Assembly (NCBI GenBank): GCA_902792905.1
Contig: CADBBH010000006.1
Span: 87,633 to 151,632, forward strand
Source: Oscillospiraceae bacterium
GTDB taxonomy: Bacteria > Bacillota > Clostridia > Oscillospirales > Acutalibacteraceae
Reading direction: 5' to 3'
DNA: 64,000 nt
In this document: in pieces, positions 1-64,000 of the stretch
How positions within the stretch are numbered: position 1 is the stretch's first letter
Layout: each line of letters opens with the position of its first letter
The notes under the pieces: model-generated
What the model saw: the letters and a program-made list of their open reading frames with translations, nothing else
What the model was told of the DNA's origin: nothing
Databases searched by the model: none
Made by a program: the position numbers and the translations under genes

Positions 1-1544
1 ATCCACATATTCTGCCATTTCCAGCCGGCGATTTCCTCGATGCGCTTTTTCTCTTCGTCGGTGATTTCGCATTTGCCGGTCTCGTGCTTTTCTCTGATAA
101 TTCTCTTTATTTCCTCGTGATCGTGCTTTGTCATTTTATATCTGTAAATAGAGATTATGCAGAAGAGCGCCAGAATTGCGGGGATAATCGAATAATTCAG
201 GCGGAGGCCGAATGTTGTTCTCTTTGACTGAAGCTTGGGTTCTTTTATGTTCGGGTCGTAGCCGAACCACTCGAGCGACTGACCGACCGCAAAGCCCATA
301 AGACTGCTGACCGTCTTGCTGAAGAGGGTCTTGAAGGTCGCGATTACGCCCTCGCGGCGTCTGCCGGTTATCAGCTCGTCTACATCGGTAATGTCGGGCT
401 GTATATTCTCGGCGACGAATCCGGGGCCGGAGAAGCCGATATTATAGCAGATTGCCGAAAGAACGATCACAACATATTTTATAATCCTCGGAGTATCATA
501 GGTAAGGAAAGCGTTGACCGCAATGCCGACAACCATAAGCGGACCGAGAACCTTGCCGCAGGCGGTCTTACCTTTGTATCTCGTAATTAGATAGTTTATC
601 GGCGAGCCCGAGAATTCCGCGATTCCCGCGATTATATTCATCGAAATAAATATATTGTAAGTATCTGTAACGCTGACCATGAAATACTGATCCGCGTAGC
701 TGCAGAAGTATCTGCTCATTGAGAAGAAGAGCGCGATGATGAAATACTGCCTGAACGCTCTGTTTGAAAATACAAGTCTGTATTCATTGAGCAGATGTTT
801 TATATCGAGCGGAGGATTGACCTGATTTACGGACGAGGGTTCTTTAGTCTTGAAGAAACAGTAAATCGGTGACCAGACAAACCAGAACATCAGCACCAGG
901 CCGACCATCATATAGTTGTGACGGTCATTCGGTGAAGGCGTCGGCAGGCCTATCAATGCTGTTTTTACGCTGAATCCGCTCAGAGCGAGCGCGGTGAAAA
1001 CATATGAGGTTACCTGACCCACCGAGTTCATCGCGTATTCGACTATTTTATACTGAGTCCTCTCAAAGTAGCCGGGAGCGACGGTCGGAAGCATCGCTTC
1101 GTGCGGGATTGAAAGCATCGTCATGCAGGTGCAGTAGAATATTGCCGAGAAGAGATACCAGAGCCAGGTTACAGTCGGATTGCCCTTGGAGGAGATTCCA
1201 AAGGAAGTCCATTTCGTAAGGTATGCAATTGCGAACGGAACAGCAGAAATAATCAGATACGGTCTGTGCCTTCCGAGTTTTGATTTGGTTCTGTCGGTCA
1301 GCACACCCATCACCGGGTCGCTGACAGCGTCCCATAAACCGGCTATAAGTGTGATTTTACCGGCCATACCGGTCTTCATTCCCTCAACATAGGCGAGGAA
1401 CTGCTGATGAAATTGGCCGAGCGGATAACCTGCGCCGCCGATTGTGATATTCGCACTGGTGTAGTGAGCTTTCGGAGCAAGCCATTCGCCGAATTTGCCC
1501 TCGATTCCCACGATATCTTTTACTCTTTCACCCAATCTTCCCAC
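1..1544 (-). CDS. GPH-family (MelB-like) sugar:cation symporter, 3' end cut by window edge
   Basis: I translated this frame directly; it is open to the left window edge, about 514 residues visible. It is a polytopic membrane protein with the family signature DAVSDPVMG followed by TDRTKSKLGRHRPYL in the first cytoplasmic loop, typical of glycoside-pentoside-hexuronide cation symporters, so it probably imports a sugar or short glycan with Na+ or H+. The C-terminal visible part is a charged, lysine/glutamate-rich cytoplasmic tail. I chose GTG at 1544 because GGGGTGA lies just upstream with good spacing; the in-frame ATG at 1559 has no ribosome site. It lies 60 bp downstream of the GH20 gene on the same strand, so the two probably form an operon in which the hexosaminidase releases the imported sugar. 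The substrate is inferred, not shown. Confidence 0.85.
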   Translation of the reverse strand, partial: MGRLGERVKDIVGIEGKFGEWLAPKAHYTSANITIGGAGYPLGQFHQQFLAYVEGMKTGMAGKITLIAGLWDAVSDPVMGVLTDRTKSKLGRHRPYLIISAVPFAIAYLTKWTSFGISSKGNPTVTWLWYLFSAIFYCTCMTMLSIPHEAMLPTVAPGYFERTQYKIVEYAMNSVGQVTSYVFTALALSGFSVKTALIGLPTPSPNDRHNYMMVGLVLMFWFVWSPIYCFFKTKEPSSVNQVNPPLDIKHLLNEYRLVFSNRAFRQYFIIALFFSMSRYFCSYADQYFMVSVTDTYNIFISMNIIAGIAEFSGSPINYLITRYKGKTACGKVLGPLMVVGIAVNAFLTYDTPRIIKYVVIVLSAICYNIGFSGPGFVAENIQPDITDVDELITGRRREGVIATFKTLFSKTVSSLMGFAVGQSLEWFGYDPNIKEPKLQSKRTTFGLRLNYSIIPAILALFCIISIYRYKMTKHDHEEIKRIIREKHETGKCEITDEEKKRIEEIAGWKWQNMW

Positions 1545-1604
1545 AAATTCACCCCGCATATCAATATAATTTATAATAACAAATAAACGGTCTTATTTCA
1601 AGAA

Positions 1605-3059
1605 TTATTTCTCGCTTCTGCCGTTGTTTACGGAATTTACAATTGTGCCGATATCGATTCCGCCGCTGAAGAATTTTCTGATTTCGTGAAGCCTGAGAAG
1701 GGGACTGACGGACCATTTTTCAACGGGAATTACGGTGACACCCGATTTTTCAACAGTTGAGCGAAGTTTTTCGTGCCGCGTTACGAAGCTTTTATATCCG
1801 GGCACGTCGCTTCCGCACCATCCTCTTTCCGCTACGGCGGCCATTCTCGGAAAATACATTTCGCATAGATGTCCGAAATTGTTTATGAATTCCGTCCACA
1901 TCTCCGCCTCCACACCGTAAACCGCTTTTTTATCACCGCAGGCGGAGTAAGGATTGAAATTATATGTTTTTCTCACAGGAGTCATCGCGTAAGGATAATC
2001 GCAATAATAGTGATAGAAATCGCTTTGAATTATTCTGCCGCCTTTTCTTCCGAATTCATCAGTGAGTTCTTTATTCCCCATCCAGAACTGAACCATAACT
2101 TCATCGCTCGACAGCATGTTGCCCTTGAGACTTTCATTCCAGGTGATTGCGGTTTTTCCCTTGGCTTTGATATAACCGGCAACCTTTTTTATGAACTGTC
2201 CCTGGAACTTATCGTAATTAACCAGCCCGAGACGCTGCATTTCCGCCTTGCATTTCGGACATTTTTTCCACTGCGTACGAGGAGTTTCATCGCCGCCGAT
2301 ATGTATGAATCTGCCCGGAAACAGCTCGCAGATTTCATCAATTACGGCAAAAATCAGATTGTATATTTCAGGATTTCCGAGGCAGAGAACCGTATCGAAG
2401 ATTCCTTCTTTGGTCTGCAAATCAACTTTTTCGCCGGTGCACCCGAGACCGGGGTATGAGGCAAGAATAGCAGTAGTGTGGCCGGGCATCTCGATTTCCG
2501 GTATAACCTCGATATGTCTTTCGGCGCAGTATGAGACTATTTCCCTGATTTCATCTTTTGTGTAGAAACCGCCGTATTCGCCGTGCTCATCGAGGCTCCT
2601 GAATGTTGAATCCTTCCTGATGCTTCCCGTTTCGGTCAGCTGCGGAAACGAATCAATCTGAATCCTCCAGCCCTGATCGTCGGTCAGATGCCAGTGAAAT
2701 TCATTGAGCTTGAACAAAGCGGCTGTGTCAATTATCTTCTTGATATCTTCAATCGCAAAAATGTGGCGCACACAGTCGAGCGAAAACCCTCTGTACGCGA
2801 ATTCGGGATAATCTTCAATATCGAGATTGTCACAGACACATCCGCAGGTATCGGATATCTGCAGCAGCGTTTTCTCTGCATAATATCTGCCCGATTCATC
2901 GGAAAAGATAATATGTATTTTCCCGTCGGAGATCGTAATCCTGTATCCTTCGGCCGGGATACTCTTATCCATTGAAACAGAGACGTCTGCACACGCTATG
3001 TTTGTGTGCCCGCCGGTATATATGATTTTACGCGGAGCGGGAATAATCGCAGGTTTCAT
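1605..3059 (-). CDS. GH20 beta-N-acetylhexosaminidase, intracellular
   Basis: A 484-residue protein of GH20 type. Residues about 1-95 form the small N-terminal alpha/beta domain; the catalytic barrel follows with FHWHLTDDQGWRI and the catalytic Asp-Glu pair in HIGGDETPRTQWKKC. In this family the Glu is the acid/base and the acetamido group of the substrate is the nucleophile, so the enzyme removes terminal GlcNAc or GalNAc from glycans. No signal peptide is seen, so it likely acts in the cytoplasm on imported oligosaccharides. Start ATG 3059 is preceded by AAGGTGATT. A consensus promoter lies just upstream, and the GPH symporter gene follows. Exact linkage specificity cannot be read from the sequence. 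Confidence 0.93.
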   Translation of the reverse strand: MKPAIIPAPRKIIYTGGHTNIACADVSVSMDKSIPAEGYRITISDGKIHIIFSDESGRYYAEKTLLQISDTCGCVCDNLDIEDYPEFAYRGFSLDCVRHIFAIEDIKKIIDTAALFKLNEFHWHLTDDQGWRIQIDSFPQLTETGSIRKDSTFRSLDEHGEYGGFYTKDEIREIVSYCAERHIEVIPEIEMPGHTTAILASYPGLGCTGEKVDLQTKEGIFDTVLCLGNPEIYNLIFAVIDEICELFPGRFIHIGGDETPRTQWKKCPKCKAEMQRLGLVNYDKFQGQFIKKVAGYIKAKGKTAITWNESLKGNMLSSDEVMVQFWMGNKELTDEFGRKGGRIIQSDFYHYYCDYPYAMTPVRKTYNFNPYSACGDKKAVYGVEAEMWTEFINNFGHLCEMYFPRMAAVAERGWCGSDVPGYKSFVTRHEKLRSTVEKSGVTVIPVEKWSVSPLLRLHEIRKFFSGGIDIGTIVNSVNNGRSEK

Positions 3060-3086
3060 AGAATCACCTTTAATTTATAATACAAT

Positions 3087-3115
3087 ATTATAGCATTGAA
3101 TTTATATCATTTCAA
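3087..3115 (-). promoter_or_regulatory. sigma-A-type promoter of the GH20-transporter operon
   Basis: Read on the minus strand: TTGAAA, 17-nt spacer, TGC then TATAAT (extended -10), about 30 bp upstream of the GH20 start codon. Confidence 0.65.
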
Positions 3116-3184
3116 TACTGCTTTATCAGGAGGTTTGCATAGCGGTATGAGGTGTGTGACCGATGTGTATTCTTGTGCGTGTGA

Positions 3185-3213
3185 TTGACAAAAAGCATTT
3201 TCTGTGCTAATAT
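3185..3213 (+). promoter_or_regulatory. Consensus sigma-A promoter for the orphan small RNA
   Basis: TTGACA at 3185-3190, exactly 17 nt, TAATAT at 3208-3213 with a TGC extension before the -10. Predicted start is about position 3220. No protein gene follows on this strand; the only product it can drive is the short structured RNA ending at the terminator at 3321. Confidence 0.75.
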
Positions 3214-3219
3214 TAACTC

Positions 3220-3321
3220 AGTAGGCGCGTCCGACCTCCCGATATTTCTATATCAAATTTTGCCGACGGACCTACTGAGGAGCATCCTGCCGCTGCCCAA
3301 GGCCGGATGCTCCGGGTTTTT
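3220..3321 (+). ncRNA. Putative structured small RNA, about 102 nt, family not recognised
   Basis: The stretch between a near-perfect promoter and an intrinsic terminator folds into a long irregular hairpin. CTCAGTAG (3217-3224) pairs with CTACTGAG (3272-3279), GTCCG (3229-3233) with CGGAC (3267-3271), and an apical GATAT-TTCT-ATATC hairpin sits at 3241-3254. The terminator stem GGAGCATCC/GGATGCTCC abuts it. It is encoded opposite to both neighbouring genes and has no credible reading frame or ribosome site. I compared it mentally with SRP RNA (no GGAA-loop core), 6S RNA, tmRNA and common riboswitch cores and found no match. It could be a trans-acting sRNA; a cis role is unlikely because no + strand gene lies downstream. 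Confidence 0.6.
3279..3321 (+). terminator. Intrinsic terminator of the orphan RNA
   Basis: Stem GGAGCATCC (3279-3287) with GGATGCTCC (3305-3313), then GGG and five T at 3317-3321. Confidence 0.8.
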
Positions 3322-3354
3322 ATATGAGAAAATCCGCCGGTCAGGCGGATTAAT

Positions 3355-4026
3355 TTATTGCTCTTTTTCAATTGAGGTTACCGTGACCGTATTGCCGGAA
3401 ACGATGAATCTGACATTGAATCCTGCATAGGAGAGACCGTATTCGCGCCCGGGGTCGTCGATGTATCGCGGTGTTGGATTTTCGGCGAGAATTGCCGTGA
3501 GCGTAGGAAGCTTTTCTGCCGGAACTATTTTTTGAAAGTCATCGGGAATAATTACGCCGAGTTTATCACTGTCTTCGCCGAAAATAGTGTTTAACGCATC
3601 GGGTCGGATATCGGCATAAGGGATATACGGCTTAATATCATAAATCGGAGTGCCGTTCATCAGATCTGCGCCGCTGACATTCAGTGCCGTTCCGCATTTT
3701 TCGGTCTGAACCGTACCGATGAGTCTCACAGCGCTCAGGCCTATCGGATTAGGCCTGTGCGGAGAACGGGTGGCGAACACGCCGAGACGTCTGTTTCCGC
3801 CGAGTCTCGGAGGGCGGACGGTCGGCGACCACTCCTTATCCCTGAATTCGCTGAATTCCCAGATAAGCCATAGATAATTCGAATTCTCAATTCCGCGCAG
3901 GGCTTCGGGAACCCGGTATTCGGGTTCAAAAACTATCAGGCTGTTTTCACCATCTACCAGACCTGCCTGGCGCGGTATACCGAATTTTGATTCATAATCA
4001 TTATATATTTTAGCGATAATCTTCAT
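3355..4026 (-). CDS. trmO: tRNA (N6-threonylcarbamoyladenosine(37)-N6)-methyltransferase TrmO
   Basis: A 223-residue protein of the TsaA/YaeB/TrmO family, which N6-methylates t6A37 in threonine tRNAs using S-adenosylmethionine. The family signature is clear: VFATRSPHRPNPIGLSAVRL (about residues 83-102) with GADLMNGTPIYDIKPYIPYA following (about 120-139). It consists of the beta-barrel SAM domain plus the usual C-terminal alpha/beta extension (PRYIDDPGREYGLSYAGF). It lies just downstream of tRNA-Thr(GGT) on the same strand; its known substrate class is tRNA-Thr, which makes the adjacency notable, although a strong bidirectional terminator separates them. Length is normal for the family. Confidence 0.92.
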   Translation of the reverse strand: MKIIAKIYNDYESKFGIPRQAGLVDGENSLIVFEPEYRVPEALRGIENSNYLWLIWEFSEFRDKEWSPTVRPPRLGGNRRLGVFATRSPHRPNPIGLSAVRLIGTVQTEKCGTALNVSGADLMNGTPIYDIKPYIPYADIRPDALNTIFGEDSDKLGVIIPDDFQKIVPAEKLPTLTAILAENPTPRYIDDPGREYGLSYAGFNVRFIVSGNTVTVTSIEKEQ

Positions 4027-4059
4027 GGTAAGTCACCGTTTTAGAAGTTTCTGATATTG

Positions 4060-4090
4060 AAAAAAGCACTTGCTGAGCAAGTGCTTTTTT
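4060..4090 (-). terminator. Bidirectional intrinsic terminator between tRNA-Thr and trmO
   Basis: Symmetric stem AGCACTTGC-TGA-GCAAGTGCT flanked by runs of A on one side and T on the other, so it can end transcription on either strand. It sits directly behind the tRNA-Thr 3' end. Confidence 0.85.
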
Positions 4091-4091
4091 C

Positions 4092-4167
<76 letters not shown>

Positions 4168-4239
4168 GTGTCGCGTTCACACGGAACGCGTATTATATTA
4201 TCATATAATTTTAAGTTTTGCAAGTGTTTTTTTCAAAAA

Positions 4240-5526
4240 TTAAATAATTCCTTCTTCGACGGCTTTTTCGCAGAGCTCCGCAAACAGCGAACAGCTCCAG
4301 CTGAACCAGGGACGTGTATATTTTTTCGGATTATCCGCCTTGAATCCCTCATGCATAAGATATGTGCCTGCGTCTGTTGTTTCAAGCATTTTCAGCAGTT
4401 CTCTGATTTCTTCCGGGTCATTGCTCGTCAGTCCCTGCATGGAGAGTGCAATATGCCAGATATATCCTTCGGGCGTGTGTGGGCTGCCGACGCCCCTTGC
4501 ATATTTCCCCTCATAATAATACGGATTGTTTTTGCTTAAAATGAATTCGCGGGTATTCTTATAGATTTCATCGTCTGCCCTGCAGTATCCGAGATAAGGT
4601 GCCGAGAGCAGAGATGGAACATTCGCGTCATCATAGCAGAAATAATTGCCGTTGCCGTCAACTTCATTTGCGAATATCCGCTTGCCGTTATCTGCCATAA
4701 CAACTGCATATCTGTTTATGCCGTCATGGATTTCACTTCTCAGCTTTCTTATTTTTTCGCTCAGCTCCGGCTCGCTTTCGATAATGCCGAGCATCTCATC
4801 AAGATGACCCAGTTCAACATACGCGAACATATTTGAGGCAACGAGATAACCGTATCTGCAGGAGTCGTCGCTCGGCCTGAATCCGGACCATGTCATGCCG
4901 GTATATGAAACTTCCCGCCCCAGACCGTTATTGGTAAGCGTGTCTTTTTCTTTTTTTGTGTTTCTGGTAAATCTGTATGGAGATCTCTCGATATGATTCT
5001 GCTCGGTTATCCATAAATCAACAGTGATTCTCGCCGTTTCAATGAAATCCTCATCGAGTATGCTTTTGTCCTTTGTGGCTTTATAATATAAGTATGCGAG
5101 GCGTATGGGATAGCAGAGTGAGTCTATCTCATATTTTCTCTCCCAGACTATCGGAAGATTGAGAGGATAATCCTCAAATTCCCTGTGAGAATCCGGAGCT
5201 TTTTTGAATGCGTTTGCATAAGGGTCTATTTTAATATATTCCCGCTGCTTTCTGATTACCCCTCTGATAATAGCCGCTGTCTCCTCATCCTCTGCCGCTG
5301 CCGGAATATAATTTGATACCTCGGCAGTCGAATCACGAAGCCACATCGCGGGAATATCGCCGGTCAGCACGAATACGGAGCCGTCGTCGAGAAACTCGGC
5401 CGCCGTTTCAAGAGTATTCAGGCAGCATTTCTTATACATAATTGACAGTTTCTCGCTGTACCGGGCAATTTCAGAAGCATATTTTTCGGTTCTTTTAAGC
5501 AGTTTTGACGGAACATTGATTGGCAT
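4240..5526 (-). CDS. GH125 exo-alpha-1,6-mannosidase (DUF1237)
   Basis: A 428-residue protein with the GH125 hallmark TGDIPAMWLRDSTAEV near residue 56, and the conserved blocks TGMTWSGFRPSDD, FCYDDANVPSLLSAPYLGY and SPHTPEGYIWHIALSMQG. GH125 enzymes are metal-independent inverting exo-mannosidases that remove alpha-1,6-mannose from N-glycan or similar cores. No signal peptide, so probably cytoplasmic. I start at ATG 5526, preceded by AAGGA, not at the upstream ATG 5628, because the extra 34 codons overlap the promoter and do not resemble the family. With GH20 and the GPH symporter it suggests intracellular breakdown of imported host N-glycan fragments. Confidence 0.93.
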   Translation of the reverse strand: MPINVPSKLLKRTEKYASEIARYSEKLSIMYKKCCLNTLETAAEFLDDGSVFVLTGDIPAMWLRDSTAEVSNYIPAAAEDEETAAIIRGVIRKQREYIKIDPYANAFKKAPDSHREFEDYPLNLPIVWERKYEIDSLCYPIRLAYLYYKATKDKSILDEDFIETARITVDLWITEQNHIERSPYRFTRNTKKEKDTLTNNGLGREVSYTGMTWSGFRPSDDSCRYGYLVASNMFAYVELGHLDEMLGIIESEPELSEKIRKLRSEIHDGINRYAVVMADNGKRIFANEVDGNGNYFCYDDANVPSLLSAPYLGYCRADDEIYKNTREFILSKNNPYYYEGKYARGVGSPHTPEGYIWHIALSMQGLTSNDPEEIRELLKMLETTDAGTYLMHEGFKADNPKKYTRPWFSWSCSLFAELCEKAVEEGII

Positions 5527-5548
5527 ATAATCACATCCTTCGCCGGCG

Positions 5549-5577
5549 ATTATACCATATATTGTGTTTTTTATCAA
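5549..5577 (-). promoter_or_regulatory. Promoter of the GH125 gene
   Basis: Minus strand: TTGATA, 17-nt spacer, TATAAT, ending 23 bp before the GH125 ATG. Divergent from and close to the DUF1846 promoter. Confidence 0.65.
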
Positions 5578-5594
5578 TATTTTTGATTTTTCTC

Positions 5595-5623
5595 TTGAAA
5601 TGAAAATCTTAATGTTATATAAT
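5595..5623 (+). promoter_or_regulatory. Promoter of the DUF1846 operon
   Basis: TTGAAA at 5595-5600, 17-nt spacer, TATAAT at 5618-5623; the start codon follows at 5658 after GGGAGAGGG. Confidence 0.7.
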
Positions 5624-5657
5624 TTCAAAGTAGTTTTTCACAGGGAGAGGGTACTGA

Positions 5658-7145
5658 ATGAATAAAATCGGTTTTGACAACGCTGCTTATATCACGAAGC
5701 AGTCTGAGATGATTTCCAAGAGAATCGGCGAATTCGGCGGCAAGCTTTATCTCGAGCTCGGCGGCAAGCTGTTTGACGATATGCACGCCTCACGCGTACT
5801 TCCTGGCTTCGCTCCCGACAGTAAGCTCCAGATGCTCAAAAAGCTCGGCGATGCGGTTGAAATTGTAATCGTTATCAATGCCGGTGATATTGAGAGCAAT
5901 AAAATCCGCCGTGATCTCGGCATCACATACGATACCGATGTACTCCGCCTGATTGACGCTTACAGGGCTACCGGCCTCTATGTCGGCAGTGTTGTTCTGA
6001 CTCAGTATAACGGTCAGCAGTCGGCTATTGCTTTCAGAAAAAAGCTCGAATCCCTGGGTGTAAAAGTATTCATTCACTATCCCATTGACGGTTATCCCTA
6101 TAATCTTCCCCTCATAGTCAGCGATGACGGTTTCGGCAAAAACGAATATATCGAAACAGAGAGACCGCTTATCGCAGTTACGGCTCCGGGTCCCGGGAGC
6201 GGCAAACTTGCCACCTGTCTTTCCCAGCTTTACCATGAGAACAAAAGGGGAGTCAAGGCCGGCTACGCGAAATTTGAGACCTTCCCGATATGGAATCTGC
6301 CTCTCAAGCATCCCGTGAATCTAGCTTATGAAGCTGCTACCGCCGACCTCAACGATGTCAATATGATTGACCCTTATCATCTTGAGGCATACGGCATCAC
6401 CACGGTCAATTATAACCGCGATGTTGAGGCGTTCCCCGTTCTCAACGCGATTTTTGAAAAAATCAACGGCGTTTCCCCTTATAAATCCCCAACCGATATG
6501 GGCGTCAATATGGCGGGCTACTGCATCAGCGATGATGAGGTCTGCAAAGAGGCGTCGAAGGCGGAAATCATCCGCAGATATTTTGCTGCTCTCTGCGATA
6601 AGAAGCAGGGCAGAGGTGAGCAGAGCGCGGTTGATAAAATCGATTCTCTCATGCATCAGGCAGGACTGAGCGTTGACGACAGAACCGTCGTAGCCGCCGC
6701 GCTGAGGAGAAGCGAAGAGACAGACAATCAGCCGGCAGTTGCGATTGAGCTTCACGACGGCAGAATCGTTACCGGCAAAACCTCCAACCTTCTCGGAGCT
6801 TCTTCAGCCGCCGTTCTCAACGCGGTTAAGGCACTTGCCGAACTGCCCGACGATCTGCTGATGATTGCTCCCTCGATTATTGAGCCGATTCAGCGTCTCA
6901 AAGTCAATATTCTTAAAAACCACAATCCGCGTCTGCACCTTGATGAAACACTGATTGCTCTTTCTATGAGCGCAAATACAAACCCTGTCGCAAATAAAGC
7001 GCTCAGTCAGATAGACAGAGTCAAGGGCTGCGAAGCGCATTCGACCGTAATTCTCTCTCAGGTTGACCTCGATGTATTCCGTAAACTCGGAATCAATATC
7101 ACCTGTGAGCCCGTTTATCAGACCAAGAAACTCTATCATAAATGA
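5658..7145 (+). CDS. DUF1846 family protein (UPF0371), function unknown
   Basis: A 495-residue protein matching the full length of the DUF1846 family, which is widespread in Firmicutes and Actinobacteria. Recognisable blocks are GFDNAAYITKQSEMI and YLELGGKLFDDMHASRVLPG at the N-terminus, a P-loop-like TAPGPGSGKLATCLSQLYHE at about 173-192, and the conserved NYNRDVEAFPVL. The family has a nucleotide-binding fold and no assigned reaction that I can state with confidence. Strong SD (AGGGAGAGGG) before ATG. It overlaps the next gene by 4 bp (ATGA), implying coupled translation. Confidence 0.9.
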   Translation: MNKIGFDNAAYITKQSEMISKRIGEFGGKLYLELGGKLFDDMHASRVLPGFAPDSKLQMLKKLGDAVEIVIVINAGDIESNKIRRDLGITYDTDVLRLIDAYRATGLYVGSVVLTQYNGQQSAIAFRKKLESLGVKVFIHYPIDGYPYNLPLIVSDDGFGKNEYIETERPLIAVTAPGPGSGKLATCLSQLYHENKRGVKAGYAKFETFPIWNLPLKHPVNLAYEAATADLNDVNMIDPYHLEAYGITTVNYNRDVEAFPVLNAIFEKINGVSPYKSPTDMGVNMAGYCISDDEVCKEASKAEIIRRYFAALCDKKQGRGEQSAVDKIDSLMHQAGLSVDDRTVVAAALRRSEETDNQPAVAIELHDGRIVTGKTSNLLGASSAAVLNAVKALAELPDDLLMIAPSIIEPIQRLKVNILKNHNPRLHLDETLIALSMSANTNPVANKALSQIDRVKGCEAHSTVILSQVDLDVFRKLGINITCEPVYQTKKLYHK

Positions 7146-9343
7146 GTGATTATATGGCTGAATTCAAAAAAATCAGAATCAGAAATACTGCTCCGTCCTC
7201 TGCTTTTGCGGCGGAGCATTTTTGCATTGAACTCAATAAACGCATTGACGGTATCGCGAAAATAACAGAATCTGATGATGCGGATATTGTTTTCGTATCC
7301 GACGGCAGTCTTTCAAAAGATGATTACAATATTGTAATTAGCGGCACCGGATATTTGTTCCGGGCTGCTTCGGTACGCGCGTTTTATTATGCTGTCGGCA
7401 GATTTCTGAGAAAAGCCGTAGAAGCAAACGGCTCACTCGCTCTTATCTGCGATATTTCGGGCGAATATCATCCCGATAAATCAATCAGAGGCCACCAGCT
7501 CGGTTACCGTACGACTCCGAATACCTATGATGCCTGGTCGCTTGATGAATACGAGCGCTATTATCTTGATTTGATGTATTTCGGCGTGAATACAATTGAG
7601 CATATTCCTCTCGACGATGAGCATTCATCCGGAAACGCCCTTATGAGATATAAGGGTAATGAACTTCTGATTGAGTCATCTGAAGTCCTTGACAGATATG
7701 ACCTTGATCTTTCTCTCTGGCATCCGAATTATACGGATGAAACAGATGAATCCGCCTGTAAAAAGAGAAAGAAACTCTATTCCCGCCTGAAACGCCTTGA
7801 TTATCTGTTTATACCGGGCGGAGATCCGGGAAGCCTTCCCGCCGATGTATTTGTGAAACGGTGCAGAGAGATATCAAAAGCCCTCAAAGCCGTTCATCCC
7901 GAAGCAAAGCTTTATCCGTCCGCTCAGGCGCCGCATGAATACGACAACTGGGGAGAGGAATTTATAAAAGCCATTGACTTGGATTCGGATGGAATTGACG
8001 GAATTATTTACGGCCCGAATCACGCCTTTCTGATTGACGAACTTTCTGAAAAACTCGGCGGCAGATTTCCGTTGAGATTCTACCCGGATATTACTCATAA
8101 TGTCCGTTGCGAGTATCCGGTTCATTATGATAAAAATGACTGGCATTATGCGCTCGCGACCTGTCTCGGCCGCGAATGCACAAACCCGCGGCCGCACGAA
8201 TACTTTAAGCTTTATAAAGAAATCGAAAAGTATTTTATTGGGTCGGTAAGTTATTCCGAAGGTATAACCGACGATGTCAATAAGTTTCTCTGGTCAGCCC
8301 TCGATTATGATTCAGGCATCTCCGCCGAAGAAGCGGTGTCCGATTATGCCCGAACATTCTTTTTCGGCGCGGATACGGAAAAAATAACAGAGCTGATTTT
8401 CGGCCTTGAGGAAAACTGGCAGGGCAATCCCGCTGTAAACAACAGCATAGAAAAATGCCTTTCGCTCAGCGAGAGCCTTCTTCGCGATTATCCTTTCCTC
8501 GCATATAACTGGCGCTTTAATCAGCTCTATCTCAGAGCAGCTTGCGACAAGCTTATAAAGCTGAGATTCGTTTTTGAAAACGATCTCATCGATAGGGCGA
8601 AAACCGAACTGGTAAACGGCAGATTTTCGGAAGCGGCGGATATTCTGAAGACCGATTTCACAGAAGAATACCGTAATTTGCGCCGGCTGATTGATATCCT
8701 CGCCGATATGCTGTTTATCCAGATCGGTTACCAGAGCGATACCGAGCGTTATCTTGCCGACAATCCCGAAAGGGGAGCAATCCTCGATACAATTGATCTG
8801 CCGGTTACAGACAGGGCGTTTCTGATTACAAAGGCAAGTAAAACCGCGACTGTCGAAGAGCTGCTCGAATACTTCAATATCAACAGCGTTGATGCCGGCG
8901 AGTATTATTTTTCCGTTGCTCTGAATAACGTCACCGACGTACAGACGGGCGAACCGTATTTCAATTTTCAGGGCGATCGGCCGAAAATTAATGACGGCAC
9001 TCTGAGAACCGCGCTTTTCAACGTGTTCGATAATTTTGTGTATTCCCACATAATTACGGGGCTTAACTCCGGGTGTGACTATACCCTGCGTGTAACTTAT
9101 CTTGACAAAAGAGATCTAGAGGTCGATTCACATCGAATTACCGTCAACGGGAATACTGTTTACTGCGGTGTGCAGTTCGGTGAGATTGATGAGGAATATA
9201 CCCGCAAATTCTGCCGCGAGGGGTTCGTTACGGCAAAATATACAATTCCTGCCGGATATATAAACAGCGGCGAAAATATTCTTGAATTCTCCGAACCGCG
9301 TATGGGAATAATGTTTGCGGAGTATTCAATGAAAAAGCAATAA
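7142..9343 (+). CDS. Putative glycoside hydrolase-like protein, family not assigned
   Basis: A 733-residue cytoplasmic protein (no signal peptide). Residues about 5-105 look like the small alpha/beta domain found in front of GH20, GH67, GH84 and DUF4838 barrels (DIVFVSDGSLSKDDYNIVIS, then FRAASVRAFYYAVGRFLRKA). A barrel-like region opens with SIRGHQLGYRTTPNTYDAW and has acidic strand ends (PLDDEHSSG, FIPGGDPG, YPSAQAPHEYDNW, FYPDITHN). A helical region and a beta-sandwich-like C-terminus follow. This architecture suggests an exo-glycosidase, but I cannot name the family or catalytic pair. It is translationally coupled to DUF1846 by an ATGA overlap; a second ATG at 7154 is possible. A terminator follows at 9370. 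Confidence 0.7.
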   Translation: MSDYMAEFKKIRIRNTAPSSAFAAEHFCIELNKRIDGIAKITESDDADIVFVSDGSLSKDDYNIVISGTGYLFRAASVRAFYYAVGRFLRKAVEANGSLALICDISGEYHPDKSIRGHQLGYRTTPNTYDAWSLDEYERYYLDLMYFGVNTIEHIPLDDEHSSGNALMRYKGNELLIESSEVLDRYDLDLSLWHPNYTDETDESACKKRKKLYSRLKRLDYLFIPGGDPGSLPADVFVKRCREISKALKAVHPEAKLYPSAQAPHEYDNWGEEFIKAIDLDSDGIDGIIYGPNHAFLIDELSEKLGGRFPLRFYPDITHNVRCEYPVHYDKNDWHYALATCLGRECTNPRPHEYFKLYKEIEKYFIGSVSYSEGITDDVNKFLWSALDYDSGISAEEAVSDYARTFFFGADTEKITELIFGLEENWQGNPAVNNSIEKCLSLSESLLRDYPFLAYNWRFNQLYLRAACDKLIKLRFVFENDLIDRAKTELVNGRFSEAADILKTDFTEEYRNLRRLIDILADMLFIQIGYQSDTERYLADNPERGAILDTIDLPVTDRAFLITKASKTATVEELLEYFNINSVDAGEYYFSVALNNVTDVQTGEPYFNFQGDRPKINDGTLRTALFNVFDNFVYSHIITGLNSGCDYTLRVTYLDKRDLEVDSHRITVNGNTVYCGVQFGEIDEEYTRKFCREGFVTAKYTIPAGYINSGENILEFSEPRMGIMFAEYSMKKQ

Positions 9344-9369
9344 TTTACTACATATAATAATGAAAAATA

Positions 9370-9400
9370 GGGGTAGTCATCACGACTATCCCCACTTTAT
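9370..9400 (+). terminator. Intrinsic terminator of the DUF1846 operon
   Basis: GGGG-TAGTC, loop ATCAC, GACTA-T-CCCC with one bulge, followed by ACTTTATTT. The T tract is imperfect. Confidence 0.5.
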
Positions 9401-9429
9401 TTGTTTATAAAATCTCGTTAATATAGAAG

Positions 9430-9470
9430 AAAAAACCGAACACTTTGCCTGATTGCAATACTGTGTTCGG
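9430..9470 (-). terminator. Intrinsic terminator behind tRNA-Gln
   Basis: Minus strand: stem CCGAACAC/GTGTTCGG with a 19-nt loop, followed by six T. Lies directly downstream of the tRNA on its strand. The 316-bp interval 9344-9659 contains only the two terminators and the tRNA. Confidence 0.75.
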
Positions 9471-9482
9471 ATTATTCTTTAT

Positions 9483-9556
9483 TGGCTGGGGAATAGGGAT
9501 TCGAACCCCAACAGGCAGAGTCAGAGTCTGCAGTGCTACCATTACACAATTCCCCA
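9483..9556 (-). tRNA. tRNA-Gln(CTG)
   Basis: Minus-strand cloverleaf with acceptor TGGGGAA/TTCCCCA (the U1-A72 pair typical of tRNA-Gln), anticodon stem GCAGA/TCTGC with loop CTCTGAC (anticodon CTG), T loop TTCGAAT, discriminator G and encoded CCA at 9483-9485. Confidence 0.97.
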
Positions 9557-9659
9557 ATATTTGCGGGCTACGAAAATATATTATACACATATTTTGAGAT
9601 TTGTCAACATAAAATTTAAAAATAGGGATAATATAATAACTATTGGAGATTTCTTGCTT

Positions 9660-10127
9660 TCAATACTTTCTCAGACTCAGAGGATTCACGATTATTCCTT
9701 GCTCCGTGATGTCGGCAAGGGCGTATTCATAATTGTTTATACTGCCGGGATTTAGAATATATGTTCCTTCAAAGTAGCTCTCATACTGCTCGTGTGTGTG
9801 TCCGAACAGTATCAGCGATGCCCCCGCCTTCTGCCCCTGCATAATCAGCTCGTCAGTGCCGTATTTCACAAACTGCCTGTGCCCGTGTGTGCAGAAAACG
9901 ATTCTGTCGTTGATTCTCAGAAGTTCTACGGGATTCAGCAGCGAGCCGAAGTCGCAGTTGCCGCAGACCATTGTCAGCGGTCTGCCGGCGAGTTCTTCGC
10001 CAACGTTGTCAAAATCTCTCTCGCCGTCTCCGAGAAAGACGATTCTGTCGGCGTCCCTGTGCTTGATCAGCGCGGTTCTTATATTATAAACATTTCCGTG
10101 CGAGTCTGATAAAATAAGCAGTTTCAT
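9660..10127 (-). CDS. YfcE/MJ0936-type metallophosphodiesterase
   Basis: A 155-residue calcineurin-like phosphoesterase. All metal-binding motifs are present: SDSHGN (residues 7-12), GDGERD, CGNCD (the usual GNxD/H block), THGH and FGHTHEQ. Family members hydrolyse phosphodiester bonds with Mn2+ or similar; physiological substrates are usually unknown. It starts 3 bp after the stop of the TVP38-nucleoside hydrolase gene, with its ribosome site AAAAGG inside the 3' end of that gene, so the two are an operon. Confidence 0.88.
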   Translation of the reverse strand: MKLLILSDSHGNVYNIRTALIKHRDADRIVFLGDGERDFDNVGEELAGRPLTMVCGNCDFGSLLNPVELLRINDRIVFCTHGHRQFVKYGTDELIMQGQKAGASLILFGHTHEQYESYFEGTYILNPGSINNYEYALADITEQGIIVNPLSLRKY

Positions 10128-10130
10128 GGC

Positions 10131-11720
10131 TTACCTTTTCCCGGGAGACTTTCTCAGTATATCGTTGAGATAATCTGCGATAAGATCCGGGTCGGCCTCT
10201 CTGATTAAATAATATCTGTTTGAATACTTGTTCTTTTTGGCTTTGATCCCGCCGTTCATATCGGTTTTGATATCAACGGGCTTCGAGAGTGAATAAAACG
10301 AGGTGTTGCCCTCAAATGCGTATTGAACCGCGGTCAAATCAAAGGAATTATTGAGATAAGGCGCTTTTCCGCCGCAGTGTTCTTTATATGCAAGATAAAC
10401 GGGGTTTTCTTTCTGCTCTTCGTCAAAACCTGTTTTTATTCTGTTCCCGACCTCATATCCGCTGAATATCATCGTATTTCTGAAATTTTCAATCACAGAT
10501 GCGAAGGCGAGCGGGTCGGAAACGATATTGAACTCTTCGCCGTCGGGGAATTTACCTGCCATTGAAATGATTGCCTCCACCTTTTTGTTGAATAAAAGAG
10601 TGTTTTTTCCGAGTGTCTCGGCGACATTTGACAGCGTGCCCGCCGTGATAATTACAACCGATTTGTCAGGCGCATCTTTAAGAATATCAAGATAGACATC
10701 GAGTGCGCTGTCGGCATGACAGGCACTGTTTTCGTATTTGCAGAATTTCTTTACTACCGGCTTGTTGTATTTATCGTGGCCGGGCAGAATCTCTTTGCCT
10801 TCGTGCTGACCCACTCTTACGTCTTCATATCCGTAGTATTCACAAATTGCCCTTATGCAGCCGTTCGCGTATGGATTTGAGATGCAGTTGCACACTGCCG
10901 CGAGGTTTATACCGTATTTCCCTATGAACTGCAAAAGAATTGCCAGCGCGCCGGCGTCATCGCAGTCGGGGCCCATATCGGTATCGAATATGACCGTTCT
11001 TTTTTCTTCGCAGAGGGGAGTGTAAGGCCCTCTCGCGCTGTTTTCCTCGCTCCGCGCGGCTTTCACTGCATAGCTGACAGTCCACGCAATCAGGAGCATA
11101 ATCAGGAGTATCGCCGCACCGGGAAGAAGATATTTATAAGGGATAATTTTATATATCTCATATCCGAGCAGAGTGTAGAGGATAATTCTCGGCGAGAGAC
11201 CGAGCAGAGACAGTCCCATATATTTGAGAAACGGAGTTCTCACAGAGCCGAGAAAAACCGAGTTGAGGTCGATCGGGAAAACCGCGAGACGGGTTATGAT
11301 AATGCCCGCATTTTCATATTTATCATACAGATTGAGAATCTTATCGCCGTGCTTGCTTTCGCGGATTTTTTTCTTAACGTAGTTACCGCCCAGAATTACG
11401 CCGAGCAGATAAGATATGCATAGCTCCAGAATAATGCCGGCAAAATTAATCATCAGCGCTTTCGGCGCGCTCATAGCCATTCCGACGGTGATATAGAGCA
11501 GAGAGGCGGGTATGACGAAGGTAACGCCTTTTATCATATATACTCCGAGTATGGAAACTGCGGCAATTAAAAATGACGAAGCGTTATCTATAATACTTTT
11601 GACATCAATGTTTCTTAAATCATTATATTTCCATATTATTACTGCAGTGATTCCGACAGTAATCAGTATCCTGACTGCAAGGAAAAAGCTGCTGCGCAGT
11701 TTTATTGCTGACTTTTTCAT
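10131..11720 (-). CDS. TVP38/TMEM64-type membrane domain fused to a nucleoside hydrolase
   Basis: A 529-residue protein in one uninterrupted frame. Residues about 10-225 carry several hydrophobic segments of the TVP38/DedA-like type, including a conserved-looking FPIDLNSVFLGSVRTPF loop before the last membrane helices. Residues about 240-525 are an inosine-uridine nucleoside hydrolase domain with the calcium site DTDMGPDCDDAGALAILL and the later NIVSDPLAFASVI block. Nucleoside hydrolases split N-ribosidic bonds. The start has GGGAGG upstream. The topology suggests a membrane-tethered hydrolase; if the C-terminus is outside, it could be salvaging nucleosides. I know these two domains as separate proteins, so the fusion is unusual. 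It shares an operon with the YfcE-like enzyme. Confidence 0.85.
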   Translation of the reverse strand: MKKSAIKLRSSFFLAVRILITVGITAVIIWKYNDLRNIDVKSIIDNASSFLIAAVSILGVYMIKGVTFVIPASLLYITVGMAMSAPKALMINFAGIILELCISYLLGVILGGNYVKKKIRESKHGDKILNLYDKYENAGIIITRLAVFPIDLNSVFLGSVRTPFLKYMGLSLLGLSPRIILYTLLGYEIYKIIPYKYLLPGAAILLIMLLIAWTVSYAVKAARSEENSARGPYTPLCEEKRTVIFDTDMGPDCDDAGALAILLQFIGKYGINLAAVCNCISNPYANGCIRAICEYYGYEDVRVGQHEGKEILPGHDKYNKPVVKKFCKYENSACHADSALDVYLDILKDAPDKSVVIITAGTLSNVAETLGKNTLLFNKKVEAIISMAGKFPDGEEFNIVSDPLAFASVIENFRNTMIFSGYEVGNRIKTGFDEEQKENPVYLAYKEHCGGKAPYLNNSFDLTAVQYAFEGNTSFYSLSKPVDIKTDMNGGIKAKKNKYSNRYYLIREADPDLIADYLNDILRKSPGKR

Positions 11721-11893
11721 ACCGTACCTCCCGTAAAATCCACGTCAATAATAATACATTATATATTGTAAATAATCAAGAAAATACTTGCAAAATTTAA
11801 AATTTATGTTATATTATAGAATGAATATTCTGAAGAAAGGGGGTAACGGACCTGATTACTCTGAAAGAGAAGTTTCAGCGCTTTGTTGCTGGT

Positions 11894-13270
11894 GTGACCT
11901 TCAACCGCGCTTATAAATATATTAAAAAAGATCCTGCGGGCAACATAGTCAAGCTCATCGACCTCGGTCAGAAGTTAATGGGTTCGAATTTCCCCGTAAA
12001 GAATTATGACGCGTTCAGGAACGCCGTGCGTGATCCGTCAAATGTCTGGAACAGATTCGCGATGTCCATCATCAATGAATGCGACGGTGAGTATATTAAA
12101 AAGATGCTGCTCGCACTCGGCATCGGCGCCGGTATAAACGGCACGAAGGCTGTTCGCAAAAACCGCGAGAAGTATCATTGCAACATTCCGTTCCTTATTC
12201 TGTTTGACCCGACCAGTGCCTGCAATATGAAGTGCAAGGGCTGCTGGTCCGCGGAATACGGTCATAAATCAAATCTCACTCTTGACGAAATGAGAAGTAT
12301 CGTCAGCCAGGGTACAGCTCTCGGCACACACGTCTATATGCTTACCGGCGGCGAGCCTCTCGTTCGCAAGGATGATATTATCACTCTCTGCAGAGAGAAT
12401 CCCAACTGTATGTTCCTCTGCTATACAAACGCAACTCTTATTGACGAGGCGTTTTGCCTTGAAATGAAGAAACTCGGCAATCTGACCGTAGCAGTTAGTA
12501 TTGAAGGCAACGAGCAGAGCAATGACCTGCGAAGAGGCGAGGGCGCTTATAAAAAGAGCATTCAGGCAATGGAGCTCCTGCATAAAAACGGCCTTATTTT
12601 CGGTATATCCGTCTGTTATACAAGTCAGAATTTACCCTTTGTAACAAGTGATGAATTCACTGATTTGATGGTTGAAAAGGGTGCAAGGTTTGCCTTCTAT
12701 TTCAATTATATGCCTGTCGGTAAAGGCGCGGATGTCAGCCTGCTCCCGAAACCCGACCAGCGCGCATTTATGTATAACTGGCTGAAAGAGGTCAGGAATA
12801 CCAAGACCGGAAAGCCGCTCTTCTTTATGGACTTCCAGGATGATGCCGAGTATGTCGGCGGATGCATTGCCGGCGGCAGGAATTATTTCCACATCAATTC
12901 CGAAGGCGATATGGAGCCCTGCGTATTCATCCATTTTTCCGATTCGAATATCAGGAAGAATACTCTGCTTGAAGGTCTTCAGAATCCGCTGTTTATGGCT
13001 TATTATCATAATCAGCCGTTCAATGACAATCAGCTCAGGCCCTGTCCGATGCTTGAGAATCCCGAGTATCTCAGGAAGATTATTGCTGAAACCAAGGCGG
13101 AGTCAACTGATCTCATCGAGAAGGAGTCCGCTGAGGAGCTGACCGCAAAGACAGAGAAATTCGCCGAGGAATGGGCGCCGGTTGCAGATAAACTCTGGAA
13201 GGAGAACAAGCACCCGAATCCCAAAACTCAGTATTATCGCGATACCGATGATGCAAAGAGCTCTAAATAG
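11894..13270 (+). CDS. Radical SAM enzyme with Cys-rich C-terminal region
   Basis: A 458-residue radical SAM protein. The 4Fe-4S SAM cluster motif is CNMKCKGC at about residues 110-117, followed by MLTGGEPLVR and the usual barrel. The C-terminal part has cysteines in VGGCIAGGRNYF, MEPCVF and LRPCPM, suggesting an auxiliary cluster of SPASM type. The tail is a charged helix. GTG 11894 is the first ordinary start, but it has no ribosome site. The frame stays coding-like upstream (LKEKFQRFVAGVTFN) to an AAAGGGGG at 11836-11843, so translation may really start at CTG 11852 or ATT 11855. Substrate unknown; it is followed by the thiamine locus but has its own promoter region (TTGCAA at 11788). Confidence 0.85.
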   Translation: MTFNRAYKYIKKDPAGNIVKLIDLGQKLMGSNFPVKNYDAFRNAVRDPSNVWNRFAMSIINECDGEYIKKMLLALGIGAGINGTKAVRKNREKYHCNIPFLILFDPTSACNMKCKGCWSAEYGHKSNLTLDEMRSIVSQGTALGTHVYMLTGGEPLVRKDDIITLCRENPNCMFLCYTNATLIDEAFCLEMKKLGNLTVAVSIEGNEQSNDLRRGEGAYKKSIQAMELLHKNGLIFGISVCYTSQNLPFVTSDEFTDLMVEKGARFAFYFNYMPVGKGADVSLLPKPDQRAFMYNWLKEVRNTKTGKPLFFMDFQDDAEYVGGCIAGGRNYFHINSEGDMEPCVFIHFSDSNIRKNTLLEGLQNPLFMAYYHNQPFNDNQLRPCPMLENPEYLRKIIAETKAESTDLIEKESAEELTAKTEKFAEEWAPVADKLWKENKHPNPKTQYYRDTDDAKSSK

Positions 13271-13298
13271 ATTATATTTATTGATTACTAATTACTAA

Positions 13299-13385
13299 TT
13301 GAATATACGGGGTGCTGGCTTACTGCCGGCTGAGATTATACCCATAAACCTGATCCCGATAATGCGGGCGTAGGAATAATTCGGT
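13299..13385 (+). promoter_or_regulatory. TPP (THI-box) riboswitch
   Basis: All conserved pieces of the THI element are present in order: ACGGGGTGC, stem-loop GCTGGC...GCCGGCTGAGA, ACCC, AACCTGATC, a second stem CCCG/CGGG around ATAATG, and GCGTAGGAA. GAAT/ATTC-type closing pairs form P1. It controls the thiamine-precursor transport genes that start at 13441; TPP binding normally lowers expression. Confidence 0.96.
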
Positions 13386-13392
13386 CTATAAT

Positions 13393-13416
13393 ACCCCATA
13401 CAGATTTGTATGGGGT
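13393..13416 (+). promoter_or_regulatory. Expression-platform hairpin of the TPP riboswitch
   Basis: Nine-bp stem ACCCCATAC/GTATGGGGT followed by the T-rich TATATTTATT and only then the SD AAGGAG (13427-13432). Its ACCCC can also pair with the riboswitch GGGGT at 13309-13313, giving mutually exclusive folds. This suggests transcription attenuation, not SD masking. Confidence 0.55.
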
Positions 13417-13440
13417 TATATTTATTAAGGAGAATGTATT

Positions 13441-13740
13441 ATGAAAGCAAGCGTTGCAATTCAGGTGCTTCCGCAGGTTGAATCGGAGGATGAACTCATC
13501 AGAATAGTTGATGAAGTTATCGCTTATATTAAAAGCACCGGGCTTAACTGTTATGTCGGTCCTTTTGAAACTACAATAGAAGGCGAAAGCTACGATGAGC
13601 TTATGGAGATCGCCGCAAACTGTCAGAAGGTAGCGATAAAAGCCGGGTGCCCGAGCGTAAGCTCATATATTAAGGTGGTTTACTGCCCGGAAGGAGAAGT
13701 GCTGACCATTGATAAAAAAGTTTCAAAGCATCACGGGTAA
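13441..13740 (+). CDS. Thiamine-binding protein, MTH1187/YkoF-like
   Basis: A 99-residue protein of the MTH1187/YkoF (DUF77) ferredoxin-like family: starts MKASVAIQVLPQVESEDEL and contains the conserved YVGPFETTIEGESYDELM and IKAGCPSVSSYIKVVY. Family members bind thiamine or its pyrimidine moiety. First gene after the TPP riboswitch, with SD AAGGAG 8 nt before ATG. It probably acts as a cytoplasmic ligand-binding partner of the ABC importer encoded next; the permease start lies inside its 3' end (32-bp overlap). Confidence 0.9.
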   Translation: MKASVAIQVLPQVESEDELIRIVDEVIAYIKSTGLNCYVGPFETTIEGESYDELMEIAANCQKVAIKAGCPSVSSYIKVVYCPEGEVLTIDKKVSKHHG

Positions 13741-14479
13741 TGTCTTTCCGACCCTTTTGACGATAGCGGTGATAATCGCCGTTTGGATGTCGGTTACGGG
13801 TATGGAGCTGGTTCCCGCTTTTATGCTGCCGTCTCCCGGTGCCGTATTATCCGCTTTTGTTAAAAACTTCGGCTATATGGCAAAAGAGTCTGTCTATACT
13901 TTACAGGAAGCAGTTTACGGATTACTTTCGGGAATTGTTCTCGCCTTCATTCTTGCAACTTTGATGGATAAATTCTCTTTTGCATACAAGGCGTTTTATC
14001 CTCTGCTTGTAATCAGCCAGACCATTCCCACTATTGCCATAGCGCCGCTGCTTGTACTGTGGATGGGATACGGAATGGCGCCGAGAATAACTCTTGTAAT
14101 TATCACTACTTTTTTCCCGATTGCGATCGGCTTGCTTGACGGATACAGAAGTGTTGACAATGACAGTGTAAATCTCCTTCGTTCCATGGGCGCAACTAAA
14201 GTCCAGATTTACCGCCACGTGAAATTTCCGGGAGCAGTGCCGGGATTCTTTTCAGGGCTACGCATAGCATCATCATATGCGGTTATCGGAGCTCTTATTG
14301 CCGAATGGCTCGGAGGAAATAACGGACTCGGTGTTTACATGACCAGGGTAAAAAAAGCTTACTCTTTTGATAAGATGTTTGCCGTAATTATATTTATCTG
14401 CATAGTCTCGCTTGCTCTTATGGCATTGGTGAGATTGATAGAAAAACTGTCTATGCCTTATAAAACAATTGAAGATTAA
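13709..14479 (+). CDS. thiX: ABC importer permease for thiamine precursor (ThiX-like)
   Basis: A 256-residue BPD-type permease with about six membrane helices and the cytoplasmic EAA-like loop LLRSMGATKVQIYRHVKFPGA before FFSGLRIASSYAVIGALIAE. It resembles the SsuC/TauC/ThiX group. The start is TTG 13709, inside the preceding gene, with GGAAGGAG upstream. Placement directly behind a TPP riboswitch and beside NMT1-like binding protein and ATPase genes supports uptake of a thiamine pyrimidine precursor such as HMP or formyl-aminopyrimidine; which one cannot be told from sequence. Confidence 0.85.
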   Translation: MIKKFQSITGNVFPTLLTIAVIIAVWMSVTGMELVPAFMLPSPGAVLSAFVKNFGYMAKESVYTLQEAVYGLLSGIVLAFILATLMDKFSFAYKAFYPLLVISQTIPTIAIAPLLVLWMGYGMAPRITLVIITTFFPIAIGLLDGYRSVDNDSVNLLRSMGATKVQIYRHVKFPGAVPGFFSGLRIASSYAVIGALIAEWLGGNNGLGVYMTRVKKAYSFDKMFAVIIFICIVSLALMALVRLIEKLSMPYKTIED

Positions 14480-14491
14480 AGGAGAATAATC

Positions 14492-15484
14492 ATGAAAAAA
14501 ATCATTGCTGTTATTTTGACAGTCGCATTTGTTCTTGCACTTGCCTCGTGTTCCAAAGGAAACAACACAGCTGCCGATGAAAATAAGAAAATAGTTCTTT
14601 GTCTTGACTACACGCCGAACACAAATCATTCCGGTATTTTTGCCGCGAAAGAAAAAGGCTATTTTGAAGATGAAGGTCTTGATGTTGAAATCATCCAGCC
14701 CGAAGAGGGGACCGCAACCGAACTCTGCGCTGCGGGGAAGGTTCAGCTTGCAATAGATTTTCAGGATTACCTTGCTCCGAGCTTTATTCAGGGGCTCGGA
14801 ATCACAGCTGTTGCGGCGATTGTCAATCACAATACGGCCGGTATAATTGCACGCGAAGGCGAGCTTAAGACCGCTAAGGATCTTGAAGGTGATAAATACG
14901 CAACCTATATGGCTCCCATTGAACTTGCGATGACCGATTATCTGTGTAAAAATGCCGGCGGAGACCCGAAAAAAATCAATTATATTCAGGATTACCCAAC
15001 TAACGCGGCTGAATCTCTTAAAAATAAGGTGTTTGACTCTCTCTGCATCTACTATGCGTGGGATGGCATCAATGCTGAAATGACCGGTAAGTTCGATTTT
15101 GAGTTTTATAAAGACTATGATCCCGTATTTGATTATTATTCACCGGTAATTATTGCAAATAACGATTTTCTTAAAAATGACTCCGAAACGGCGAAAGCCG
15201 CCCTCAGAGCTATAAGGAAGGGCTATGAGTTCGCAATCGAAAATCCCGATGAAGCCGCTGATATCCTGATTAAGAGCGATGAAACAGGTGCACTGACCGG
15301 CAGAGAGGATTTTATCAAAGCGAGCCAGAAATGGATTTCGGAGCAGTATATCGGTGACGGTGAAAGCTGGGGATATATTGATGCTTCGCGCTGGGATGCA
15401 TTTTATAAATGGTGCTATGACAATAACGCGATTGATTCGGAAATTCCTGCGGGAACCGGTTTCTCAAACGATTACCTCTCTTGA
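14492..15484 (+). CDS. thiY: ABC importer substrate-binding lipoprotein, NMT1/THI5-like (ThiY-like)
   Basis: A 330-residue lipoprotein: signal MKKIIAVILTVAFVLALASC with the lipobox LASC and the acylated Cys at residue 20. The mature part is a NMT1/THI5-like type II binding protein (LDYTPNTNHSGIFAAKEKGY, then EDEGLDVEIIQP and a GTATELCAAGKVQLAID segment), the fold that binds pyrimidine precursors of thiamine. SD AGGAG before ATG, 12 bp after the permease. Part of the riboswitch-controlled operon. Confidence 0.9.
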   Translation: MKKIIAVILTVAFVLALASCSKGNNTAADENKKIVLCLDYTPNTNHSGIFAAKEKGYFEDEGLDVEIIQPEEGTATELCAAGKVQLAIDFQDYLAPSFIQGLGITAVAAIVNHNTAGIIAREGELKTAKDLEGDKYATYMAPIELAMTDYLCKNAGGDPKKINYIQDYPTNAAESLKNKVFDSLCIYYAWDGINAEMTGKFDFEFYKDYDPVFDYYSPVIIANNDFLKNDSETAKAALRAIRKGYEFAIENPDEAADILIKSDETGALTGREDFIKASQKWISEQYIGDGESWGYIDASRWDAFYKWCYDNNAIDSEIPAGTGFSNDYLS

Positions 15485-15487
15485 TAT

Positions 15488-16219
15488 ATGAGTATTCTTA
15501 CTGCGGAAAAACTCAATAAATCCTTCGGCGATAATCATGTTTTAAGAGACGTGTCTCTTTTTCTTGAAGACGGCGAATTTGTTTCTCTTCTCGGAGTCAG
15601 CGGAGGCGGCAAAACCACGCTTTTTAACGTTTTATCCGGTCTTTATACTCCGGACAGCGGAAAAGTAACGCTCGGCGGCAAGGATATTACCGGCAAGCCC
15701 GGAAGTATCAGCTATATGCTTCAGAAAGATTTGCTTCTGCCGTTTAAGAGAGTAATAGACAATGTTGCTCTGCCTCTTGTCATCAAGGGAATGACCAAAA
15801 AGGAGGCGCGTGCCGAAGCAGAAAAACATTTCGGCGTATTCGGGATAGACGGCACCCAGATGCTTTATCCTTATGCTCTCTCGGGCGGTATGAAGCAGAG
15901 AGCAGCCCTACTGAGAACATATCTTGCTTCCGACGGCGTGGTGCTTCTTGACGAGCCTTTTTCCGCTCTCGATGCCATTACGCGTTCCAAGATGCAGGAG
16001 TGGTATCTCGGGATTATGGATGAAATCCGACTCTCCACCGTTTTCATTACTCACGATATTGATGAAGCAGTTCTGCTTTCCGACAGAATATGCATATTGA
16101 GCGAAGGAACAATCACGGATGAAATCGTTATTGACTGTCCGCGGCCGCGTCCGAAAGATTTCGGCCTTACCGAAGAATTTCTTGAATATAAGAGGAAAGT
16201 TAAATCTTTAATTAAATAA
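15488..16219 (+). CDS. thiZ: ABC importer ATPase (ThiZ-like)
   Basis: A 243-residue ABC ATPase with Walker A GVSGGGKTT (usual G-x4-GKT with Gly in place of Ser), Q-loop MLQKDLLLPF, signature LSGGMKQRAALLRTYL, Walker B VVLLDEPFSALD and the H-loop FITHDIDEA. It energises the ThiX/ThiY importer and is the last gene of that operon, 3 bp after thiY. The hairpin at 16242 may end the transcript. Confidence 0.9.
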   Translation: MSILTAEKLNKSFGDNHVLRDVSLFLEDGEFVSLLGVSGGGKTTLFNVLSGLYTPDSGKVTLGGKDITGKPGSISYMLQKDLLLPFKRVIDNVALPLVIKGMTKKEARAEAEKHFGVFGIDGTQMLYPYALSGGMKQRAALLRTYLASDGVVLLDEPFSALDAITRSKMQEWYLGIMDEIRLSTVFITHDIDEAVLLSDRICILSEGTITDEIVIDCPRPRPKDFGLTEEFLEYKRKVKSLIK

Positions 16220-16241
16220 TTATAATTATTATTGAATTTGT

Positions 16242-16280
16242 CCCTCTGCCGTGATATTATTAAAGAAAAACGGCAGGGGG
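16242..16280 (+). promoter_or_regulatory. Hairpin that buries the ribosome site of the dCMP deaminase gene
   Basis: Eleven-bp stem CCCTCTGCCGT (16242-16252) with ACGGCAGGGGG (16270-16280), one G-T pair, 17-nt A-rich loop. The right arm contains the AGGGGG ribosome site used by the ATG at 16287. TATTTT follows, so it could also work as a weak terminator for the thi operon. Confidence 0.55.
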
Positions 16281-16286
16281 TATTTT

Positions 16287-16784
16287 ATGCCTAAAAGAAG
16301 CGATTATATCAGCTGGGATGAATATTTTATGGGTATCGCGATGCTCTCATCCTACAGGAGCAAAGATCCGAATACCAGAGTCGGCGCCTGCATCGTAAAT
16401 GACAATAACCGCATTATGTCAATGGGTTATAACGGCTTCCCGATGGGATGCAGCGACGATGAGTTTCCCTGGGAGAGAACCGGCGAAGACTACGATACCA
16501 AGTATCCTTATGTCTGCCACGCTGAGCTCAACGCAATTCTCAACGCCAAAGGCACAAATCTTGACGGCTGCAAGATCTATGTCGCTCTGTTTCCTTGCAA
16601 TGAATGCGCCAAAGCGATTATTCAGTGCGGTATCAAAGAGGTCGTTTATCTGTCCGATAAATATGACGGAACGCCGATGAACAGGGCTTCAAAGAGAATG
16701 TTTGACGCCGCCGGAGTGAAATACACCTGTCTTAAAATCAAAACCGAGAAGCTTGTCATTGATTTTGACGCTTCTAACGTATAA
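16287..16784 (+). CDS. Deoxycytidylate (dCMP) deaminase family protein
   Basis: A 165-residue zinc deaminase. The zinc and catalytic residues are in CHAELNAIL and FPCNECAKAI; the N-terminal SWDEYFMGIAMLSSYRSKDPNTRVGA and GYNGFPMGCSD are typical of dCMP deaminases, which turn dCMP into dUMP for dTMP synthesis. Start ATG 16287 is chosen for its AGGGGG; the upstream ATG at 16251 lies inside the hairpin. The ribosome site is in a stable stem, suggesting translational control. Confidence 0.9.
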   Translation: MPKRSDYISWDEYFMGIAMLSSYRSKDPNTRVGACIVNDNNRIMSMGYNGFPMGCSDDEFPWERTGEDYDTKYPYVCHAELNAILNAKGTNLDGCKIYVALFPCNECAKAIIQCGIKEVVYLSDKYDGTPMNRASKRMFDAAGVKYTCLKIKTEKLVIDFDASNV

Positions 16785-16796
16785 GGAGGAAACACA

Positions 16797-17963
16797 ATGC
16801 TTGCCAAAAAACCGCCTATGGGTTTCAATACCTGGAACACCTTCGCAGAGAATATCAATGAGGACGTAATCAAAGAAATTGCCGATGCGATGGTTGAAAA
16901 AGGCCTTCTCGACGCCGGTTATGAGTATCTTGTTATCGATGACTGCTGGAGCGAGAAGCAGAGAGATCCCGAAACGGGCAAAATCATTCCGGATCATATT
17001 AAATTCCCCAACGGCATGAAGGCTGTCAGCGATTATGTCCATTCAAAAGGGCTGAAATTCGGTATGTATTCCTGCGCGGGCACAAGAACCTGCGCCGATT
17101 ACCCCGGCTCTTTTGATCATGAATTTCTCGATGCTGAGACCTTCGCGGAATACGGCGCGGATTTTCTCAAATACGATTACTGTTACAGACCCGCCCATCA
17201 TCACGGCGACCTGCTTTACAGAAAGATGGGTATGGCCCTCAAAGCCTGCGGCAGAGAGATTCTTTTTTCCGCATGTAACTGGGGATGTGACGATGTCCAT
17301 AAATGGATTCGCTCCACCGGCGCTCATATGTATCGCTCCACCGGCGATATAGTCGATAATTTCAAATCGATGAAGGACATCTGCTTCAGCCAGTTTGAGA
17401 ATCTCGCATTCTCCGCTCCCGGTTGCTGGAATGATATCGATATGCTCACCGTCGGTATGTTCGGTAAGGGCAATGTCGGCTCGACCGGCAGCACCGCCGT
17501 AGATTATAAAACCGAATTCGCAATCTGGTGTATGTATTCCGCTCCGCTCATGCTCGGCGGCGATATCCGCACCTTTGATGACGAAATGATGAAGCTCGTC
17601 ACAAATAAAGACCTTATCCGTATCAATCAGGATGAGGAGGGCAGACCCGCTTTCGTTACTGATAGCCATATCGTTTGCAACATCCAGGGTGAGACTGTCT
17701 ATACCGCCAGCAGAGATGATAAGAAAGTATTCGTCAAGCTTCTTTCGGATAATGAAATTGCCGTTCTTTTTGCCAATTTCTCCGATGATGACAGAAAAGT
17801 CGATTTCTTCTTTGAGGATGCAGGCATTCCCGTCGCTTCCGGCTATGGCCTCGATATGAGAGAGGTATTCACCGGTGAAAAGCTTGGCGTTCAGAAGGAT
17901 ATGCTCACCAGAAGAATACCCGCTCACGGATGCGAATGCTATATCTGTACTCTCTCAAAATAA
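16797..17963 (+). CDS. GH27 alpha-galactosidase-type glycosidase
   Basis: A 388-residue GH27 enzyme. The opening PPMGFNTWNTF and YLVIDDCWSEKQRD are family landmarks. The catalytic nucleophile is the Asp in LKYDYC and the acid/base the second Asp of CWNDIDML; the usual cysteines in YSCAGTRTCADYPGS are present. No signal peptide, so it is probably intracellular. It removes alpha-galactose or alpha-GalNAc; the loop around YCYRPAHHHG is needed to decide which. The C-terminal beta domain is short. SD AAGGAGG, 12 bp after the deaminase gene, so probably co-transcribed with it. Confidence 0.92.
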   Translation: MLAKKPPMGFNTWNTFAENINEDVIKEIADAMVEKGLLDAGYEYLVIDDCWSEKQRDPETGKIIPDHIKFPNGMKAVSDYVHSKGLKFGMYSCAGTRTCADYPGSFDHEFLDAETFAEYGADFLKYDYCYRPAHHHGDLLYRKMGMALKACGREILFSACNWGCDDVHKWIRSTGAHMYRSTGDIVDNFKSMKDICFSQFENLAFSAPGCWNDIDMLTVGMFGKGNVGSTGSTAVDYKTEFAIWCMYSAPLMLGGDIRTFDDEMMKLVTNKDLIRINQDEEGRPAFVTDSHIVCNIQGETVYTASRDDKKVFVKLLSDNEIAVLFANFSDDDRKVDFFFEDAGIPVASGYGLDMREVFTGEKLGVQKDMLTRRIPAHGCECYICTLSK

Positions 17964-17964
17964 T

Positions 17965-18162
17965 ATGAGCGAGCTGCTTTGTATATCCTGCGAAAAGCCG
18001 CTCACGCGCGATGACATCGGCTTTCATAAGAAGATGGTGAACCGCGGCGCGCAGGAATTTATGTGTATTGACTGCCTGTGCGAATACTTCGGTATTCCGC
18101 GCTCAAAGGCAGATGAAATGATAGAAAGATTCAAGAGCATCGGATGCTCCATGTTTAACTGA
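17965..18162 (+). CDS. Small zinc-ribbon protein, function unknown
   Basis: A 65-residue protein with CISCEKPL near the start and CIDCLC in the middle, a likely four-cysteine zinc site, followed by a helical region (IPRSKADEMIERFKSIGC). Start ATG 17965 lies just 1 bp after the GH27 stop; a longer frame reading back into GH27 is an artefact. Similar short zinc proteins are common in Clostridia, without known function. Followed within 16 bp by the GDPD gene. Confidence 0.7.
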   Translation: MSELLCISCEKPLTRDDIGFHKKMVNRGAQEFMCIDCLCEYFGIPRSKADEMIERFKSIGCSMFN

Positions 18163-18177
18163 GGAAAGGTGACTGCC

Positions 18178-18948
18178 ATGGGAATTTGCAATGTTATTTC
18201 ACACAGAGGAGCAAATAAATACGCTCCGCAGAATACTATGCCCGCATTCAGAAAATCGGTTGAAATCGGTGTTGACGGCTTTGAGACCGACGTTCATTTT
18301 TCATCCGACGGCCATATCGTAATCTGCCATAACTATACTGTTGACGAGACTTCAAACGGTATGGGCAATGTATCGGATATGACCCTTGAACGCCTGCGCG
18401 AGCTCGATTTCGGTTCATATTTCTCCGATGAATTCAAGGAAACTCAGCTCCCGACTCTGGAGGAATTCCTTGACCTTTGCAAGGACGATATGATTAAGGT
18501 TATGAATATCGAAATCAAGGAGCCCAAAAACGGCAAGAAGGATATCGCGGATAAGACTATTGAGATGGTTAAGGAATTCGGTCTCTTTGATAAGCTTCTG
18601 ATTTCAAGCTTCGATCCCGAAATCGTTGTCCGCTGCAAGGAGGTTGACCCCGAATGCAAGACCGGCTTCCTCTACAGCCCCGACAGGCCTATTACTTATA
18701 CAAAAATGGTGCTCCATTATGTTGAATACGCCAAAGAAATCGGCGCAGACTTCCTTCATCCGCATTTCTCGCTCGTCAACGCGAAATATGTCAAGAATCT
18801 TCACGATAACGGTATCGGCGTAAATCCCTGGACCGTTGATGATAAGGATACCGCCCGCAAGCTTCTCTCCTACGGAGTTGACGGAATAATCACAAATGTT
18901 CCCGATGATATGAATAAAATTGTTGCGGAATACGAGGCGGAAAACTGA
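18178..18948 (+). CDS. Glycerophosphodiester phosphodiesterase
   Basis: A 256-residue GDPD-family protein. Catalytic and metal residues are visible in ISHRGANKYAPQNTMPAF, GFETDVHFSSDGHIVICHN (the paired His residues and Glu/Asp ligands), MNIEIKEP and the late NPWTVDDKDTARKLLSYGVD. It hydrolyses glycerophosphodiesters to glycerol-3-phosphate and an alcohol; no signal peptide, so cytoplasmic. ATG 18178 is preferred over GTG 18169 because AGGAAAGG lies 8 nt before it. Confidence 0.93.
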   Translation: MGICNVISHRGANKYAPQNTMPAFRKSVEIGVDGFETDVHFSSDGHIVICHNYTVDETSNGMGNVSDMTLERLRELDFGSYFSDEFKETQLPTLEEFLDLCKDDMIKVMNIEIKEPKNGKKDIADKTIEMVKEFGLFDKLLISSFDPEIVVRCKEVDPECKTGFLYSPDRPITYTKMVLHYVEYAKEIGADFLHPHFSLVNAKYVKNLHDNGIGVNPWTVDDKDTARKLLSYGVDGIITNVPDDMNKIVAEYEAEN

Positions 18949-18979
18949 TTGGTCATATAATATAACAATTCCACTTTAA

Positions 18980-19010
18980 CCCTCTCCGGGAATGGAGAGG
19001 GCGTTTTTTT
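18980..19010 (+). terminator. Intrinsic terminator behind the GDPD gene
   Basis: Stem CCCTCTCC/GGAGAGGG with loop GGGAAT, then GC and seven T. The same stem recurs at 28857-28878. Confidence 0.85.
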
Positions 19011-19074
19011 GCATAATGAAAAAACGGGTGGACTGCAAGGATATGCTGCGCACAAATCCTGTAATATCAATACT

Positions 19075-19162
19075 TGTCATCGTGAGCGCAGCGAAGGATC
19101 AAAATAACAGGCGTATTGTAATTACCGCACCAACGTATGGGCAGATATCATCCGCCCGCCCC
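19075..19162. repeat. Dispersed intergenic repeat, copy 1 (degenerate)
   Basis: Contains TGTCATCGTGAGCGCAGCGA at 19075-19094 and GATATCATCCGCCCGCCCC at 19144-19162. Both pieces, in the same order, recur in the 28.6-28.8 kb copy. This 310-bp gap (18949-19258) holds no gene; besides the repeat it has the terminator at 18980 and a promoter at 19198. Confidence 0.65.
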
Positions 19163-19197
19163 AATGATATGCAAGACTGTTTTATATAATTATCATA

Positions 19198-19226
19198 TTG
19201 AATTTCTTTCGCTTCTTTGTTAAAAT
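19198..19226 (+). promoter_or_regulatory. Promoter of the HD-hydrolase gene
   Basis: TTGAAT, 17-nt spacer, TAAAAT, 33 bp before the start codon. Confidence 0.55.
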
Positions 19227-19258
19227 ATTATTGAAGATTATCAAAGGAAGCGATTTAT

Positions 19259-19825
19259 ATGCTAACACTCGAGAGAGCACGAGAACTCAATGACAGCAAG
19301 GTGAAGGAATATCATCTCATCATTCATGCGAAAAATGTAATGTATGCTATGGGTGCAATGGCCGATTATTTCGGCGAGGACCGTGAACACTGGATGGCAG
19401 TCGGCTATCTTCACGATTATGATTATGAAGAATTCCCGGACGAGCATCTGCAGCATACCGAAAAGGAACTTCTTGCCCAAGGTGTTGAAGAAGAAGACGT
19501 GCGCGCGATTATGAGCCACGGCTGGGGAATCTGCACAGACGTTGAGCCCCTGACAAATATGGAAAAATCACTCTTTGCTGTCGATGAGCTGACAGGTATA
19601 GTTCAGGCGTGCGCCCGTATGAGGCCTCAGGGAATTACGGACCTTGAAGTCAAAAGCTTTATGAAGAAATTCAAGGATAAAAAATTCGCCGCGAAATGCG
19701 ACAGAGACCTGATTATCAAGGGCTGCGAAATGCTGGGTATGGATGTTCCGCAACTCGCGGAGATAGTCATTAATGGTATGAAGCCCTATGCCGCCGATAT
19801 AGATTTGCTCGGCACCGGGCACTGA
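19259..19825 (+). CDS. HD-domain hydrolase
   Basis: A 188-residue HD-superfamily protein. Likely metal ligands are His in HLIIHAKNVM, the HD pair in GYLHDYDYEEFPDEHLQH and the Asp in FAVDELTGIV. The IMSHGWGICTDVEPLTNMEKSLFA segment matches the HDIG group often annotated as predicted phosphohydrolases of nucleotides. Physiological substrate unknown. SD AAAGGAAG, own promoter, and the nitroreductase gene follows 22 bp later. Confidence 0.85.
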   Translation: MLTLERARELNDSKVKEYHLIIHAKNVMYAMGAMADYFGEDREHWMAVGYLHDYDYEEFPDEHLQHTEKELLAQGVEEEDVRAIMSHGWGICTDVEPLTNMEKSLFAVDELTGIVQACARMRPQGITDLEVKSFMKKFKDKKFAAKCDRDLIIKGCEMLGMDVPQLAEIVINGMKPYAADIDLLGTGH

Positions 19826-19847
19826 AAATATAATAAGGGGAAAAGAA

Positions 19848-20660
19848 ATGAAAATTATTGATGCTGTGCGCAGCAGAAGAAGTGTGCGCACCTTCAGCGG
19901 AGAACCGCTGAAAAAAGAGGATATTGACCAGATATCGGATTTTGCCCGAGAGGCCGCAAATCCTTATAATCTGCCGATAGACTGGATGTTTTTCAATACG
20001 AAGGAGTCCGGGCTGTCAACTCCGGTTATAGTGGGGGAGGATACTTATATTGCCGGCAAAATGCTCCGCGCAGAACACGCTGAGGAGGCATTCGGTTATT
20101 CATTTGAGAGAATCGTCCTCTTTGCCGAAACAATCGGAATCGGCACCACCTGGATTGCCGGAACTATGGACCGCTCATCTTTCGAAAAGGCCGTTTCTCT
20201 CGCGGAGAATGAAGTCATGCCCTGTGTGAGTCCTCTCGGCTACCCGGCAAAGAAGATGTCCGTTCGCGAAACCGTTATGCGCAAAGGCGTTAAGGCGGAG
20301 TTCCGCTTTGATTTTTCTGATATTTTCTTTGACGGCTCCTTTGATGCTCCGCTTAAGAGCGAATCGGCCGGCAAATGGCAGACTGCGCTTGAAGCTGTCC
20401 GCCTTGCTCCGTCAGCTGTCAATAAACAGCCCTGGCGTGTTGCAGTCTGCGATAACTGCGTTCATTTTTATGAGAAACGCAGTAAAGCGCGCGCCGAAGG
20501 GGAATGGGATATTCAGAAGATTGATATGGGAATCGCACTCTGTCATTTTGAACTCGTCGCCGCCGAATGCGGATTGAATGTTTCTTTCTGCATAGAGGAT
20601 CCCGGTCTGCCCGTCGGCGAAAATACCGTTTATATTGCTTCGTATAAGCTTAACGATTGA
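19848..20660 (+). CDS. Nitroreductase-family flavoprotein (TM1586-like, duplicated fold)
   Basis: A 270-residue protein. The N-terminus IDAVRSRRSVRTFSGEPL is the FMN-phosphate binding start of nitroreductases; a second half begins near residue 175 and contains WQTALEAVRLAPSAVNKQPW, the pattern of the TM1586-type family in which one chain carries both halves of the FMN fold. The reaction is probably NAD(P)H-dependent reduction of an unknown substrate. Ribosome site AAGGGGAAAAG before ATG. Likely co-transcribed with the HD hydrolase. Confidence 0.83.
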   Translation: MKIIDAVRSRRSVRTFSGEPLKKEDIDQISDFAREAANPYNLPIDWMFFNTKESGLSTPVIVGEDTYIAGKMLRAEHAEEAFGYSFERIVLFAETIGIGTTWIAGTMDRSSFEKAVSLAENEVMPCVSPLGYPAKKMSVRETVMRKGVKAEFRFDFSDIFFDGSFDAPLKSESAGKWQTALEAVRLAPSAVNKQPWRVAVCDNCVHFYEKRSKARAEGEWDIQKIDMGIALCHFELVAAECGLNVSFCIEDPGLPVGENTVYIASYKLND

Positions 20661-20682
20661 TAATAATCATAGGGTGAAAATA

Positions 20683-22347
20683 ATGCTCTTCAAAAAGACA
20701 ATCTCTCTGATGCTGTGTGTAATTATGCTGACCTGCGCCGTTTCATTCGGGCAGTCGGCATTGTACTGCGTTGCCTTCTCGGATTCCGCTGATAACGATA
20801 TTGATTATATCACTCCCGAAGATTTCGGAGCTGCGGGCGACGGTGTCACCGATGATACCGACGCGATTGAAAGAAGTATGAAGAGCGGAACAAAGGAAGT
20901 TTATCTTACCGGCGAATATCTTATCTCAAGATATATTTTTTCACCTTATGAAAAGCATTTTTTTGCGCCTTCCGCAAAGAAGGCAAAAATCATCTGCGAT
21001 ATTCCTGATGACACGAAGGCGCTCGCTTTTTACGGCGCATCGGAATTCGATAACATCATCTTTGAAAGCACTCTCGAGAGAACGGGAACCAGCGCCCACG
21101 GCGAGAAATATGAAAAAACGAGCAATGTCGTGCTGACTGAAATCTGGGAAAACGGCGCCGTATTCAGTAATTGCGATTTTATTAACGGTCTTACTGCAAT
21201 AAGAGGCAGAAAATCAACTGATTCCGATGTCATTCCCGGGTTTATCACTGTCAATAACTGCTCTTTTACCGACTGCAAGATTCCTGTTCAGGGCTACAGC
21301 AGAGTAACGCAGATAAACTCCTGCAGCTTTTATAATGACGGCGATCTTTACGGCGGCGACCACTGCGTATATATCGAGCGATTCGGCTGCGAATCGCTGA
21401 CGGTCACCGATACATTTGTCAGCACTCTCAACAGCGAATCGGGCAACGCTTTTCAGATTTACGGTTCTCCGTCTGCCGGTGATATTGTTCCGTCCCTTAA
21501 TGTCAGCAACTGTAAAATCAATGCGAACGGTGTCGCCTCGGTCAGCGAAGCCGATGTCATTATCAGAGGCACTGAATTTCACGCGTCTCACCCTTCGCGT
21601 TATATAGCCACTGCAGTCGAGGGCAGCATTTCGCTTTATGATTCCGATTTTACTCACAGTTACGCTTTTACCTATGCCGGAACACAGGTTAAACCCGTTG
21701 CGGAAAACTGCTCGTTCACTCTCGATACATCCCTCTCACAGACCCGATGCAATTATCCCTTTGAGAGTAAAAACTGCAGCTATATCAACTGGGGCGGCAA
21801 TATAAGACTTGACAGCACTTCGTTTATCTCCTGCCGTTTCTCAGGAACAGACGGAAGGGCCCTCAATGGCCTTTATGTCCGCGATGTTGACGGATTCGGC
21901 GTTTCGTTTACCGATTGCGCTTTTGAACCCGGCGCGGCGGTAATCAATGATGAAAGCGCCGTCACAAAATGGGAGAACTGCACCGTTGACGGCTCGGATG
22001 TCTCGCCCCATACCGACGTTCCCGCCATAGAAATTAAGAATTTCAAGCCTTCCGTTACCGTTGATTATAAATCCGAGTTGGTCTTTCATACCGAATCTCC
22101 CGCGCCGCCCGGTTATAAGATAGTATGGTCAAACGCAGATGAGGGAACGCAGTGCAGGATTGACCGCGCCGAGCATGATGAGTATCGTATTTCTGCGAAG
22201 CTCGTGCGTATTTCTGACGGTGCGTCAGTCAATTCCACTCAGACCGAAACGGTTCGCGTAAAAACCGATTTTTTCTCAAAAATCATCGCTTTTTTCAGAC
22301 AGATTTTCGGCCGCCTTCCTGTGTATGAGGATAATATCAGACTGTAG
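20683..22347 (+). CDS. Secreted right-handed beta-helix protein (pectate-lyase-3-like)
   Basis: A 554-residue exoprotein. Signal peptide about residues 1-28 (KKTISLMLCVIMLTCAVSF). The mature part opens with ITPEDFGAAGDGVTDDTDAI, the hallmark of the Pectate_lyase_3 beta-helix family, and continues with repeated NCSF/SCSFYN/NCKIN rungs of a parallel beta-helix. After residue about 440 comes a beta-rich Ig-like region and a short aromatic tail FFSKIIAFFRQIFG. It could be a polysaccharide lyase or hydrolase or a structural adhesin; catalytic residues are not obvious. ATG 20683 is used with AGGGTGA; the upstream ATG lies inside the nitroreductase gene. The aromatic tail recurs in two neighbouring secreted proteins. 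Confidence 0.8.
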   Translation: MLFKKTISLMLCVIMLTCAVSFGQSALYCVAFSDSADNDIDYITPEDFGAAGDGVTDDTDAIERSMKSGTKEVYLTGEYLISRYIFSPYEKHFFAPSAKKAKIICDIPDDTKALAFYGASEFDNIIFESTLERTGTSAHGEKYEKTSNVVLTEIWENGAVFSNCDFINGLTAIRGRKSTDSDVIPGFITVNNCSFTDCKIPVQGYSRVTQINSCSFYNDGDLYGGDHCVYIERFGCESLTVTDTFVSTLNSESGNAFQIYGSPSAGDIVPSLNVSNCKINANGVASVSEADVIIRGTEFHASHPSRYIATAVEGSISLYDSDFTHSYAFTYAGTQVKPVAENCSFTLDTSLSQTRCNYPFESKNCSYINWGGNIRLDSTSFISCRFSGTDGRALNGLYVRDVDGFGVSFTDCAFEPGAAVINDESAVTKWENCTVDGSDVSPHTDVPAIEIKNFKPSVTVDYKSELVFHTESPAPPGYKIVWSNADEGTQCRIDRAEHDEYRISAKLVRISDGASVNSTQTETVRVKTDFFSKIIAFFRQIFGRLPVYEDNIRL

Positions 22348-22384
22348 ATAATATTTTTTGAATATTAAACATTGAAGAATAAAC

Positions 22385-22411
22385 GGCTCCCCGACGGGAG
22401 CTGTATTTTTT
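22385..22411 (+). terminator. Intrinsic terminator behind the beta-helix gene
   Basis: Stem GGCTCCC/GGGAGCT, loop CGAC, then GTA and six T. Confidence 0.75.
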
Positions 22412-22610
22412 ATGGAATTAAATTTTCAGGAAGAGGGAACTGAAAACAATCCTGTTACTTCAAACAGATTTTTGAAAAAAGCTATTATTATCCGGAAAAT
22501 GTTGAGCTCGGCATATTCCGTGTCATCGGGAACTGAATCAAAAGGCTCGCCGGTTGACGGCTTAAATGAGGAGACGCTTCTGAAAAAAATTAATTTCCTG
22601 TATAAATAGC
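22412..22610. other. Intergenic stretch without a supported gene
   Basis: A 65-codon frame (22412-22609, +) begins inside the T tract of the preceding terminator, has no well-placed ribosome site and no recognisable protein features. I see no RNA structure or repeat here beyond the terminator and the promoter at 22611. Confidence 0.4.
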
Positions 22611-22640
22611 TTGTAATCTAATATGTTATTGTGTTAAAAT
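22611..22640 (+). promoter_or_regulatory. Promoter of the GLUG surface-protein gene
   Basis: TTGTAA, 18-nt spacer, TAAAAT, 43 bp upstream of the start codon, which has GGAGGAAG before it. Confidence 0.5.
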
Positions 22641-22683
22641 AAAGGCGTAGGTATTTCATAAAAACTCTATTGGAGGAAGAATT

Positions 22684-25600
22684 ATGAAGATGACTAAGAA
22701 AGTTCTGTCAATTCTGCTCTCGCTCATGCTCGTGCTCGGCGCGGTGAGTATTGGGGGAATGAGCGCGTCGGCGGATGGCTCGGTCTATGAGATTTCAAGC
22801 TACGCGGATCTTAAAGAATTTGCTTCACGCGTCAACAGCGGCGAAACGGGTCTCAACGCAAAACTGATGAATGATATTGTCGCGACAGGTTATAATGACT
22901 GGACTCCCATCGGATATTATGAATCCGATATAGATAATTGTCCTTTCACCGGCACCTTTGACGGTGACGGTTATGTTGTTACCGGTCTTTCAACCCCCGC
23001 AGATTATAATAGTAATTATGCCGGTCTTTTCGGTTATGTCGGGAGCAAAACAGAAGGCGGCGTAACTACCAAAGGCACTGTAAAAAATGTCGGGCTTGAA
23101 GGCGGAAGCATAACAGGACAAAATTATGTCGGCGGTGTGGTTGGGTATAATAATGGAGGTTCCATCACAAACTGTTACAACACGGGCGATGTTTCCGGCA
23201 ATGATTATGTCGGCGGCGTGGTTGGGTATAATAATGGAGGTTCCATCACAAACTGTTACAACACGGGCGCTGTTTCCGGCGTTGATTACGTCGGCGGCGT
23301 GGTTGGATATAATAATGGAGGTTCCATCACAAACTGTTATAACACAGGCGCTGTAACGGCAACAGCAACCGTTGATTATGCCGGCGTCGATGCCGGCGGT
23401 GTGGCCGGATACAATGCCGGCACAGTCACAAACTGCTATAACAAAGGTGCTGTTTCCGGCGCTGATTGTGTCGGCGGCGTGGTCGGACTCAGTAACGGCA
23501 CAGTCACAAACTGCTATAACACGGGCAATGTTTCCAGCAGTGATGATGCCGGCGGCGTGGTCGGATTTATCAGAATTGAAAGAACGGTCACAAACTGCTA
23601 CAACACGGGCAATATAACGGCAACAGACGATTACGCTGATGTCGGCGGCATAGCCGGATTTATCAGTAATGACAGCACGGTAACAAACTGCTACAGCACG
23701 GGCAATATAACGGCAACAGGCGATTCCGCTGATGTCGGCGGTGTAGCCGGATTTGTTACTACTGAAGGAAAAACGATCAACTGCTATTATGACAAAACCA
23801 TATGCGGAGAAATCGGCGCGTATGACGGTGCGGACATAGATTCTGCAAAAGGCCTCACTACCGATCAGATGACGGGCACAAACGCGCTTGACAATATGGT
23901 CTTTGAATTCGGAGACGGTGAAGTAAGCCCCTGGCAGATCAAAGCCAACGGAGCTGATGTGAGCGGCAAATACTTCTTGTTCTATCCGCATCTCAAAGGA
24001 TTTGATTATGACCTCACAGCGGCATCAGAAGACTGGCCCGCGAAAACACAGGTCTCCGTAACATGGGAAGAACCGGAGTTATATGATTACAGCGGTTCTG
24101 AAATAAAACCGGTTGTTACAAGCGTCATTATCGGCGACAGTTCTGCTCCTGAAGGTACAACTGTTACATATTCCAAATATGGTAGTACATGGGGTACAGA
24201 ATCAGAACTTGCGCCGGCCGATCCGGGAAATTACAAGATGACAATCCGTAATTCCAGCGATGAAGTTGTTGAAACAAAGTATTTCACAATCCTCGAAGCC
24301 GACAGTGATTATACTGTAAAATATTACAAAAATCTCGAAGATGTGTGGAGTTCGGAATCCGTCGACCCCGTTGATGCGGGCGAATACAAGGCGGTAGTGA
24401 CTTTTACAGATACAGGTCACAATAACATAGAAAAAGAGTTTAAAATAACTCCGAAATCGCTGAGCGATGCTTCCATATCAATTGACAATATACCCGATGT
24501 TACATACGATGGCAGCCCGCAAATACCGCCGGTAACAATTAAAGACGGTGATACAGAACTTGTTGAAAACGCCGATTATTCTCTTTCTTATTCGGATAAT
24601 GTCAATGTGTCCCGTGACGAGAGCGGCAATGTAATTGCCGGCGCAAAGGTCACTGTAACCGGCGAAAGAAACTACACGGGCGATAGGGAAATATCGTTTA
24701 CTGTCAATCCCGCCTCCGTAATTCTTGAAGGAGGCAGCAGAAGCACGGATATTTACGACGGAACGGAAAAAACATTGACCGGCTTCACAAGCAGTGTTCC
24801 CGGCCTTACATTTGAAGGCGTTACCGCGTCGGGAAGCGGCATAGAATCCGGACCCCATGATGTAACCTTCTCCGGCGTAACGGTAAATGAAACAACAGAC
24901 ACAACCGGCAACTATATCGTTACCGGAGTGTTTAACGGCTGGCTGAACATCAACCCCGTAGATACAAATGTAACGGTCACAATCAAGGGCAACAGCGAAA
25001 CGGCGGATTATGACGGCAGCGAGCACAGCGCTGCGGGCTACACTTTTGAGACATCCAATCCTCTTTATAAAGAGTCCGATTTCATCTTCAGCGGCACAGA
25101 CGTGGCTGAACGCGCAGAGCCCGGCACAACAAATATGGGCCTTGCCGAGAATCAGTTCGCCAATATCAGCCGGAATTTCACCAATGTAACATTTGTTATT
25201 GCCGAAGACGGCAAGCTGACGGTCAATCCCGTAATCAGATTCGTAAACGAAGACGGCACTGAGCTTCAGAGCGGCGCGGTTGCCTACGGCGAAACGCCCG
25301 AATACACAGGCGAAACACCCGTGAAAGAAGAAAAAGACGGTTACGCCTTTGATTTCAAGGGATGGACTCCCGAGATAACCGCGGCAACCGACAACGCGAC
25401 CTACACCGCGACATTTACAAAAACAGCAATCACTTATACTGCAACCTTCGTTGACGAAAACGGTGAGACAGTTGCGGAGATTCCCTACACGGTTGAAACC
25501 GAGAGCATAGAAGCACCCGCCGTTCCCGAAAAGCAGGGCTACGCAGGCGAGTGGGAGGAATACACTCTCGAAATCGGCGGAATAACCGTCAGACCCGTTT

Positions 25601-25956
25601 ATACCGGAAACACCTCAATCGAACTCGAAGGTTATACCGACAGCATCGAAATCGGTTACAAGGAAGATAAAACCTTCACCGTTAAGGCCGAAAATCTGCC
25701 CGAAGGCGCGGAGATTCACTGGTTCGTGAACGGCGAGGATGTCGGCACGGGCGAAAGTTACACGGTCGAAGACCCGACCGAAGATTACAATATCTATGCC
25801 GCGGTCGTTGACTCCGATGGCAACACTCTCGACGAAACGCAGGTTCAGGCCGTCAAGGTCAGGAACGGTTTTATGGATAAACTCAAATGGTTCTTCAGCG
25901 ACTTCTGGAACAATATCTTCAAAGCAGTCATCGACGCCATAATCAAAGCCTGCTGA
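22684..25956 (+). CDS. Large secreted surface protein with GLUG repeats and Ig/MBG-like domains
   Basis: A 1090-residue exoprotein. Signal peptide residues 1-30 (SILLSLMLVLGAVSIGG). Residues about 130-370 are seven or eight GLUG repeats of the type YVGGVVGYNNGGSITNCYN, the first three nearly identical at DNA level. From about 450 come bacterial Ig/MBG-like domains (TYDGSPQIPPVTIKDG, YDGTEKTLTGF, DYDGSEHSAAGYTF) and two InlB-B-like wrap segments (FKGWTPEI, YAGEWEEYTL). It ends in an Ig-like domain and the tail FMDKLKWFFSDFWNNIFKAV. There is no LPXTG motif or dockerin. GLUG proteins usually serve adhesion, but this is inference. The aromatic C-terminal tail may anchor it. Confidence 0.85.
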   Translation: MKMTKKVLSILLSLMLVLGAVSIGGMSASADGSVYEISSYADLKEFASRVNSGETGLNAKLMNDIVATGYNDWTPIGYYESDIDNCPFTGTFDGDGYVVTGLSTPADYNSNYAGLFGYVGSKTEGGVTTKGTVKNVGLEGGSITGQNYVGGVVGYNNGGSITNCYNTGDVSGNDYVGGVVGYNNGGSITNCYNTGAVSGVDYVGGVVGYNNGGSITNCYNTGAVTATATVDYAGVDAGGVAGYNAGTVTNCYNKGAVSGADCVGGVVGLSNGTVTNCYNTGNVSSSDDAGGVVGFIRIERTVTNCYNTGNITATDDYADVGGIAGFISNDSTVTNCYSTGNITATGDSADVGGVAGFVTTEGKTINCYYDKTICGEIGAYDGADIDSAKGLTTDQMTGTNALDNMVFEFGDGEVSPWQIKANGADVSGKYFLFYPHLKGFDYDLTAASEDWPAKTQVSVTWEEPELYDYSGSEIKPVVTSVIIGDSSAPEGTTVTYSKYGSTWGTESELAPADPGNYKMTIRNSSDEVVETKYFTILEADSDYTVKYYKNLEDVWSSESVDPVDAGEYKAVVTFTDTGHNNIEKEFKITPKSLSDASISIDNIPDVTYDGSPQIPPVTIKDGDTELVENADYSLSYSDNVNVSRDESGNVIAGAKVTVTGERNYTGDREISFTVNPASVILEGGSRSTDIYDGTEKTLTGFTSSVPGLTFEGVTASGSGIESGPHDVTFSGVTVNETTDTTGNYIVTGVFNGWLNINPVDTNVTVTIKGNSETADYDGSEHSAAGYTFETSNPLYKESDFIFSGTDVAERAEPGTTNMGLAENQFANISRNFTNVTFVIAEDGKLTVNPVIRFVNEDGTELQSGAVAYGETPEYTGETPVKEEKDGYAFDFKGWTPEITAATDNATYTATFTKTAITYTATFVDENGETVAEIPYTVETESIEAPAVPEKQGYAGEWEEYTLEIGGITVRPVYTGNTSIELEGYTDSIEIGYKEDKTFTVKAENLPEGAEIHWFVNGEDVGTGESYTVEDPTEDYNIYAAVVDSDGNTLDETQVQAVKVRNGFMDKLKWFFSDFWNNIFKAVIDAIIKAC
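23122..23364 (+). repeat. Tandem 81-bp repeats inside the GLUG coding region
   Basis: Three in-phase units (23122-23202, 23203-23283, 23284-23364), each 27 codons, nearly identical over GGTATAATAATGGAGGTTCC and CATCACAAACTGTTA. More diverged units follow to about 23790. The high identity implies recent duplication or gene conversion and potential copy-number change. Confidence 0.9.
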
Positions 25957-25976
25957 TTTTATACACAGAATTACAT

Positions 25977-26010
25977 AACGCCGCCCGTTCATCGGGCGGC
26001 GTTATTCTTC
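25977..26010 (+). terminator. Bidirectional terminator between convergent secreted-protein genes
   Basis: Stem AACGCCGCCCG/CGGGCGGCGTT, loop TTCAT, followed by ATTCTTCT on the + side. It separates the GLUG gene from the convergent DUF4838 gene. Confidence 0.75.
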
Positions 26011-26065
26011 TGCAAACCGGTACGGTTCAATGTTTATTAACGGCAATTCAGTTTAGGATTTGTTA

Positions 26066-28456
26066 TCAGTATTTTGCGCCGAATACTGCGATGAACAGAC
26101 GGTGGAAGAAGGCAACTATGCTTTGCCAGAAGTTACCGCTGTGATCCTGACCGCACCATCTGCATCTGTTGCATTCGTCACATCGGCCGTCATTATTATT
26201 ATCAATATGATTCCCTGTTGCGGGGAGAGTTACTGTCTTTGTTTCTTTATGACCGTCATAGCTTGCGGTATATGTTTTCTTCCCGCTTTCCGAACACGTT
26301 GCCTGCTTGTCGGTTACGCCGGTGACAACGGCATCATAATAAGCTGTATGACTGCTGCCCTTCGAACAAATGTACATCGCCTTTGCCGTGAAGTCATCTG
26401 CCCATATAAAACTGTCGAACCGATAGTCATGGCCGTCTTCTTCCCAGAGTGCAAAGAGAGTAAGGTCCGATTCCAGATCGATGCTGTCGCCCGGCTGATA
26501 CTCCGGCGACGTTGCATCCGCACGGCTTGCCCAGCCGAGGAAACGGAATCCGCTCCGCTCAGGTATAATATCGGGTATTATATCGTCAAACGCCCACTGG
26601 TTCGCAGGCCCGTCGGTACCGCCGTTCAGATTATAGACCAGGTAATAAAAACGGTCGGCATACTCCCATTCTTCAACGGGTATCAGCTCATATTCGGAAA
26701 AATCATCTTCAATCCAGGTCCACTCATCAATCATTCTGACTCCGTGTGAAATCAGATCGTTGAACAATGCTTCCCTTGCGTCTCTGTTTTCTTCAAGTGT
26801 TCCGCCGAATTCTCTCAATCCCAATACCGCCTTGACATAGCGCCAGGAAAGCTTGCTGCGTGTGATAGCTTCAAGAGCGTCGTCTGAATCCGCCTCGCTC
26901 TCGGCAAGAGACCAGAGCCGGTCAATTCTCTCCGCTTGAGCTTCATCAATTGAAAATGTGTCGCCCATACGGCAGATAAGGTTCACGTGGCCTTTTGTGC
27001 AGGCGGTCAGCTCATCGATGACTTCCTTGACATATCTTCCGCCCTTACCATAATAGTTGCTGCAGAATTCCAGCATTTTTTCTTCATAATTGCAGTAGGG
27101 GTTCTCAAGAAGCTCCGCAATCAGGTAAGTCCTGAGCTCGCCGAATTCCGTATCGCATCGGTCAACATAATAGTTTCCTTCTTCATAAACGCCCTTGACG
27201 CCGTGTCTGTGAAAACACTGTATGTTTTTCTGCAATGTGTTGAAATCGGGGAATATTCCGAGCGTATAGGCATAATTTGTCGTGTAGTCCCAGACATATA
27301 ATCTGTTGCAGATTGCGGACCAATCCTCAAGGTCCTCAATCCATTCGCTGTTGCTCTGACAGCTGCTGTCATCCAGAGCGTGCGAAAAACAGCACTCGAA
27401 AGTGCAGAGGGTTACGATGACATTGCTTTTCGGGCGGATCTGAGAGGGCGCCTTGCGCGAATATGTATAGGCGAGCGTATCGAAAGCTATATTGTTATAG
27501 CCTTTTGCCTTGACGGCATCCGCGACCCGGTTGACAAACGAAATCACAGAGCCGGCGTGGGAACCGTTCGCTTCGTCGAGAGCTCTGCAGTTTTCGCATT
27601 CGCAATAATCAAGATTATCGGCCTGAGAGAGCGAAACAATCTGCAGGTCCGCTTCGCTGTTGTGTTCTTCCTCAAGAACATTCAGAACCTCAGCGAGGAC
27701 GATTTCATAAACTTCTTCGTTGGTCAGACAAAGCTGAGAGGGAACCCTCGCGCCTTCACGCAGAGCAAAATACTCGGGATGGCTTTCATAATATTTTTCG
27801 GCAGAGCAGAAAACGGTTGAGAGCGTATGACAGCTTGCCCCGCCGATGTACGGGATGTTTCCTCCCTGCTCGGGAGCATATGACTGATAAGTGCCGTTCA
27901 GCTTGTGCGAGACCGAATATAAAGACATCCAGCCGCTGCGCCAGTCGGTATTTCTGTATTCAAAATAGGGTTCATATACAATTTTTTCCTGCGGAAGAGT
28001 CATCTTATCCGAAGTCATCACCATTGCGGGATACCAGCCGTAGCATTTGAAACCGCAGAATTTTTCAAGGAATGTATGCACGCCGTAGAGAGTTCCGCGC
28101 GAGCCCGCGCCGAAAATTGCGAGGCCGCCATTGAACGGAGCAATGACATACGAATCGGCTGCTTTGCCTTCAATATCGGCGGCAGTATCATAGAGAGAGG
28201 TCGCTCCGACGCAGAATTTGTAACCGTCAAACGGTTTATCATCGGTGATAATTTCATAAACGCTTTTTTTCAGCTCATACAGATATTCCTGCAGTGTCTC
28301 TGCAGCATACATTTCGGTTGAAGTCGCATCCGCAGAAACGACGATTGCGTATTCATCTTCGCCTGCCAGAGCTTTGCCGGCTGTATAAGCAAAAGAAAAT
28401 GTCAGAGCGAATATCAGAAAAAATGCTGTTAATACTGTCTTTGCATTCTTCTGCAT
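26066..28456 (-). CDS. Secreted DUF4838 glycosidase-like protein with InlB-type repeat
   Basis: A 796-residue exoprotein. Signal peptide about 1-31. Residues about 35-140 are the alpha/beta domain seen before GH67/GH20-type barrels (TSTEMYAAETLQEYLYEL, FGAGSRGTLYGVHTFLEKF). Residues about 165-480 match DUF4838, with VSLSQADNLDYCECENC and VYEEGNYYVDRCDTEFGELR. A Listeria-Bacteroides (InlB B) repeat lies at about 625-690 (YNLNGGTDGPANQ, RFLGWASRADATSPEY, LFALWEE). A Cys-rich segment (DGRCDECNRCRWCGQDH) comes before the tail FWQSIVAFFHRLF. DUF4838 proteins are probably polysaccharide-active, but no reaction is established to my knowledge. Start ATG 28456 has GAGGTG upstream. Confidence 0.82.
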   Translation of the reverse strand: MQKNAKTVLTAFFLIFALTFSFAYTAGKALAGEDEYAIVVSADATSTEMYAAETLQEYLYELKKSVYEIITDDKPFDGYKFCVGATSLYDTAADIEGKAADSYVIAPFNGGLAIFGAGSRGTLYGVHTFLEKFCGFKCYGWYPAMVMTSDKMTLPQEKIVYEPYFEYRNTDWRSGWMSLYSVSHKLNGTYQSYAPEQGGNIPYIGGASCHTLSTVFCSAEKYYESHPEYFALREGARVPSQLCLTNEEVYEIVLAEVLNVLEEEHNSEADLQIVSLSQADNLDYCECENCRALDEANGSHAGSVISFVNRVADAVKAKGYNNIAFDTLAYTYSRKAPSQIRPKSNVIVTLCTFECCFSHALDDSSCQSNSEWIEDLEDWSAICNRLYVWDYTTNYAYTLGIFPDFNTLQKNIQCFHRHGVKGVYEEGNYYVDRCDTEFGELRTYLIAELLENPYCNYEEKMLEFCSNYYGKGGRYVKEVIDELTACTKGHVNLICRMGDTFSIDEAQAERIDRLWSLAESEADSDDALEAITRSKLSWRYVKAVLGLREFGGTLEENRDAREALFNDLISHGVRMIDEWTWIEDDFSEYELIPVEEWEYADRFYYLVYNLNGGTDGPANQWAFDDIIPDIIPERSGFRFLGWASRADATSPEYQPGDSIDLESDLTLFALWEEDGHDYRFDSFIWADDFTAKAMYICSKGSSHTAYYDAVVTGVTDKQATCSESGKKTYTASYDGHKETKTVTLPATGNHIDNNNDGRCDECNRCRWCGQDHSGNFWQSIVAFFHRLFIAVFGAKY

Positions 28457-28540
28457 CACGGTACACCTCGATTCATTATGTCGGCTGATTAATATATGGT
28501 AATCTGCGCTTGAATTAAAGATTTATTTTTCTCAATTAAA

Positions 28541-28568
28541 ATTATAGCATAAATTCATTATTTTTCAA
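28541..28568 (-). promoter_or_regulatory. Promoter of the DUF4838 gene
   Basis: Minus strand: TTGAAA, 16-nt spacer, TGC then TATAAT. The element resembles the GH20 promoter at 3087 closely, including the TGC before the -10. Confidence 0.6.
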
Positions 28569-28600
28569 TATATAATTCATCCCGGAGACCCCAGGTTCTC

Positions 28601-28709
28601 TGTCATCCTGAGCAAAGCGAAGGAGCGCATTGACGCGCATACTATCGGAATGAAATTATTATGTTTCTCTTAAACCTGCGATTCTTCGGCGTCCCGCATC
28701 AGAATGACA
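28601..28709. repeat. Dispersed intergenic repeat, copy 2, with terminal inverted repeats
   Basis: A 109-bp unit bounded by TGTCATCCTGA (28601-28611) and TCAGAATGACA (28699-28709), which are inverted copies with one mismatch. Internal AGCAAAGCGAAGGA and GATTCTTCGGCG are related in the same inverted way. It looks like a small non-coding MITE-like element. It sits in a 431-bp gene-free gap (28457-28887). Confidence 0.7.
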
Positions 28710-28750
28710 TAATATAGGCGATTTGCTTCCGTAGGGGTGCGGGTCTCCGG

Positions 28751-28820
28751 CGGAGACCTCTGCCGAAGGCAGAAGCGCCGACCGAGCCGACAGGCGAGAC
28801 CGATATTATCCGCCCGTCCA
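28751..28820. repeat. Hairpin-rich segment adjoining the intergenic repeat
   Basis: Two perfect hairpins in a row, GGTCTCC-GGC-GGAGACC and TCTGCC-GAA-GGCAGA, then GATATTATCCGCCCGTCCA (28802-28820), which matches 19144-19162 in the first copy. No reading frame with a ribosome site is present. Confidence 0.6.
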
Positions 28821-28856
28821 AAGATTTTCGGAGCAAGAAACGATTCCAAACCGAAA

Positions 28857-28878
28857 GCCCTCTCCAACCGGAGAGGGC
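28857..28878 (-). terminator. Probable terminator of the GH95 gene
   Basis: Minus strand stem GCCCTCTCC/GGAGAGGGC just behind the GH95 stop, followed by TTTCGGTTT. The T tract is weak. The stem sequence is the same as that of the terminator at 18980. Confidence 0.55.
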
Positions 28879-28887
28879 ATCTTGATT

Positions 28888-31149
28888 TTATAATTCTTTC
28901 ACGACTTCTTTTCCGTTATATACAACCGTGAATTTTCCTTTGCCGCGGAGTTTATACGAAGTGACTTTATTGTTCTTCCATTTGATATCAACAGTCACAT
29001 TGCCCTTTGCTCTGAGGCCTTTGACTTCGCCTGTGTGCCAGCTGTCGGGCAGGGCGGGAAGCAGATAGATTCTGCCGTCTCTGCTCTGCAGAAGCATCTC
29101 CGTAAGTCCGCTGACATAGCCGAAATTGCCGTCAATCTGGAAGGGCGGATGAGCGTCAAAAAGATTTTCGTATGTGCCGCCGCCTCTGCTGTAGCGCACC
29201 CCCGTGCTTCTTACCGGCCTGAGCTGCATCTCGATAAGTTTCAGCGCGTGGTTTCCGTCAAAAAGACGCGCCCAGAAATTGATTTTCCAGCCGAGCGACC
29301 AGCCGGTGCCGTTGTCGCCTCTGCGCGCGAGCGTTTTACGGGCCGCGTCTGCAAGCTCAGGAGTGCCGTCGGGAGTGATTATATTCGCCGGGTGAAGAGC
29401 GTATAGATGAGAAATGTGTCTGTGATGGATTTCGTCCTCGGGATAATCGTCGTCGAATTCAAGCAGCTGACCTTCGCTTCCCGTCTTGAAATCGGGGAAT
29501 CTTGCAACCGCTTTTGCGAGTCTTTCGGCAAACCTTTTATCTTTGCCGAGTATTTCGCTCGCCTTGATGCAGTTGTTGAAGAGCTCTCTCGCGATTGTCA
29601 TCGACATTGTTGAGTATTTGCCGACAGAACACCAGTCGCCTTTATAGATGAATCCGTTTTCGGGTGAGGTTCCGGGGCAGAGGAAAAGCTTTCCGTCCTC
29701 CTCGGTCATAATGTCGAGATAGAATTCGGCCGCGCCCTTCATTATCGGATAAGCGGTTTTTTCAAGGAATTCCCTGTCGAGCGTGTATTCATAATGATCG
29801 AATAAATGTCTGCACAGCCATCCGGATGAACCGTGCCAGAATGCCCAGCTCGCATTGCCTGAGACCGGTGTGGCAAGGCGCCATAAATCCGCATTGTGGT
29901 GCGAAACCCAGCCCTTGGCGCCGTATTGCTTCTCGGCGGCTGTTCTGCCGGTGACGGAGAGTTCTTTGATCATCTGAGTCAGCGGTTCGTCAAGCTCCGC
30001 CATATTCGCCGCGAGAACCGGCCAGTAGTTCATTTCGGTATTGATGTTTATTGTATAATTCGCGTTCCAGGGGGCGTCGTATCTGTCGCTCCATATGCCC
30101 TGAAGATTCATCGGCTGGGTACCCGGGCGCGAGGATGAAATTATAAGATACCTGCCGTAGTTATACATCAGTTCGATAAGCCCGATGTCGTTTTTATTCT
30201 TCCTGAATGCCGCAAGACGTTTGTCGGTCGGCAGATTGCTGCCTTCGCCCTCAATGTTGAGAGACATTCTCGAATAGATGCTGCGGTAATCTTTAACTGC
30301 AATTTCTTTTGTCTTTTTGCTGAAAACAAAATCAGCGAGACGCTTTTCAACGACTGTCTTATACTCTTTCCCGTCAAGAAACGGGTGCCTGTCAAATCCG
30401 TTGAAGCTTGTTTCGCAGGTGAATATTATCTTTGTTTCTTTTGAACCTTTTACGGATATCGTATTGCCTCTCGCGTCGTAATCGCCGTCGGTGATGACCC
30501 TGAAGCCCGCAAGAAATCTGATTCCGCGCATTTTCGGATTGTCATAGTACTTTTTGTTGGGGCATTTGTTGTCAACAGCATTTTCGCCGTGGCATTCGCC
30601 GTTCAGCCAGAGTGTGTCATTATCCGCGATGCAGTATGAAAGCAGGGGAGAGTCTGCGGAAACGGTGAAGGATAACGGCTTATCAGACTTTATAACCGAG
30701 CAGATTACCTTATCGGGATAAGACGCGAAATATTCGCGCTCGATTTTAACATTGCCGGCTTTGTATTCAACCTTCGCGACTGCCTGAGAAATATCAAGCG
30801 AACGGCTGTAACCTGTAATTCTGCCTGCCGTATCAAATCTGATTCTGAGATTGCCGAGAGGCAGGTATGCCTGACTCCAGACGCTCTCGAATTTTTCCTC
30901 GATTACCTTGCGCGCCTCGTGGAGCTTGCCTTCGAGAGCCAGTTTGCGCGCCTTTTCGAATGCCTCGGGGGCGCCTTTTCTGTAGGTATCCTTCGGCCTG
31001 CCGGTCCACAGCTCATCGTGGTTGAGAGCCAGCAGCTCCTCTTTTGTTCCGCCGTAAATCATCGCGCCGAGGGAGCCGTTTCCTATCGGAAGCGCCTGCG
31101 TCCACGCCTTCGAGGGGGAATTATAAAACAGCAGTTCGTTATTCTTCAT
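28888..31149 (-). CDS. GH95 glycosidase (alpha-L-fucosidase type)
   Basis: A 753-residue protein spanning the whole GH95 family length: N-terminal beta-sandwich opening with [20 protein letters not shown], helical linker, (alpha/alpha)6 barrel with [19 protein letters not shown] and [12 protein letters not shown], and [15 protein letters not shown] where the family acid Glu is expected, then [18 protein letters not shown] and a C-terminal beta domain. Known GH95 enzymes are inverting alpha-1,2-fucosidases or alpha-galactosidases. No signal peptide, so cytoplasmic. A consensus promoter lies upstream and is shared back-to-back with an RpiR regulator. It fits removal of fucose from imported host glycans. 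Confidence 0.93.
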
Positions 31150-31180
31150 ACAGTCATCTCCGTTTCATCGGTATAAGAGA

Positions 31181-31209
31181 ATTATACAATCGCGTTTATC
31201 CTTTGTCAA
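31181..31209 (-). promoter_or_regulatory. Consensus promoter of the GH95 gene
   Basis: Minus strand TTGACA, 17-nt spacer, TATAAT: both hexamers are perfect consensus. Confidence 0.75.
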
Positions 31210-31221
31210 TTAATTATATTA

Positions 31222-31268
31222 TGAAAGAAAACTTGCAAAAAGCAAAAATATTCTTGCATTTACTTTCA
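31222..31268. promoter_or_regulatory. Candidate RpiR operator between the divergent GH95 and rpiR promoters
   Basis: Interrupted palindrome: TGAAAG (31222) and TTGCA (31234) are mirrored by TGCA (31255) and CTTTCA (31263-31268). It lies between the two promoters, with its right arm over the -35 of the regulator gene, so binding could affect both. Confidence 0.45.
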
Positions 31269-31282
31269 TTTTGATATATAAT
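31254..31282 (+). promoter_or_regulatory. Promoter of the rpiR - cmk - ispH operon
   Basis: TTGCAT at 31254-31259, 17-nt spacer, TATAAT at 31277-31282. Confidence 0.65.
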
Positions 31283-31308
31283 TTAGCGGTAAAAAAGGGG
31301 TGTTCCAA

Positions 31309-32172
31309 TTGTCTGATAATATCAGCAGCAGAATTGATTTATACTATGACTCGCTTTCGAAGGGTCATAAAAAAATAGCCGATTACATCAGGACAAATTA
31401 CGAAAAGTCATCGTTTATGACTGCCGCCGAGCTGGGCAGAGCGGTCGGTATAAGCGAATCGACAGTCGTGCGTTTTGCCGTCAATATCGGGTTTTCGGGT
31501 TATCCCGAGCTTCAGAAGAATCTGCAGGAGATGGTCAAGAGCCGTCTTACAAGCGTGCAGAGAATGGAAGCCGCAAAGAGAAACGACGGCAGGGATTTTC
31601 TCGATTCCGCTTTCTCGGCCGATATCGATACCATCAAAAAGACGCTTGACGGTCTGTCCAGAGAGGATTTTTACAGCGCAGTCAACGCGATAAATTCCGC
31701 CCGCAGAATCTATATTCTCGGCGTTCGTTCATCCGCTTCGATAGCGAGCTTCGCTGCCTTTTATATGGGATTTCTCTATGACGTGGTGCTGGTTGATACT
31801 TCCGCCACCAGTGAGATGTTTGAGCAGATGTTCAGAATAGACAAAGACGATGTCTGTGTTGCGATCAGCTTCCCGAGATATTCGTCAAGGACTGTCAAAG
31901 CCCTGAAATTCGCTCGCTCAAGGGGAGCGAAAATCATCTCGGTTACCGACAGCGAGATTTCTCCCATAGCTCCGCTTGCTACTTATCTTCTGCTTGCGGG
32001 CAGCAGCATGGTTTCGTTTGTCGATTCCCTGACCGCGCCTCTGAGTCTCGTGACAGCTCTTGTTGCCGCGAGCGCCGACAAGCGTGAGAAGGATGTTCAC
32101 GACAGTCTCGAGCAGCTCGAGCAGATCTGGGATGAATATCACGTTTACAGAACAGGCGAGGACGATAAGTGA
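31309..32172 (+). CDS. MurR/RpiR-family transcription regulator
   Basis: A 287-residue regulator: N-terminal RpiR helix-turn-helix (SKGHKKIADYI, then AAELGRAVGISESTVVRFAV) and a C-terminal SIS sugar-phosphate-binding domain (IYILGVRSSASIASFAAFYM, VCVAISFPRYSSRTVKAL). Such proteins sense phosphosugars and control sugar catabolism. It is divergent from the GH95 gene with a palindrome between, so that gene is a likely target. I use TTG 31309 with AAAAGGGG 8 nt before it; GTG 31300 would overlap the ribosome site. It is translationally joined to the next gene (TGATG). Confidence 0.88.
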   Translation: MSDNISSRIDLYYDSLSKGHKKIADYIRTNYEKSSFMTAAELGRAVGISESTVVRFAVNIGFSGYPELQKNLQEMVKSRLTSVQRMEAAKRNDGRDFLDSAFSADIDTIKKTLDGLSREDFYSAVNAINSARRIYILGVRSSASIASFAAFYMGFLYDVVLVDTSATSEMFEQMFRIDKDDVCVAISFPRYSSRTVKALKFARSRGAKIISVTDSEISPIAPLATYLLLAGSSMVSFVDSLTAPLSLVTALVAASADKREKDVHDSLEQLEQIWDEYHVYRTGEDDK

Positions 32173-33413
32173 TGCGCCCGAGAGTAATTGTCATCGGCGC
32201 GGGAGCCGCCGGAATGATGGCGGCGGGAACCGCAGGCGAAAACGGCTGCGACGTGATTCTGATTGAAAGAAATCAGAAATGCGGCAGGAAGCTCATGATT
32301 ACCGGCAAGGGCAGATGCAATGTATCCAACAAATGCAAAACGGTGCAGGAGCTTATTGACAATGTGCCGGGAAACGGCAGATTTCTTTACGGCGCGTTTT
32401 CAAAATTCATGCCCTGCGATCTGGTTGATTTCATAGAAAGCAGGGGAGTACCTCTCAAGGTTGAGCGCGGAAACAGGATTTTTCCGGTCTCGGATAAAGC
32501 AGCCGATATCGTTGACTGCTTTGCGGCATACGCAGGAAAGTATTCGCGCGTTGTAACCGGCAGAGTTAAGGAACTGATAATTAATGACGCCTGTGTATCG
32601 GGCGTGAAACTCAAAAGCGGCGAAACTCTTGCCGCGGATAAAGTAATAATAGCAACCGGCGGATTATCCTATCCCGCCACCGGCTCGACCGGCGACGGTT
32701 ATGGGCTTGCAGAGCAGGCTGGACATACGGTTATCGATACAGCTCCCTCGCTCGTTCCTCTTGAAATACATGAGGGCTTCTGTTCGGAATTGATGGGCCT
32801 CTCTCTGAGAAACAGCGCGATAAAGGTGATTGACGCCAAGCGCTCGGATAAAGTGATTTATCAGGATTTCGGCGAGATGCTCTTTACGCATTTCGGCGTA
32901 TCGGGCCCGATGATTCTCTCGGCTTCAGCCCATATGCGCGATATGGAGAGAGGGAGATACAGAATATCAATCGATCTCAAGCCGGCGCTGACTCCCGAGC
33001 AGCTTGACGCGAGAATTCTACGCGATTTTTCGGAGAATACCAATAAGAATTTCATCAACGCACTCGATGCCCTTCTTCCCAAAAAGCTGGTGCCCGTAAT
33101 CGTGAAGCTCAGCGGAATACCGCTTAACCTTAAAGTCAATCAGATTACCAGAGAGCAGAGGGCAAAGCTTGTTTCGCTTCTCAAGAATCTCACGGTAACC
33201 GTCACGGGCTTCAGACCCGTTGACGAGGCGGTGGTCACGAGAGGCGGAGTCAGCACAAAGGAAATTAACCCCTCCACAATGGAATCAAAGCTCGTAAAGG
33301 GCCTGTATTTTGCGGGCGAAGTAATAGATGTTGACGCCTATACCGGCGGTTTCAATCTTCAGACAGCATTCTCTACCGGCCGTCTGGCGGGAATAAGCGT
33401 AAGTGAGGTATGA
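32172..33413 (+). CDS. BaiN/HI0933-like FAD-dependent oxidoreductase
   Basis: A 413-residue flavoprotein of the HI0933/YhiN/BaiN family. The FAD dinucleotide site is VIVIGAGAAGMMAAGTAGE, followed by the family signature CGRKLMITGKGRCNVSN, the middle ATGGLSYPATGSTGDGYGLA and the late YFAGEVIDVDAYTGGFNLQ. Members reduce unsaturated substrates in some gut Clostridia, but most have no proven reaction. Start ATG 32172 overlaps the regulator stop (TGATG). It leads a tight run with cmk and plsC. Confidence 0.9.
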   Translation: MRPRVIVIGAGAAGMMAAGTAGENGCDVILIERNQKCGRKLMITGKGRCNVSNKCKTVQELIDNVPGNGRFLYGAFSKFMPCDLVDFIESRGVPLKVERGNRIFPVSDKAADIVDCFAAYAGKYSRVVTGRVKELIINDACVSGVKLKSGETLAADKVIIATGGLSYPATGSTGDGYGLAEQAGHTVIDTAPSLVPLEIHEGFCSELMGLSLRNSAIKVIDAKRSDKVIYQDFGEMLFTHFGVSGPMILSASAHMRDMERGRYRISIDLKPALTPEQLDARILRDFSENTNKNFINALDALLPKKLVPVIVKLSGIPLNLKVNQITREQRAKLVSLLKNLTVTVTGFRPVDEAVVTRGGVSTKEINPSTMESKLVKGLYFAGEVIDVDAYTGGFNLQTAFSTGRLAGISVSEV

Positions 33414-33416
33414 CAA

Positions 33417-34091
33417 ATGAAAGAAATTATCAACGTTGCGATTGACGGACCTGCAGGCGCAGGCAAAAGCACAGTTGCGAGAGCTGCCGCGAAAACGCTC
33501 GGATATATCTACGTCGATACGGGCGCGCTCTACAGAGCGGTCGGTCTCAACGCGCTGAGAAACGGAATTGCCACCGATGACGCCGAAGCGGTCGGCGCGA
33601 CTCTCGGCTCAATAACCGTCGAGCTTAAATTTGAAAACGGTGAGCAGCAGGTGCTCCTCAACGGAGAAAATGTTTCATCCGAAATCAGGACTCCCGACGC
33701 TTCGATGGCCGCTTCAAATGTTTCCGCGATTCCCGCGGTCAGAGCTTTTCTCTTCGACCTGCAGAGGGATATAGCCGCGAAGAATGACTGCATTATGGAC
33801 GGCAGGGATATCGGAACCGTCGTTCTTCCGGATGCTCAGGTCAAGATTTTTCTCACCGCTTCTCCCGAAATAAGAGCGAGGAGAAGATACGACGAGCTTA
33901 TCGAAAAAGGTCAGCAGGTCGAATTCAAAGATGTGCTTGATGACCTTATCAAAAGAGACTATAATGATTCTCACAGAGAGGTGGCCCCGCTCAGGCCCGC
34001 CGAGGACGGCGTGATTGTTGATACAAGCGGACTGAATCTCGAAGAATCGATAAATAAAGTAATTGAAGTAATCGAGGAGAAGACAAAATGA
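33417..34091 (+). CDS. cmk: Cytidylate kinase
   Basis: A 224-residue (d)CMP kinase: P-loop IDGPAGAGKSTVARAAAK, YVDTGALYRAVG, the CMP-binding insert, and MDGRDIGTVVLPDAQVKIFL with the family lid region RRRYDELIEKGQQV. It phosphorylates CMP/dCMP with ATP. Normal length. Three bp after the flavoprotein stop, and the plsC start overlaps its stop (ATGA). The cmk - plsC - ispH/S1 order is a familiar clostridial housekeeping arrangement. Confidence 0.97.
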   Translation: MKEIINVAIDGPAGAGKSTVARAAAKTLGYIYVDTGALYRAVGLNALRNGIATDDAEAVGATLGSITVELKFENGEQQVLLNGENVSSEIRTPDASMAASNVSAIPAVRAFLFDLQRDIAAKNDCIMDGRDIGTVVLPDAQVKIFLTASPEIRARRRYDELIEKGQQVEFKDVLDDLIKRDYNDSHREVAPLRPAEDGVIVDTSGLNLEESINKVIEVIEEKTK

Positions 34092-34741
34092 GCGTTAAAG
34101 ATTTTGATTTCAAAAAAGAAGTAACCGAGAAAAAGACTTATGAGAGAATCAGACCTATCGGCGCTTTTGTAAATAAGTGCAATTTCAAAATCGAATATGT
34201 CGGCACCGAGAATATTCCCGATGAGGGCGGATTCGTTCTCGCGGCAAATCATATCCATCTGCTCGATCCTCTTGTAATCGGCATCGGCATCAAAAACAGA
34301 CAGCTCCATTTTATGGCGAAAAAAGAGCTCTGGAAGCACTTCATTACCGCCTGGGCATTTACAACCGTAAACGGTTTCCCGATTGCCAGGGGCGCCGCAG
34401 ATACCGACTCGTTCAAATACGCCCTGCAGATACCGAAGAAGGGCTATATTCTCGCCATCTTCCCCGAGGGAACCCGCTCCAGAGACGGAAAGCTCGGCAA
34501 GCCCAAGAGAGGCGCCGCAAGAATCGCGGCAGGCGCAAAGTGCGGAGTCCTGCCCGTTTCGCTCTACAATGATGAGGGCTGTAAAAAGCATTCGAAAATA
34601 ACAGTCAGATACGGCAAGATGATCCCTTATGAGGAACTCGGCTTCTCCGGCGATAAACCGACCCGCGAGGAAGAGATTGAAGCAACCGATAAAATTTTTG
34701 CGGCAATAACCGAACTCTGGGAGGAAGGACATTGCGAGTAA
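34088..34741 (+). CDS. plsC: 1-acyl-sn-glycerol-3-phosphate acyltransferase
   Basis: A 217-residue acyltransferase with the catalytic HX4D motif in AANHIHLLDPLV, the second motif GFPIARGAADT and the third block FPEGTRSRDGKLGKPKRGAA. It acylates lysophosphatidate to phosphatidate at the membrane. Translationally coupled to cmk by a 4-bp overlap; its 3' end overlaps the IspH start by 10 bp. Confidence 0.94.
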   Translation: MSVKDFDFKKEVTEKKTYERIRPIGAFVNKCNFKIEYVGTENIPDEGGFVLAANHIHLLDPLVIGIGIKNRQLHFMAKKELWKHFITAWAFTTVNGFPIARGAADTDSFKYALQIPKKGYILAIFPEGTRSRDGKLGKPKRGAARIAAGAKCGVLPVSLYNDEGCKKHSKITVRYGKMIPYEELGFSGDKPTREEEIEATDKIFAAITELWEEGHCE

Positions 34742-36909
34742 TTCCCGCCGAAACCGCCGGGTTCTGCTTCGGCGTCGACCGCGCGGTGAATATGGCATAT
34801 GACCTGATCTCGAAAGGCGGTAAATGCTGCTGCCTCGGTCAGCTGATTCATAATACCGATGTGACTGAGGACCTGAGAAAACGCGGACTCAGAATTATCG
34901 GCTCGCCAGATGAAATTGAAAGGGGCGAAACCGTCCTAATCAGGGCTCACGGAGTCTCTCCCGATGTGATTGAGAGAATTGAGGCTCTCGGCGGGGAAGT
35001 GCTTGACGCTACCTGCCCGTTTGTCGCGAAGATTCACGGGATTGTATCGGAGAATTCGGCTCCCGACGTGCCGGTACTTATTGCGGGCGACCCGGATCAT
35101 CCCGAGGTTATCGGTATAAAAGGATGCTGCAAGGGTCCGTCATTCGTGTTTTCATCCGCCGATGAGCTGGATGAAATCGCAAAAAACAACTCGGATTTAT
35201 TCCAAAACAGCACCATTTTTGTCTCTCAGACTACTTTTTCTGCCCTGGAATGGAAAAAAAGTAAAGAAAAAATAAAATTTCTCTTTACGAACGCCGAAAT
35301 ATTTGATACAATATGCAGTGCTACTCGCAAAAGGCAGGAGGAAGCCGAGAAGCTCTCCCGCGAATGCGACGCAATGGTGGTTATCGGAGGCAGACACAGT
35401 TCAAATACGGTCAAGCTCAAAAACGTCTGTTCTTCTAACTGCGACACTTTTTTGGTGGAAAGAGCCGAAGAGCTCAAAAACATAGATTTTTCCACTTACG
35501 CCTCGGTAGGCGTGACGGCAGGTGCGTCAACTCCCGCCGTAATAATTAAGGAGGTACTTTCAGCAATGTCCGACATCATCAATGAAACCGAAAAAACAGT
35601 GGTAGAGGAGGTGCCTTCTGCAGCAGCGTCAGTCGATGGTGAAAACCTGAACGATCTTCTCAACGACCTTGTCGATGATTCCGTCATCGAGTGCACGGTA
35701 GAGAATATCACACCGACAGAAGTTCAGGTTGACATTCCGAAGAATCATATTCTCGGAGGTCTCACCGGCCTTGTTCCCAATGAGGAATTCAGCAATGATC
35801 CCAACGTCGATCCTTCCAAGGAAGTTAAAATCGGCGATGTTCTTACGCTGGTAATTATGAAGAAGAACGATGCTGACGGCACGGTCCTTCTCTCCAAAAA
35901 GAGAGCCGACGCCATCAAATCGTGGGGCAGCATCCTCGAAGGCAAAGAAGACGGCAGAATCCTTGAAGGCGTTGTTACAGAGGTCATCAAGGGCGGCGTA
36001 CTCGTTGCCTCAGGCGGCTCAATAGTATTTATTCCCGCATCCCAGGCCACAGAACACAGAGGAGATTCTCTCGAGAGCCTTCTCAAGCAGACCGTTCAGT
36101 TCCGCATTATTGACGCCGATCCTCATAAGAAGAGAGCAGTCGGTTCAATCCGCTCCGTCATCGCCGAGCAGAAGCAGGCAGCTTCGGACGCTTTCTGGGC
36201 AGCGGCGGAGGAAGGCAAATCCTACAGAGGTATTGTCAAGTCACTCACCAGCTACGGCGCCTTTGTCGACATCGGCGGCGTTGACGGAATGGTTCATATC
36301 TCCGAAATGAGCTGGAAGAGAATCAAGCATCCTTCAGAGATATTCACCGTAGGTCAGGAAGTTGAAGTGTTCATCAAGTCCCTCGACCGTGAAAACAAGA
36401 AGATTTCCCTCGGCTACAGAAAAGACGAGGATAATCCCTGGGCAATTCTTGCAAAGAACTATCCCGTTGATACCGTTATCGACGCTGAGATAGTCGGCCT
36501 CACCGATTTCGGCGCATTCGCAAGAGTTATCCCCGGCATTGACGGTCTCATCCATATCAGCCAGATAGCGAATCACAGGGTCAACAAGCCCGCCGATGAG
36601 CTTGAAGTAGGCCAGACCGTTACCTGCAAGATTACCGCAATCGATTACGATAAAAAGCGCGTAAGCCTTTCAATCAGAGCGCTTCTTGAGCCCGAAGAGG
36701 AAGAAGCCGCCGAAGAAGAAGTTCCCGCTGATGAAGAAGCTCCCGCAGAAGAAGAAGTTCCCGCAGAGGAAGAAGCTCCTGCAGAGGAAGAAGCAGCTCC
36801 CGCAGAAGAAGCAGCTCCCGCAGAAGAAGCAGCTCCCGCAGAGGAAGAAGCTCCGGCAGAGGAAGCGGCTCCCGCAGAGGAAGCTCCGGCAGAGGGCGCA
36901 GCAGAATAA
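34732..36909 (+). CDS. ispH: HMBPP reductase IspH fused to four S1 RNA-binding domains
   Basis: A 725-residue bifunctional protein. Residues 1-280 are IspH, the last MEP-pathway enzyme, with 4Fe-4S cysteines in GFCFGVDRAV, DATCPFVAKIH and TICSATRKRQEEA. Residues about 310-650 hold four S1 domains (for example GIVKSLTSYGAFVDIGGVDG and AEIVGLTDFGAFARVIPGID), as in RpsA-like proteins. The last 65 residues are a Glu/Pro/Ala repeat tail. Start TTG 34732 follows AGGAAGGA. Such fusions are known in Clostridia. An internal AAGGAGG with an ATG at 35566 lies exactly at the domain junction, so the S1 part may also be made on its own. Confidence 0.94.
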   Translation: MRVIPAETAGFCFGVDRAVNMAYDLISKGGKCCCLGQLIHNTDVTEDLRKRGLRIIGSPDEIERGETVLIRAHGVSPDVIERIEALGGEVLDATCPFVAKIHGIVSENSAPDVPVLIAGDPDHPEVIGIKGCCKGPSFVFSSADELDEIAKNNSDLFQNSTIFVSQTTFSALEWKKSKEKIKFLFTNAEIFDTICSATRKRQEEAEKLSRECDAMVVIGGRHSSNTVKLKNVCSSNCDTFLVERAEELKNIDFSTYASVGVTAGASTPAVIIKEVLSAMSDIINETEKTVVEEVPSAAASVDGENLNDLLNDLVDDSVIECTVENITPTEVQVDIPKNHILGGLTGLVPNEEFSNDPNVDPSKEVKIGDVLTLVIMKKNDADGTVLLSKKRADAIKSWGSILEGKEDGRILEGVVTEVIKGGVLVASGGSIVFIPASQATEHRGDSLESLLKQTVQFRIIDADPHKKRAVGSIRSVIAEQKQAASDAFWAAAEEGKSYRGIVKSLTSYGAFVDIGGVDGMVHISEMSWKRIKHPSEIFTVGQEVEVFIKSLDRENKKISLGYRKDEDNPWAILAKNYPVDTVIDAEIVGLTDFGAFARVIPGIDGLIHISQIANHRVNKPADELEVGQTVTCKITAIDYDKKRVSLSIRALLEPEEEEAAEEEVPADEEAPAEEEVPAEEEAPAEEEAAPAEEAAPAEEAAPAEEEAPAEEAAPAEEAPAEGAAE
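35548..35568 (+). promoter_or_regulatory. Internal ribosome site and start at the IspH-S1 junction
   Basis: AAGGAGG at 35548-35554, 11 nt, then in-frame ATG at 35566. A perfect SD core inside a gene, exactly between two domains, could yield a free S1-domain protein of about 447 residues. The spacing is slightly long. Confidence 0.45.
36690..36906 (+). repeat. Low-complexity coding repeat (Glu-Pro-Ala tail)
   Basis: Imperfect repetition of GAAGAAGCTCCCGCA-like units coding for PAEEEA and APAEEA. It makes an acidic, probably disordered C-terminus on the S1 protein and is prone to slippage. Confidence 0.85.
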
Positions 36910-36922
36910 GATTAAAGTTTAT

Positions 36923-36954
36923 AGCCCGCAGGTTTTGCTTGCGGGCTGTTTTTT
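36923..36954 (+). terminator. Intrinsic terminator behind ispH-S1
   Basis: Stem AGCCCGCA/TGCGGGCT, loop GGTTTTGCT, then G and six T. Confidence 0.85.
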
Positions 36955-36960
36955 GGAATT

Positions 36961-37896
36961 ATGAACGAAAACAAAACGGGAAACAAAAGATTTATCGGCC
37001 CGATTTTCTGTATAACCGCCGCCGCTATCTGGGGCCTTTCGTTTGTCGCCCAGAAGACCGGCGCTCATATCGGGACATTTACCTTCAACGGAATAAGGAC
37101 GCTTATCGGCGGAATCTTTCTTCTGCCGTTTGTGCCCCTCTTTCATAAATCGGCTGTTAAAAAATACCCTGCGGAAAAGAGCAGGAAGTTCGATTTCAAA
37201 GGCACTGCTTCGGCGGGAATAATCTGCGGCATTGTGCTGTGCGTTGCGAGCAACCTTCAGCAGCACGCGTTTACTTTCGATATCTTTGCCGCCAAGGTGG
37301 GCTTCATAACCGCGCTCTATATGATTCTCGTTCCTCTCGCCGGGCTTTTTCTCGGCAGGAAGGCCGGCCTGAATGTATGGCTTGCGGTTGTCCTCGGAGT
37401 TATCGGACTGTATTTTCTCTGCATGAAAAAAGGCGATTTCAAGGTCGGTACAGGAGAGATTTTTTCAATTCTCTGCGCAATAGGTTTTGCCGCGCATATC
37501 CTTGTTATCGATCATTTCTGCGTAAGGGCGGAGCCGGTCGCGCTCGCGTGTACACAGTTTCTGACTGCAGGCGCTCTTTCGGTAATATGCATGTTTATAT
37601 TCGAAAAACCGCAGATATCGGAGATTCTTGACTGCGCCGTGCCGATTCTCTATACGGGAATCGCAAGTACGGGTATCGCCTTCACTCTTCAGATTTTCGG
37701 CCAGAAATATACCGAGCCGGCGGTCGCCTCGCTTCTTATGTGCCTTGAATCCGTATTCAGCGTTATATTCGGCAGAATTATTCTGCATGATATTATGGGA
37801 CCCCGCGCCCTTCTCGGCTGCGCGATTATGTTTGCCGGGGTCGTTATGAGCCAGATTCCTTTCGGAAATAAAAAATCAACAGGGGAAACAGTATGA
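36961..37896 (+). CDS. EamA/DMT-superfamily transporter
   Basis: A 311-residue membrane protein with about ten hydrophobic helices arranged as two EamA repeats (GPIFCITAAAIWGLSFVAQK at the start of the first; ILCAIGFAAHILVIDHFCV at the second). Drug/metabolite exporters of this type export amino acids, nucleosides or similar. Substrate unknown. It starts right after the ispH terminator, with the weak site TTTTTGGAATT before ATG. Its stop overlaps the protease start (ATGA). Confidence 0.87.
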   Translation: MNENKTGNKRFIGPIFCITAAAIWGLSFVAQKTGAHIGTFTFNGIRTLIGGIFLLPFVPLFHKSAVKKYPAEKSRKFDFKGTASAGIICGIVLCVASNLQQHAFTFDIFAAKVGFITALYMILVPLAGLFLGRKAGLNVWLAVVLGVIGLYFLCMKKGDFKVGTGEIFSILCAIGFAAHILVIDHFCVRAEPVALACTQFLTAGALSVICMFIFEKPQISEILDCAVPILYTGIASTGIAFTLQIFGQKYTEPAVASLLMCLESVFSVIFGRIILHDIMGPRALLGCAIMFAGVVMSQIPFGNKKSTGETV

Positions 37897-39689
37897 CAAG
37901 ATTTGCCGCTCTTATAATGTCGATTATTATGTCGCTCAGTGGATTTTTCTCCGCGGCGCGCGTAAACATAAAGGATGCCGTCCTGAGCTTTTTCACGGGA
38001 ATCCCGTTTGCCGAAACATCGGTCAGCGATTCCTTTATCGATTCGCTCGACAGAGACGACATTATTCTCAACAGATTCGGCTCGGGCATCTATAAAAAAC
38101 TGCTCTTTGTGTTTTTTGACGGAGATACCGGAGTTGCCGATAAATACAGAGTCCTCAAAAACTACAATCTCGAGCTTCTGGGATGGGCGTGTCCGTGTAA
38201 TCTCTTCGCGGTATCCGCACCTGCTTCGGGAGCCGATGCTTTATTCGCTCTGAGCGAAAAAATCGAAAATGAATGTGAAGCCGTTCTTATGGCGACGCCG
38301 ATGGTTTTCACTCCCTCTTCGCCCGATACCACTCCCGACGACCCGTTTGACGGCGGAGCAGAATGGGATGAGAGCGCTCCTTCGGGCGCGGAATGGCACC
38401 TTGAGGCGATTGACGCGCGCGAGGCGTGGAATTACGGCGAATATTTCGGCGATATCACTGTCGGTCTCGTTGACGCCGGCTTCAATCTTGAGCACGAAGA
38501 CCTCGGCGGCAAAATTTCCTTCCCGAGCGACAGACTCAAGAAGAGAAATGTTCCCGATTCTCACGGCACCTATGTTGCGGGCACGGTCTGCGCCGAGGCG
38601 GGAAACGGCAAGGGTATTTCGGGCGTGAATCCCCGCGCGAAGCTTAAATGCGTTGACTGGCAGGCGGATGAGGGTCAGGACTGGAATCAGACCCTCGCGA
38701 TTTTCTTCGGAATTACGAAGCTCATCAAATCGGGCGCGAAGGTTGTCAATCTCTCGCTCGGCACCTCGGGCAATATTGAGGGCGATGACGATTCCGTCAC
38801 ATTTGAGATGGATTTATACGCGAAGATTTATTCTGCGATGATGTCGATTATGCTCGCGAGGGGATATGATTTTGTCTGCGTGCAATCCGCCGGCAACGGC
38901 GACGGCGATTCAAATCCGGTTGACGCCTTCAGAAACGGTCATTTCAGCACAATGACAAAGAAGAATTCCATCTCGCTCGTTCCCTGGATTAAGGTTGACG
39001 ATATTCTCGGCAGGGTTATCGTCGCGGCCGCTTCAAGATACCGCGCATCCGATGACACCTACGCTCTGACTTCGTTTTCAAATTACGGCGAGACGGTCGA
39101 TATAGCGGCTCCGGGCAGCAGAATTTACGGCCTAGATGTTGAGTCGGACGGATATTGCTATAAATCGGGCACTTCCGTTTCCGCTCCGATTGTAACCGCC
39201 GTCGCCTCTCTCGTTTGGGGAATCAACCCCTCTCTCAAGGGTACGGATGTCAAGAAAATCATTATGGACACTGCCGATAAAACCGTCGCTCCCTATGTTG
39301 AAGGCACTCAGTCATATAAGCAGATAAACGCCAAGCTCGCCGTTGAGGAGGCTCTCAGGACAAAATATAAGATGTTTACGCTCACGGGAGATATCAATAC
39401 CGGCGATTACGACACTCCGGATGATATCGCCGCGCTGACGATAAACGGAAAAAGCAAAAATATTACTGCTCCGGGAGGCAAAATCAACTTGATTTGTGAG
39501 AACGGAGATGGTAAAATAAATATACTGGGGGATTACGGAGAAAATGAATTCGCTCCCGTTGATTTTTCGGTGAATAACGCCGATGTCAGTCTGGGTGAAA
39601 TTTCTTTTCTTCCCGTTCCCGATGAACCCGATGAATCCGGCGAACCCACACCCGGAGAGCCGGTAACGGGACCTGATAACGGAGGTTGA
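37893..39689 (+). CDS. Secreted subtilisin-like (S8) serine protease
   Basis: A 598-residue protease with an N-terminal export signal (ALIMSIIMSLSGFFSAARV), a propeptide-like region to about 165, then the S8 domain: catalytic Asp in GLVDAGFNLEHEDL, His in DSHGTYVAGTV, oxyanion Asn in QSAGNGDGD and Ser in SGTSVSAPIV. The C-terminal about 100 residues are beta-rich and end in a Pro/Glu/Gly-rich stretch (SGEPTPGEPVTGPDNGG) without an LPXTG signal. Probably extracellular or cell-surface. The 4-bp overlap with the DMT transporter gene implies coupled translation, although no functional link is evident. Confidence 0.92.
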   Translation: MTRFAALIMSIIMSLSGFFSAARVNIKDAVLSFFTGIPFAETSVSDSFIDSLDRDDIILNRFGSGIYKKLLFVFFDGDTGVADKYRVLKNYNLELLGWACPCNLFAVSAPASGADALFALSEKIENECEAVLMATPMVFTPSSPDTTPDDPFDGGAEWDESAPSGAEWHLEAIDAREAWNYGEYFGDITVGLVDAGFNLEHEDLGGKISFPSDRLKKRNVPDSHGTYVAGTVCAEAGNGKGISGVNPRAKLKCVDWQADEGQDWNQTLAIFFGITKLIKSGAKVVNLSLGTSGNIEGDDDSVTFEMDLYAKIYSAMMSIMLARGYDFVCVQSAGNGDGDSNPVDAFRNGHFSTMTKKNSISLVPWIKVDDILGRVIVAAASRYRASDDTYALTSFSNYGETVDIAAPGSRIYGLDVESDGYCYKSGTSVSAPIVTAVASLVWGINPSLKGTDVKKIIMDTADKTVAPYVEGTQSYKQINAKLAVEEALRTKYKMFTLTGDINTGDYDTPDDIAALTINGKSKNITAPGGKINLICENGDGKINILGDYGENEFAPVDFSVNNADVSLGEISFLPVPDEPDESGEPTPGEPVTGPDNGG

Positions 39690-39693
39690 TAAA

Positions 39694-41373
39694 ATGGCGG
39701 AAATCACTAAAAAATGGTTCAAGGAAATGTCTGTCTATCAGATCTGGTGCCGCTCGTTCTGCGACAGCAACGGCGACGGTATCGGCGATCTGCCGGGCGT
39801 TTACAGCAAGCTTGATTATATCCAGAGCCTCGGCGTTGACGGCATCTGGTTCTCTCCGATTTATCCCACCCCCAACTGCGACTACGGCTACGATATTTCC
39901 GATTATAAGAATATCAATCCCGAATTCGGCACTCTCGACGATTTCAAAATGATTCTCGAAGAGGCTCATAAACGCGGCATGAAGGTTTTTATGGATCTTG
40001 TTGTCAATCATACCTCCAGCGAGCACGAATGGTTCAAGGAGAGCCGCAAGAGCGCCGACAATCCTTATCACGATTATTATTTCTGGCGCAAGGGCAACGG
40101 CAAGAAGCCGCCCAACAACTGGCTGTCCGTATTCGAAGGCGGTGCCTGGAAATACGATAAAAACCTCGATGAATACTATCTTCACGTATTTGCCGAGGGT
40201 CAGCCCGATCTCAATATGGATAATCCCAAGGTCCGCGAGGAAGTCAAGGATATAATGCGCTTCTGGCTCGATATGGGCGTTGACGGCTTCCGCGAGGATG
40301 TCATCACCTTCATTTCAAAGGCGGAGGGACTTCCCAACGGTATTCCGCTTCCGATTGCGACCGGTATAGAGCATTATAAACACGGCCCGCATCTCGAGGA
40401 GTATCTCGATGAATTCCGCGCCGTTCAGAATGAGTACGGCTGCTTTGCCGTCGGCGAAGGTCCGCAGATGGGTCTCAAGGATGCAGTCGCCTTCTGTTCC
40501 GAGGGCCCGAATCAGAAGCTCGATATGCTGATTTCTTTCGATCATATGAACTGCGACTGCTTTATGGTTGACTGGATTAAGCGCCCGTTCAGCCTCAGAA
40601 AGCTCAAGAAGGTCTATAACGACTGGCAGACTCAGATGTACGGCAGGGGATGGAACTGCCTCTATATCGAGAATCACGACCATGCGAGAATCATCGACAG
40701 ATACGGCGACGTAAAATTCAGAGTTGAGAGCGGCAAAATGCTCGCGACAATGTACACTCTTCAGTGCGGCACCCCGTTCATCTATCAGGGTCAGGAAATC
40801 GGTATGACAAATATCGAAATCAATCATCTTTATGAATATAAGGATGTAATGACCTTCAATAACTACCGCCTCTTCCATAAGCTGCTCGGCTATAATGAGA
40901 AGAGATTCTGCAAGCTTGCCTCTCAGGTCAGCCGCGAAAACGCGAGAACTCCCGTTCAGTGGGATTCAAGCAAAAATGCCGGCTTCACGACCGCCGACAA
41001 GGCCTGGTTCAATATCAATCCCAATTATAAGGATATAAACGTTGAGCAGGCGGAGAAGGATCCCAAGTCCATTCTCAATCACTACCGCAAGCTTCTCAAA
41101 TTCCGCAAGGAGCACGAGGTTGCCATTTACGGTGATTTCAGGCAGTATTACAGAAACAGCGACAAGCTCTTCGTATATGAGAGAAACTATGAGGGCGAAA
41201 AGCTCCTCGTTATCTGCTCCTTCTCGGCTGACCCTGTGAAATTCACGGCTCCCGAGGGAATCAATCTCGCGGACGGCGAGCTCGTCATCAATACCTATGA
41301 TGTTCTTGAGCCCGGCAAAAATGAATTCAGCACCAAGCCCTATGAGGCGCGTGTCTATTATTTCAAGAAATAA
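39694..41373 (+). CDS. GH13 alpha-glucosidase (oligo-1,6-glucosidase type)
   Basis: A 559-residue intracellular GH13 enzyme. Conserved regions: DLVVNHTSSEHEWF (region I), GFREDVITF with the nucleophile Asp (region II; Glu replaces the common Met), VGEGPQM with the acid/base Glu (region III) and YIENHDHARIIDRYG (region IV). Opening MSVYQIWCRSFCDSNGDGIG is typical of the oligo-1,6-glucosidase/alpha-glucosidase/dextran-glucosidase group. It probably hydrolyses alpha-1,6 or alpha-1,4 bonds of imported malto- or isomalto-oligosaccharides. SD AACGGAGG before ATG, 4 bp after the protease gene. Confidence 0.92.
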   Translation: MAEITKKWFKEMSVYQIWCRSFCDSNGDGIGDLPGVYSKLDYIQSLGVDGIWFSPIYPTPNCDYGYDISDYKNINPEFGTLDDFKMILEEAHKRGMKVFMDLVVNHTSSEHEWFKESRKSADNPYHDYYFWRKGNGKKPPNNWLSVFEGGAWKYDKNLDEYYLHVFAEGQPDLNMDNPKVREEVKDIMRFWLDMGVDGFREDVITFISKAEGLPNGIPLPIATGIEHYKHGPHLEEYLDEFRAVQNEYGCFAVGEGPQMGLKDAVAFCSEGPNQKLDMLISFDHMNCDCFMVDWIKRPFSLRKLKKVYNDWQTQMYGRGWNCLYIENHDHARIIDRYGDVKFRVESGKMLATMYTLQCGTPFIYQGQEIGMTNIEINHLYEYKDVMTFNNYRLFHKLLGYNEKRFCKLASQVSRENARTPVQWDSSKNAGFTTADKAWFNINPNYKDINVEQAEKDPKSILNHYRKLLKFRKEHEVAIYGDFRQYYRNSDKLFVYERNYEGEKLLVICSFSADPVKFTAPEGINLADGELVINTYDVLEPGKNEFSTKPYEARVYYFKK

Positions 41374-41386
41374 AGGAGTAATAATT

Positions 41387-42043
41387 ATGGCATCAGTCAA
41401 AAAATATATTGCCGAATTTATCGGCACCTGTGTTCTCGTATTTGTTGCCTGCGGCACTGCCGCCGCAATCGGATGCGACGAACCCGCCAATTATCTTGCG
41501 GTCGCAATCGTATTCGGCCTCGTTATTGTAGCTATGGCATATTCAATCGGCAACGTTTCAGGCTGCCACATCAACCCCGCCGTTTCAATCGCGATGCTTG
41601 TCAGCGGCAAAATGGGTATTGCGGATTTCATCGGTTATGTTGTCGCTCAGTTCCTCGGCGGTATCGCCGGCGCAGCTCTTATGATTCCGTTCCTCGGCAA
41701 AGACTGCGGCTTCGGAGCAAACGCCCTCTTTGAGGAGAGCATCGGCAAATCCATCGGCATTGAGATTATCCTCACCTGCATCTTCGTTTTCGCCATTCTC
41801 GGCGTTACATCAAAGGTTGAGAATTCAAATGTCGCCGGTCTTGTAATCGGTCTCTCACTCACTCTCGTTCATATCCTCGGCATCCATTTCACCGGCACTT
41901 CCGTCAACCCCGCGCGTTCTTTCGGACCCGCTCTCTTCAGCGGCTCTCTCTCAACCGTCTGGGTCTTCATTGTCGCACCCCTTGTCGGCGGTGTCCTTGC
42001 CGCTCTTGTTTACAAATTCCTTGACGGCAAAAAAGCTGAATAA
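41387..42043 (+). CDS. Aquaporin (AqpZ-like MIP channel)
   Basis: A 218-residue membrane channel with six helices and both NPA boxes: SGCHINPAVSIAML and TSVNPARSFGPALF. The Arg after the second NPA and the short loops favour a water-selective AqpZ/AqpM type over glycerol facilitators, although conduction of other small solutes cannot be excluded. ATG 41387 with AAGGAG is the start; the longer frame reads back into the glucosidase. Co-transcribed with GH13 (13-bp gap). Confidence 0.92.
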   Translation: MASVKKYIAEFIGTCVLVFVACGTAAAIGCDEPANYLAVAIVFGLVIVAMAYSIGNVSGCHINPAVSIAMLVSGKMGIADFIGYVVAQFLGGIAGAALMIPFLGKDCGFGANALFEESIGKSIGIEIILTCIFVFAILGVTSKVENSNVAGLVIGLSLTLVHILGIHFTGTSVNPARSFGPALFSGSLSTVWVFIVAPLVGGVLAALVYKFLDGKKAE

Positions 42044-42052
42044 TTTTTTCAA

Positions 42053-42082
42053 TAATCCGTCGAATTTTTCGGCGGATTATTT
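42053..42082 (+). terminator. Possible terminator behind the aquaporin gene
   Basis: Stem AATCCG-T-CG/CG-G-CGGATT around AATTTTT; the following ATTTCGATATTTT is only moderately T-rich. Confidence 0.5.
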
Positions 42083-42106
42083 CGATATTTTAGGTAATAT
42101 TATTAT

Positions 42107-42135
42107 TTGACTTATCACTGATATATTGTTATTAT
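42107..42135 (+). promoter_or_regulatory. Promoter of the yhhN - hemolysin-III genes
   Basis: TTGACT, 17-nt spacer, TATTAT, followed by AAAGGAGCGG before the ATG at 42174. Confidence 0.6.
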
Positions 42136-42173
42136 ATTTATAAGTGAATTTATAACGGAAAGGAGCGGAAAAT

Positions 42174-42851
42174 ATGGAAATCAGAGTGATTCTCAGATAC
42201 GTATTTCTCGCTCTGCTTTTTGTTTTCAGCGCCGTGCATCTATATCACTCCTGGCTCGATGACAAAAAGAGAAGGAAATACACCAAGCCCTTCCTGCTGC
42301 TATTCATTATCGCATACTATATCGTCTCGGCGGATAAGCTCTCGGTATTGCTTATTCTGGCGCTCGCCACAAGCTGGCTCGGAGATGTCCTTCTGATTCC
42401 GGAGGGACACGGCTGGTTTACTGCCGGCGGCATCAGCTTTATGTTCACCCATATCCTCTTCATAATCGTCTATGCTTCGAAGATTGATTTCTCTTCGGTT
42501 TTGTGGGCTCTTGTCATTCCCGCGGCGGTTATTTATTACGGCATATCGGCGGTAATAATTTATAAACTCAGGCCGACCACTCCGAAGATTATGCTTATCC
42601 CAATGTATTTCTATCTTCTGAGCAATTCCACGATGAATGTCTTCTCGCTTATGCAGCTGACCTCGCTGAGGAGCGCGGGCGCGGCAGTCGCTTATGTCGG
42701 TGCTGTTCTGTTCTTCATTTCGGACTGCACGCTCTTCCTCGTCAGGTATCATAAGAACAAGGACCTGATTTTCAAGCGCCATTTCACTGTTATGCTCACC
42801 TATATCGTCGGCGAACTGCTCATAACGCAGGGCGTGCTGATGCTCGGGTAA
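42174..42851 (+). CDS. YhhN/TMEM86-family membrane protein (lysoplasmalogenase-like)
   Basis: A 225-residue polytopic protein with about eight helices. YhhN landmarks are KPFLLLFIIAYY, ATSWLGDVLLI with the conserved Asp, FTHILFIIVYA, YVGAVLFFISDCTL with a second Asp, and the late TYIVGELLITQG. The family includes lysoplasmalogenase, which cleaves the vinyl-ether bond of lysoplasmalogens; plasmalogens are common in anaerobic Clostridia. The assignment of that activity here is inference. Ten bp before the hemolysin-III gene. Confidence 0.85.
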   Translation: MEIRVILRYVFLALLFVFSAVHLYHSWLDDKKRRKYTKPFLLLFIIAYYIVSADKLSVLLILALATSWLGDVLLIPEGHGWFTAGGISFMFTHILFIIVYASKIDFSSVLWALVIPAAVIYYGISAVIIYKLRPTTPKIMLIPMYFYLLSNSTMNVFSLMQLTSLRSAGAAVAYVGAVLFFISDCTLFLVRYHKNKDLIFKRHFTVMLTYIVGELLITQGVLMLG

Positions 42852-42860
42852 GGAGAAAAT

Positions 42861-43544
42861 ATGTTTGACTTAAAGAATATTCCTCTTGCGAAATATTCAA
42901 GGAGCGAGGATATCGCAAACTGCGTAACCCACGCTCTCGGCATTCCGTTCTGCCTCATCGCGGCGTTTCTTCTGCTGCGTATGCAGATAGGCAGAGCGCC
43001 GGGCAGATTCATCTTTTCATCCGTCCTCTATGTTATCTCGATGCTACTCGTTTTCGCCGGCTCCGCCGTTTATCACGGCCTTAAGCCCTCAAGGTCAAAG
43101 CAGATAGCAAGAGTAATCGACCACAGCAATATTTATTTCATGATTGCGGGTATGGTTACTGCTTTTACCCTGCCGACTATTACCGATGAGAACAGGGCGA
43201 AATCAATAACGGTCGTCTGCGTAGTATGGGGACTCTCCCTTCTCGGCGTACTCTTTACTTTTATGGATTTCAAAAAATTCGCAAAGCCGCAGATATTCAT
43301 GTATATAATTATGGGCTGGCTCTGCGTGATAGGCCTCATCTCCGTTTTCAGAAGCGGGGAGGAGGGCAGGCGGTTCGTGACCTTCGTTATTCTCGGAGGC
43401 GTTTCAATCACTGTCGGCTCGGTTCTGTATTTTATAGGCAAGAAGCATAAGTATTTTCACGCGGTATTTCATACATTCGTTCTTTTGGGAACTATACTGA
43501 TTTTCATCGGCCTGTATTCCTATGACAGTTTTCTTCTCGCCTGA
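42861..43544 (+). CDS. Hemolysin III / PAQR-family membrane protein (TrhA-like)
   Basis: A 227-residue, seven-helix PAQR protein. Signature pieces are NCVTHALGIPF, GSAVYHGLKPS, ARVIDHSNIYFMIAG and KYFHAVFHTFVLLGT, giving the His/Asp/His zinc site of PAQR proteins (YHG, DHSN, FHAVFH). In Bacillus the homologue influences membrane homeostasis and fluidity. Co-transcribed with yhhN, another lipid-related membrane protein, which supports a role in membrane lipids. SD AAGGAG. Confidence 0.9.
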   Translation: MFDLKNIPLAKYSRSEDIANCVTHALGIPFCLIAAFLLLRMQIGRAPGRFIFSSVLYVISMLLVFAGSAVYHGLKPSRSKQIARVIDHSNIYFMIAGMVTAFTLPTITDENRAKSITVVCVVWGLSLLGVLFTFMDFKKFAKPQIFMYIIMGWLCVIGLISVFRSGEEGRRFVTFVILGGVSITVGSVLYFIGKKHKYFHAVFHTFVLLGTILIFIGLYSYDSFLLA

Positions 43545-43618
43545 TTTGTAATATCTTACAGAAAAACACTTAATAATGAATAATATACTGATAATTATGA
43601 TAAAATTACAAATATTTA

Positions 43619-43658
43619 TGCATAATTATTGACAAATATACAAGAAATTATGTATAAT
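43619..43658 (+). promoter_or_regulatory. argF-carAB promoter with ARG-box-like operator
   Basis: TTGACA at 43629-43634, 18-nt spacer, TATAAT at 43653-43658. TGCATAATTATTGA (43619-43632), close to the ARG-box form TGAAT-W4-ATTCA, overlaps the -35. A further palindrome TATTCAA-N6-TTGAATA lies at 43658-43677. This suggests ArgR/AhrC-type control, but the region is AT-rich, so chance matches are possible. Confidence 0.5.
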
Positions 43659-43697
43659 ATTCAAAATAAATTGAATAACTATACATCCGGAGGGAAT

Positions 43698-44684
43698 ATG
43701 GTATCACTTAAAAACAGGGATTTTCTCAAGCTCCTTGATTTCACTCCCGAAGAAATCACCTACCTGCTTGATCTTGCGGCGGAGCTTAAAGAGAAAAAGA
43801 AAAACGGCATTCCCCACAGAATGCACGAGGGAAAGAATGTTGCGCTGATTTTTGAAAAGACGAGCACCAGAACCAGATGCTCCTTTGAAGTGGCGGCGGC
43901 CGACCTCGGCATGCATCCGGTCTATCTCGATCCCAAGAGCTCGCAGATAGGCAAGAAGGAGAGCATACCCGACACGGCAAGGGTGCTCGGCAGAATGTTT
44001 GACGGAATAGAATACCGCGGCTTCGGTCAGGCGATAGTCGAGGAGATAGCAAAGTATGCCGATGTTCCGGTCTGGAACGGTCTTACCAACGAATTCCATC
44101 CCACACAGATTCTCGCCGATTTTCTGACTATAAGAGAGCATTTCGGTTATCTCAAGGGAATCAAGCTCGTTTATATGGGCGACGCAAGATACAATATGGG
44201 CAATTCGCTTATGGTCGGCTGCGCAAAGATGGGCATGAATTTCACCGCCTGCGCTCCCGTTGAGTATTTCCCCGAAACCCGGCTTGTTGACGAATGCAAG
44301 AAGATTGCGGCCGGAAGCGGCGCTTCGGTCAATTTCATAACCGATCCCTATGAGGCGGTCAGAGACGCCGATATAATCTATACGGATGTCTGGGTTTCTA
44401 TGGGTGAGCCCGAGGAAGTCTGGAAGGACAGAATCGAAGCCCTCAAGCCCTATCAGGTCAACGCCGCGCTTATGCAGGCGGCGGGTGAGAAGGCAAAGTT
44501 CATGCACTGCCTTCCCGCTTATCACGATCTCAAGACAGAGGTCGGCAGGGAAATTTATGAAAAATTCTGCCTCGACGGTCTCGAGGTTACCGACGAAGTA
44601 TTTGAGAGCGAACGCTCGATAGTATTCGACGAAGCCGAAAACCGTATGCACACAATCAAGGCGGTTATGGCGGCTACTTTATAA
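43698..44684 (+). CDS. argF: Ornithine carbamoyltransferase
   Basis: A 328-residue OTCase: carbamoyl-phosphate loop [41 protein letters not shown] and the ornithine-binding [10 protein letters not shown]. It makes citrulline from ornithine and carbamoyl phosphate. Start ATG 43698 has CCGGAGGG upstream; the frame's earlier ATG overlaps the promoter. First gene of an operon with carA and carB, which supply its carbamoyl phosphate. Confidence 0.95.
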
Positions 44685-44722
44685 GTAAATTCAGGGGCTT
44701 TCCCCTTAAATAAGGAGATAAT

Positions 44723-45793
44723 ATGAGCAAAGCGTATTTGGTACTCAGCAACGGTGATGTCTTTGAGGGCGAGGCAATAGGCGCTTTCCACGACACCATC
44801 GGAGAACTCGTTTTCACAACGGGTATGGTAGGCTATCTTGAGACACTTACGGATCCGAGCTACGCGGGGCAGATAGTTGTGCAGACTTTCCCGATGATAG
44901 GCAACTACGGAGTCATTGAGGAGGATTTTGAAGGAAAGACGGCGGTCAAAGGCTACGTCGTCAGCGAAATCTGCGAGCATCCTTCAAATTTCAGAAGCCA
45001 GTATGAGCTCAATAAATTCCTCGTTGACAACAACATCTGCGGTATCAGCGGAGTTGACACGCGTCAGATTACCAGGACCATCCGCGAGCAGGGTGTTATG
45101 AATGCCGCGATCTGCAGCAAGGTTCCCGAAGATTTATCCGAAATCAAAGCGTTTGCCGTGAAGGATGTTGTAAAAGAGGTCAGCCAGAAGGAGACCACTT
45201 TCCACACCGACAGCAATGAAAAGAAGTTCACGGTCGTGCTTGTCGACTACGGCGAGAAGAAAGGCATCGTCAGAAGCCTCAACGCGAGGGGCTGCGATGT
45301 CGTTACCGTTCCCTGGGACACATCCGCTGAGGATATCCTCGCTCATAATCCCGACGGAATCATGCTTTCAAACGGCCCCGGCGACCCTGCGGATAATGAA
45401 TACTGCATTGCCCAGATAGGCAAGCTCATCGGTAAGAAGCCGATATTCGGAATCTGCCTCGGCCATCAGCTGACCGCTCTTGCAATGGGCGGCAAAACCG
45501 TAAAACTCAAATACGGACACAGAGGCGCAAATCAGCCCGTTACAGACCTCAGGGGCAACAGAACTTATATCACAACTCAGAATCACGGCTACGCGGTTGT
45601 CGCCGACAGTCTCATCGGCACCGCGAATCAGACATATATCAATGCCAATGACGGCAGCTGCGAGGGTCTCGATTATCCCGGCCTCATGTGCTTCACGGTT
45701 CAGTTCCATCCCGAAGCCTGCGCAGGCCCGAGAGATACAGAAGGATTGTTTGACAGATTTTTAAGAATGATGGGTGGTGAGAGGAATGCCTAA
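44723..45793 (+). CDS. carA: Carbamoyl-phosphate synthase small (glutaminase) subunit
   Basis: A 356-residue CarA. N-terminal domain opens AYLVLSNGDVFEGEAIG; the C-terminal class I amidotransferase has the nucleophile Cys in GICLGHQLTALAMGG and the His/Glu pair in VQFHPEACAGPRDTE. It supplies ammonia from glutamine to CarB. It overlaps the carB start by 8 bp. Slightly short but complete. Confidence 0.96.
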   Translation: MSKAYLVLSNGDVFEGEAIGAFHDTIGELVFTTGMVGYLETLTDPSYAGQIVVQTFPMIGNYGVIEEDFEGKTAVKGYVVSEICEHPSNFRSQYELNKFLVDNNICGISGVDTRQITRTIREQGVMNAAICSKVPEDLSEIKAFAVKDVVKEVSQKETTFHTDSNEKKFTVVLVDYGEKKGIVRSLNARGCDVVTVPWDTSAEDILAHNPDGIMLSNGPGDPADNEYCIAQIGKLIGKKPIFGICLGHQLTALAMGGKTVKLKYGHRGANQPVTDLRGNRTYITTQNHGYAVVADSLIGTANQTYINANDGSCEGLDYPGLMCFTVQFHPEACAGPRDTEGLFDRFLRMMGGERNA

Positions 45794-48700
45794 GGATAAG
45801 AACATACATAAGGTGCTCGTTATCGGCTCAGGTCCGATAGTAATCGGCCAGGCTGCCGAATTCGACTATGCAGGCGCTCAGGCCTGCCGCGTTCTTCGCG
45901 AAGAGGGCATAAACGTTGTGCTCGTAAACTCCAACCCCGCAACCATTATGACCGATAAGCATCTCGCGGATGAGATTTATCTTGAGCCGCTGAATGCCAA
46001 GACGGTCCGCAGAATTATCGCGAAGGAGCGCCCCGACGGCCTCATCGCGGGTCTCGGCGGTCAGACCGGTCTTACCATAGCGATGCAGCTCACCAGAGAC
46101 GGCACTCTGCAGAAATACGGCGTGCGTCTGCTCGGCACGGGTATTGACGCCATAGACAAAGCCGAGGACAGAGAGCTCTTCCGTGAGACGATGCAGGAAA
46201 TCGGCCAGCCCGTCGTTCCTTCGGAAACCTGTAACGATGTTGAGAACGCTCTGCGTATAGCGAAAGAAATCGGCTATCCCGTTATAGTCCGTCCCGCGTT
46301 CACTCTCGGCGGCACAGGCGGCGGTATTGCAGATACGGAAGAAGAGCTTAAAATCATAGCGCGCACCGGTCTCGATATGTCCCCGATTACCCAGATTCTC
46401 GTTGAGAAATGCATCTCCGGCTGGAAGGAAATCGAGTTTGAGACCATGCGAGATGCCGCTGGCAATGCAATCGCTGTCTGCTCAATGGAGAACTTCGACC
46501 CCGTAGGTATTCATACGGGCGACTCAATCGTTGCCGCTCCCGCGCTCACTCTCGCGGATAAAGAATACCAGATGCTCCGCACGGCGTCTCTCGATATAGT
46601 ATCGTCAATCGGAATCATCGGCGGCTGCAACTGTCAGTTCGCTCTCAATCCCGACAGCTTCGAATACGCCGTAATCGAGGTCAACCCCAGAGTTTCGCGT
46701 TCTTCGGCTCTCGCTTCAAAGGCGACCGGTTACCCGATTGCTAAGATGACCACACGCCTTGCTCTCGGCTATAATCTTGATGAAATCAAGAATGATATCA
46801 CGGGAAAGACCTGCGCCTGCTTCGAGCCGACTATCGACTATATCGTAGTCAAATTCCCGAAGTGGCCGTTTGATAAATTCGCGGGCTCTTCAAGAAAACT
46901 CGGAACCCAGATGAAGGCGACCGGCGAAGTCATGGCTATCGGCAGATGCTTCGAAGCCGCTATTATGAAGGCGGTCAGAGGCGCAGAAATCTCCCTTGAT
47001 ACGCTCAATGCAGAGCCGCTTACCGACGAGCCGCTTGAGGTCCGCCTTGCGAAGCAGGATGACCGCAGGGTCTTCACTGTATTCGAAGCGCTAAAGAAGG
47101 GTATGACCCCCGAGCAGATTAACGAAATTACTAAGATAGATAAATTGTTCATCTACAAGCTCAAGAATCTCGTTGACTTTGAGGCGAAGATTGCGAACGG
47201 TCTCGGAGAAGGCGACTATGAGCAGGCGAAGCGTTACGGTTATACCGACGCCGCCATCAAACGTATCAGCGGAGCGAAAGAGCTGCCCGCGAGCGAATTC
47301 AGCTATAAGATGGTTGATACCTGCGCCGCTGAATTCGATGCCGAAACACCGTATTTCTATTCCGTTGCCGACGGCTTCTGCGAGGCGCGCTCCTTCCCGA
47401 GAAGCGGCAAGCCCGTAGTTATGGTTCTCGGTTCCGGACCCATCAGAATCGGTCAGGGTATCGAATTCGACTACAGCTCGGTTCACTGCGTATGGACTCT
47501 TCGCGAAATGGGCTATGAGGTTGTCATCGTCAATAACAACCCCGAAACGGTTTCCACCGACTATGATACGGCCGACCGTCTTTATTTCGAACCCCTTTCA
47601 CCCGAAGACGTTATGAATATAATCAAGGTTGAGAAGCCCATCGGCGTCGTTGTCGCCTTCGGCGGACAGACAGCTATCAAGCTCACTCAGTTCCTTGATG
47701 AAAACGGAATAAGAATTCTCGGCACTTCCGCCGAAAGTATCGATATAGCCGAAGACAGAGCCAAATTCGACGCTCTGCTTGAGCAGTTCGGAATCCGCAG
47801 GCCCAAGGGAATGGGCGTCAACACCCTTCAGGAGGCGTTTGACGCGGCGGAGAGTCTCGGCTATCCCGTTCTCCTCAGACCTTCCTACGTTATCGGCGGG
47901 CAGAATATGACCATTTCCTATGATAACGAGCAGACTGAAGCGTATATGAACAGAATCCTTGCGGGCGGAATCGATAACCCCGTATTGATTGATAAATATA
48001 TGCCCGGCATCGAGCTTGAGGTTGACGTTATCTCCGACGGCGAGGATGTCCTCATCCCCGGTATTATGGAGCATATCGAGCGCGCCGGCATTCACAGCGG
48101 CGACTCCATTGCCGTCTATCCTCCTTATAATCTCAATGATTACTTCCTCGAGAAAATCTGCGACTGCTCCGAGAAGCTCGCGCTCGCGCTCGGCACTCAG
48201 GGCCTCGTAAATATCCAGTATCTTATCTATGACAACGAGCTCTATGTTATCGAAGTCAATCCCAGAGCGTCGAGAACCGTTCCCTATATCAGCAAGGTAA
48301 CGAACGTTCCGATGGTTGACCTCGCGTCAAAGGTTATGCTCGGCGCTAAGCTTTCAAAGCTCGGCTACGGCACCGGCCTTTACAGAACTCCGCCCTACTA
48401 CGCTGTCAAGGTTCCCGTTTTCTCATTTGATAAGCTGCTTGACGCTAACTCGATTCTCGGCCCCGAGATGAAATCGACCGGCGAAGTTCTCGGTATAGGC
48501 AAGACCACCGCGGAAGCTCTCTTCAAAGGCCTTACAGCGGCAGGCTTCTCGGTTCCCTCACGCACCGAATTCAATCCCGCAGTCCTTATCAGTGTTGAGG
48601 ATAACGATTATCAGGAGGCAGTTTCGCTCGCGAAGCGCTTCTATGATATGCATATAAGAATGGTTGCCACCACGGGCACCGCCAAGGCGATTGCCGACTC

Positions 48701-49766
48701 GGGTATTCCCGTTACTTCCGTTGAGGCGAGCGAGCTCTTCAATGTCATTGAGAGCGGCGAAATCAACTATATCATCTATACCGGCGCCGTTCAGGATGAG
48801 ACAATAGGGGATTACACGATTCTCCACCGCCGCGCAATGCAGCTTGAGATTCCGTGCCTCACTTCGCTCGATACGGCGAACGCGCTTGCCGATATCATCG
48901 AGAGCGGCTATACTCCCGTGAACACCGAGCTTGTCGATATCAATAATATGCGTCCCTGGAAGCGTATGATTCCGTTTACCAAGATGCATTCCTGCGGAAA
49001 TGATTATATATTCATTGAGAATTTCGACGGCAATATTACCTGCCCCGAATCCCTCTGCGTCAATCTCTGCAAGCAGCATTATTCTGTCGGCAGCGACGGT
49101 CTCGTTCTGCTTGAAAAATCAAGCAAAGCCGATGTTAAGATGCGCACCTTCAATAAGGACGGCTCCGAGGGCAAGCTCGCGGGCAACAACCTCAGATGCG
49201 TTGCGAAATATCTCTATGACAGCGGCTACATCCGCAGCGAGAATATGAGCGTTGAGATGCCGAGCGGCGTCTATCGCGTAAAGGTCTATCTCAGAGACGG
49301 CAAGGTCAGCGCGGCTATGGTTGAAATGGGCAAGGCCGTAATAACCGAGAGAGACAAGAAGGTTATTGTTGACGGTAAAGAATACACCGGCACCTGCATC
49401 GATGTCGGCAACCCGCATTATGTGACAATCTGCGATGAGACCGAAGGCCTCGACCTCGCCGCAATCGGCCCGAAATTCGAGTATAACGAAGCATTCGAGC
49501 ACAGAGTCAATACCGAATTCGTAAGGATAGTCAACAAGAACTGCATCCGCGCCAGAGTATGGGAGCGCGGAAACGGCGCGACTCTCGCCTGCGGCACAGG
49601 CGCCTGCGCGGCCGTGGTTGCGGCCTGCGAGCTCGGTTACTGCGACAAGGGCAAGGATATTACCGTCAAGCTTACCGGCGGCGAAGTTATTGTCAACTAT
49701 ACAGATGAACGCATCACGCTGACCGGCAACGCAGTGATAGCATATAAAGGCGAATTTGAATATTGA
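45786..49766 (+). CDS. carB: Carbamoyl-phosphate synthase large subunit fused to a DapF-like epimerase domain
   Basis: A 1326-residue protein in one continuous frame. Residues 1-1055 are a full CarB: two ATP-grasp halves opening [20 protein letters not shown] and [20 protein letters not shown], then an MGS-like allosteric domain. Residues 1061-1326 are a diaminopimelate epimerase domain: [11 protein letters not shown] (1067-), [26 protein letters not shown] and [17 protein letters not shown]. The second catalytic Cys is kept (C1269), but the first, normally in CGNG after DGSE, is Ala1132 (LAGNNLRC); a Cys appears instead at 1070. No internal ribosome site precedes 1061. The domain could make meso-DAP, epimerise another amino acid, or be a non-catalytic relic. 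Confidence 0.95.
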
Positions 49767-49788
49767 TATATCAAGGGAGGATTTTATA

Positions 49789-50499
49789 ATGGAAAAACTC
49801 AATCAGGTTTATGAAGGCAAGGCGAAGAAAGTCTTTGCCACAGACGATCCCGAGCTCTTTATAGTTTCTTATAAAGATGATGCCACCGCCTTCAACGGCC
49901 TAAAAAAAGGCACCATCTCCGGCAAGGGCGTAGTCAACAACAAGATGTCCAACTATCTTATGCAGATTCTTGAGAAGAACGGCGTTCCGACTCATTTCGT
50001 TGAGGAGCTCAGCGACCGCGAAACGCTCGTAAAGAAGGTTTCGATTGTTCCTCTTGAGGTTATAATCAGAAATGTTTCCGCCGGCTCATTTGCGAAGAAT
50101 TACGGCGTTGAGGAGGGCATCACCTTCCCCGAGCCGACCATCGAATTCTCATATAAGAACGACGATCTCGGCGATCCTCTCATCAACAGCTATCACGCTT
50201 TCGCTCTCGGACTTGCGACCAAAGAGGAAATCAATACCATCAAGACAATGGCGTTCAAGGTCAACGAAGTCCTCAAGGAGTATTTCAAGAATCTCGGCGT
50301 AAAGCTCATCGACTTCAAGCTTGAATTCGGCAGACTTTCAGACGGCAGCATCGTTCTCGCCGATGAGATTTCTCCCGATACCTGCCGTTTCTGGGATATC
50401 AACACCAACGAGAAACTCGATAAGGACCGCTTCCGCAGAGATCTCGGCGGCGTCGAAGATGCCTACAACGAAATGATGAAGAGAGTTTTCGGCGAATAA
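49789..50499 (+). CDS. purC: SAICAR synthetase
   Basis: A 236-residue PurC: opening [20 protein letters not shown], then [29 protein letters not shown] and [20 protein letters not shown] with [11 protein letters not shown]. It joins CAIR and aspartate in purine synthesis. ATG 49789 follows AAGGGAGG; only 22 bp separate it from the carB-dapF stop, so it is probably in the arg/car operon and ends it at the 50521 terminator. Confidence 0.97.
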
Positions 50500-50520
50500 T
50501 CCGAAACAGGATATAATTGA

Positions 50521-50560
50521 AGCCCGGAGGGAATTCCTCCGGGCTCTTTATTTATATTTT
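50521..50560 (+). terminator. Intrinsic terminator behind purC
   Basis: Stem AGCCCGGAGG/CTCCGGGCT with loop GAATTC, then CTTTATTTATATTTT. It lies between convergent genes. Confidence 0.8.
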
Positions 50561-51912
50561 CAGATGTATCTGAAGCACAGCATCGTCATATCGTCAAACT
50601 GGTCGCTTCCGCCGACAAATTCATCAACCGATTTTCTGACAGCGTCAATAATTTCATCCGCCGGTGTTTCTGCCGGAAGGGAAGATATAAGTTCAAGCAG
50701 TCTCTCTTCGCCGTAGAGCTCTTTCGCGGCGGTCTGCGCTTCGGTAATGCCGTCGGTATAAAGGAAGACCGAATCGCCTTTATTGAGCTTCGCTGTATGC
50801 TCCTTGTATTTTACTCCGCTCATTCCCGCAAGTACCAGACCGTTTCTTATTTTCATATATTCCGTACCTTCGGGACTCTTGTGAACCGCCGGATTGTGTC
50901 CCGCGCTGACAAAGGTGAGCTCACCGCTGTTGAGGTCGAGAATGCCGACCCAGATAGTGACGAACATCTCCGCTTCGTTTCTCGCGCAGATTGCGTTGTT
51001 TGCCGCCTCCACTGCGCCCGCGAGGCTCGGGATATCCCTTATGCAGTTCTGAAGTATGATTTTCGCGCTCGCCATGAAGATTGCGGCGGGGACGCCTTTG
51101 CCCGAAACATCGCCGATAACGAACGCCAGCCTGTTTGAGTCAACGAAAAATACATCGTAAAAATCTCCGCCGACCTCTTTGGCCGCGTCCATCGACGCGC
51201 TCACATCAAGCTCTTCTCTGCCCGGGTAATCCTTATTTATTGTCGGCAGGAGAGAATGCTGAATGACGCTTGAAATTTCAAGCTCCGACTGCAGCCTGCT
51301 TCTCTCGATTGAGAGATTGCGCTGCTTTTCCATATAGCTTATCATACTCGCGAGCGCCGCGAAGCCTGCGGCGTTGACAAGGATGAAGGGAATCGCAATC
51401 TGCCTGACTATGCTCCAGGCGGTTTCAAAAGGCTTTACCATAATGAGGACTATTCCGAGATGGGATGCCTCCATAATCATTCCCGTAACAAATGCCCATT
51501 GCGGCCTTTTTATAGCTTCGTGTTTCATCGATGAAACAATGCCGCAGGCAAGGCCTATGAAGCAGGTGGCGACGACGCAGGCCTGCGCTGTCAGTCCGCC
51601 CATCGTCAGGCGGTGAAGTCCGGCCGTGAGTCCGGCGATGATACCGCCTATCGGTCCGCCTATGAATCCGGCAAGCATGGGTCCCATATCGCGCACGGAG
51701 ATAACCGCCCCGCGCAGTTCAACTCCCGAGATGTTGCCGTAAATGCCGAATAATCCGCCGAGAACACCGGCGATAACCGAGTATTTCCAGCTTCGCTTTT
51801 CGTCGAGGAATTTCGAGAGCAGGTCTGTGCTGCCGACAAACGCGGCTATTACAAGTATAACGGCGAGTGTGCCGAAAAGTTTTGAAAAGAATAAGGAAGT
51901 TCCGCCAAACAT
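50560..51912 (-). CDS. LytS-like 5TM sensor with SpoIIE-type PP2C phosphatase
   Basis: A 450-residue membrane protein. Residues about 5-195 are the 5TM-5TMR_LYT module with ISVRDMGPMLAGFIGGPIGG and MGGLTAQACVVAT. A short coiled coil (RNLSIERSRLQSELEIS) leads to a SpoIIE/RsbU-type phosphatase: GGDFYDVFF, GDVSGKGVPAAIFM, FVSAGHNP, YTDGITEAQ and DDMTMLCF carry the metal-binding Asp residues. Such phosphatases usually dephosphorylate an anti-anti-sigma factor; no such partner is encoded nearby. The LytS-type sensor may respond to wall or membrane signals. Stand-alone gene, minus strand. Confidence 0.9.
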   Translation of the reverse strand: MFGGTSLFFSKLFGTLAVILVIAAFVGSTDLLSKFLDEKRSWKYSVIAGVLGGLFGIYGNISGVELRGAVISVRDMGPMLAGFIGGPIGGIIAGLTAGLHRLTMGGLTAQACVVATCFIGLACGIVSSMKHEAIKRPQWAFVTGMIMEASHLGIVLIMVKPFETAWSIVRQIAIPFILVNAAGFAALASMISYMEKQRNLSIERSRLQSELEISSVIQHSLLPTINKDYPGREELDVSASMDAAKEVGGDFYDVFFVDSNRLAFVIGDVSGKGVPAAIFMASAKIILQNCIRDIPSLAGAVEAANNAICARNEAEMFVTIWVGILDLNSGELTFVSAGHNPAVHKSPEGTEYMKIRNGLVLAGMSGVKYKEHTAKLNKGDSVFLYTDGITEAQTAAKELYGEERLLELISSLPAETPADEIIDAVRKSVDEFVGGSDQFDDMTMLCFRYI

Positions 51913-51947
51913 CAGTTTACCTCTTTCTCCTTCCGGTTAACGGCTTT

Positions 51948-52844
51948 TCAGCCGTTCTGCTTTTCGGCATCCGCGCTGCTGCCGTTTTTCTTTTTGCCGA
52001 ATTTCTGCATCAGCTTGTATCCGGTGTTTACGAGCGCTTTGTAGCCGAAATCTATTACTTTATCCGGAATCGGATCGATTGCCGCGAGATACCAGGTGTT
52101 CTTGCTCTTGTAATTGGTCTTCGGATTATTTGCATATATCGCCTTCATTACGGTCTCAACCAGATATTTCTTATCGTGAGGGTGGGCGAGTGCGGTGCTC
52201 ATAAGGGGCTTGAGTACTGTCAGCACCGGGATATAATACTGTGTGGTCTCGAGTATTCTCTGATAACCGTCCGCCGCCTGATTATGCATGCCCGTCCTGA
52301 ATGAACCCGGCTGAATCTTGACTACGTCGATATCGAGGAAGTTCAGCTCTCTGCGAAGGCCCATCGTATATGCCTCAACGGCGTATTTGGTAATAGCGTA
52401 GGGAGCGTTGAAGGGCTGAGGCTTCTCCCAGCCGCATTCCGAGGAGAAGTTTATTATTCTGCCGCCGGCCGCCTTGATAAGCGGGAAAACGGCTTTGTTT
52501 ACGCGCACCATACCGAGCACGTTGATTTTAAGCATTCTTTCTATTGTCGAGGTGATGTTTCCCTCAACGAGCGAGGACATCGTGTGAATGCCCGCGGCGT
52601 TTACGACTACGTCGAGCTTTCCTGCTTTTTCCTCAATGAATTTCACCGCTGCTTCGCAGCTCTCGTCGCTGGTGATATCGAGCACCAGCGGAATCACGCG
52701 TTCGTTGGTCCTCTCGCGCAGGTCGTTGAGTCCCTGCTCCATAATATCGGCCGCAAACACGGTCCAGCTTTCATCCTTGCAGAGTTCTTCGACGCAGGCG
52801 CCCGCAAGTCCGCCCGCAGCGCCGGTAATCAGTGCGTATTTCAT
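51948..52844 (-). CDS. Short-chain dehydrogenase/reductase
   Basis: A 298-residue SDR: cofactor motif TGAAGGLAGA (the last Gly of TGxxxGxG is Ala), NAAG, catalytic Ser in INFSSECGWEK and YAITK for the Tyr/Lys pair, then PGSFRTGMHN. Residues after about 240 form a C-terminal extension ending in a charged tail. Start ATG 52844 with a perfect GAGGAGG upstream; ATG 52859 would overlap that site. Substrate unknown. Confidence 0.9.
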   Translation of the reverse strand: MKYALITGAAGGLAGACVEELCKDESWTVFAADIMEQGLNDLRERTNERVIPLVLDITSDESCEAAVKFIEEKAGKLDVVVNAAGIHTMSSLVEGNITSTIERMLKINVLGMVRVNKAVFPLIKAAGGRIINFSSECGWEKPQPFNAPYAITKYAVEAYTMGLRRELNFLDIDVVKIQPGSFRTGMHNQAADGYQRILETTQYYIPVLTVLKPLMSTALAHPHDKKYLVETVMKAIYANNPKTNYKSKNTWYLAAIDPIPDKVIDFGYKALVNTGYKLMQKFGKKKNGSSADAEKQNG

Positions 52845-52934
52845 AATTATCCTCCTCAATTATGATAGTTTTATTATAGCATAAGTTATTTTAAATTCAA
52901 TAATAAATTAAGGGAACACATTTTGCGTGTTCCC

Positions 52935-53192
52935 TCAGCTTTCAACAAACCATCTGCCGATGATATTCCCCTTTGAATTGGCGCTTCTCTCAAAGAAGAG
53001 ATATCTCGTCTCGCCGCAGAGGATAATCGTGTATCTGTCACCCTGACCGCCGGATTTCATCGATGCCGCCTGCCTTATATCGCTCACGCGGTCAATCGGG
53101 AATCTGCGCCCGTCCTCCCATATAATCACGCGGGGGAGCATAATCCCGTTTTCATCGAAATCGGCGCGGATTTTAACATATATTCTGTTCAT
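52935..53192 (-). CDS. Conserved small protein linked to the IrrE/DinB locus
   Basis: An 85-residue, beta-rich protein (RIYVKIRADFDENGIMLPRV, then IIWEDGRRFPIDRVSDIRQA) with an aromatic C-terminus. I recall similar short proteins beside dinB and ImmA/IrrE genes in other Clostridia, but cannot verify this here. Its start overlaps the 3' end of the ImmA/IrrE gene by 20 bp, so it belongs to that operon. Function unknown; it may be a partner or modulator of the polymerase or of the regulator pair. Confidence 0.7.
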   Translation of the reverse strand: MNRIYVKIRADFDENGIMLPRVIIWEDGRRFPIDRVSDIRQAASMKSGGQGDRYTIILCGETRYLFFERSANSKGNIIGRWFVES

Positions 53193-53724
53193 TTTTCAAT
53201 TTGATGTTTTTGAGAAAATCGTTGTGGGCGCTGATAGGGGATTCGGCGAGCTGGTATCCCTTGCGCTTCATTATGCGGAATTTGAAATCGAGCAGCTCCA
53301 CAGGCACATAGAGCGAGGCGGCGGCGGTGAAAAAGGTATTGTCGCCGTTGAGCGCGTCGAGCACCTCATCGTCGCTCAGCAGAAATTCCGCGGCGAACAT
53401 ATTCGCCTCTTTTTCCATTTCGGATATTTCGTCAAACATCGATATTTCGTGATAGCTGCACATGCCTATACCGCAATGCTCAATCGCGTGAAAAATCTCA
53501 TGCGCTATTATGATTTTCTGAACATTTTCGGGCAGGTCTGAATTGATTGTCACGGCGAAAACACCGCCGACACCTATCACGAATCCCTTTATAGCGCCCT
53601 TGTGGGAGCCCATTGCCTGATACAGCAGATGAATTCCGAGCCCGTCGCAGAGCTCGGCGGGATTATCGGTGCCGTATTCGGCTTTGAGTTTAGCCGCGAG
53701 CGCGCATATTTCCTTAAGCGTCAT
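53173..53724 (-). CDS. ImmA/IrrE-family zinc metallopeptidase
   Basis: A 183-residue ImmA/IrrE (DUF955) protein. The zinc-protease motif is IIIAHEIFHAIEH, with the third ligand region MEKEANMFAAEFLL about 30 residues later. In ICEBs1 (ImmA) and Deinococcus (IrrE) such enzymes cleave the XRE repressor encoded next to them after DNA damage. The XRE gene is immediately upstream (5-bp gap) and dinB is divergent, so cleavage of that repressor is the natural hypothesis. Its 3' end overlaps the 85-residue gene. Confidence 0.9.
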   Translation of the reverse strand: MTLKEICALAAKLKAEYGTDNPAELCDGLGIHLLYQAMGSHKGAIKGFVIGVGGVFAVTINSDLPENVQKIIIAHEIFHAIEHCGIGMCSYHEISMFDEISEMEKEANMFAAEFLLSDDEVLDALNGDNTFFTAAASLYVPVELLDFKFRIMKRKGYQLAESPISAHNDFLKNIKLKNEQNIC

Positions 53725-53729
53725 AATAC

Positions 53730-54176
53730 TCAGCCCTCTTCGCCGTCTTCTCCTATTCTTCTCTCAAAGCGCGCCTTGGATTCATCCTTGCAGGTGATAT
53801 AAGCGCGCATAACCGCCTCAAAAAAAGTATCCTTTTCGCTCTGTGAGAGCTCTCCGCCCGCGAACAGGGCGATATTATCCTCAAGCAGAGCCTTGATATC
53901 CCTCGCTCCCTGCTCGCCGTAGCGCCTGCCCGCCTCGGCTATATATTTGCCGGTGGGGGATTCCTCGACCTCCTCGATGCTGTCATCGCTGAGATATCTG
54001 TCGCTGACTCCGAGCGCGCGTGCCAGGCGGATGACGGTTGACCTTCTCGGAATTTTTTCGCCCGCCTCATAGCCGTAAACAGAGCGGCCGCTTAGCCCGC
54101 ACATCTCGGCAAGCGCGGTCTGCGATAGACCGAGCTCGTTTCTTCTCTCTCTGATTTTTTCACCGAATGTTTTCAT
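53730..54176 (-). CDS. XRE-family repressor, likely IrrE substrate
   Basis: A 148-residue regulator. N-terminal XRE helix-turn-helix: GEKIRERRNELGLSQTALAE followed by MCGLSGRSVYGYEAGEKIP and RALGVSDRYLSDD. The C-terminal 80 residues are helical (RYGEQGARDIKALLEDNIAL and SQSEKDTFFEAVMRAYITCK), a size and layout like DdrO-type repressors. Start ATG 54176 has GGGAGTGAT upstream; an earlier in-frame start at 54212 overlaps the control region. It probably represses both its own operon and dinB through the repeats at 54241-54288. Confidence 0.88.
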   Translation of the reverse strand: MKTFGEKIRERRNELGLSQTALAEMCGLSGRSVYGYEAGEKIPRRSTVIRLARALGVSDRYLSDDSIEEVEESPTGKYIAEAGRRYGEQGARDIKALLEDNIALFAGGELSQSEKDTFFEAVMRAYITCKDESKARFERRIGEDGEEG

Positions 54177-54197
54177 TAATATCACTCCCGTAACTGA

Positions 54198-54301
54198 AAA
54201 TTCTATTGACAAAATTCTATGCAGATGCTAATATCAATACGAACTTGTATCGAACTTCAATCGTATTTTAACGCAAAATTATGAACTTGTCAATAGAATT
54301 T
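54198..54301. promoter_or_regulatory. Mirror-image divergent promoters with direct-repeat operators
   Basis: Two 15-bp arms, AAATTCTATTGACAA (54198-54212) and TTGTCAATAGAATTT (54287-54301), are perfect inverted copies. Each supplies the -35 of one promoter. Plus strand: TTGACA 54206-54211, 17 nt, TAATAT 54229-54234 (dinB). Minus strand: TTGACA 54293-54288, 17 nt, TAAAAT 54270-54265 (XRE operon). GAACTT occurs in direct orientation at 54241, 54252 and 54283, spaced 11 and 31 bp, that is one and three helical turns, suiting a repressor bound on one DNA face. Confidence 0.75.
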
Positions 54302-54312
54302 GAGTGATTTTT

Positions 54313-55557
54313 ATGGAATTCGGCAGAAAAATTCTTCACAGCGATATGAACTGCTTCTATGCCTCGGTTGAGATGATGCTCAACCCGTCGCTCAGGGGCA
54401 GGGCGGTCGCCGTCTGCGGCTCCACGGAGGACAGGCACGGCATAGTGCTCGCGAAGAGCGAAAAGGCAAAGCGGGCCGGGGTCAGGACCGGTATGGTGAA
54501 TCACGAGGCCCGCGCCCTGTGCCCCGATCTTATAATGGTCGAGCCGCACTATGAGCAGTATCTCAAATACTCGCGCCTTGCCCGCGAAATATACTGCGAT
54601 TATACGGATCTGGTCGAGCCATTCGGAATGGATGAATGCTGGCTCGATGTGACTGAGAGCGTGAATCTTTTCGGCGGAGCGGAGGATATTGCAAAAGAAA
54701 TAAATTCAAGAATAAAATCCGAGCTCGGAATCACCGTGAGCGTCGGCGTCTCCTTCAATAAAATATTCGCGAAGCTCGGCAGCGATATGAAAAAGCCGGA
54801 CGCCGTGACCGTCATCACCCCTGAAAATTTCAGGCAGAAGGTCTGGCATCTGCCCGCAGGGGATCTGCTCTATGCCGGCAGGGCGACCGTGCGCCGTCTG
54901 ACGGAGCTCGGCATATATACGATAGGCGACCTCGCGAATACGGAAATCCGCGTTCTCAAAAGCGTATTCGGAGTGAACGGACTCAAGCTTTACCGCTACG
55001 CGAACGGAACGGACTGCTCGCGCGTTGCGCATAAGGATTTTGTTTCGCCCGTCAAATCAATAGGGCACGGCATCACCTGCGTTGCCGACCTTGAAAACGA
55101 TGACGAGGTCAGGCGGGTTATTCTCTCGCTGAGCCAGGATATAGGTCATAAGCTGCGCGTTCATTCCCTCAAAGCTGAGGGCGTGCAGGTCAGCGTAAGA
55201 AGCAGGGACCTCATAATCCGTCAGTTTCAGACCCGTATGCCGCTCGCGAGCATGCTGCCCGCCGATATCGCGCTGAATGCCTATAAGCTGTTTCTTATGA
55301 AATACAACTGGTATGTGCCGGTCCGTTCGATTACGGTCAGGGCGATAAATCTCGTGCCCGCGAGGGAAGAGGTCCAGCTCGATTTGTTCAATGATTATGC
55401 ACGCCTTGACCGGCTCGAAAAAATGCAGCTTGCAGTCGAGGATATAAGGCGCAGATTCGGCAAGGGCGCGATAAATCCCTGCTCGCTGTTTTCCGAACTC
55501 AAGATTGCCGACAAGGGCGCTTCGGAGATAATTATGCCGAGCATAATGTACGGATAA
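54313..55557 (+). CDS. dinB: DNA polymerase IV (Y-family translesion polymerase)
   Basis: A 414-residue DinB: catalytic acidic residues in LHSDMNCFYASVE and GMDECWLDVTES, KIFAKLGSDMKKP, the helix-hairpin-helix ELGIYTIGDLANT and the C-terminal little-finger domain. It carries out error-prone lesion bypass. I start at ATG 54313 with GAGTG upstream; GTG 54304 is possible. A short C-terminal extension ends in NPCSLFSELK. I see no certain beta-clamp motif, though LDLFNDY (about 358-364) is close to the clamp-binding QxxLF type. Divergent from the XRE/IrrE operon. Confidence 0.94.
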   Translation: MEFGRKILHSDMNCFYASVEMMLNPSLRGRAVAVCGSTEDRHGIVLAKSEKAKRAGVRTGMVNHEARALCPDLIMVEPHYEQYLKYSRLAREIYCDYTDLVEPFGMDECWLDVTESVNLFGGAEDIAKEINSRIKSELGITVSVGVSFNKIFAKLGSDMKKPDAVTVITPENFRQKVWHLPAGDLLYAGRATVRRLTELGIYTIGDLANTEIRVLKSVFGVNGLKLYRYANGTDCSRVAHKDFVSPVKSIGHGITCVADLENDDEVRRVILSLSQDIGHKLRVHSLKAEGVQVSVRSRDLIIRQFQTRMPLASMLPADIALNAYKLFLMKYNWYVPVRSITVRAINLVPAREEVQLDLFNDYARLDRLEKMQLAVEDIRRRFGKGAINPCSLFSELKIADKGASEIIMPSIMYG

Positions 55558-55648
55558 AAAACTTTGGTTTTTTTCAAATTAGGTATTTTATTTTTGAAAA
55601 ATTGGTATATAATAAAACCATAAAGCGCTATGAAAGAAGGGCAGATTT

Positions 55649-56722
55649 ATGGTAAACGGAAAAATCGGCTGCGCAGTTATCGGCTACGGCGGAATGGGCA
55701 GCTGGCACACACGCAAAATCAAAGATGAAATGGGCGAATATGCCGAGCTTGTCGGCATTTACGATATTGATCCCGAAAGGGGAAAGGCGGCGGAGGAAAA
55801 CGGAATCCACGCCTTCGCAACCCGCGAGGAGCTCCTCTGCGATGAGAGAATAGATCTTGTCACCGTCGCGACTCCGAATGATTATCATAAAGAGATAGTC
55901 ATCGACGCTCTCGAGCACGGCAAGAACGCAATCAGCGAAAAACCCGTCGCAATGAACAGCGGCGAGCTCGAGGAAATGATAGCGGCTTCGAAACGCTGCG
56001 GAAAGCTTTTCACGGTCCATCAGAACAGACGCTGGGATGAGGATTATCTCACGATGAAGAAGCTTCTCGACGATAATACCCTCGGCCCCGTTTTCCGTAT
56101 TGAATCAAGAGTTCAGGGCTCAAGAGGAGTGCCCGGAGACTGGCGCAATCAGCCCGAGCACGGCGGCGGAATGGTGCTTGACTGGGGAATCCATCTTCTT
56201 GACCAGGCGCTTATGATGACTCTGCCGAGAAAGCTTAAGACCGTCTATGCGGAGCTCACCAATGTCACCAACGAAAACTGCGATGACGGCTTCCGCACCA
56301 CCCTTATTTTCGACGACGGCCTGTCCTTCTATGTTGAGGTTACCACAAGCAATTTCATCGAGCTTCCGCTCTGGTATATGCTCGGCGAAAACGGCTCCGC
56401 GGTCATAACCGGCTGGGACTGCAGCGGTGAAGTCGTCATGGTTTCCGACTGGGAAAACAGAGACGCCGTCCCAATCGTCGCGGGCGCGGGTATCACCAAG
56501 ACCATGGCTCCGAGAACCGACGACACAATCAAGAAATACCCTCTGCCCGTGCAGAAAGCGGACTGGGGCGAATACTATAAGAATGTATTTGCCCATCTCA
56601 GAGGAGAAGCCGATATAATCGTTACCCACAATCAGCAGCGCCGCCTTATGAAGCTTGTTGAAGCCGTGTTTGAATCCGGCAAAACAAATAAAGTTGTTGA
56701 ATTTGAGGATATAGATGTCTGA
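55649..56722 (+). CDS. Gfo/Idh/MocA-family oxidoreductase
   Basis: A 357-residue NAD(P)-dependent dehydrogenase: Rossmann start CAVIGYGGMGSWHTR, then VATPNDYHKE, SEKPVAMNSGE with the catalytic EKP Lys, and RRWDEDYLTMKKLL. The C-terminal sheet domain has GGGMVLDWGIHLLDQAL, where Asp/His are typical catalytic positions. The family oxidises or epimerises sugars and cyclitols. SD AAGAAGGG before ATG. Followed at 11 bp by a phosphoesterase and then a GH99-like gene, so the operon probably handles a sugar derivative. Confidence 0.9.
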   Translation: MVNGKIGCAVIGYGGMGSWHTRKIKDEMGEYAELVGIYDIDPERGKAAEENGIHAFATREELLCDERIDLVTVATPNDYHKEIVIDALEHGKNAISEKPVAMNSGELEEMIAASKRCGKLFTVHQNRRWDEDYLTMKKLLDDNTLGPVFRIESRVQGSRGVPGDWRNQPEHGGGMVLDWGIHLLDQALMMTLPRKLKTVYAELTNVTNENCDDGFRTTLIFDDGLSFYVEVTTSNFIELPLWYMLGENGSAVITGWDCSGEVVMVSDWENRDAVPIVAGAGITKTMAPRTDDTIKKYPLPVQKADWGEYYKNVFAHLRGEADIIVTHNQQRRLMKLVEAVFESGKTNKVVEFEDIDV

Positions 56723-56733
56723 GGTAAAATAAA

Positions 56734-58086
56734 ATGTTAATGAGAAGAATTATGGGCTTTTTATGTATTCCCGTTGCACTGTTTACTCTGATTTCCGGAT
56801 TATCATTCATTTCAAAGGATAAACAGGTTGAACTGGAGAAAAAAACGGAAGAGGCGACGCAGGAGGATTTCACTCCCGTTTTCCGCTTTGTCATTACATC
56901 CGATGTTCACATTCAGGCAAATGACAGTACCAATGCCGAGCGCCTCGCGGATTTTATTCAGACGGCATACCGTTACAGCGAGAGCCATCCTTCATATAAT
57001 ACTCTTGACGCCATCCTTCTCGCGGGCGACAACTGCGACAGCGGCTCGGATGAGGAATATGAAATTCTCAATAGCGTATTGAAAGAGAATGTCCGCGAGG
57101 GAACAGAGATCGTTACGATAATGGGCAACCACGAATTCGCGAAGACGGGCCTCGAAGGCTACGAAAAGCACATGGGCGAGCCGCGCGACAAACACGTTGT
57201 TGTCAAGGGATTCCACATTATCGGAATGTCCCCGAATCCGACCGATACCTGGCACACGCCCGATCAGCTCTTCTGGCTCGCGGGCGAGCTGAGAAAGGCC
57301 GAGAAGGACGCTCCGGACAAACCGATTTTCACCATGCAGCACGGCCATATCTGGAACACCGTCTATGTTTCGAGAAGCTGGTATACACAGATGTCAATTC
57401 CGCTTCACCTCGTCTATTCGCAGTATCCGCAGGTTATCAATTTCTCGGGCCACTCACACGGTCCGATAAATAATCCGCTTGAAATCTGGCAGAATAACTA
57501 TACCCAGCTCGGAACGGGCACTCTCAACTATTTTGAGATGGAGCGCGATATCGGCGACAATACCGTCCCCGAGGGCAGCAGAAACGCCGCGCAGTTCCTT
57601 ATCGTTGAGGTTGATGCTCAGAACAGAGTCCGTATTCAGCCCTATAACCTGCTGACTCACGATTTCTTCAAGACACCGTCGAATACCGACGATCCCGGTA
57701 AACAGCTCATCTGGCAGATTGACGATGTTTTCGATACCGCGAATTACGCATACACCTCCGCGCGCAAAAAGACGGCTTCAACTCCTTATTTTGATAAGGA
57801 TGCCGAAGTGAGCGCCGAAAAGACCGGAGACGGCAAAGTCAAGGTCACTTTCGATCAGGCGAAGGACGATGTATGCGTTTACGGATACCGCATTTCGTTC
57901 TTTGACAAGGCAAATCCGAAGAAGGCCGCGCTCGTCAAAGAGATTTATTCCGAATACTATTTCGAGCCGATGCCCGAAACCCTCTCCTGCACCGTCGAAA
58001 TCCCCGACGGCGAATACACCGTCAAAGTAGCGCCCCTCAATGTCTGGCTTACCGAGGGCGAAGCAATAACAGCCGAAGTTCAATAA
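56734..58086 (+). CDS. Exported calcineurin-like metallophosphoesterase
   Basis: A 450-residue protein with an N-terminal membrane/signal segment (MGFLCIPVALFTLISGLSFI). The phosphoesterase domain has all metal motifs: TSDVHI, LAGDNCDS, IMGNHEF, MQHGHIW and FSGHSHGP. A beta-sandwich of fibronectin-III-like type fills about 355-450. It is probably outside the membrane and may hydrolyse phosphate esters or diesters of sugars or wall polymers. Start ATG 56734 follows GAGGTAAAATAAA. Middle gene of the Gfo/Idh - phosphoesterase - GH99-like operon. Confidence 0.88.
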   Translation: MLMRRIMGFLCIPVALFTLISGLSFISKDKQVELEKKTEEATQEDFTPVFRFVITSDVHIQANDSTNAERLADFIQTAYRYSESHPSYNTLDAILLAGDNCDSGSDEEYEILNSVLKENVREGTEIVTIMGNHEFAKTGLEGYEKHMGEPRDKHVVVKGFHIIGMSPNPTDTWHTPDQLFWLAGELRKAEKDAPDKPIFTMQHGHIWNTVYVSRSWYTQMSIPLHLVYSQYPQVINFSGHSHGPINNPLEIWQNNYTQLGTGTLNYFEMERDIGDNTVPEGSRNAAQFLIVEVDAQNRVRIQPYNLLTHDFFKTPSNTDDPGKQLIWQIDDVFDTANYAYTSARKKTASTPYFDKDAEVSAEKTGDGKVKVTFDQAKDDVCVYGYRISFFDKANPKKAALVKEIYSEYYFEPMPETLSCTVEIPDGEYTVKVAPLNVWLTEGEAITAEVQ

Positions 58087-58104
58087 CAACAGCGGGGTAA
58101 TTCT

Positions 58105-59211
58105 ATGAAAAAATACGATGTAGCGGCATTTATCTGGCCCTCATATACGGGCAAGGAACTCAGAACCCGCATTTTCTGGGAGCAGGGAATCGGCGAATGG
58201 CAGAGCGTCAAGAACGCCGAATCAAGAGTCGAAGGGCAGATTCTGCCCCGCAGACCCCTCTGGGGATACTGCGACGAGGCGGATCCCGAAGTTATGAAAA
58301 TGCAGATAGACGAGGCCGTCAGCCACGGCGTGAACGTCTTTATCTATGACTGGTATTGGTATGACCGCAGGCCGTTCCTCGAGCAGTGCCTCAATGACGG
58401 TTTCCTCGGCGCGCCGAACAATACCGATATGCAGTTTTATCTCATGTGGGCAAATCACGATGCCGGCTATCTCTGGGACAAGAGGCAGACGGATCTCAAC
58501 GAAATAATCTGGTACGGCTCCCAGCACCGCGATGAATTTGAGATTATCTGTGCGAGAGTTATCGAGAAGTATTTCAAACGCCCGAATTACTATAAAATCA
58601 ACGGCTGCCCCGTATTCATGATTTATGAGCTCGGCAATCTCGTGCGCGGTCTCGGCGGAATCGACGAAACCGTTGACGCGCTTAAGTTTTTCCGCTCAAA
58701 GGTAAAAGAGGCGGGCTTCCCCGATCTTCATCTTCAGGGCGTCATCTATTCCGAGCGCGCGGTCAGTCTCGAAAACCTCGACCCGAAGTATTCGGGAACC
58801 ACCAAAGACCTCGTGAAGCTGCTCGGCCTCGATTCGGTTACCCATTATCAGTACTGCCATATCATCGACTGCAGCAAGTCATATACAGAGCATCTCGACG
58901 ATATCGCGAAGGAATATGAGCGCATACATACGGAATATGATATTCCCTACTATCCCCATACTTCAATCGGCTGGGATAACAACCCGCGCTATACCGTCTT
59001 CAACGGCCCGGTGCTTATGGGTAACGAGCCCGAAAACGTTAAGAAGGGTTTTGAACTCGCGAAGGAATACTCAGATAAATACAACGAAATCCCGCTTGTA
59101 ACGATTAACTCGTGGAACGAGTGGACCGAAATGAGCTATCTCGAGCCCGATGATGTTTACGGCTACGGCTATCTCGACGCCGTGCGCGACACCTTCGGAG
59201 CAGGGGAATAA
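58105..59211 (+). CDS. WbsX/GH99-like glycan-active protein
   Basis: A 368-residue protein of the WbsX (Glyco_tran_WbsX, GH99/GH71-like barrel) family. Typical pieces are FIWPSYTGKE, GIGEWQSVKNA, GVNVFIYDWYWYDRRPF, MWANHDAG and the late NSWNEWTEMSYLEPD. The fold is that of endo-alpha-mannanase enzymes; named WbsX members occur in surface-polysaccharide clusters. The Glu in WNEWTE is in the position of a family acidic residue. No signal peptide, so it acts inside the cell unless exported otherwise. SD CAGCGGGG before ATG. Last gene of its operon. Confidence 0.83.
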   Translation: MKKYDVAAFIWPSYTGKELRTRIFWEQGIGEWQSVKNAESRVEGQILPRRPLWGYCDEADPEVMKMQIDEAVSHGVNVFIYDWYWYDRRPFLEQCLNDGFLGAPNNTDMQFYLMWANHDAGYLWDKRQTDLNEIIWYGSQHRDEFEIICARVIEKYFKRPNYYKINGCPVFMIYELGNLVRGLGGIDETVDALKFFRSKVKEAGFPDLHLQGVIYSERAVSLENLDPKYSGTTKDLVKLLGLDSVTHYQYCHIIDCSKSYTEHLDDIAKEYERIHTEYDIPYYPHTSIGWDNNPRYTVFNGPVLMGNEPENVKKGFELAKEYSDKYNEIPLVTINSWNEWTEMSYLEPDDVYGYGYLDAVRDTFGAGE

Positions 59212-59231
59212 ACAAATACAAAGCAAAAGCA

Positions 59232-59267
59232 AAGCCGCAGAACATTTCTGCGGCTTGATTCTTTATT
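59232..59267 (+). terminator. Bidirectional terminator between GH99-like and pilB
   Basis: Stem AAGCCGCAGAA/TTCTGCGGCTT, loop CAT, followed by GATTCTTTATT. It lies between convergent genes. Confidence 0.75.
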
Positions 59268-59280
59268 GACAGTGAACTTT

Positions 59281-60981
59281 TTACTCTTCCATTGAAACCT
59301 TGAGCAGCTCCCTGATTGTGGTCGTACCTTCGATAACATACTGCGCGGCCGACATTCTCAGAGTATGCATGCCCTCCTCGAGAGCAGCGGCTTTGAGCGT
59401 TTCGGTATTTGATTTGATGGTGATGAGGTGCTTTAGGTTCGGACTCATTTCCATAATCTCGTAAACACCGGTTCGGCCGAAGAAGCCCGTTTCGTTGCAC
59501 ATCGAGCATCCGCCCGGCTCATAGATTGTCAGCGGCTCGTCAACGGGAACCCTGAGCAGCTCCTTCTCATCCTTTGTCGCCTCTCTGGGTTTCTTGCAGT
59601 GCGGGCAGAGCTTACGGATAAGTCTCTGCGCGAGAACGCCGACGACGGAGTCCGCGATAAGGAAGGATTCAACGCCCATATCGAGAAGACGCGTGATGGT
59701 CGCCGCGGACGAGTTCGTATGCAGGGTGCTTACAACCAAGTGGCCCGTGATGGATGCCTGAACCGCGATTGAGGCCGTCTCATAGTCACGGATCTCACCG
59801 ATCATGATGATATCGGGGTCCTGACGGAGGATGGAACGAAGTGCGGAGGCGAATGTGAGGCCTGCCTTGACGTTAACCTGAACCTGGTTGATACCGCTGA
59901 TATTCGCTTCGACGGGGTCCTCAACGGTGATAATGTTAACGCTCTCATCGTTAAGGGCGGAAAGCGCGGTATAGAGGGTGGTCGATTTACCTGAACCGGT
60001 GGGTCCGGTAACGAGGATGATGCCGTTCGGGTTCGAAAGAATATGGTCGAATCTCGTAAGCTCATGCTCTCTCATACCGAGCTGCGCCTTCGTTCTGGTA
60101 AGAGCGACCGTGGACGCAATTCTCATAACGACCTTCTCGCCGTATGAGGTCGGAAGTATGGATACACGGACGTCGTATTCCGAGTGGTCAACCTCGACGG
60201 TGATACGGCCGTCCTGAGGTTTACGCTTTTCGGAAATATCCATGCCGCCCATAATCTTCAGACGGGTAACCATAACGGGGAGCATATTTATATCATATCC
60301 CATAACCTTGACGAGCGAGCCGTCGATACGGAAACGGACTACAACTTCGGTTTCGTGCGCGTCAATATGAATATCCGACGCTCTCTTACGGACCGCCTGC
60401 TCAAAAATCGAGCGGACAAGCTGAACAACGGGTGAATTTTCAAGCTCGCTGTCGCCCTTTTCCTTGGCGGCTTCCATTGCGGCGATTTTGCTCTCGCGCT
60501 CCTTGGTGAATTTATCAACCGCGGCCTGCGCTTCCTGAGAGCCGTAATATTTATCGAGAACGAGGTTTATGTCGCTGGCTGTCGCGATTCTCGGCTCTAT
60601 CATACATCCCGTGATGAGCGCGATATCATCCTGCGCGTCCATATCGAGCGGATTCGCCATCGCAAGAACAAGCACTGAATTTGACTCGTCGGTAAATTCA
60701 AGGGGAACGACGACGTGCTGTCTGAGCACCTTGCCGGGAACGAGCTTGACTATCTCGGGCGGAAGTGAGTGACCGCGAAGCTCGATATAGGGGACTCCCA
60801 TTATCTTGCTCTGCGCCTGCGCTACGTCAACCGCGTTGCACGCCTTCGTTTCAACGAGCGCGATAATCAGCGGGGTGCCGTTCTTTTCCTGCTCGGCGAT
60901 TGCCGCATCAAGTTTTTCCTGGGTGAGCTTGCCTTCTCTTATAAGGTATTCGCCCAATGAAGTATTTTCTCTGTTAAGCAT
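59281..60981 (-). CDS. pilB: Type IV pilus / type II secretion ATPase (PilB/GspE)
   Basis: A 566-residue assembly ATPase. N-terminal MshEN-type domain (TSLGEYLIREGKLTQEKLDA and a second copy-like region to about 150), then the core: ARID-type RASDIHIDAHETEVVVRFRI, Walker A GPTGSGKSTTLYTAL, Asp box TVEDPVE, Walker B PDIIMIGEIRDYETA and the zinc site CPHC...CSMC. It powers pilus extension at the membrane. No pilC, pilT, pilin or secretin gene lies in the window, so its partners must be elsewhere. The window's other adhesin-like exoproteins are not linked to it by position. Confidence 0.93.
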   Translation of the reverse strand: MLNRENTSLGEYLIREGKLTQEKLDAAIAEQEKNGTPLIIALVETKACNAVDVAQAQSKIMGVPYIELRGHSLPPEIVKLVPGKVLRQHVVVPLEFTDESNSVLVLAMANPLDMDAQDDIALITGCMIEPRIATASDINLVLDKYYGSQEAQAAVDKFTKERESKIAAMEAAKEKGDSELENSPVVQLVRSIFEQAVRKRASDIHIDAHETEVVVRFRIDGSLVKVMGYDINMLPVMVTRLKIMGGMDISEKRKPQDGRITVEVDHSEYDVRVSILPTSYGEKVVMRIASTVALTRTKAQLGMREHELTRFDHILSNPNGIILVTGPTGSGKSTTLYTALSALNDESVNIITVEDPVEANISGINQVQVNVKAGLTFASALRSILRQDPDIIMIGEIRDYETASIAVQASITGHLVVSTLHTNSSAATITRLLDMGVESFLIADSVVGVLAQRLIRKLCPHCKKPREATKDEKELLRVPVDEPLTIYEPGGCSMCNETGFFGRTGVYEIMEMSPNLKHLITIKSNTETLKAAALEEGMHTLRMSAAQYVIEGTTTIRELLKVSMEE

Positions 60982-61028
60982 AACTTACCTCACTTTATAC
61001 AGATTAAATAATAAATCATATTTAATTT

Positions 61029-61057
61029 ATTATCCTTCATTTTAAGTATTATGTCAA
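61029..61057 (-). promoter_or_regulatory. Promoter of pilB
   Basis: Minus strand: TTGACA, 17-nt spacer, GATAAT, about 48 bp upstream of the start codon. Confidence 0.6.
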
Positions 61058-61126
61058 TGATTATTTGATATTTTGACCAAAAAGAAAAAAATATCGGCGG
61101 TATTTTATGTAAATTGCTCAAAATCA

Positions 61127-61155
61127 TTGATTTTTAAGTTTTATTGTTATATTAT
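61127..61155 (+). promoter_or_regulatory. Promoter of the long GPH transporter
   Basis: TTGATT, 17-nt spacer, TATTAT, 31 bp before the TTG start. Confidence 0.5.
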
Positions 61156-61186
61156 AAATAAGATATATTTTTTGGAGGAAATTGAT

Positions 61187-63484
61187 TTGGTTTCTGTTCA
61201 GAATATTAAAGATAAAGTTTCTGATGTGGTGGTTTACTGGAATAAGCCGCTCAAGGGCAGATATATGCCCTTCAGGGAGATTACTGCCTATTCGGTAGGC
61301 GGTATCGGCGTATATTTCATAAAGATGATTGCGACCACCATTATTATAAGCGCCACCAATGTCGTGCTCTCCAATGTGACCGGTATTCCGCCCAAGCACC
61401 TGCTGATAATTCAGTATCTGATAACGATTATCGGCATTCCCCAGACGGCGCTCAAGGCGCATATGATTGACGGGCTTCGCATGAAATCGGGCAAATACAA
61501 GCCCTGGGTGCTCGGCATGGGCATCCCGACCGTCATCCTCTGTATGCTCGTGGTATTCACTCCTTATAAGAGCATGCCGAAGGTCTGGGTATATATCATC
61601 ACTATTGTTTACAGCATCCTGCTCAATTTCACCTACTGGTTCTTTGAGGAGGCCTATGAAAACCTCATCTTCCTGCTCTCCCCGAATACGCAGGAGAGGG
61701 CGGATGTCTCCGCGATTAAGTCGGTCACTTATTCCCTCGCTCCGACCATCTATATGCCCCTGATTCCTCTTATGGTCAAGCTGATGAAGACCGATGATAT
61801 GTATGATATACGCATCTATCAGGTCCTCTTCCCGATTATTTCCGTCATAGGCGTCGCAATGAGCATTCTCGTTTTCGCGAATACAAAGGAGAAACTCGTT
61901 CAGGCGAAGACGCACGTTGTCCAGATCGGCTTCTTTGACGCCATCAAGGCGGTCGCGAAGAATAAATATTTCTGGATTATTTCGCTCGCGACCTGGGTCG
62001 GCTTCCTCGAGGGAGCGATGGGCTACATCCTCGCCTGGCTCTATAACTACGGAAAACTCTGCACCGACGGACAATATGCGTTCATAACTCTCGTTTACGG
62101 CAACGCCTCTCTCTGGGGAATGATTGCCGCGCCCTTCTGCATCAAGCGCTGGGGAAAGAAGTGGACTATGATAGTCACGAATCTTTTCAATATCTTATTC
62201 ATCGCCTGCCTCTATCCCGCCGTCAGTCTCCACGTGAATTTCCCGCAGCTGTGCATCTGGGTAGTGCTCGTATTCCTGTGGCTCAACGCGCTTATGAATT
62301 CGTTCGCAGTCATCCTGACTCCCGCCGTAAACGCCGATATACGAGACTATCAGCATTTCATAACCGGCGAGCGGATTGACGGTATGTTCGCGGCGGTCAG
62401 CCTGATAACGAGCTTTATAACTATGGCTACAAACTCCGTGATTCCGCTGATTTTCGACAAATACGGCATCAATGAGCACAACGGCTACGAAAACGCTTTT
62501 GATATACTCGGCAAGGAGCCGAGGACACTCTATGCGCTGATAAACCTGCTGATTGTTCTCTCGGTCATCGGCGCGGCATTCAATGTTATTCCTTATTTCT
62601 TCTATGACCTCTCCGAAAAGAAGCAGCGCGGAATGATTGCCATTCTCAAAATCCGCGCGATGTTCGAAGATTTCGGCAACGGACAGCTCAGCGATTCCGA
62701 AATCATCGAGGGCGTTGAGGTAATGCGCGCCGCCGATGAGAATTTCTCAAAAGAGATACAGATTCCCGATAAATCCCTCTCCCGCAGGGAGCGCCGCGCA
62801 ATTGCCCTTCAGAATGAAGAGATTGAAATCGGCCGGATGGTTAAGGACGAGTATAATAAATTCACGACTGAAGAATTCGAAATCAAATGCGAAATGGCGC
62901 AGCAGACAGTTGACGCAGGTCTTGAGGGCATACTCGCTTTTGACGACAGAAGAATAGCCGAGGCAAGAGTCCTGCCGACCGGCACCGAAACCGAGAAGGC
63001 AATCCGCAAATATTCGCTCGAAACCGCGAAGCAGATGCGCACGAGCAGGCGTACTATCAACAGACGCTATAACGGCGTAATTCCCGAATTTGACGAGAGC
63101 ATATTCGATACGCTCTTTGCCGCTGAGGAAGAAAACGACGAGGCGCAGAGAAAGCTCTATGAGCAGCTCGATTCCGCTCCTTCAGATGAAAAAGAGGCGC
63201 TGAAGGTCGAGATAGCGAAGCTAAAAAAAGAGGGCAGGAAGATTAATGCCGATATCCGCAAGGCGTCGAAGGAAAGCTCTGTCTATTACAGAGTAATCAA
63301 GCCCTACGCCTCCGCCGAGAAGCTCCTCAGACAGCGCGAGGACTATAAGCATTACTCCGAAATCGAAGCGATGTATGACGGCGCGAAACAGCGCGCCGCC
63401 GAGGAGGAGGAACGCTCCGCCCGCGAGGCAAAAGCCGAAGCCGAGCAGAAACGCCTCGACAGAGAAAACAGAAAGAAGAAGTAA
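61187..63484 (+). CDS. GPH/MFS-type transporter with long charged cytoplasmic tail
   Basis: A 765-residue protein. Residues about 25-500 are a 12-helix GPH/MFS transporter (TAYSVGGIGVYFIKMIATTI; the usual first-loop motif is replaced by LKAHMIDGLRMKSGKYKPWV, and SPNTQERADVSAIKSVTYSL is in place). Residues 500-765 are hydrophilic, rich in Glu, Arg and Lys, with RRERRAIALQNEEIEIGRMV and long predicted helices ending in a polybasic RLDRENRKKK. GPH proteins normally end near residue 470. Start TTG 61187 with GGAGGAA 6 nt upstream; the longer frame to 61073 crosses the promoter. The other GPH gene at the left edge has only a short tail. The tail function is unknown. Confidence 0.85.
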   Translation: MVSVQNIKDKVSDVVVYWNKPLKGRYMPFREITAYSVGGIGVYFIKMIATTIIISATNVVLSNVTGIPPKHLLIIQYLITIIGIPQTALKAHMIDGLRMKSGKYKPWVLGMGIPTVILCMLVVFTPYKSMPKVWVYIITIVYSILLNFTYWFFEEAYENLIFLLSPNTQERADVSAIKSVTYSLAPTIYMPLIPLMVKLMKTDDMYDIRIYQVLFPIISVIGVAMSILVFANTKEKLVQAKTHVVQIGFFDAIKAVAKNKYFWIISLATWVGFLEGAMGYILAWLYNYGKLCTDGQYAFITLVYGNASLWGMIAAPFCIKRWGKKWTMIVTNLFNILFIACLYPAVSLHVNFPQLCIWVVLVFLWLNALMNSFAVILTPAVNADIRDYQHFITGERIDGMFAAVSLITSFITMATNSVIPLIFDKYGINEHNGYENAFDILGKEPRTLYALINLLIVLSVIGAAFNVIPYFFYDLSEKKQRGMIAILKIRAMFEDFGNGQLSDSEIIEGVEVMRAADENFSKEIQIPDKSLSRRERRAIALQNEEIEIGRMVKDEYNKFTTEEFEIKCEMAQQTVDAGLEGILAFDDRRIAEARVLPTGTETEKAIRKYSLETAKQMRTSRRTINRRYNGVIPEFDESIFDTLFAAEEENDEAQRKLYEQLDSAPSDEKEALKVEIAKLKKEGRKINADIRKASKESSVYYRVIKPYASAEKLLRQREDYKHYSEIEAMYDGAKQRAAEEEERSAREAKAEAEQKRLDRENRKKK

Positions 63485-63489
63485 TTTAA

Positions 63490-64000
63490 TCACCCTTCGT
63501 CCCCCGGAACCGTGAGCTTACCTATACGGTAGGCAGGAGCCGGGGGCTTTTTGTTGTTTCTTTTCACATATCCGGGAATTTTCGGCGCGTTTTGCTTCAC
63601 TCTTTCAAGGTCGTACGACGCGCCCGAGTGCGAGGCGGTCAGCGGCGAGGCGAGGGAAGCGCAGGAAGGATTGCCGGAAGAGAACCGCGAAGAACAGCCC
63701 GTACCATTTCTCGAATTGACAGCACTTTCACGCTTTCTGCGGTCCCGCATATACCAGCTCCTTAAAGCCGCAAGACAGTCGACATAGCTCTCACCCTTGC
63801 TTTTCAGATAACTTGACATCAGATTTATGTAGCTTTCCCACTGCGGGCATTCGCTCTTCCAAACGGTCAGCTCATCATCGGTCAGCATCACGTTTTCATA
63901 CGGGCCGTATCCCGCCTTCCCCGTATCAACACAATCACAAATCTCTTTTTCGGTTTCTTCATTCACGGGGGCGGATTCTTCGCGGGGGGATTCTTCTTTT
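63490..64000 (-). CDS. C-terminal part of a replication-like protein, 5' end beyond the window
   Basis: The frame is open through the right window edge (about 170 residues visible); GTG 63966 is only an internal codon. The segment MLTDDELTVWKSECPQWESY, then SSYLKSKGESYVDCLAALRS and WYMRDRRK, resembles the conserved C-terminal block of clostridial and phage replisome-organiser/DnaD-like proteins. The rest is a Ser/Gly-rich, then basic and Pro-rich tail. The missing N-terminus is needed for a name. It could come from a plasmid, phage or a chromosomal gene. The terminator of the convergent transporter lies inside its 3' end. Confidence 0.6.
   Translation of the reverse strand, partial: KEESPREESAPVNEETEKEICDCVDTGKAGYGPYENVMLTDDELTVWKSECPQWESYINLMSSYLKSKGESYVDCLAALRSWYMRDRRKRESAVNSRNGTGCSSRFSSGNPSCASLASPLTASHSGASYDLERVKQNAPKIPGYVKRNNKKPPAPAYRIGKLTVPGDEG
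63501..63552 (+). terminator. Terminator of the long transporter, inside the convergent gene
   Basis: Outer stem CCCCCGG (63501-63507) with CCGGGGG (63540-63546), an inner TACC/GGTA hairpin, then C and five T (63548-63552). It overlaps the coding 3' end of the minus-strand gene. Confidence 0.6.

Follow-up and report, generated by a model that had tools for sequence, protein, structure and literature searches.

A repressor-protease pair facing DNA polymerase IV: a putative mobile switch for translesion synthesis in gut bacteria

Introduction

The SOS response is the usual account of how bacteria time mutagenic repair. Repressor proteolysis by a separate enzyme is the theme of another group of regulators, in which an XRE repressor is paired with an M78 protease, as in ImmR/ImmA of ICEBs1 and TnSmu1, DdrO/IrrE of Deinococcus and CapH/CapP of CBASS. 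The polymerase type considered here occurs with an ImuB-C partner in lexA-imuB-C-polY operons, as described in the available part of one report (PMC6511836). Standalone ImuB-C proteins were placed beside DUF955 metallopeptidases and with DinB by Aravind et al. (2013; PMC3765255), who suggested SOS-linked proteolysis for such neighborhoods; an XRE repressor, the control region, a switch and mobility are not described in the accessible portion of that paper. Our literature search, which left most subscription papers and preprints outside, found no paper in which an XRE-ImmA pair governs a Y-family polymerase.

Here, we analyze a locus in a 64,000-nt stretch of an Oscillospiraceae genome (GCA_902792905.1, contig CADBBH010000006.1, positions 87,633 to 151,632; hereafter the window), which an initial annotation had read as a LexA-independent damage switch over dinB.

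Results

A four-gene cassette encodes a polymerase, a repressor, a protease and a small beta-rich protein

The initial annotation placed xre, an M78-type immA and a small gene in one operon divergent from dinB, and all four genes were found (coordinates within the window):

52909-52937, minus strand: terminator-like hairpin closing the xre-immA-small operon
52935-53192, minus strand: small protein, 85 aa; six-strand all-beta model, pLDDT 90
53173-53724, minus strand: immA, M78 (ImmA/IrrE) metallopeptidase, 183 aa, single domain
53730-54176, minus strand: xre repressor, 148 aa, XRE/HTH_3 with the HTH_3 domain N-terminal; in the C-terminal part, a nearly invariant FAGG (residues 105-108) joins two long helices
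54313-55557, plus strand: dinB, Y-family DNA polymerase IV with IMS domains, 414 aa; alternative GTG start at 54304

An XRE protein with an N-terminal HTH thus adjoins an M78 protease in one operon, the XRE-COG2856 (ImmR/ImmA-type) layout. The Pfam scan of ImmA returned PF06114, the entry that has succeeded DUF955, as its single domain (residues 26-148, E = 5.8e-14), and the HEXXH motif and downstream glutamate are intact, with H75, E76, H79 and E104 invariant in 10/10 aligned sequences. The alignment of DinB likewise shows invariant D11, D107 and E108, presumably the catalytic residues, and its QLDLF close to the C-terminus is, we assume, the clamp motif.

The small gene overlaps the end of immA by 20 nt. 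Its product was given no family name by Pfam and NCBIfam at 1e-3, matched nothing in PHROGs, and its model found no match in a fold search of the PDB (best E = 0.34); against DUF6504 the best E was only 0.04, with 2 of 14 members matching. W81 and F82 are present in 14/14 rows of a first alignment, and W81 is kept in 13/15 rows of a second and absent from two. A beta-rich protein of about 80 aa with a conserved C-terminal Trp, next to a Y-family polymerase, has the features of standalone ImuB-C proteins, and on these features, rather than on sequence comparison with ImuB, it fits a standalone ImuB-C-type polymerase accessory.

Genes neighboring the repressor-protease pair in the window are dinB, SDR and Gfo/Idh, with no CBASS genes adjacent.

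Two facing promoters share a candidate operator array

The 136-nt region between xre and dinB carries promoters matching 11/12 and 10/12 positions on opposite strands, with predicted start points about 17 nt apart:

54198-54212, plus strand: left arm of a perfect 15-nt inverted repeat, spanning the dinB -35 box
54206-54234, plus strand: dinB promoter, TTGACA-17-TAATAT, with TG ahead of the second hexamer
54240-54261, plus strand: candidate main XRE operator, a pair of GAACTT units with 11-nt spacing, lying between the start points
54265-54293, minus strand: xre promoter, TTGACA-17-TAAAAT, facing the dinB promoter
54280-54290, plus strand: third GAACTT half-site, within the xre promoter
54287-54301, minus strand: right arm of the inverted repeat, spanning the xre -35 box

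We propose that the dinB promoter sits inside a candidate XRE operator array. Similar units, 10-11 nt apart, lie upstream of xre at three related loci (L003, L004 and L005). Direct repeats in the window's control region alone, scored as the identical region of L002, give p = 0.08, and their significance comes from conservation in relatives rather than from this one region. Across 36 loci (three duplicates, L010-L012, were dropped as equal to L064, L062 and L067; L002 represents the window; L061 and L062 are closely related), direct repeats numbered 441 against a shuffled mean of 56 (maximum 95) and inverted repeats 379 against 109 (maximum 152), with 29/36 loci reaching p < 0.05 in either of two uncorrected tests. 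The repeated operators are lineage-specific across xre|Y-polymerase control regions.

Among 64 distinct XRE|Y-polymerase control regions, from Clostridia and one Riflebacteria MAG, 62 have both promoters at 10/12 or better with -35 boxes 75-120 nt apart, a geometry seen in 0/67 divergent pairs without this XRE and, over 20 shuffles, in a mean of 0.5 (maximum 3) of the 36 shuffled regions. At L003 the same type of switch stands opposite a UmuC-type polymerase whose identity to the window's DinB is 28.7% across a partial alignment. L259 has a layout similar to that of L003. At L005, where the fetched stretch holds no polymerase, the polymerase-side promoter is gone (by eye) and the xre-side sequence is kept. 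This promoter-operator anatomy makes joint repression of dinB and of its own operon by XRE a well-supported reading.

A Y-family polymerase is the commonest cargo seen for the XRE family

We followed the check on co-conservation in Clostridia that was proposed with the initial annotation. Within one order, 34 of 80 XRE relatives fetched among the matches listed (a fragment, G087:C240, left out) have a divergent Y-family polymerase, nine have one downstream and 37 have none, and immA was not seen in the fetched stretch at 14 of these 80 loci. In a set from named genomes (80 of 179 relatives) the figures are 36, 3 and 41, the 41 including one misclassified positive (L185); the two sets overlap by nine shared or duplicate cores. 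Cultured strains that naturally carry the cassette include Ruminococcus bromii 5AMG and Proteocatella sphenisci DSM 23131. The polymerase is the commonest cargo seen for this XRE family. About half of the loci have other cargo or none, and the same promoter pair occurs in 20 of 41 XRE-family pairs with a different divergent partner; XRE-ImmA is therefore a general switch with changeable cargo. The initial claim that the module's position would let it govern Pol IV is supported. The arrangement recurs far beyond its own genome, and the promoter-operator anatomy fits joint repression by XRE.

Exact operators are confined to the cassette in the five genomes tested

A search for more sites with the same repeats, suggested at the outset, yielded no further exact operator in five genomes. 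GAACTT-N5-GAACTT has one exact site in the window's genome, at the cassette, and three more with one mismatch, making four against 19 for a reversed control pattern. Zero-mismatch promoter-operators in four further genomes (G144, G413, G195 and G418) also lie at the cassette only, with 3-mismatch sites present elsewhere. A genome-wide XRE regulon is therefore unsupported, and, judged by exact sites (looser ones may exist), the cassette looks like a local switch rather than a damage regulon.

No LexA box at dinB in a genome with LexA-like proteins

The earlier observation that the control region has no LexA palindrome was confirmed: its best match carries four mismatches to the genus's own LexA box. 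We compared dinB genes of the genus among 30 Y-polymerase matches fetched from those found. A perfect LexA box precedes 5/6 module-free dinB genes and 0/2 with the module; a missing box says little at L261, recovered without upstream sequence, and at L255 and L257, because the stretch ahead of their polymerase is immA coding sequence.

The LexA DNA-binding domain PF01726 had no match at 1e-3 in the window's genome (84% complete). The idea that this genome has no LexA was overturned by a Peptidase_S24 search, which found three divergent LexA-like proteins (L270, L271 and L272); TIGR00498 matches L270 (E = 2.2e-29) and L272 (7.6e-21), both below its cut-off. A related box, ACGAACATTTGTGC, occurs exactly in this genome only upstream of L272. 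Since LexA-like S24 proteins are present, the LexA-independence claimed initially narrows to the absence of a LexA site at dinB.

At 1e-5, lexA (TIGR00498) went unmatched in G144 and G278, both cassette genomes assembled as a single contig; G144 has a weak PF01726 match (1.6e-4). Within the genus the cassette is present in 6/14 genomes that lack a strong PF01726 match and in 1/23 that have one (Fisher p = 0.007, for hand-assigned genomes and ignoring relatedness). By hand count, 33 genomes of the order with a divergent-dinB cassette comprise 19 with no PF01726 match, five with a weak and nine with a clear one, and the order overall lacks a match in 101/394 genomes; TIGR00498, however, picks up LexA-like proteins in many of the 19. 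These counts hint at a weak link between the cassette and a missing canonical LexA.

The cassette is found on phages and plasmids

The gut phage NatCom_991 carries the four genes in unchanged order and with the same promoter pair, at 60/50/50/63% identity to the window's. All four genes occur at 15 of 22 viral-collection loci, and the cassette is also found on plasmids. In a dinB tree, the window's gene clusters with a gut-phage dinB and with cassette dinBs from other families (95/87), apart from the LexA-boxed dinBs of its genus. Because of this grouping the cassette was probably acquired whole. On the same tree we reject an in-place promoter swap at one ancestral dinB.

The remark that no mobile gene lies nearby stands for the ORFs checked: no integrase or conjugation gene was seen among the 15 other ORFs measuring 130 aa or more between 39.7 kb and the window's end (13 Pfam-scanned; carB and purC named by eye). 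It does not extend to the cassette itself, which, judging by the gut-phage and plasmid copies, is mobile.

Discussion

We propose, with a probability of about two in three, that the locus is a self-contained switch for translesion synthesis that moves horizontally and is opened when ImmA cuts XRE upon DNA damage. Its genes, catalytic residues, promoters, repeated operators and their conservation, the confinement of exact operators to the cassette in the genomes tested, lack of a LexA box at dinB and phage and plasmid copies are read from sequence; we infer XRE binding, ImmA cleavage, damage as the signal and that the small protein partners Pol IV. XRE on the repeated operators in and between the facing promoters would keep both dinB and xre-immA-small off. 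By analogy with ImmR/ImmA, DdrO/IrrE and CapH/CapP, DNA damage would activate ImmA, either by direct ssDNA sensing or via RecA, to cut XRE in its C-terminal domain, perhaps at or near the FAGG loop. Both promoters would then open: one would give Pol IV, and the opposite one the ImuB-C-like partner together with fresh ImmA and new XRE; once ImmA falls quiet, XRE would reset the switch. Several observations weigh against this reading: the many family loci with no Y-family polymerase, an ImmA devoid of the domains by which IrrE binds ssDNA, the limited structural match of XRE to DdrO, the LexA-like proteins of the genome and the p = 0.08 of the window's own repeats.

The signal may be something other than DNA damage. 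XRE could repress dinB and itself while ImmA answers a peptide, phage infection, metal or redox stress, a reading we consider unlikely. ImmA of ICEBs1 responds to a peptide signaling pathway too, according to the available part of one study (PMC10233336), many XRE-ImmA pairs of the family have other cargo, and two copies for which no Y-family polymerase was fetched adjoin metal-related genes (a CsoR-like gene at L005 and, by eye, a large ATPase-like ORF at L176). Against this, DNA damage is what each of the characterized pairs (ImmR/ImmA, DdrO/IrrE and CapH/CapP) responds to, no cargo was seen here more often than a lesion-bypass polymerase, and the same gene type in genus-mates has a LexA box.

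Control of dinB could also fall mainly to one of the genome's divergent LexA-like proteins, with XRE governing its own operon only. L270, L271 and L272 could act on dinB, yet the genus LexA box is unmatched in the region, ACGAACATTTGTGC lies at L272 rather than here, the dinB promoter is within the candidate operator array, and G144 and G278 have the cassette but no TIGR00498 match (G144 has a weak PF01726 match); we regard this as very improbable. Still harder to sustain is the notion that xre-immA-small is a toxin-antitoxin system or a phage or ICE immunity remnant merely beside dinB. XRE-COG2856 pairs were formerly classed with toxin-antitoxin systems (PMC2701414, in its accessible part), and polymerase-free copies in several genera appear to lie on shared elements (L220-L222, L224, L225, L227-L229, L231 and L232), but divergent polymerases accompany XRE at 34/80 and 36/80 relatives, the promoter geometry is common to nearly all such regions, on phage and plasmid too, and adjacency this frequent would not be expected by chance.

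On the damage-switch reading, a small dedicated repressor-protease switch appears to take the place of the usual SOS repressor over an error-prone polymerase of this gut bacterium. Species of one genus differ in this respect: some have a LexA box at this type of polymerase, whereas another has an XRE-ImmA switch. Since similar four-gene cassettes occur in other gut bacteria and in phage genomes, the capacity for inducible mutation may be portable among gut bacteria. We give even odds to a broader proposal, in which a portable mutagenesis cassette (Pol IV or a UmuC-type polymerase, an ImuB-C-like partner, XRE and ImmA) is common to gut Clostridia and to their phages and plasmids; its uptake would free mutagenic repair from LexA, and in lineages without detectable LexA it would provide inducible mutagenesis on its own. 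If true, control of mutation would be a mobile trait of gut bacteria, and a concrete expectation follows for gut Clostridia in which no LexA is detectable. The bistable-looking, face-to-face promoter switch also offers a compact setting for work on repressor proteolysis, with two proteins and a single promoter pair.

Among described systems, ImmR/ImmA shares the two-gene xre-immA operon and the one-domain HEXXH COG2856/M78 protease, and the HTH of ImmR (7t8i) is matched by the window's small repressor. Its cargo is excision and conjugation genes; here, it is a Y-family polymerase, on a chromosome, phage or plasmid, with an ImuB-C-like protein. DdrO/IrrE (PprI) of the Deinococcus radiation response likewise sets an XRE and an M78 protease over DNA-repair genes. 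The IrrE precedent invoked initially holds for the M78/XRE pairing, but one-domain ImmA/ImmR is closer: IrrE has HTH and GAF-like domains after M78, which the 183-aa ImmA lacks and through which IrrE contacts ssDNA, and its further domains and ssDNA binding are described in the available part of one paper (PMC10904395). DdrO governs a regulon, whereas here the exact operator did not recur beyond the cassette in any genome tested. In a Foldseek search with the XRE model, DdrO (6jq1, E = 1.7e-4) ranks first among full-length matches, with TM-scores of only 0.40-0.46, and a second aligner (VIA) matches DdrO over the N-terminal domain alone; the C-terminal profile has a single chance-level PDB match (E = 0.19), and among solved proteins related to the XRE profile over full length, 9sf2 (129 aa, E = 1.2e-10), titled "Transcriptional regulator", is the closest. 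By sequence, the ImmA profile finds its best PDB match in CapP (7t5t, E = 2.3e-7), whose solved chain has 291 aa; CapH/CapP likewise serves a single neighboring operon, but its cargo is anti-phage immunity, not lesion bypass. LexA-controlled dinB, too, is released by repressor proteolysis; here there is no LexA box, and repressor and protease are separate proteins.

An XRE-ImmA operon lies divergent from dinB

The cassette comprises four genes:

52935-53192, minus strand, small protein gene (85 aa)
53173-53724, minus strand, M78 metallopeptidase gene of the ImmA/IrrE type (immA)
53730-54176, minus strand, XRE repressor gene (xre)
54313-55557, plus strand and divergent from xre, Y-family polymerase gene of the DinB type (dinB)

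The three minus-strand genes are spaced as in one operon and end at a terminator-like hairpin, which agrees with the arrangement proposed in the initial annotation. Its statement that no integrase or conjugation gene lies nearby also held, with none apparent among the 15 other larger ORFs (39.7 kb to the window end). Elsewhere in the window, a single 1330-aa frame (45774-49766, plus strand) looks by eye like a fusion of a carbamoyl-phosphate synthase large chain and a diaminopimelate epimerase.

The peptidase HEXXH motif and later Glu are kept in 10/10 aligned sequences. The XRE model (pLDDT 80.5, pTM 0.44) combines an HTH domain with a pair of long helices, which model and alignment place as meeting at a nearly invariant FAGG; its top full-length Foldseek match is DdrO (TM 0.40-0.46), and in VIA-align the DdrO overlap is the N-terminal domain alone. 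The small protein is modeled as all-beta (pLDDT 90), with a C-terminal Trp in 14/14 rows of one alignment and 13/15 of another, and in predicted fold, conserved Trp and gene placement it fits a putative standalone ImuB-C type; by sequence its best family match is DUF6504, at E 0.04 and in 2/14 members. Standalone ImuB-C is described by Aravind et al. (2013; PMC3765255), who also report DUF955 metallopeptidases beside ImuB-C. Timinskas and Venclovas (2019; PMC6511836) reported a coupling of ImuB-C to YqjH polymerases, mostly in Clostridia. Depending on the genome, the small gene follows immA, directly follows dinB or lies opposite xre.

Facing promoters and lineage-specific operators

The 136-nt stretch between xre and dinB holds two predicted promoters:

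dinB-directed promoter, TTGACA-17-TAATAT
xre-directed promoter, TTGACA-17-TAAAAT

As read from an identical control region (L002), they face each other, with -35 boxes outermost, -10 boxes inside and predicted start points ~17 nt apart, so each transcript would traverse the other promoter. Both promoters score at least 10/12 in 36/36 control regions of the order set (shuffled mean 0.5, max 3; 20 shuffles) and 32/34 of the named-genome set. Among merged distinct xre/Y-polymerase regions, 62/64 carry the pair at a distance of 75-120 nt between the -35 boxes (median 87), against 0/67 divergent pairs without this XRE from the same loci and the window, which supports the earlier view that the module is placed to control Pol IV. 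Since 20/41 XRE-family loci with a different divergent partner also have the pair, the face-to-face switch appears, by sequence, to be a property of the XRE-ImmA family, for which a Y-polymerase is the commonest cargo seen.

Candidate operators lie in and between these promoters. In the window, a perfect 15-nt inverted repeat covers both -35 boxes; of three GAACTT units, two are set 11 nt apart in the interval separating the start points and one falls within the xre promoter. The 36 control regions with promoter hexamers masked hold 441 direct 8-mer repeats (shuffled mean 56, max 95) and 379 inverted ones (mean 109, max 152); 29/36 loci reach p<0.05 in at least one of the two uncorrected tests, and the repeats of the window's own region taken alone are weak (p=0.08). 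The operator word varies by lineage (e.g., CGCAA-N5-TTGCG, ACGAAA..TTTCGT and CAAACGGTTTG), and by eye it occupies recurring positions, namely the spacer of each promoter and the interval from one start point to the other. The window's operator type is backed by the sequences of three relatives (L003, L004 and L005), each of which retains the xre-side TTGTCAA and a pair of GAAC/GAAT units spaced 10-11 nt. This holds although L003 has a UmuC-type polymerase as its divergent gene and L005 a CsoR-like regulator; by eye, L005 lacks the promoter on the polymerase side. A search for more sites with the same repeats, as initially suggested, found exact GAACTT-N5-GAACTT nowhere else in the window's genome, and three one-mismatch sites; across four genomes of the genus g70, the cassette is the only place where the operator-promoter matches without a mismatch.

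The cassette is conserved and mobile

The initial annotation proposed a test of co-conservation, and the arrangement recurs in many other genomes. Searching 394 genomes of the order with the window XRE profile, we took 80 matches with flanks, and a Y-polymerase is divergent in 34, downstream in 9 and absent in 37. Among the best 80 of 179 named-genome relatives the figures are 36, 3 and 41, the 41 including one locus, L185, where a Y-polymerase is in fact divergent. Carriers include Ruminococcus bromii 5AMG, Ruminococcus sp. FMBCY1, Proteocatella sphenisci DSM 23131, Ruminiclostridium MAGs and one Riflebacteria MAG. The FMBCY1 cassette has a ~1.7 kb longer xre-immA gap than that of 5AMG and is otherwise the same.

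Other partners also occur. In ten loci (L220-L222, L224, L225, L227-L229, L231, L232), a small ImuB-C-like gene is divergent from xre-immA; with identical match coordinates and scores, these loci are apparently one shared element, hosted by Eisenbergiella, Gemmiger, Fournierella, Oscillibacter, Angelakisella, Faecalibacterium, Negativibacillus and others, with two copies in Faecalibacterium sp. I4-3-84. Two related loci (L090, L196) carry a second M78-domain protein on the divergent side. In L170, L174, L180, L234 and L160, a ~190-aa protein family takes the polymerase's place divergent from xre (no Pfam match in two members scanned). Two module copies adjoin metal-related genes, with no Y-polymerase in the stretch taken: the CsoR-like regulator of L005 (Pfam) and a large ATPase-like ORF in L176 (by eye).

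Phages and plasmids carry the cassette. Among annotated phages, the closest peptidase is that of Acutalibacteraceae phage NatCom_991, whose complete 56.8-kb record has polymerase, divergent XRE, metallo-protease and small protein in the window's gene order (60/50/50/63% identity, respectively) and 12/12 promoters on both sides. An IMG/VR scan, in which viral nature is as assigned by that collection, gave 22 loci, of which 16 have a divergent polymerase, 15 of these with all four genes and 16/16 with the promoter pair (counts include near-duplicates L290/L293, L300/L301 and L287/L303). Related sets lie on a Monoglobus plasmid record (divergent dinB), Ruminococcus albus 7 pRUMAL02 (xre-immA-'DNA repair protein'-YolD) and a Campylobacter sp. 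RM16192 plasmid (xre-immA-Y-family polymerase), and a Vescimonas record has xre-immA with no polymerase in the stretch examined. On Monoglobus pectinilyticus plasmid 12, the cassette lies ~2 kb from a tet(40) predicted in the record's annotation. In a maximum-likelihood DinB tree (54 rows), the window's DinB clusters with G278, G297, a Clostridiales MAG and the phage (95/87), apart from its genus-mates, and the Monoglobus plasmid DinB is near-identical to the copy of genome G209. Most likely, judging from these sequences, the cassette was taken up as one unit.

dinB lacks the LexA site of its genus-mates

The LexA DNA-binding domain (PF01726) is found at 1e-3 in 36/45 genomes of the genus, and 28 have a canonical LexA, defined by a strong match (E ≤1.8e-13). 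Eight genomes have a dinB-type gene (A3 profile, E <1e-140): two have the module (the genes of the window and of G028, at 99% identity) and six lack it. Five of these six module-free genes have GAACATTTGTTC or its like within 220 nt upstream with zero mismatches, whereas the best match at the window's dinB has four, confirming the initial annotation's finding of no LexA palindrome in the control region. Across the 30 Y-polymerase loci surveyed in the genus, a box at zero or one mismatch precedes 11/18 module-free genes in canonical-LexA genomes (one of the 18 without upstream sequence), 1/6 module-free genes in other genomes and 0/6 genes with the module (two of these operon-internal and uninformative); in shuffles, 0.7 of 30 loci have a box at up to two mismatches. 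Cassette control regions elsewhere match at two mismatches in 3/39 (duplicates included) and 0/34.

The description "LexA-independent" stands in a narrower sense. The window's genome lacks the canonical LexA domain and has divergent LexA-like S24 proteins, so the term means just that dinB has no LexA site. Three such repressors are L270, L271 and L272; two of the three are near-identical copies from separate contigs, and upstream of L272 lies an exact LexA-type box, ACGAACATTTGTGC. In 27 cassette genomes whose PF01726 match is weak or absent, TIGR00498 (LexA family) at 1e-5 gave no match in 7, including single-contig G144 and G278, and matched in the other 20, all but G369 below the family cut-off. 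Nine further cassette genomes (hand count) have a clear LexA, so cassette and LexA can share a genome. Genomes G007 and G430, without canonical LexA, have a different palindrome, GGACA-N3-TGTCC, at the promoter upstream of UmuC-type genes (L251, L268), to which a divergent LexA may bind.

A putative damage switch and its known relatives

From the precedents of ImmR/ImmA (PMC10233336), PprI/DdrO (PMC10904395 and PMC8072749) and CapH/CapP (as cited in PMC10233336 and PMC10904395), we infer that XRE would repress both the dinB-side and the xre-side promoters, that ImmA would cut XRE after damage, and that loss of XRE would open both operons. Interference between transcripts from the facing promoters could sharpen the switch. 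The window's cassette takes the place that LexA control of Pol IV has in genus-mates, and phages and plasmids carry an XRE/ImmA-type switch with Y-polymerase cargo. Our literature search for the conserved control region of the xre/Y-polymerase cassette found no description of it.

Unlike IrrE, which has extra domains, the window's ImmA has one domain, so sensing may run through RecA, as in ICEBs1, or be direct. Taken together, this is a known kind of switch, an XRE repressor with an ImmA-type protease, in a new putative role over Pol IV.
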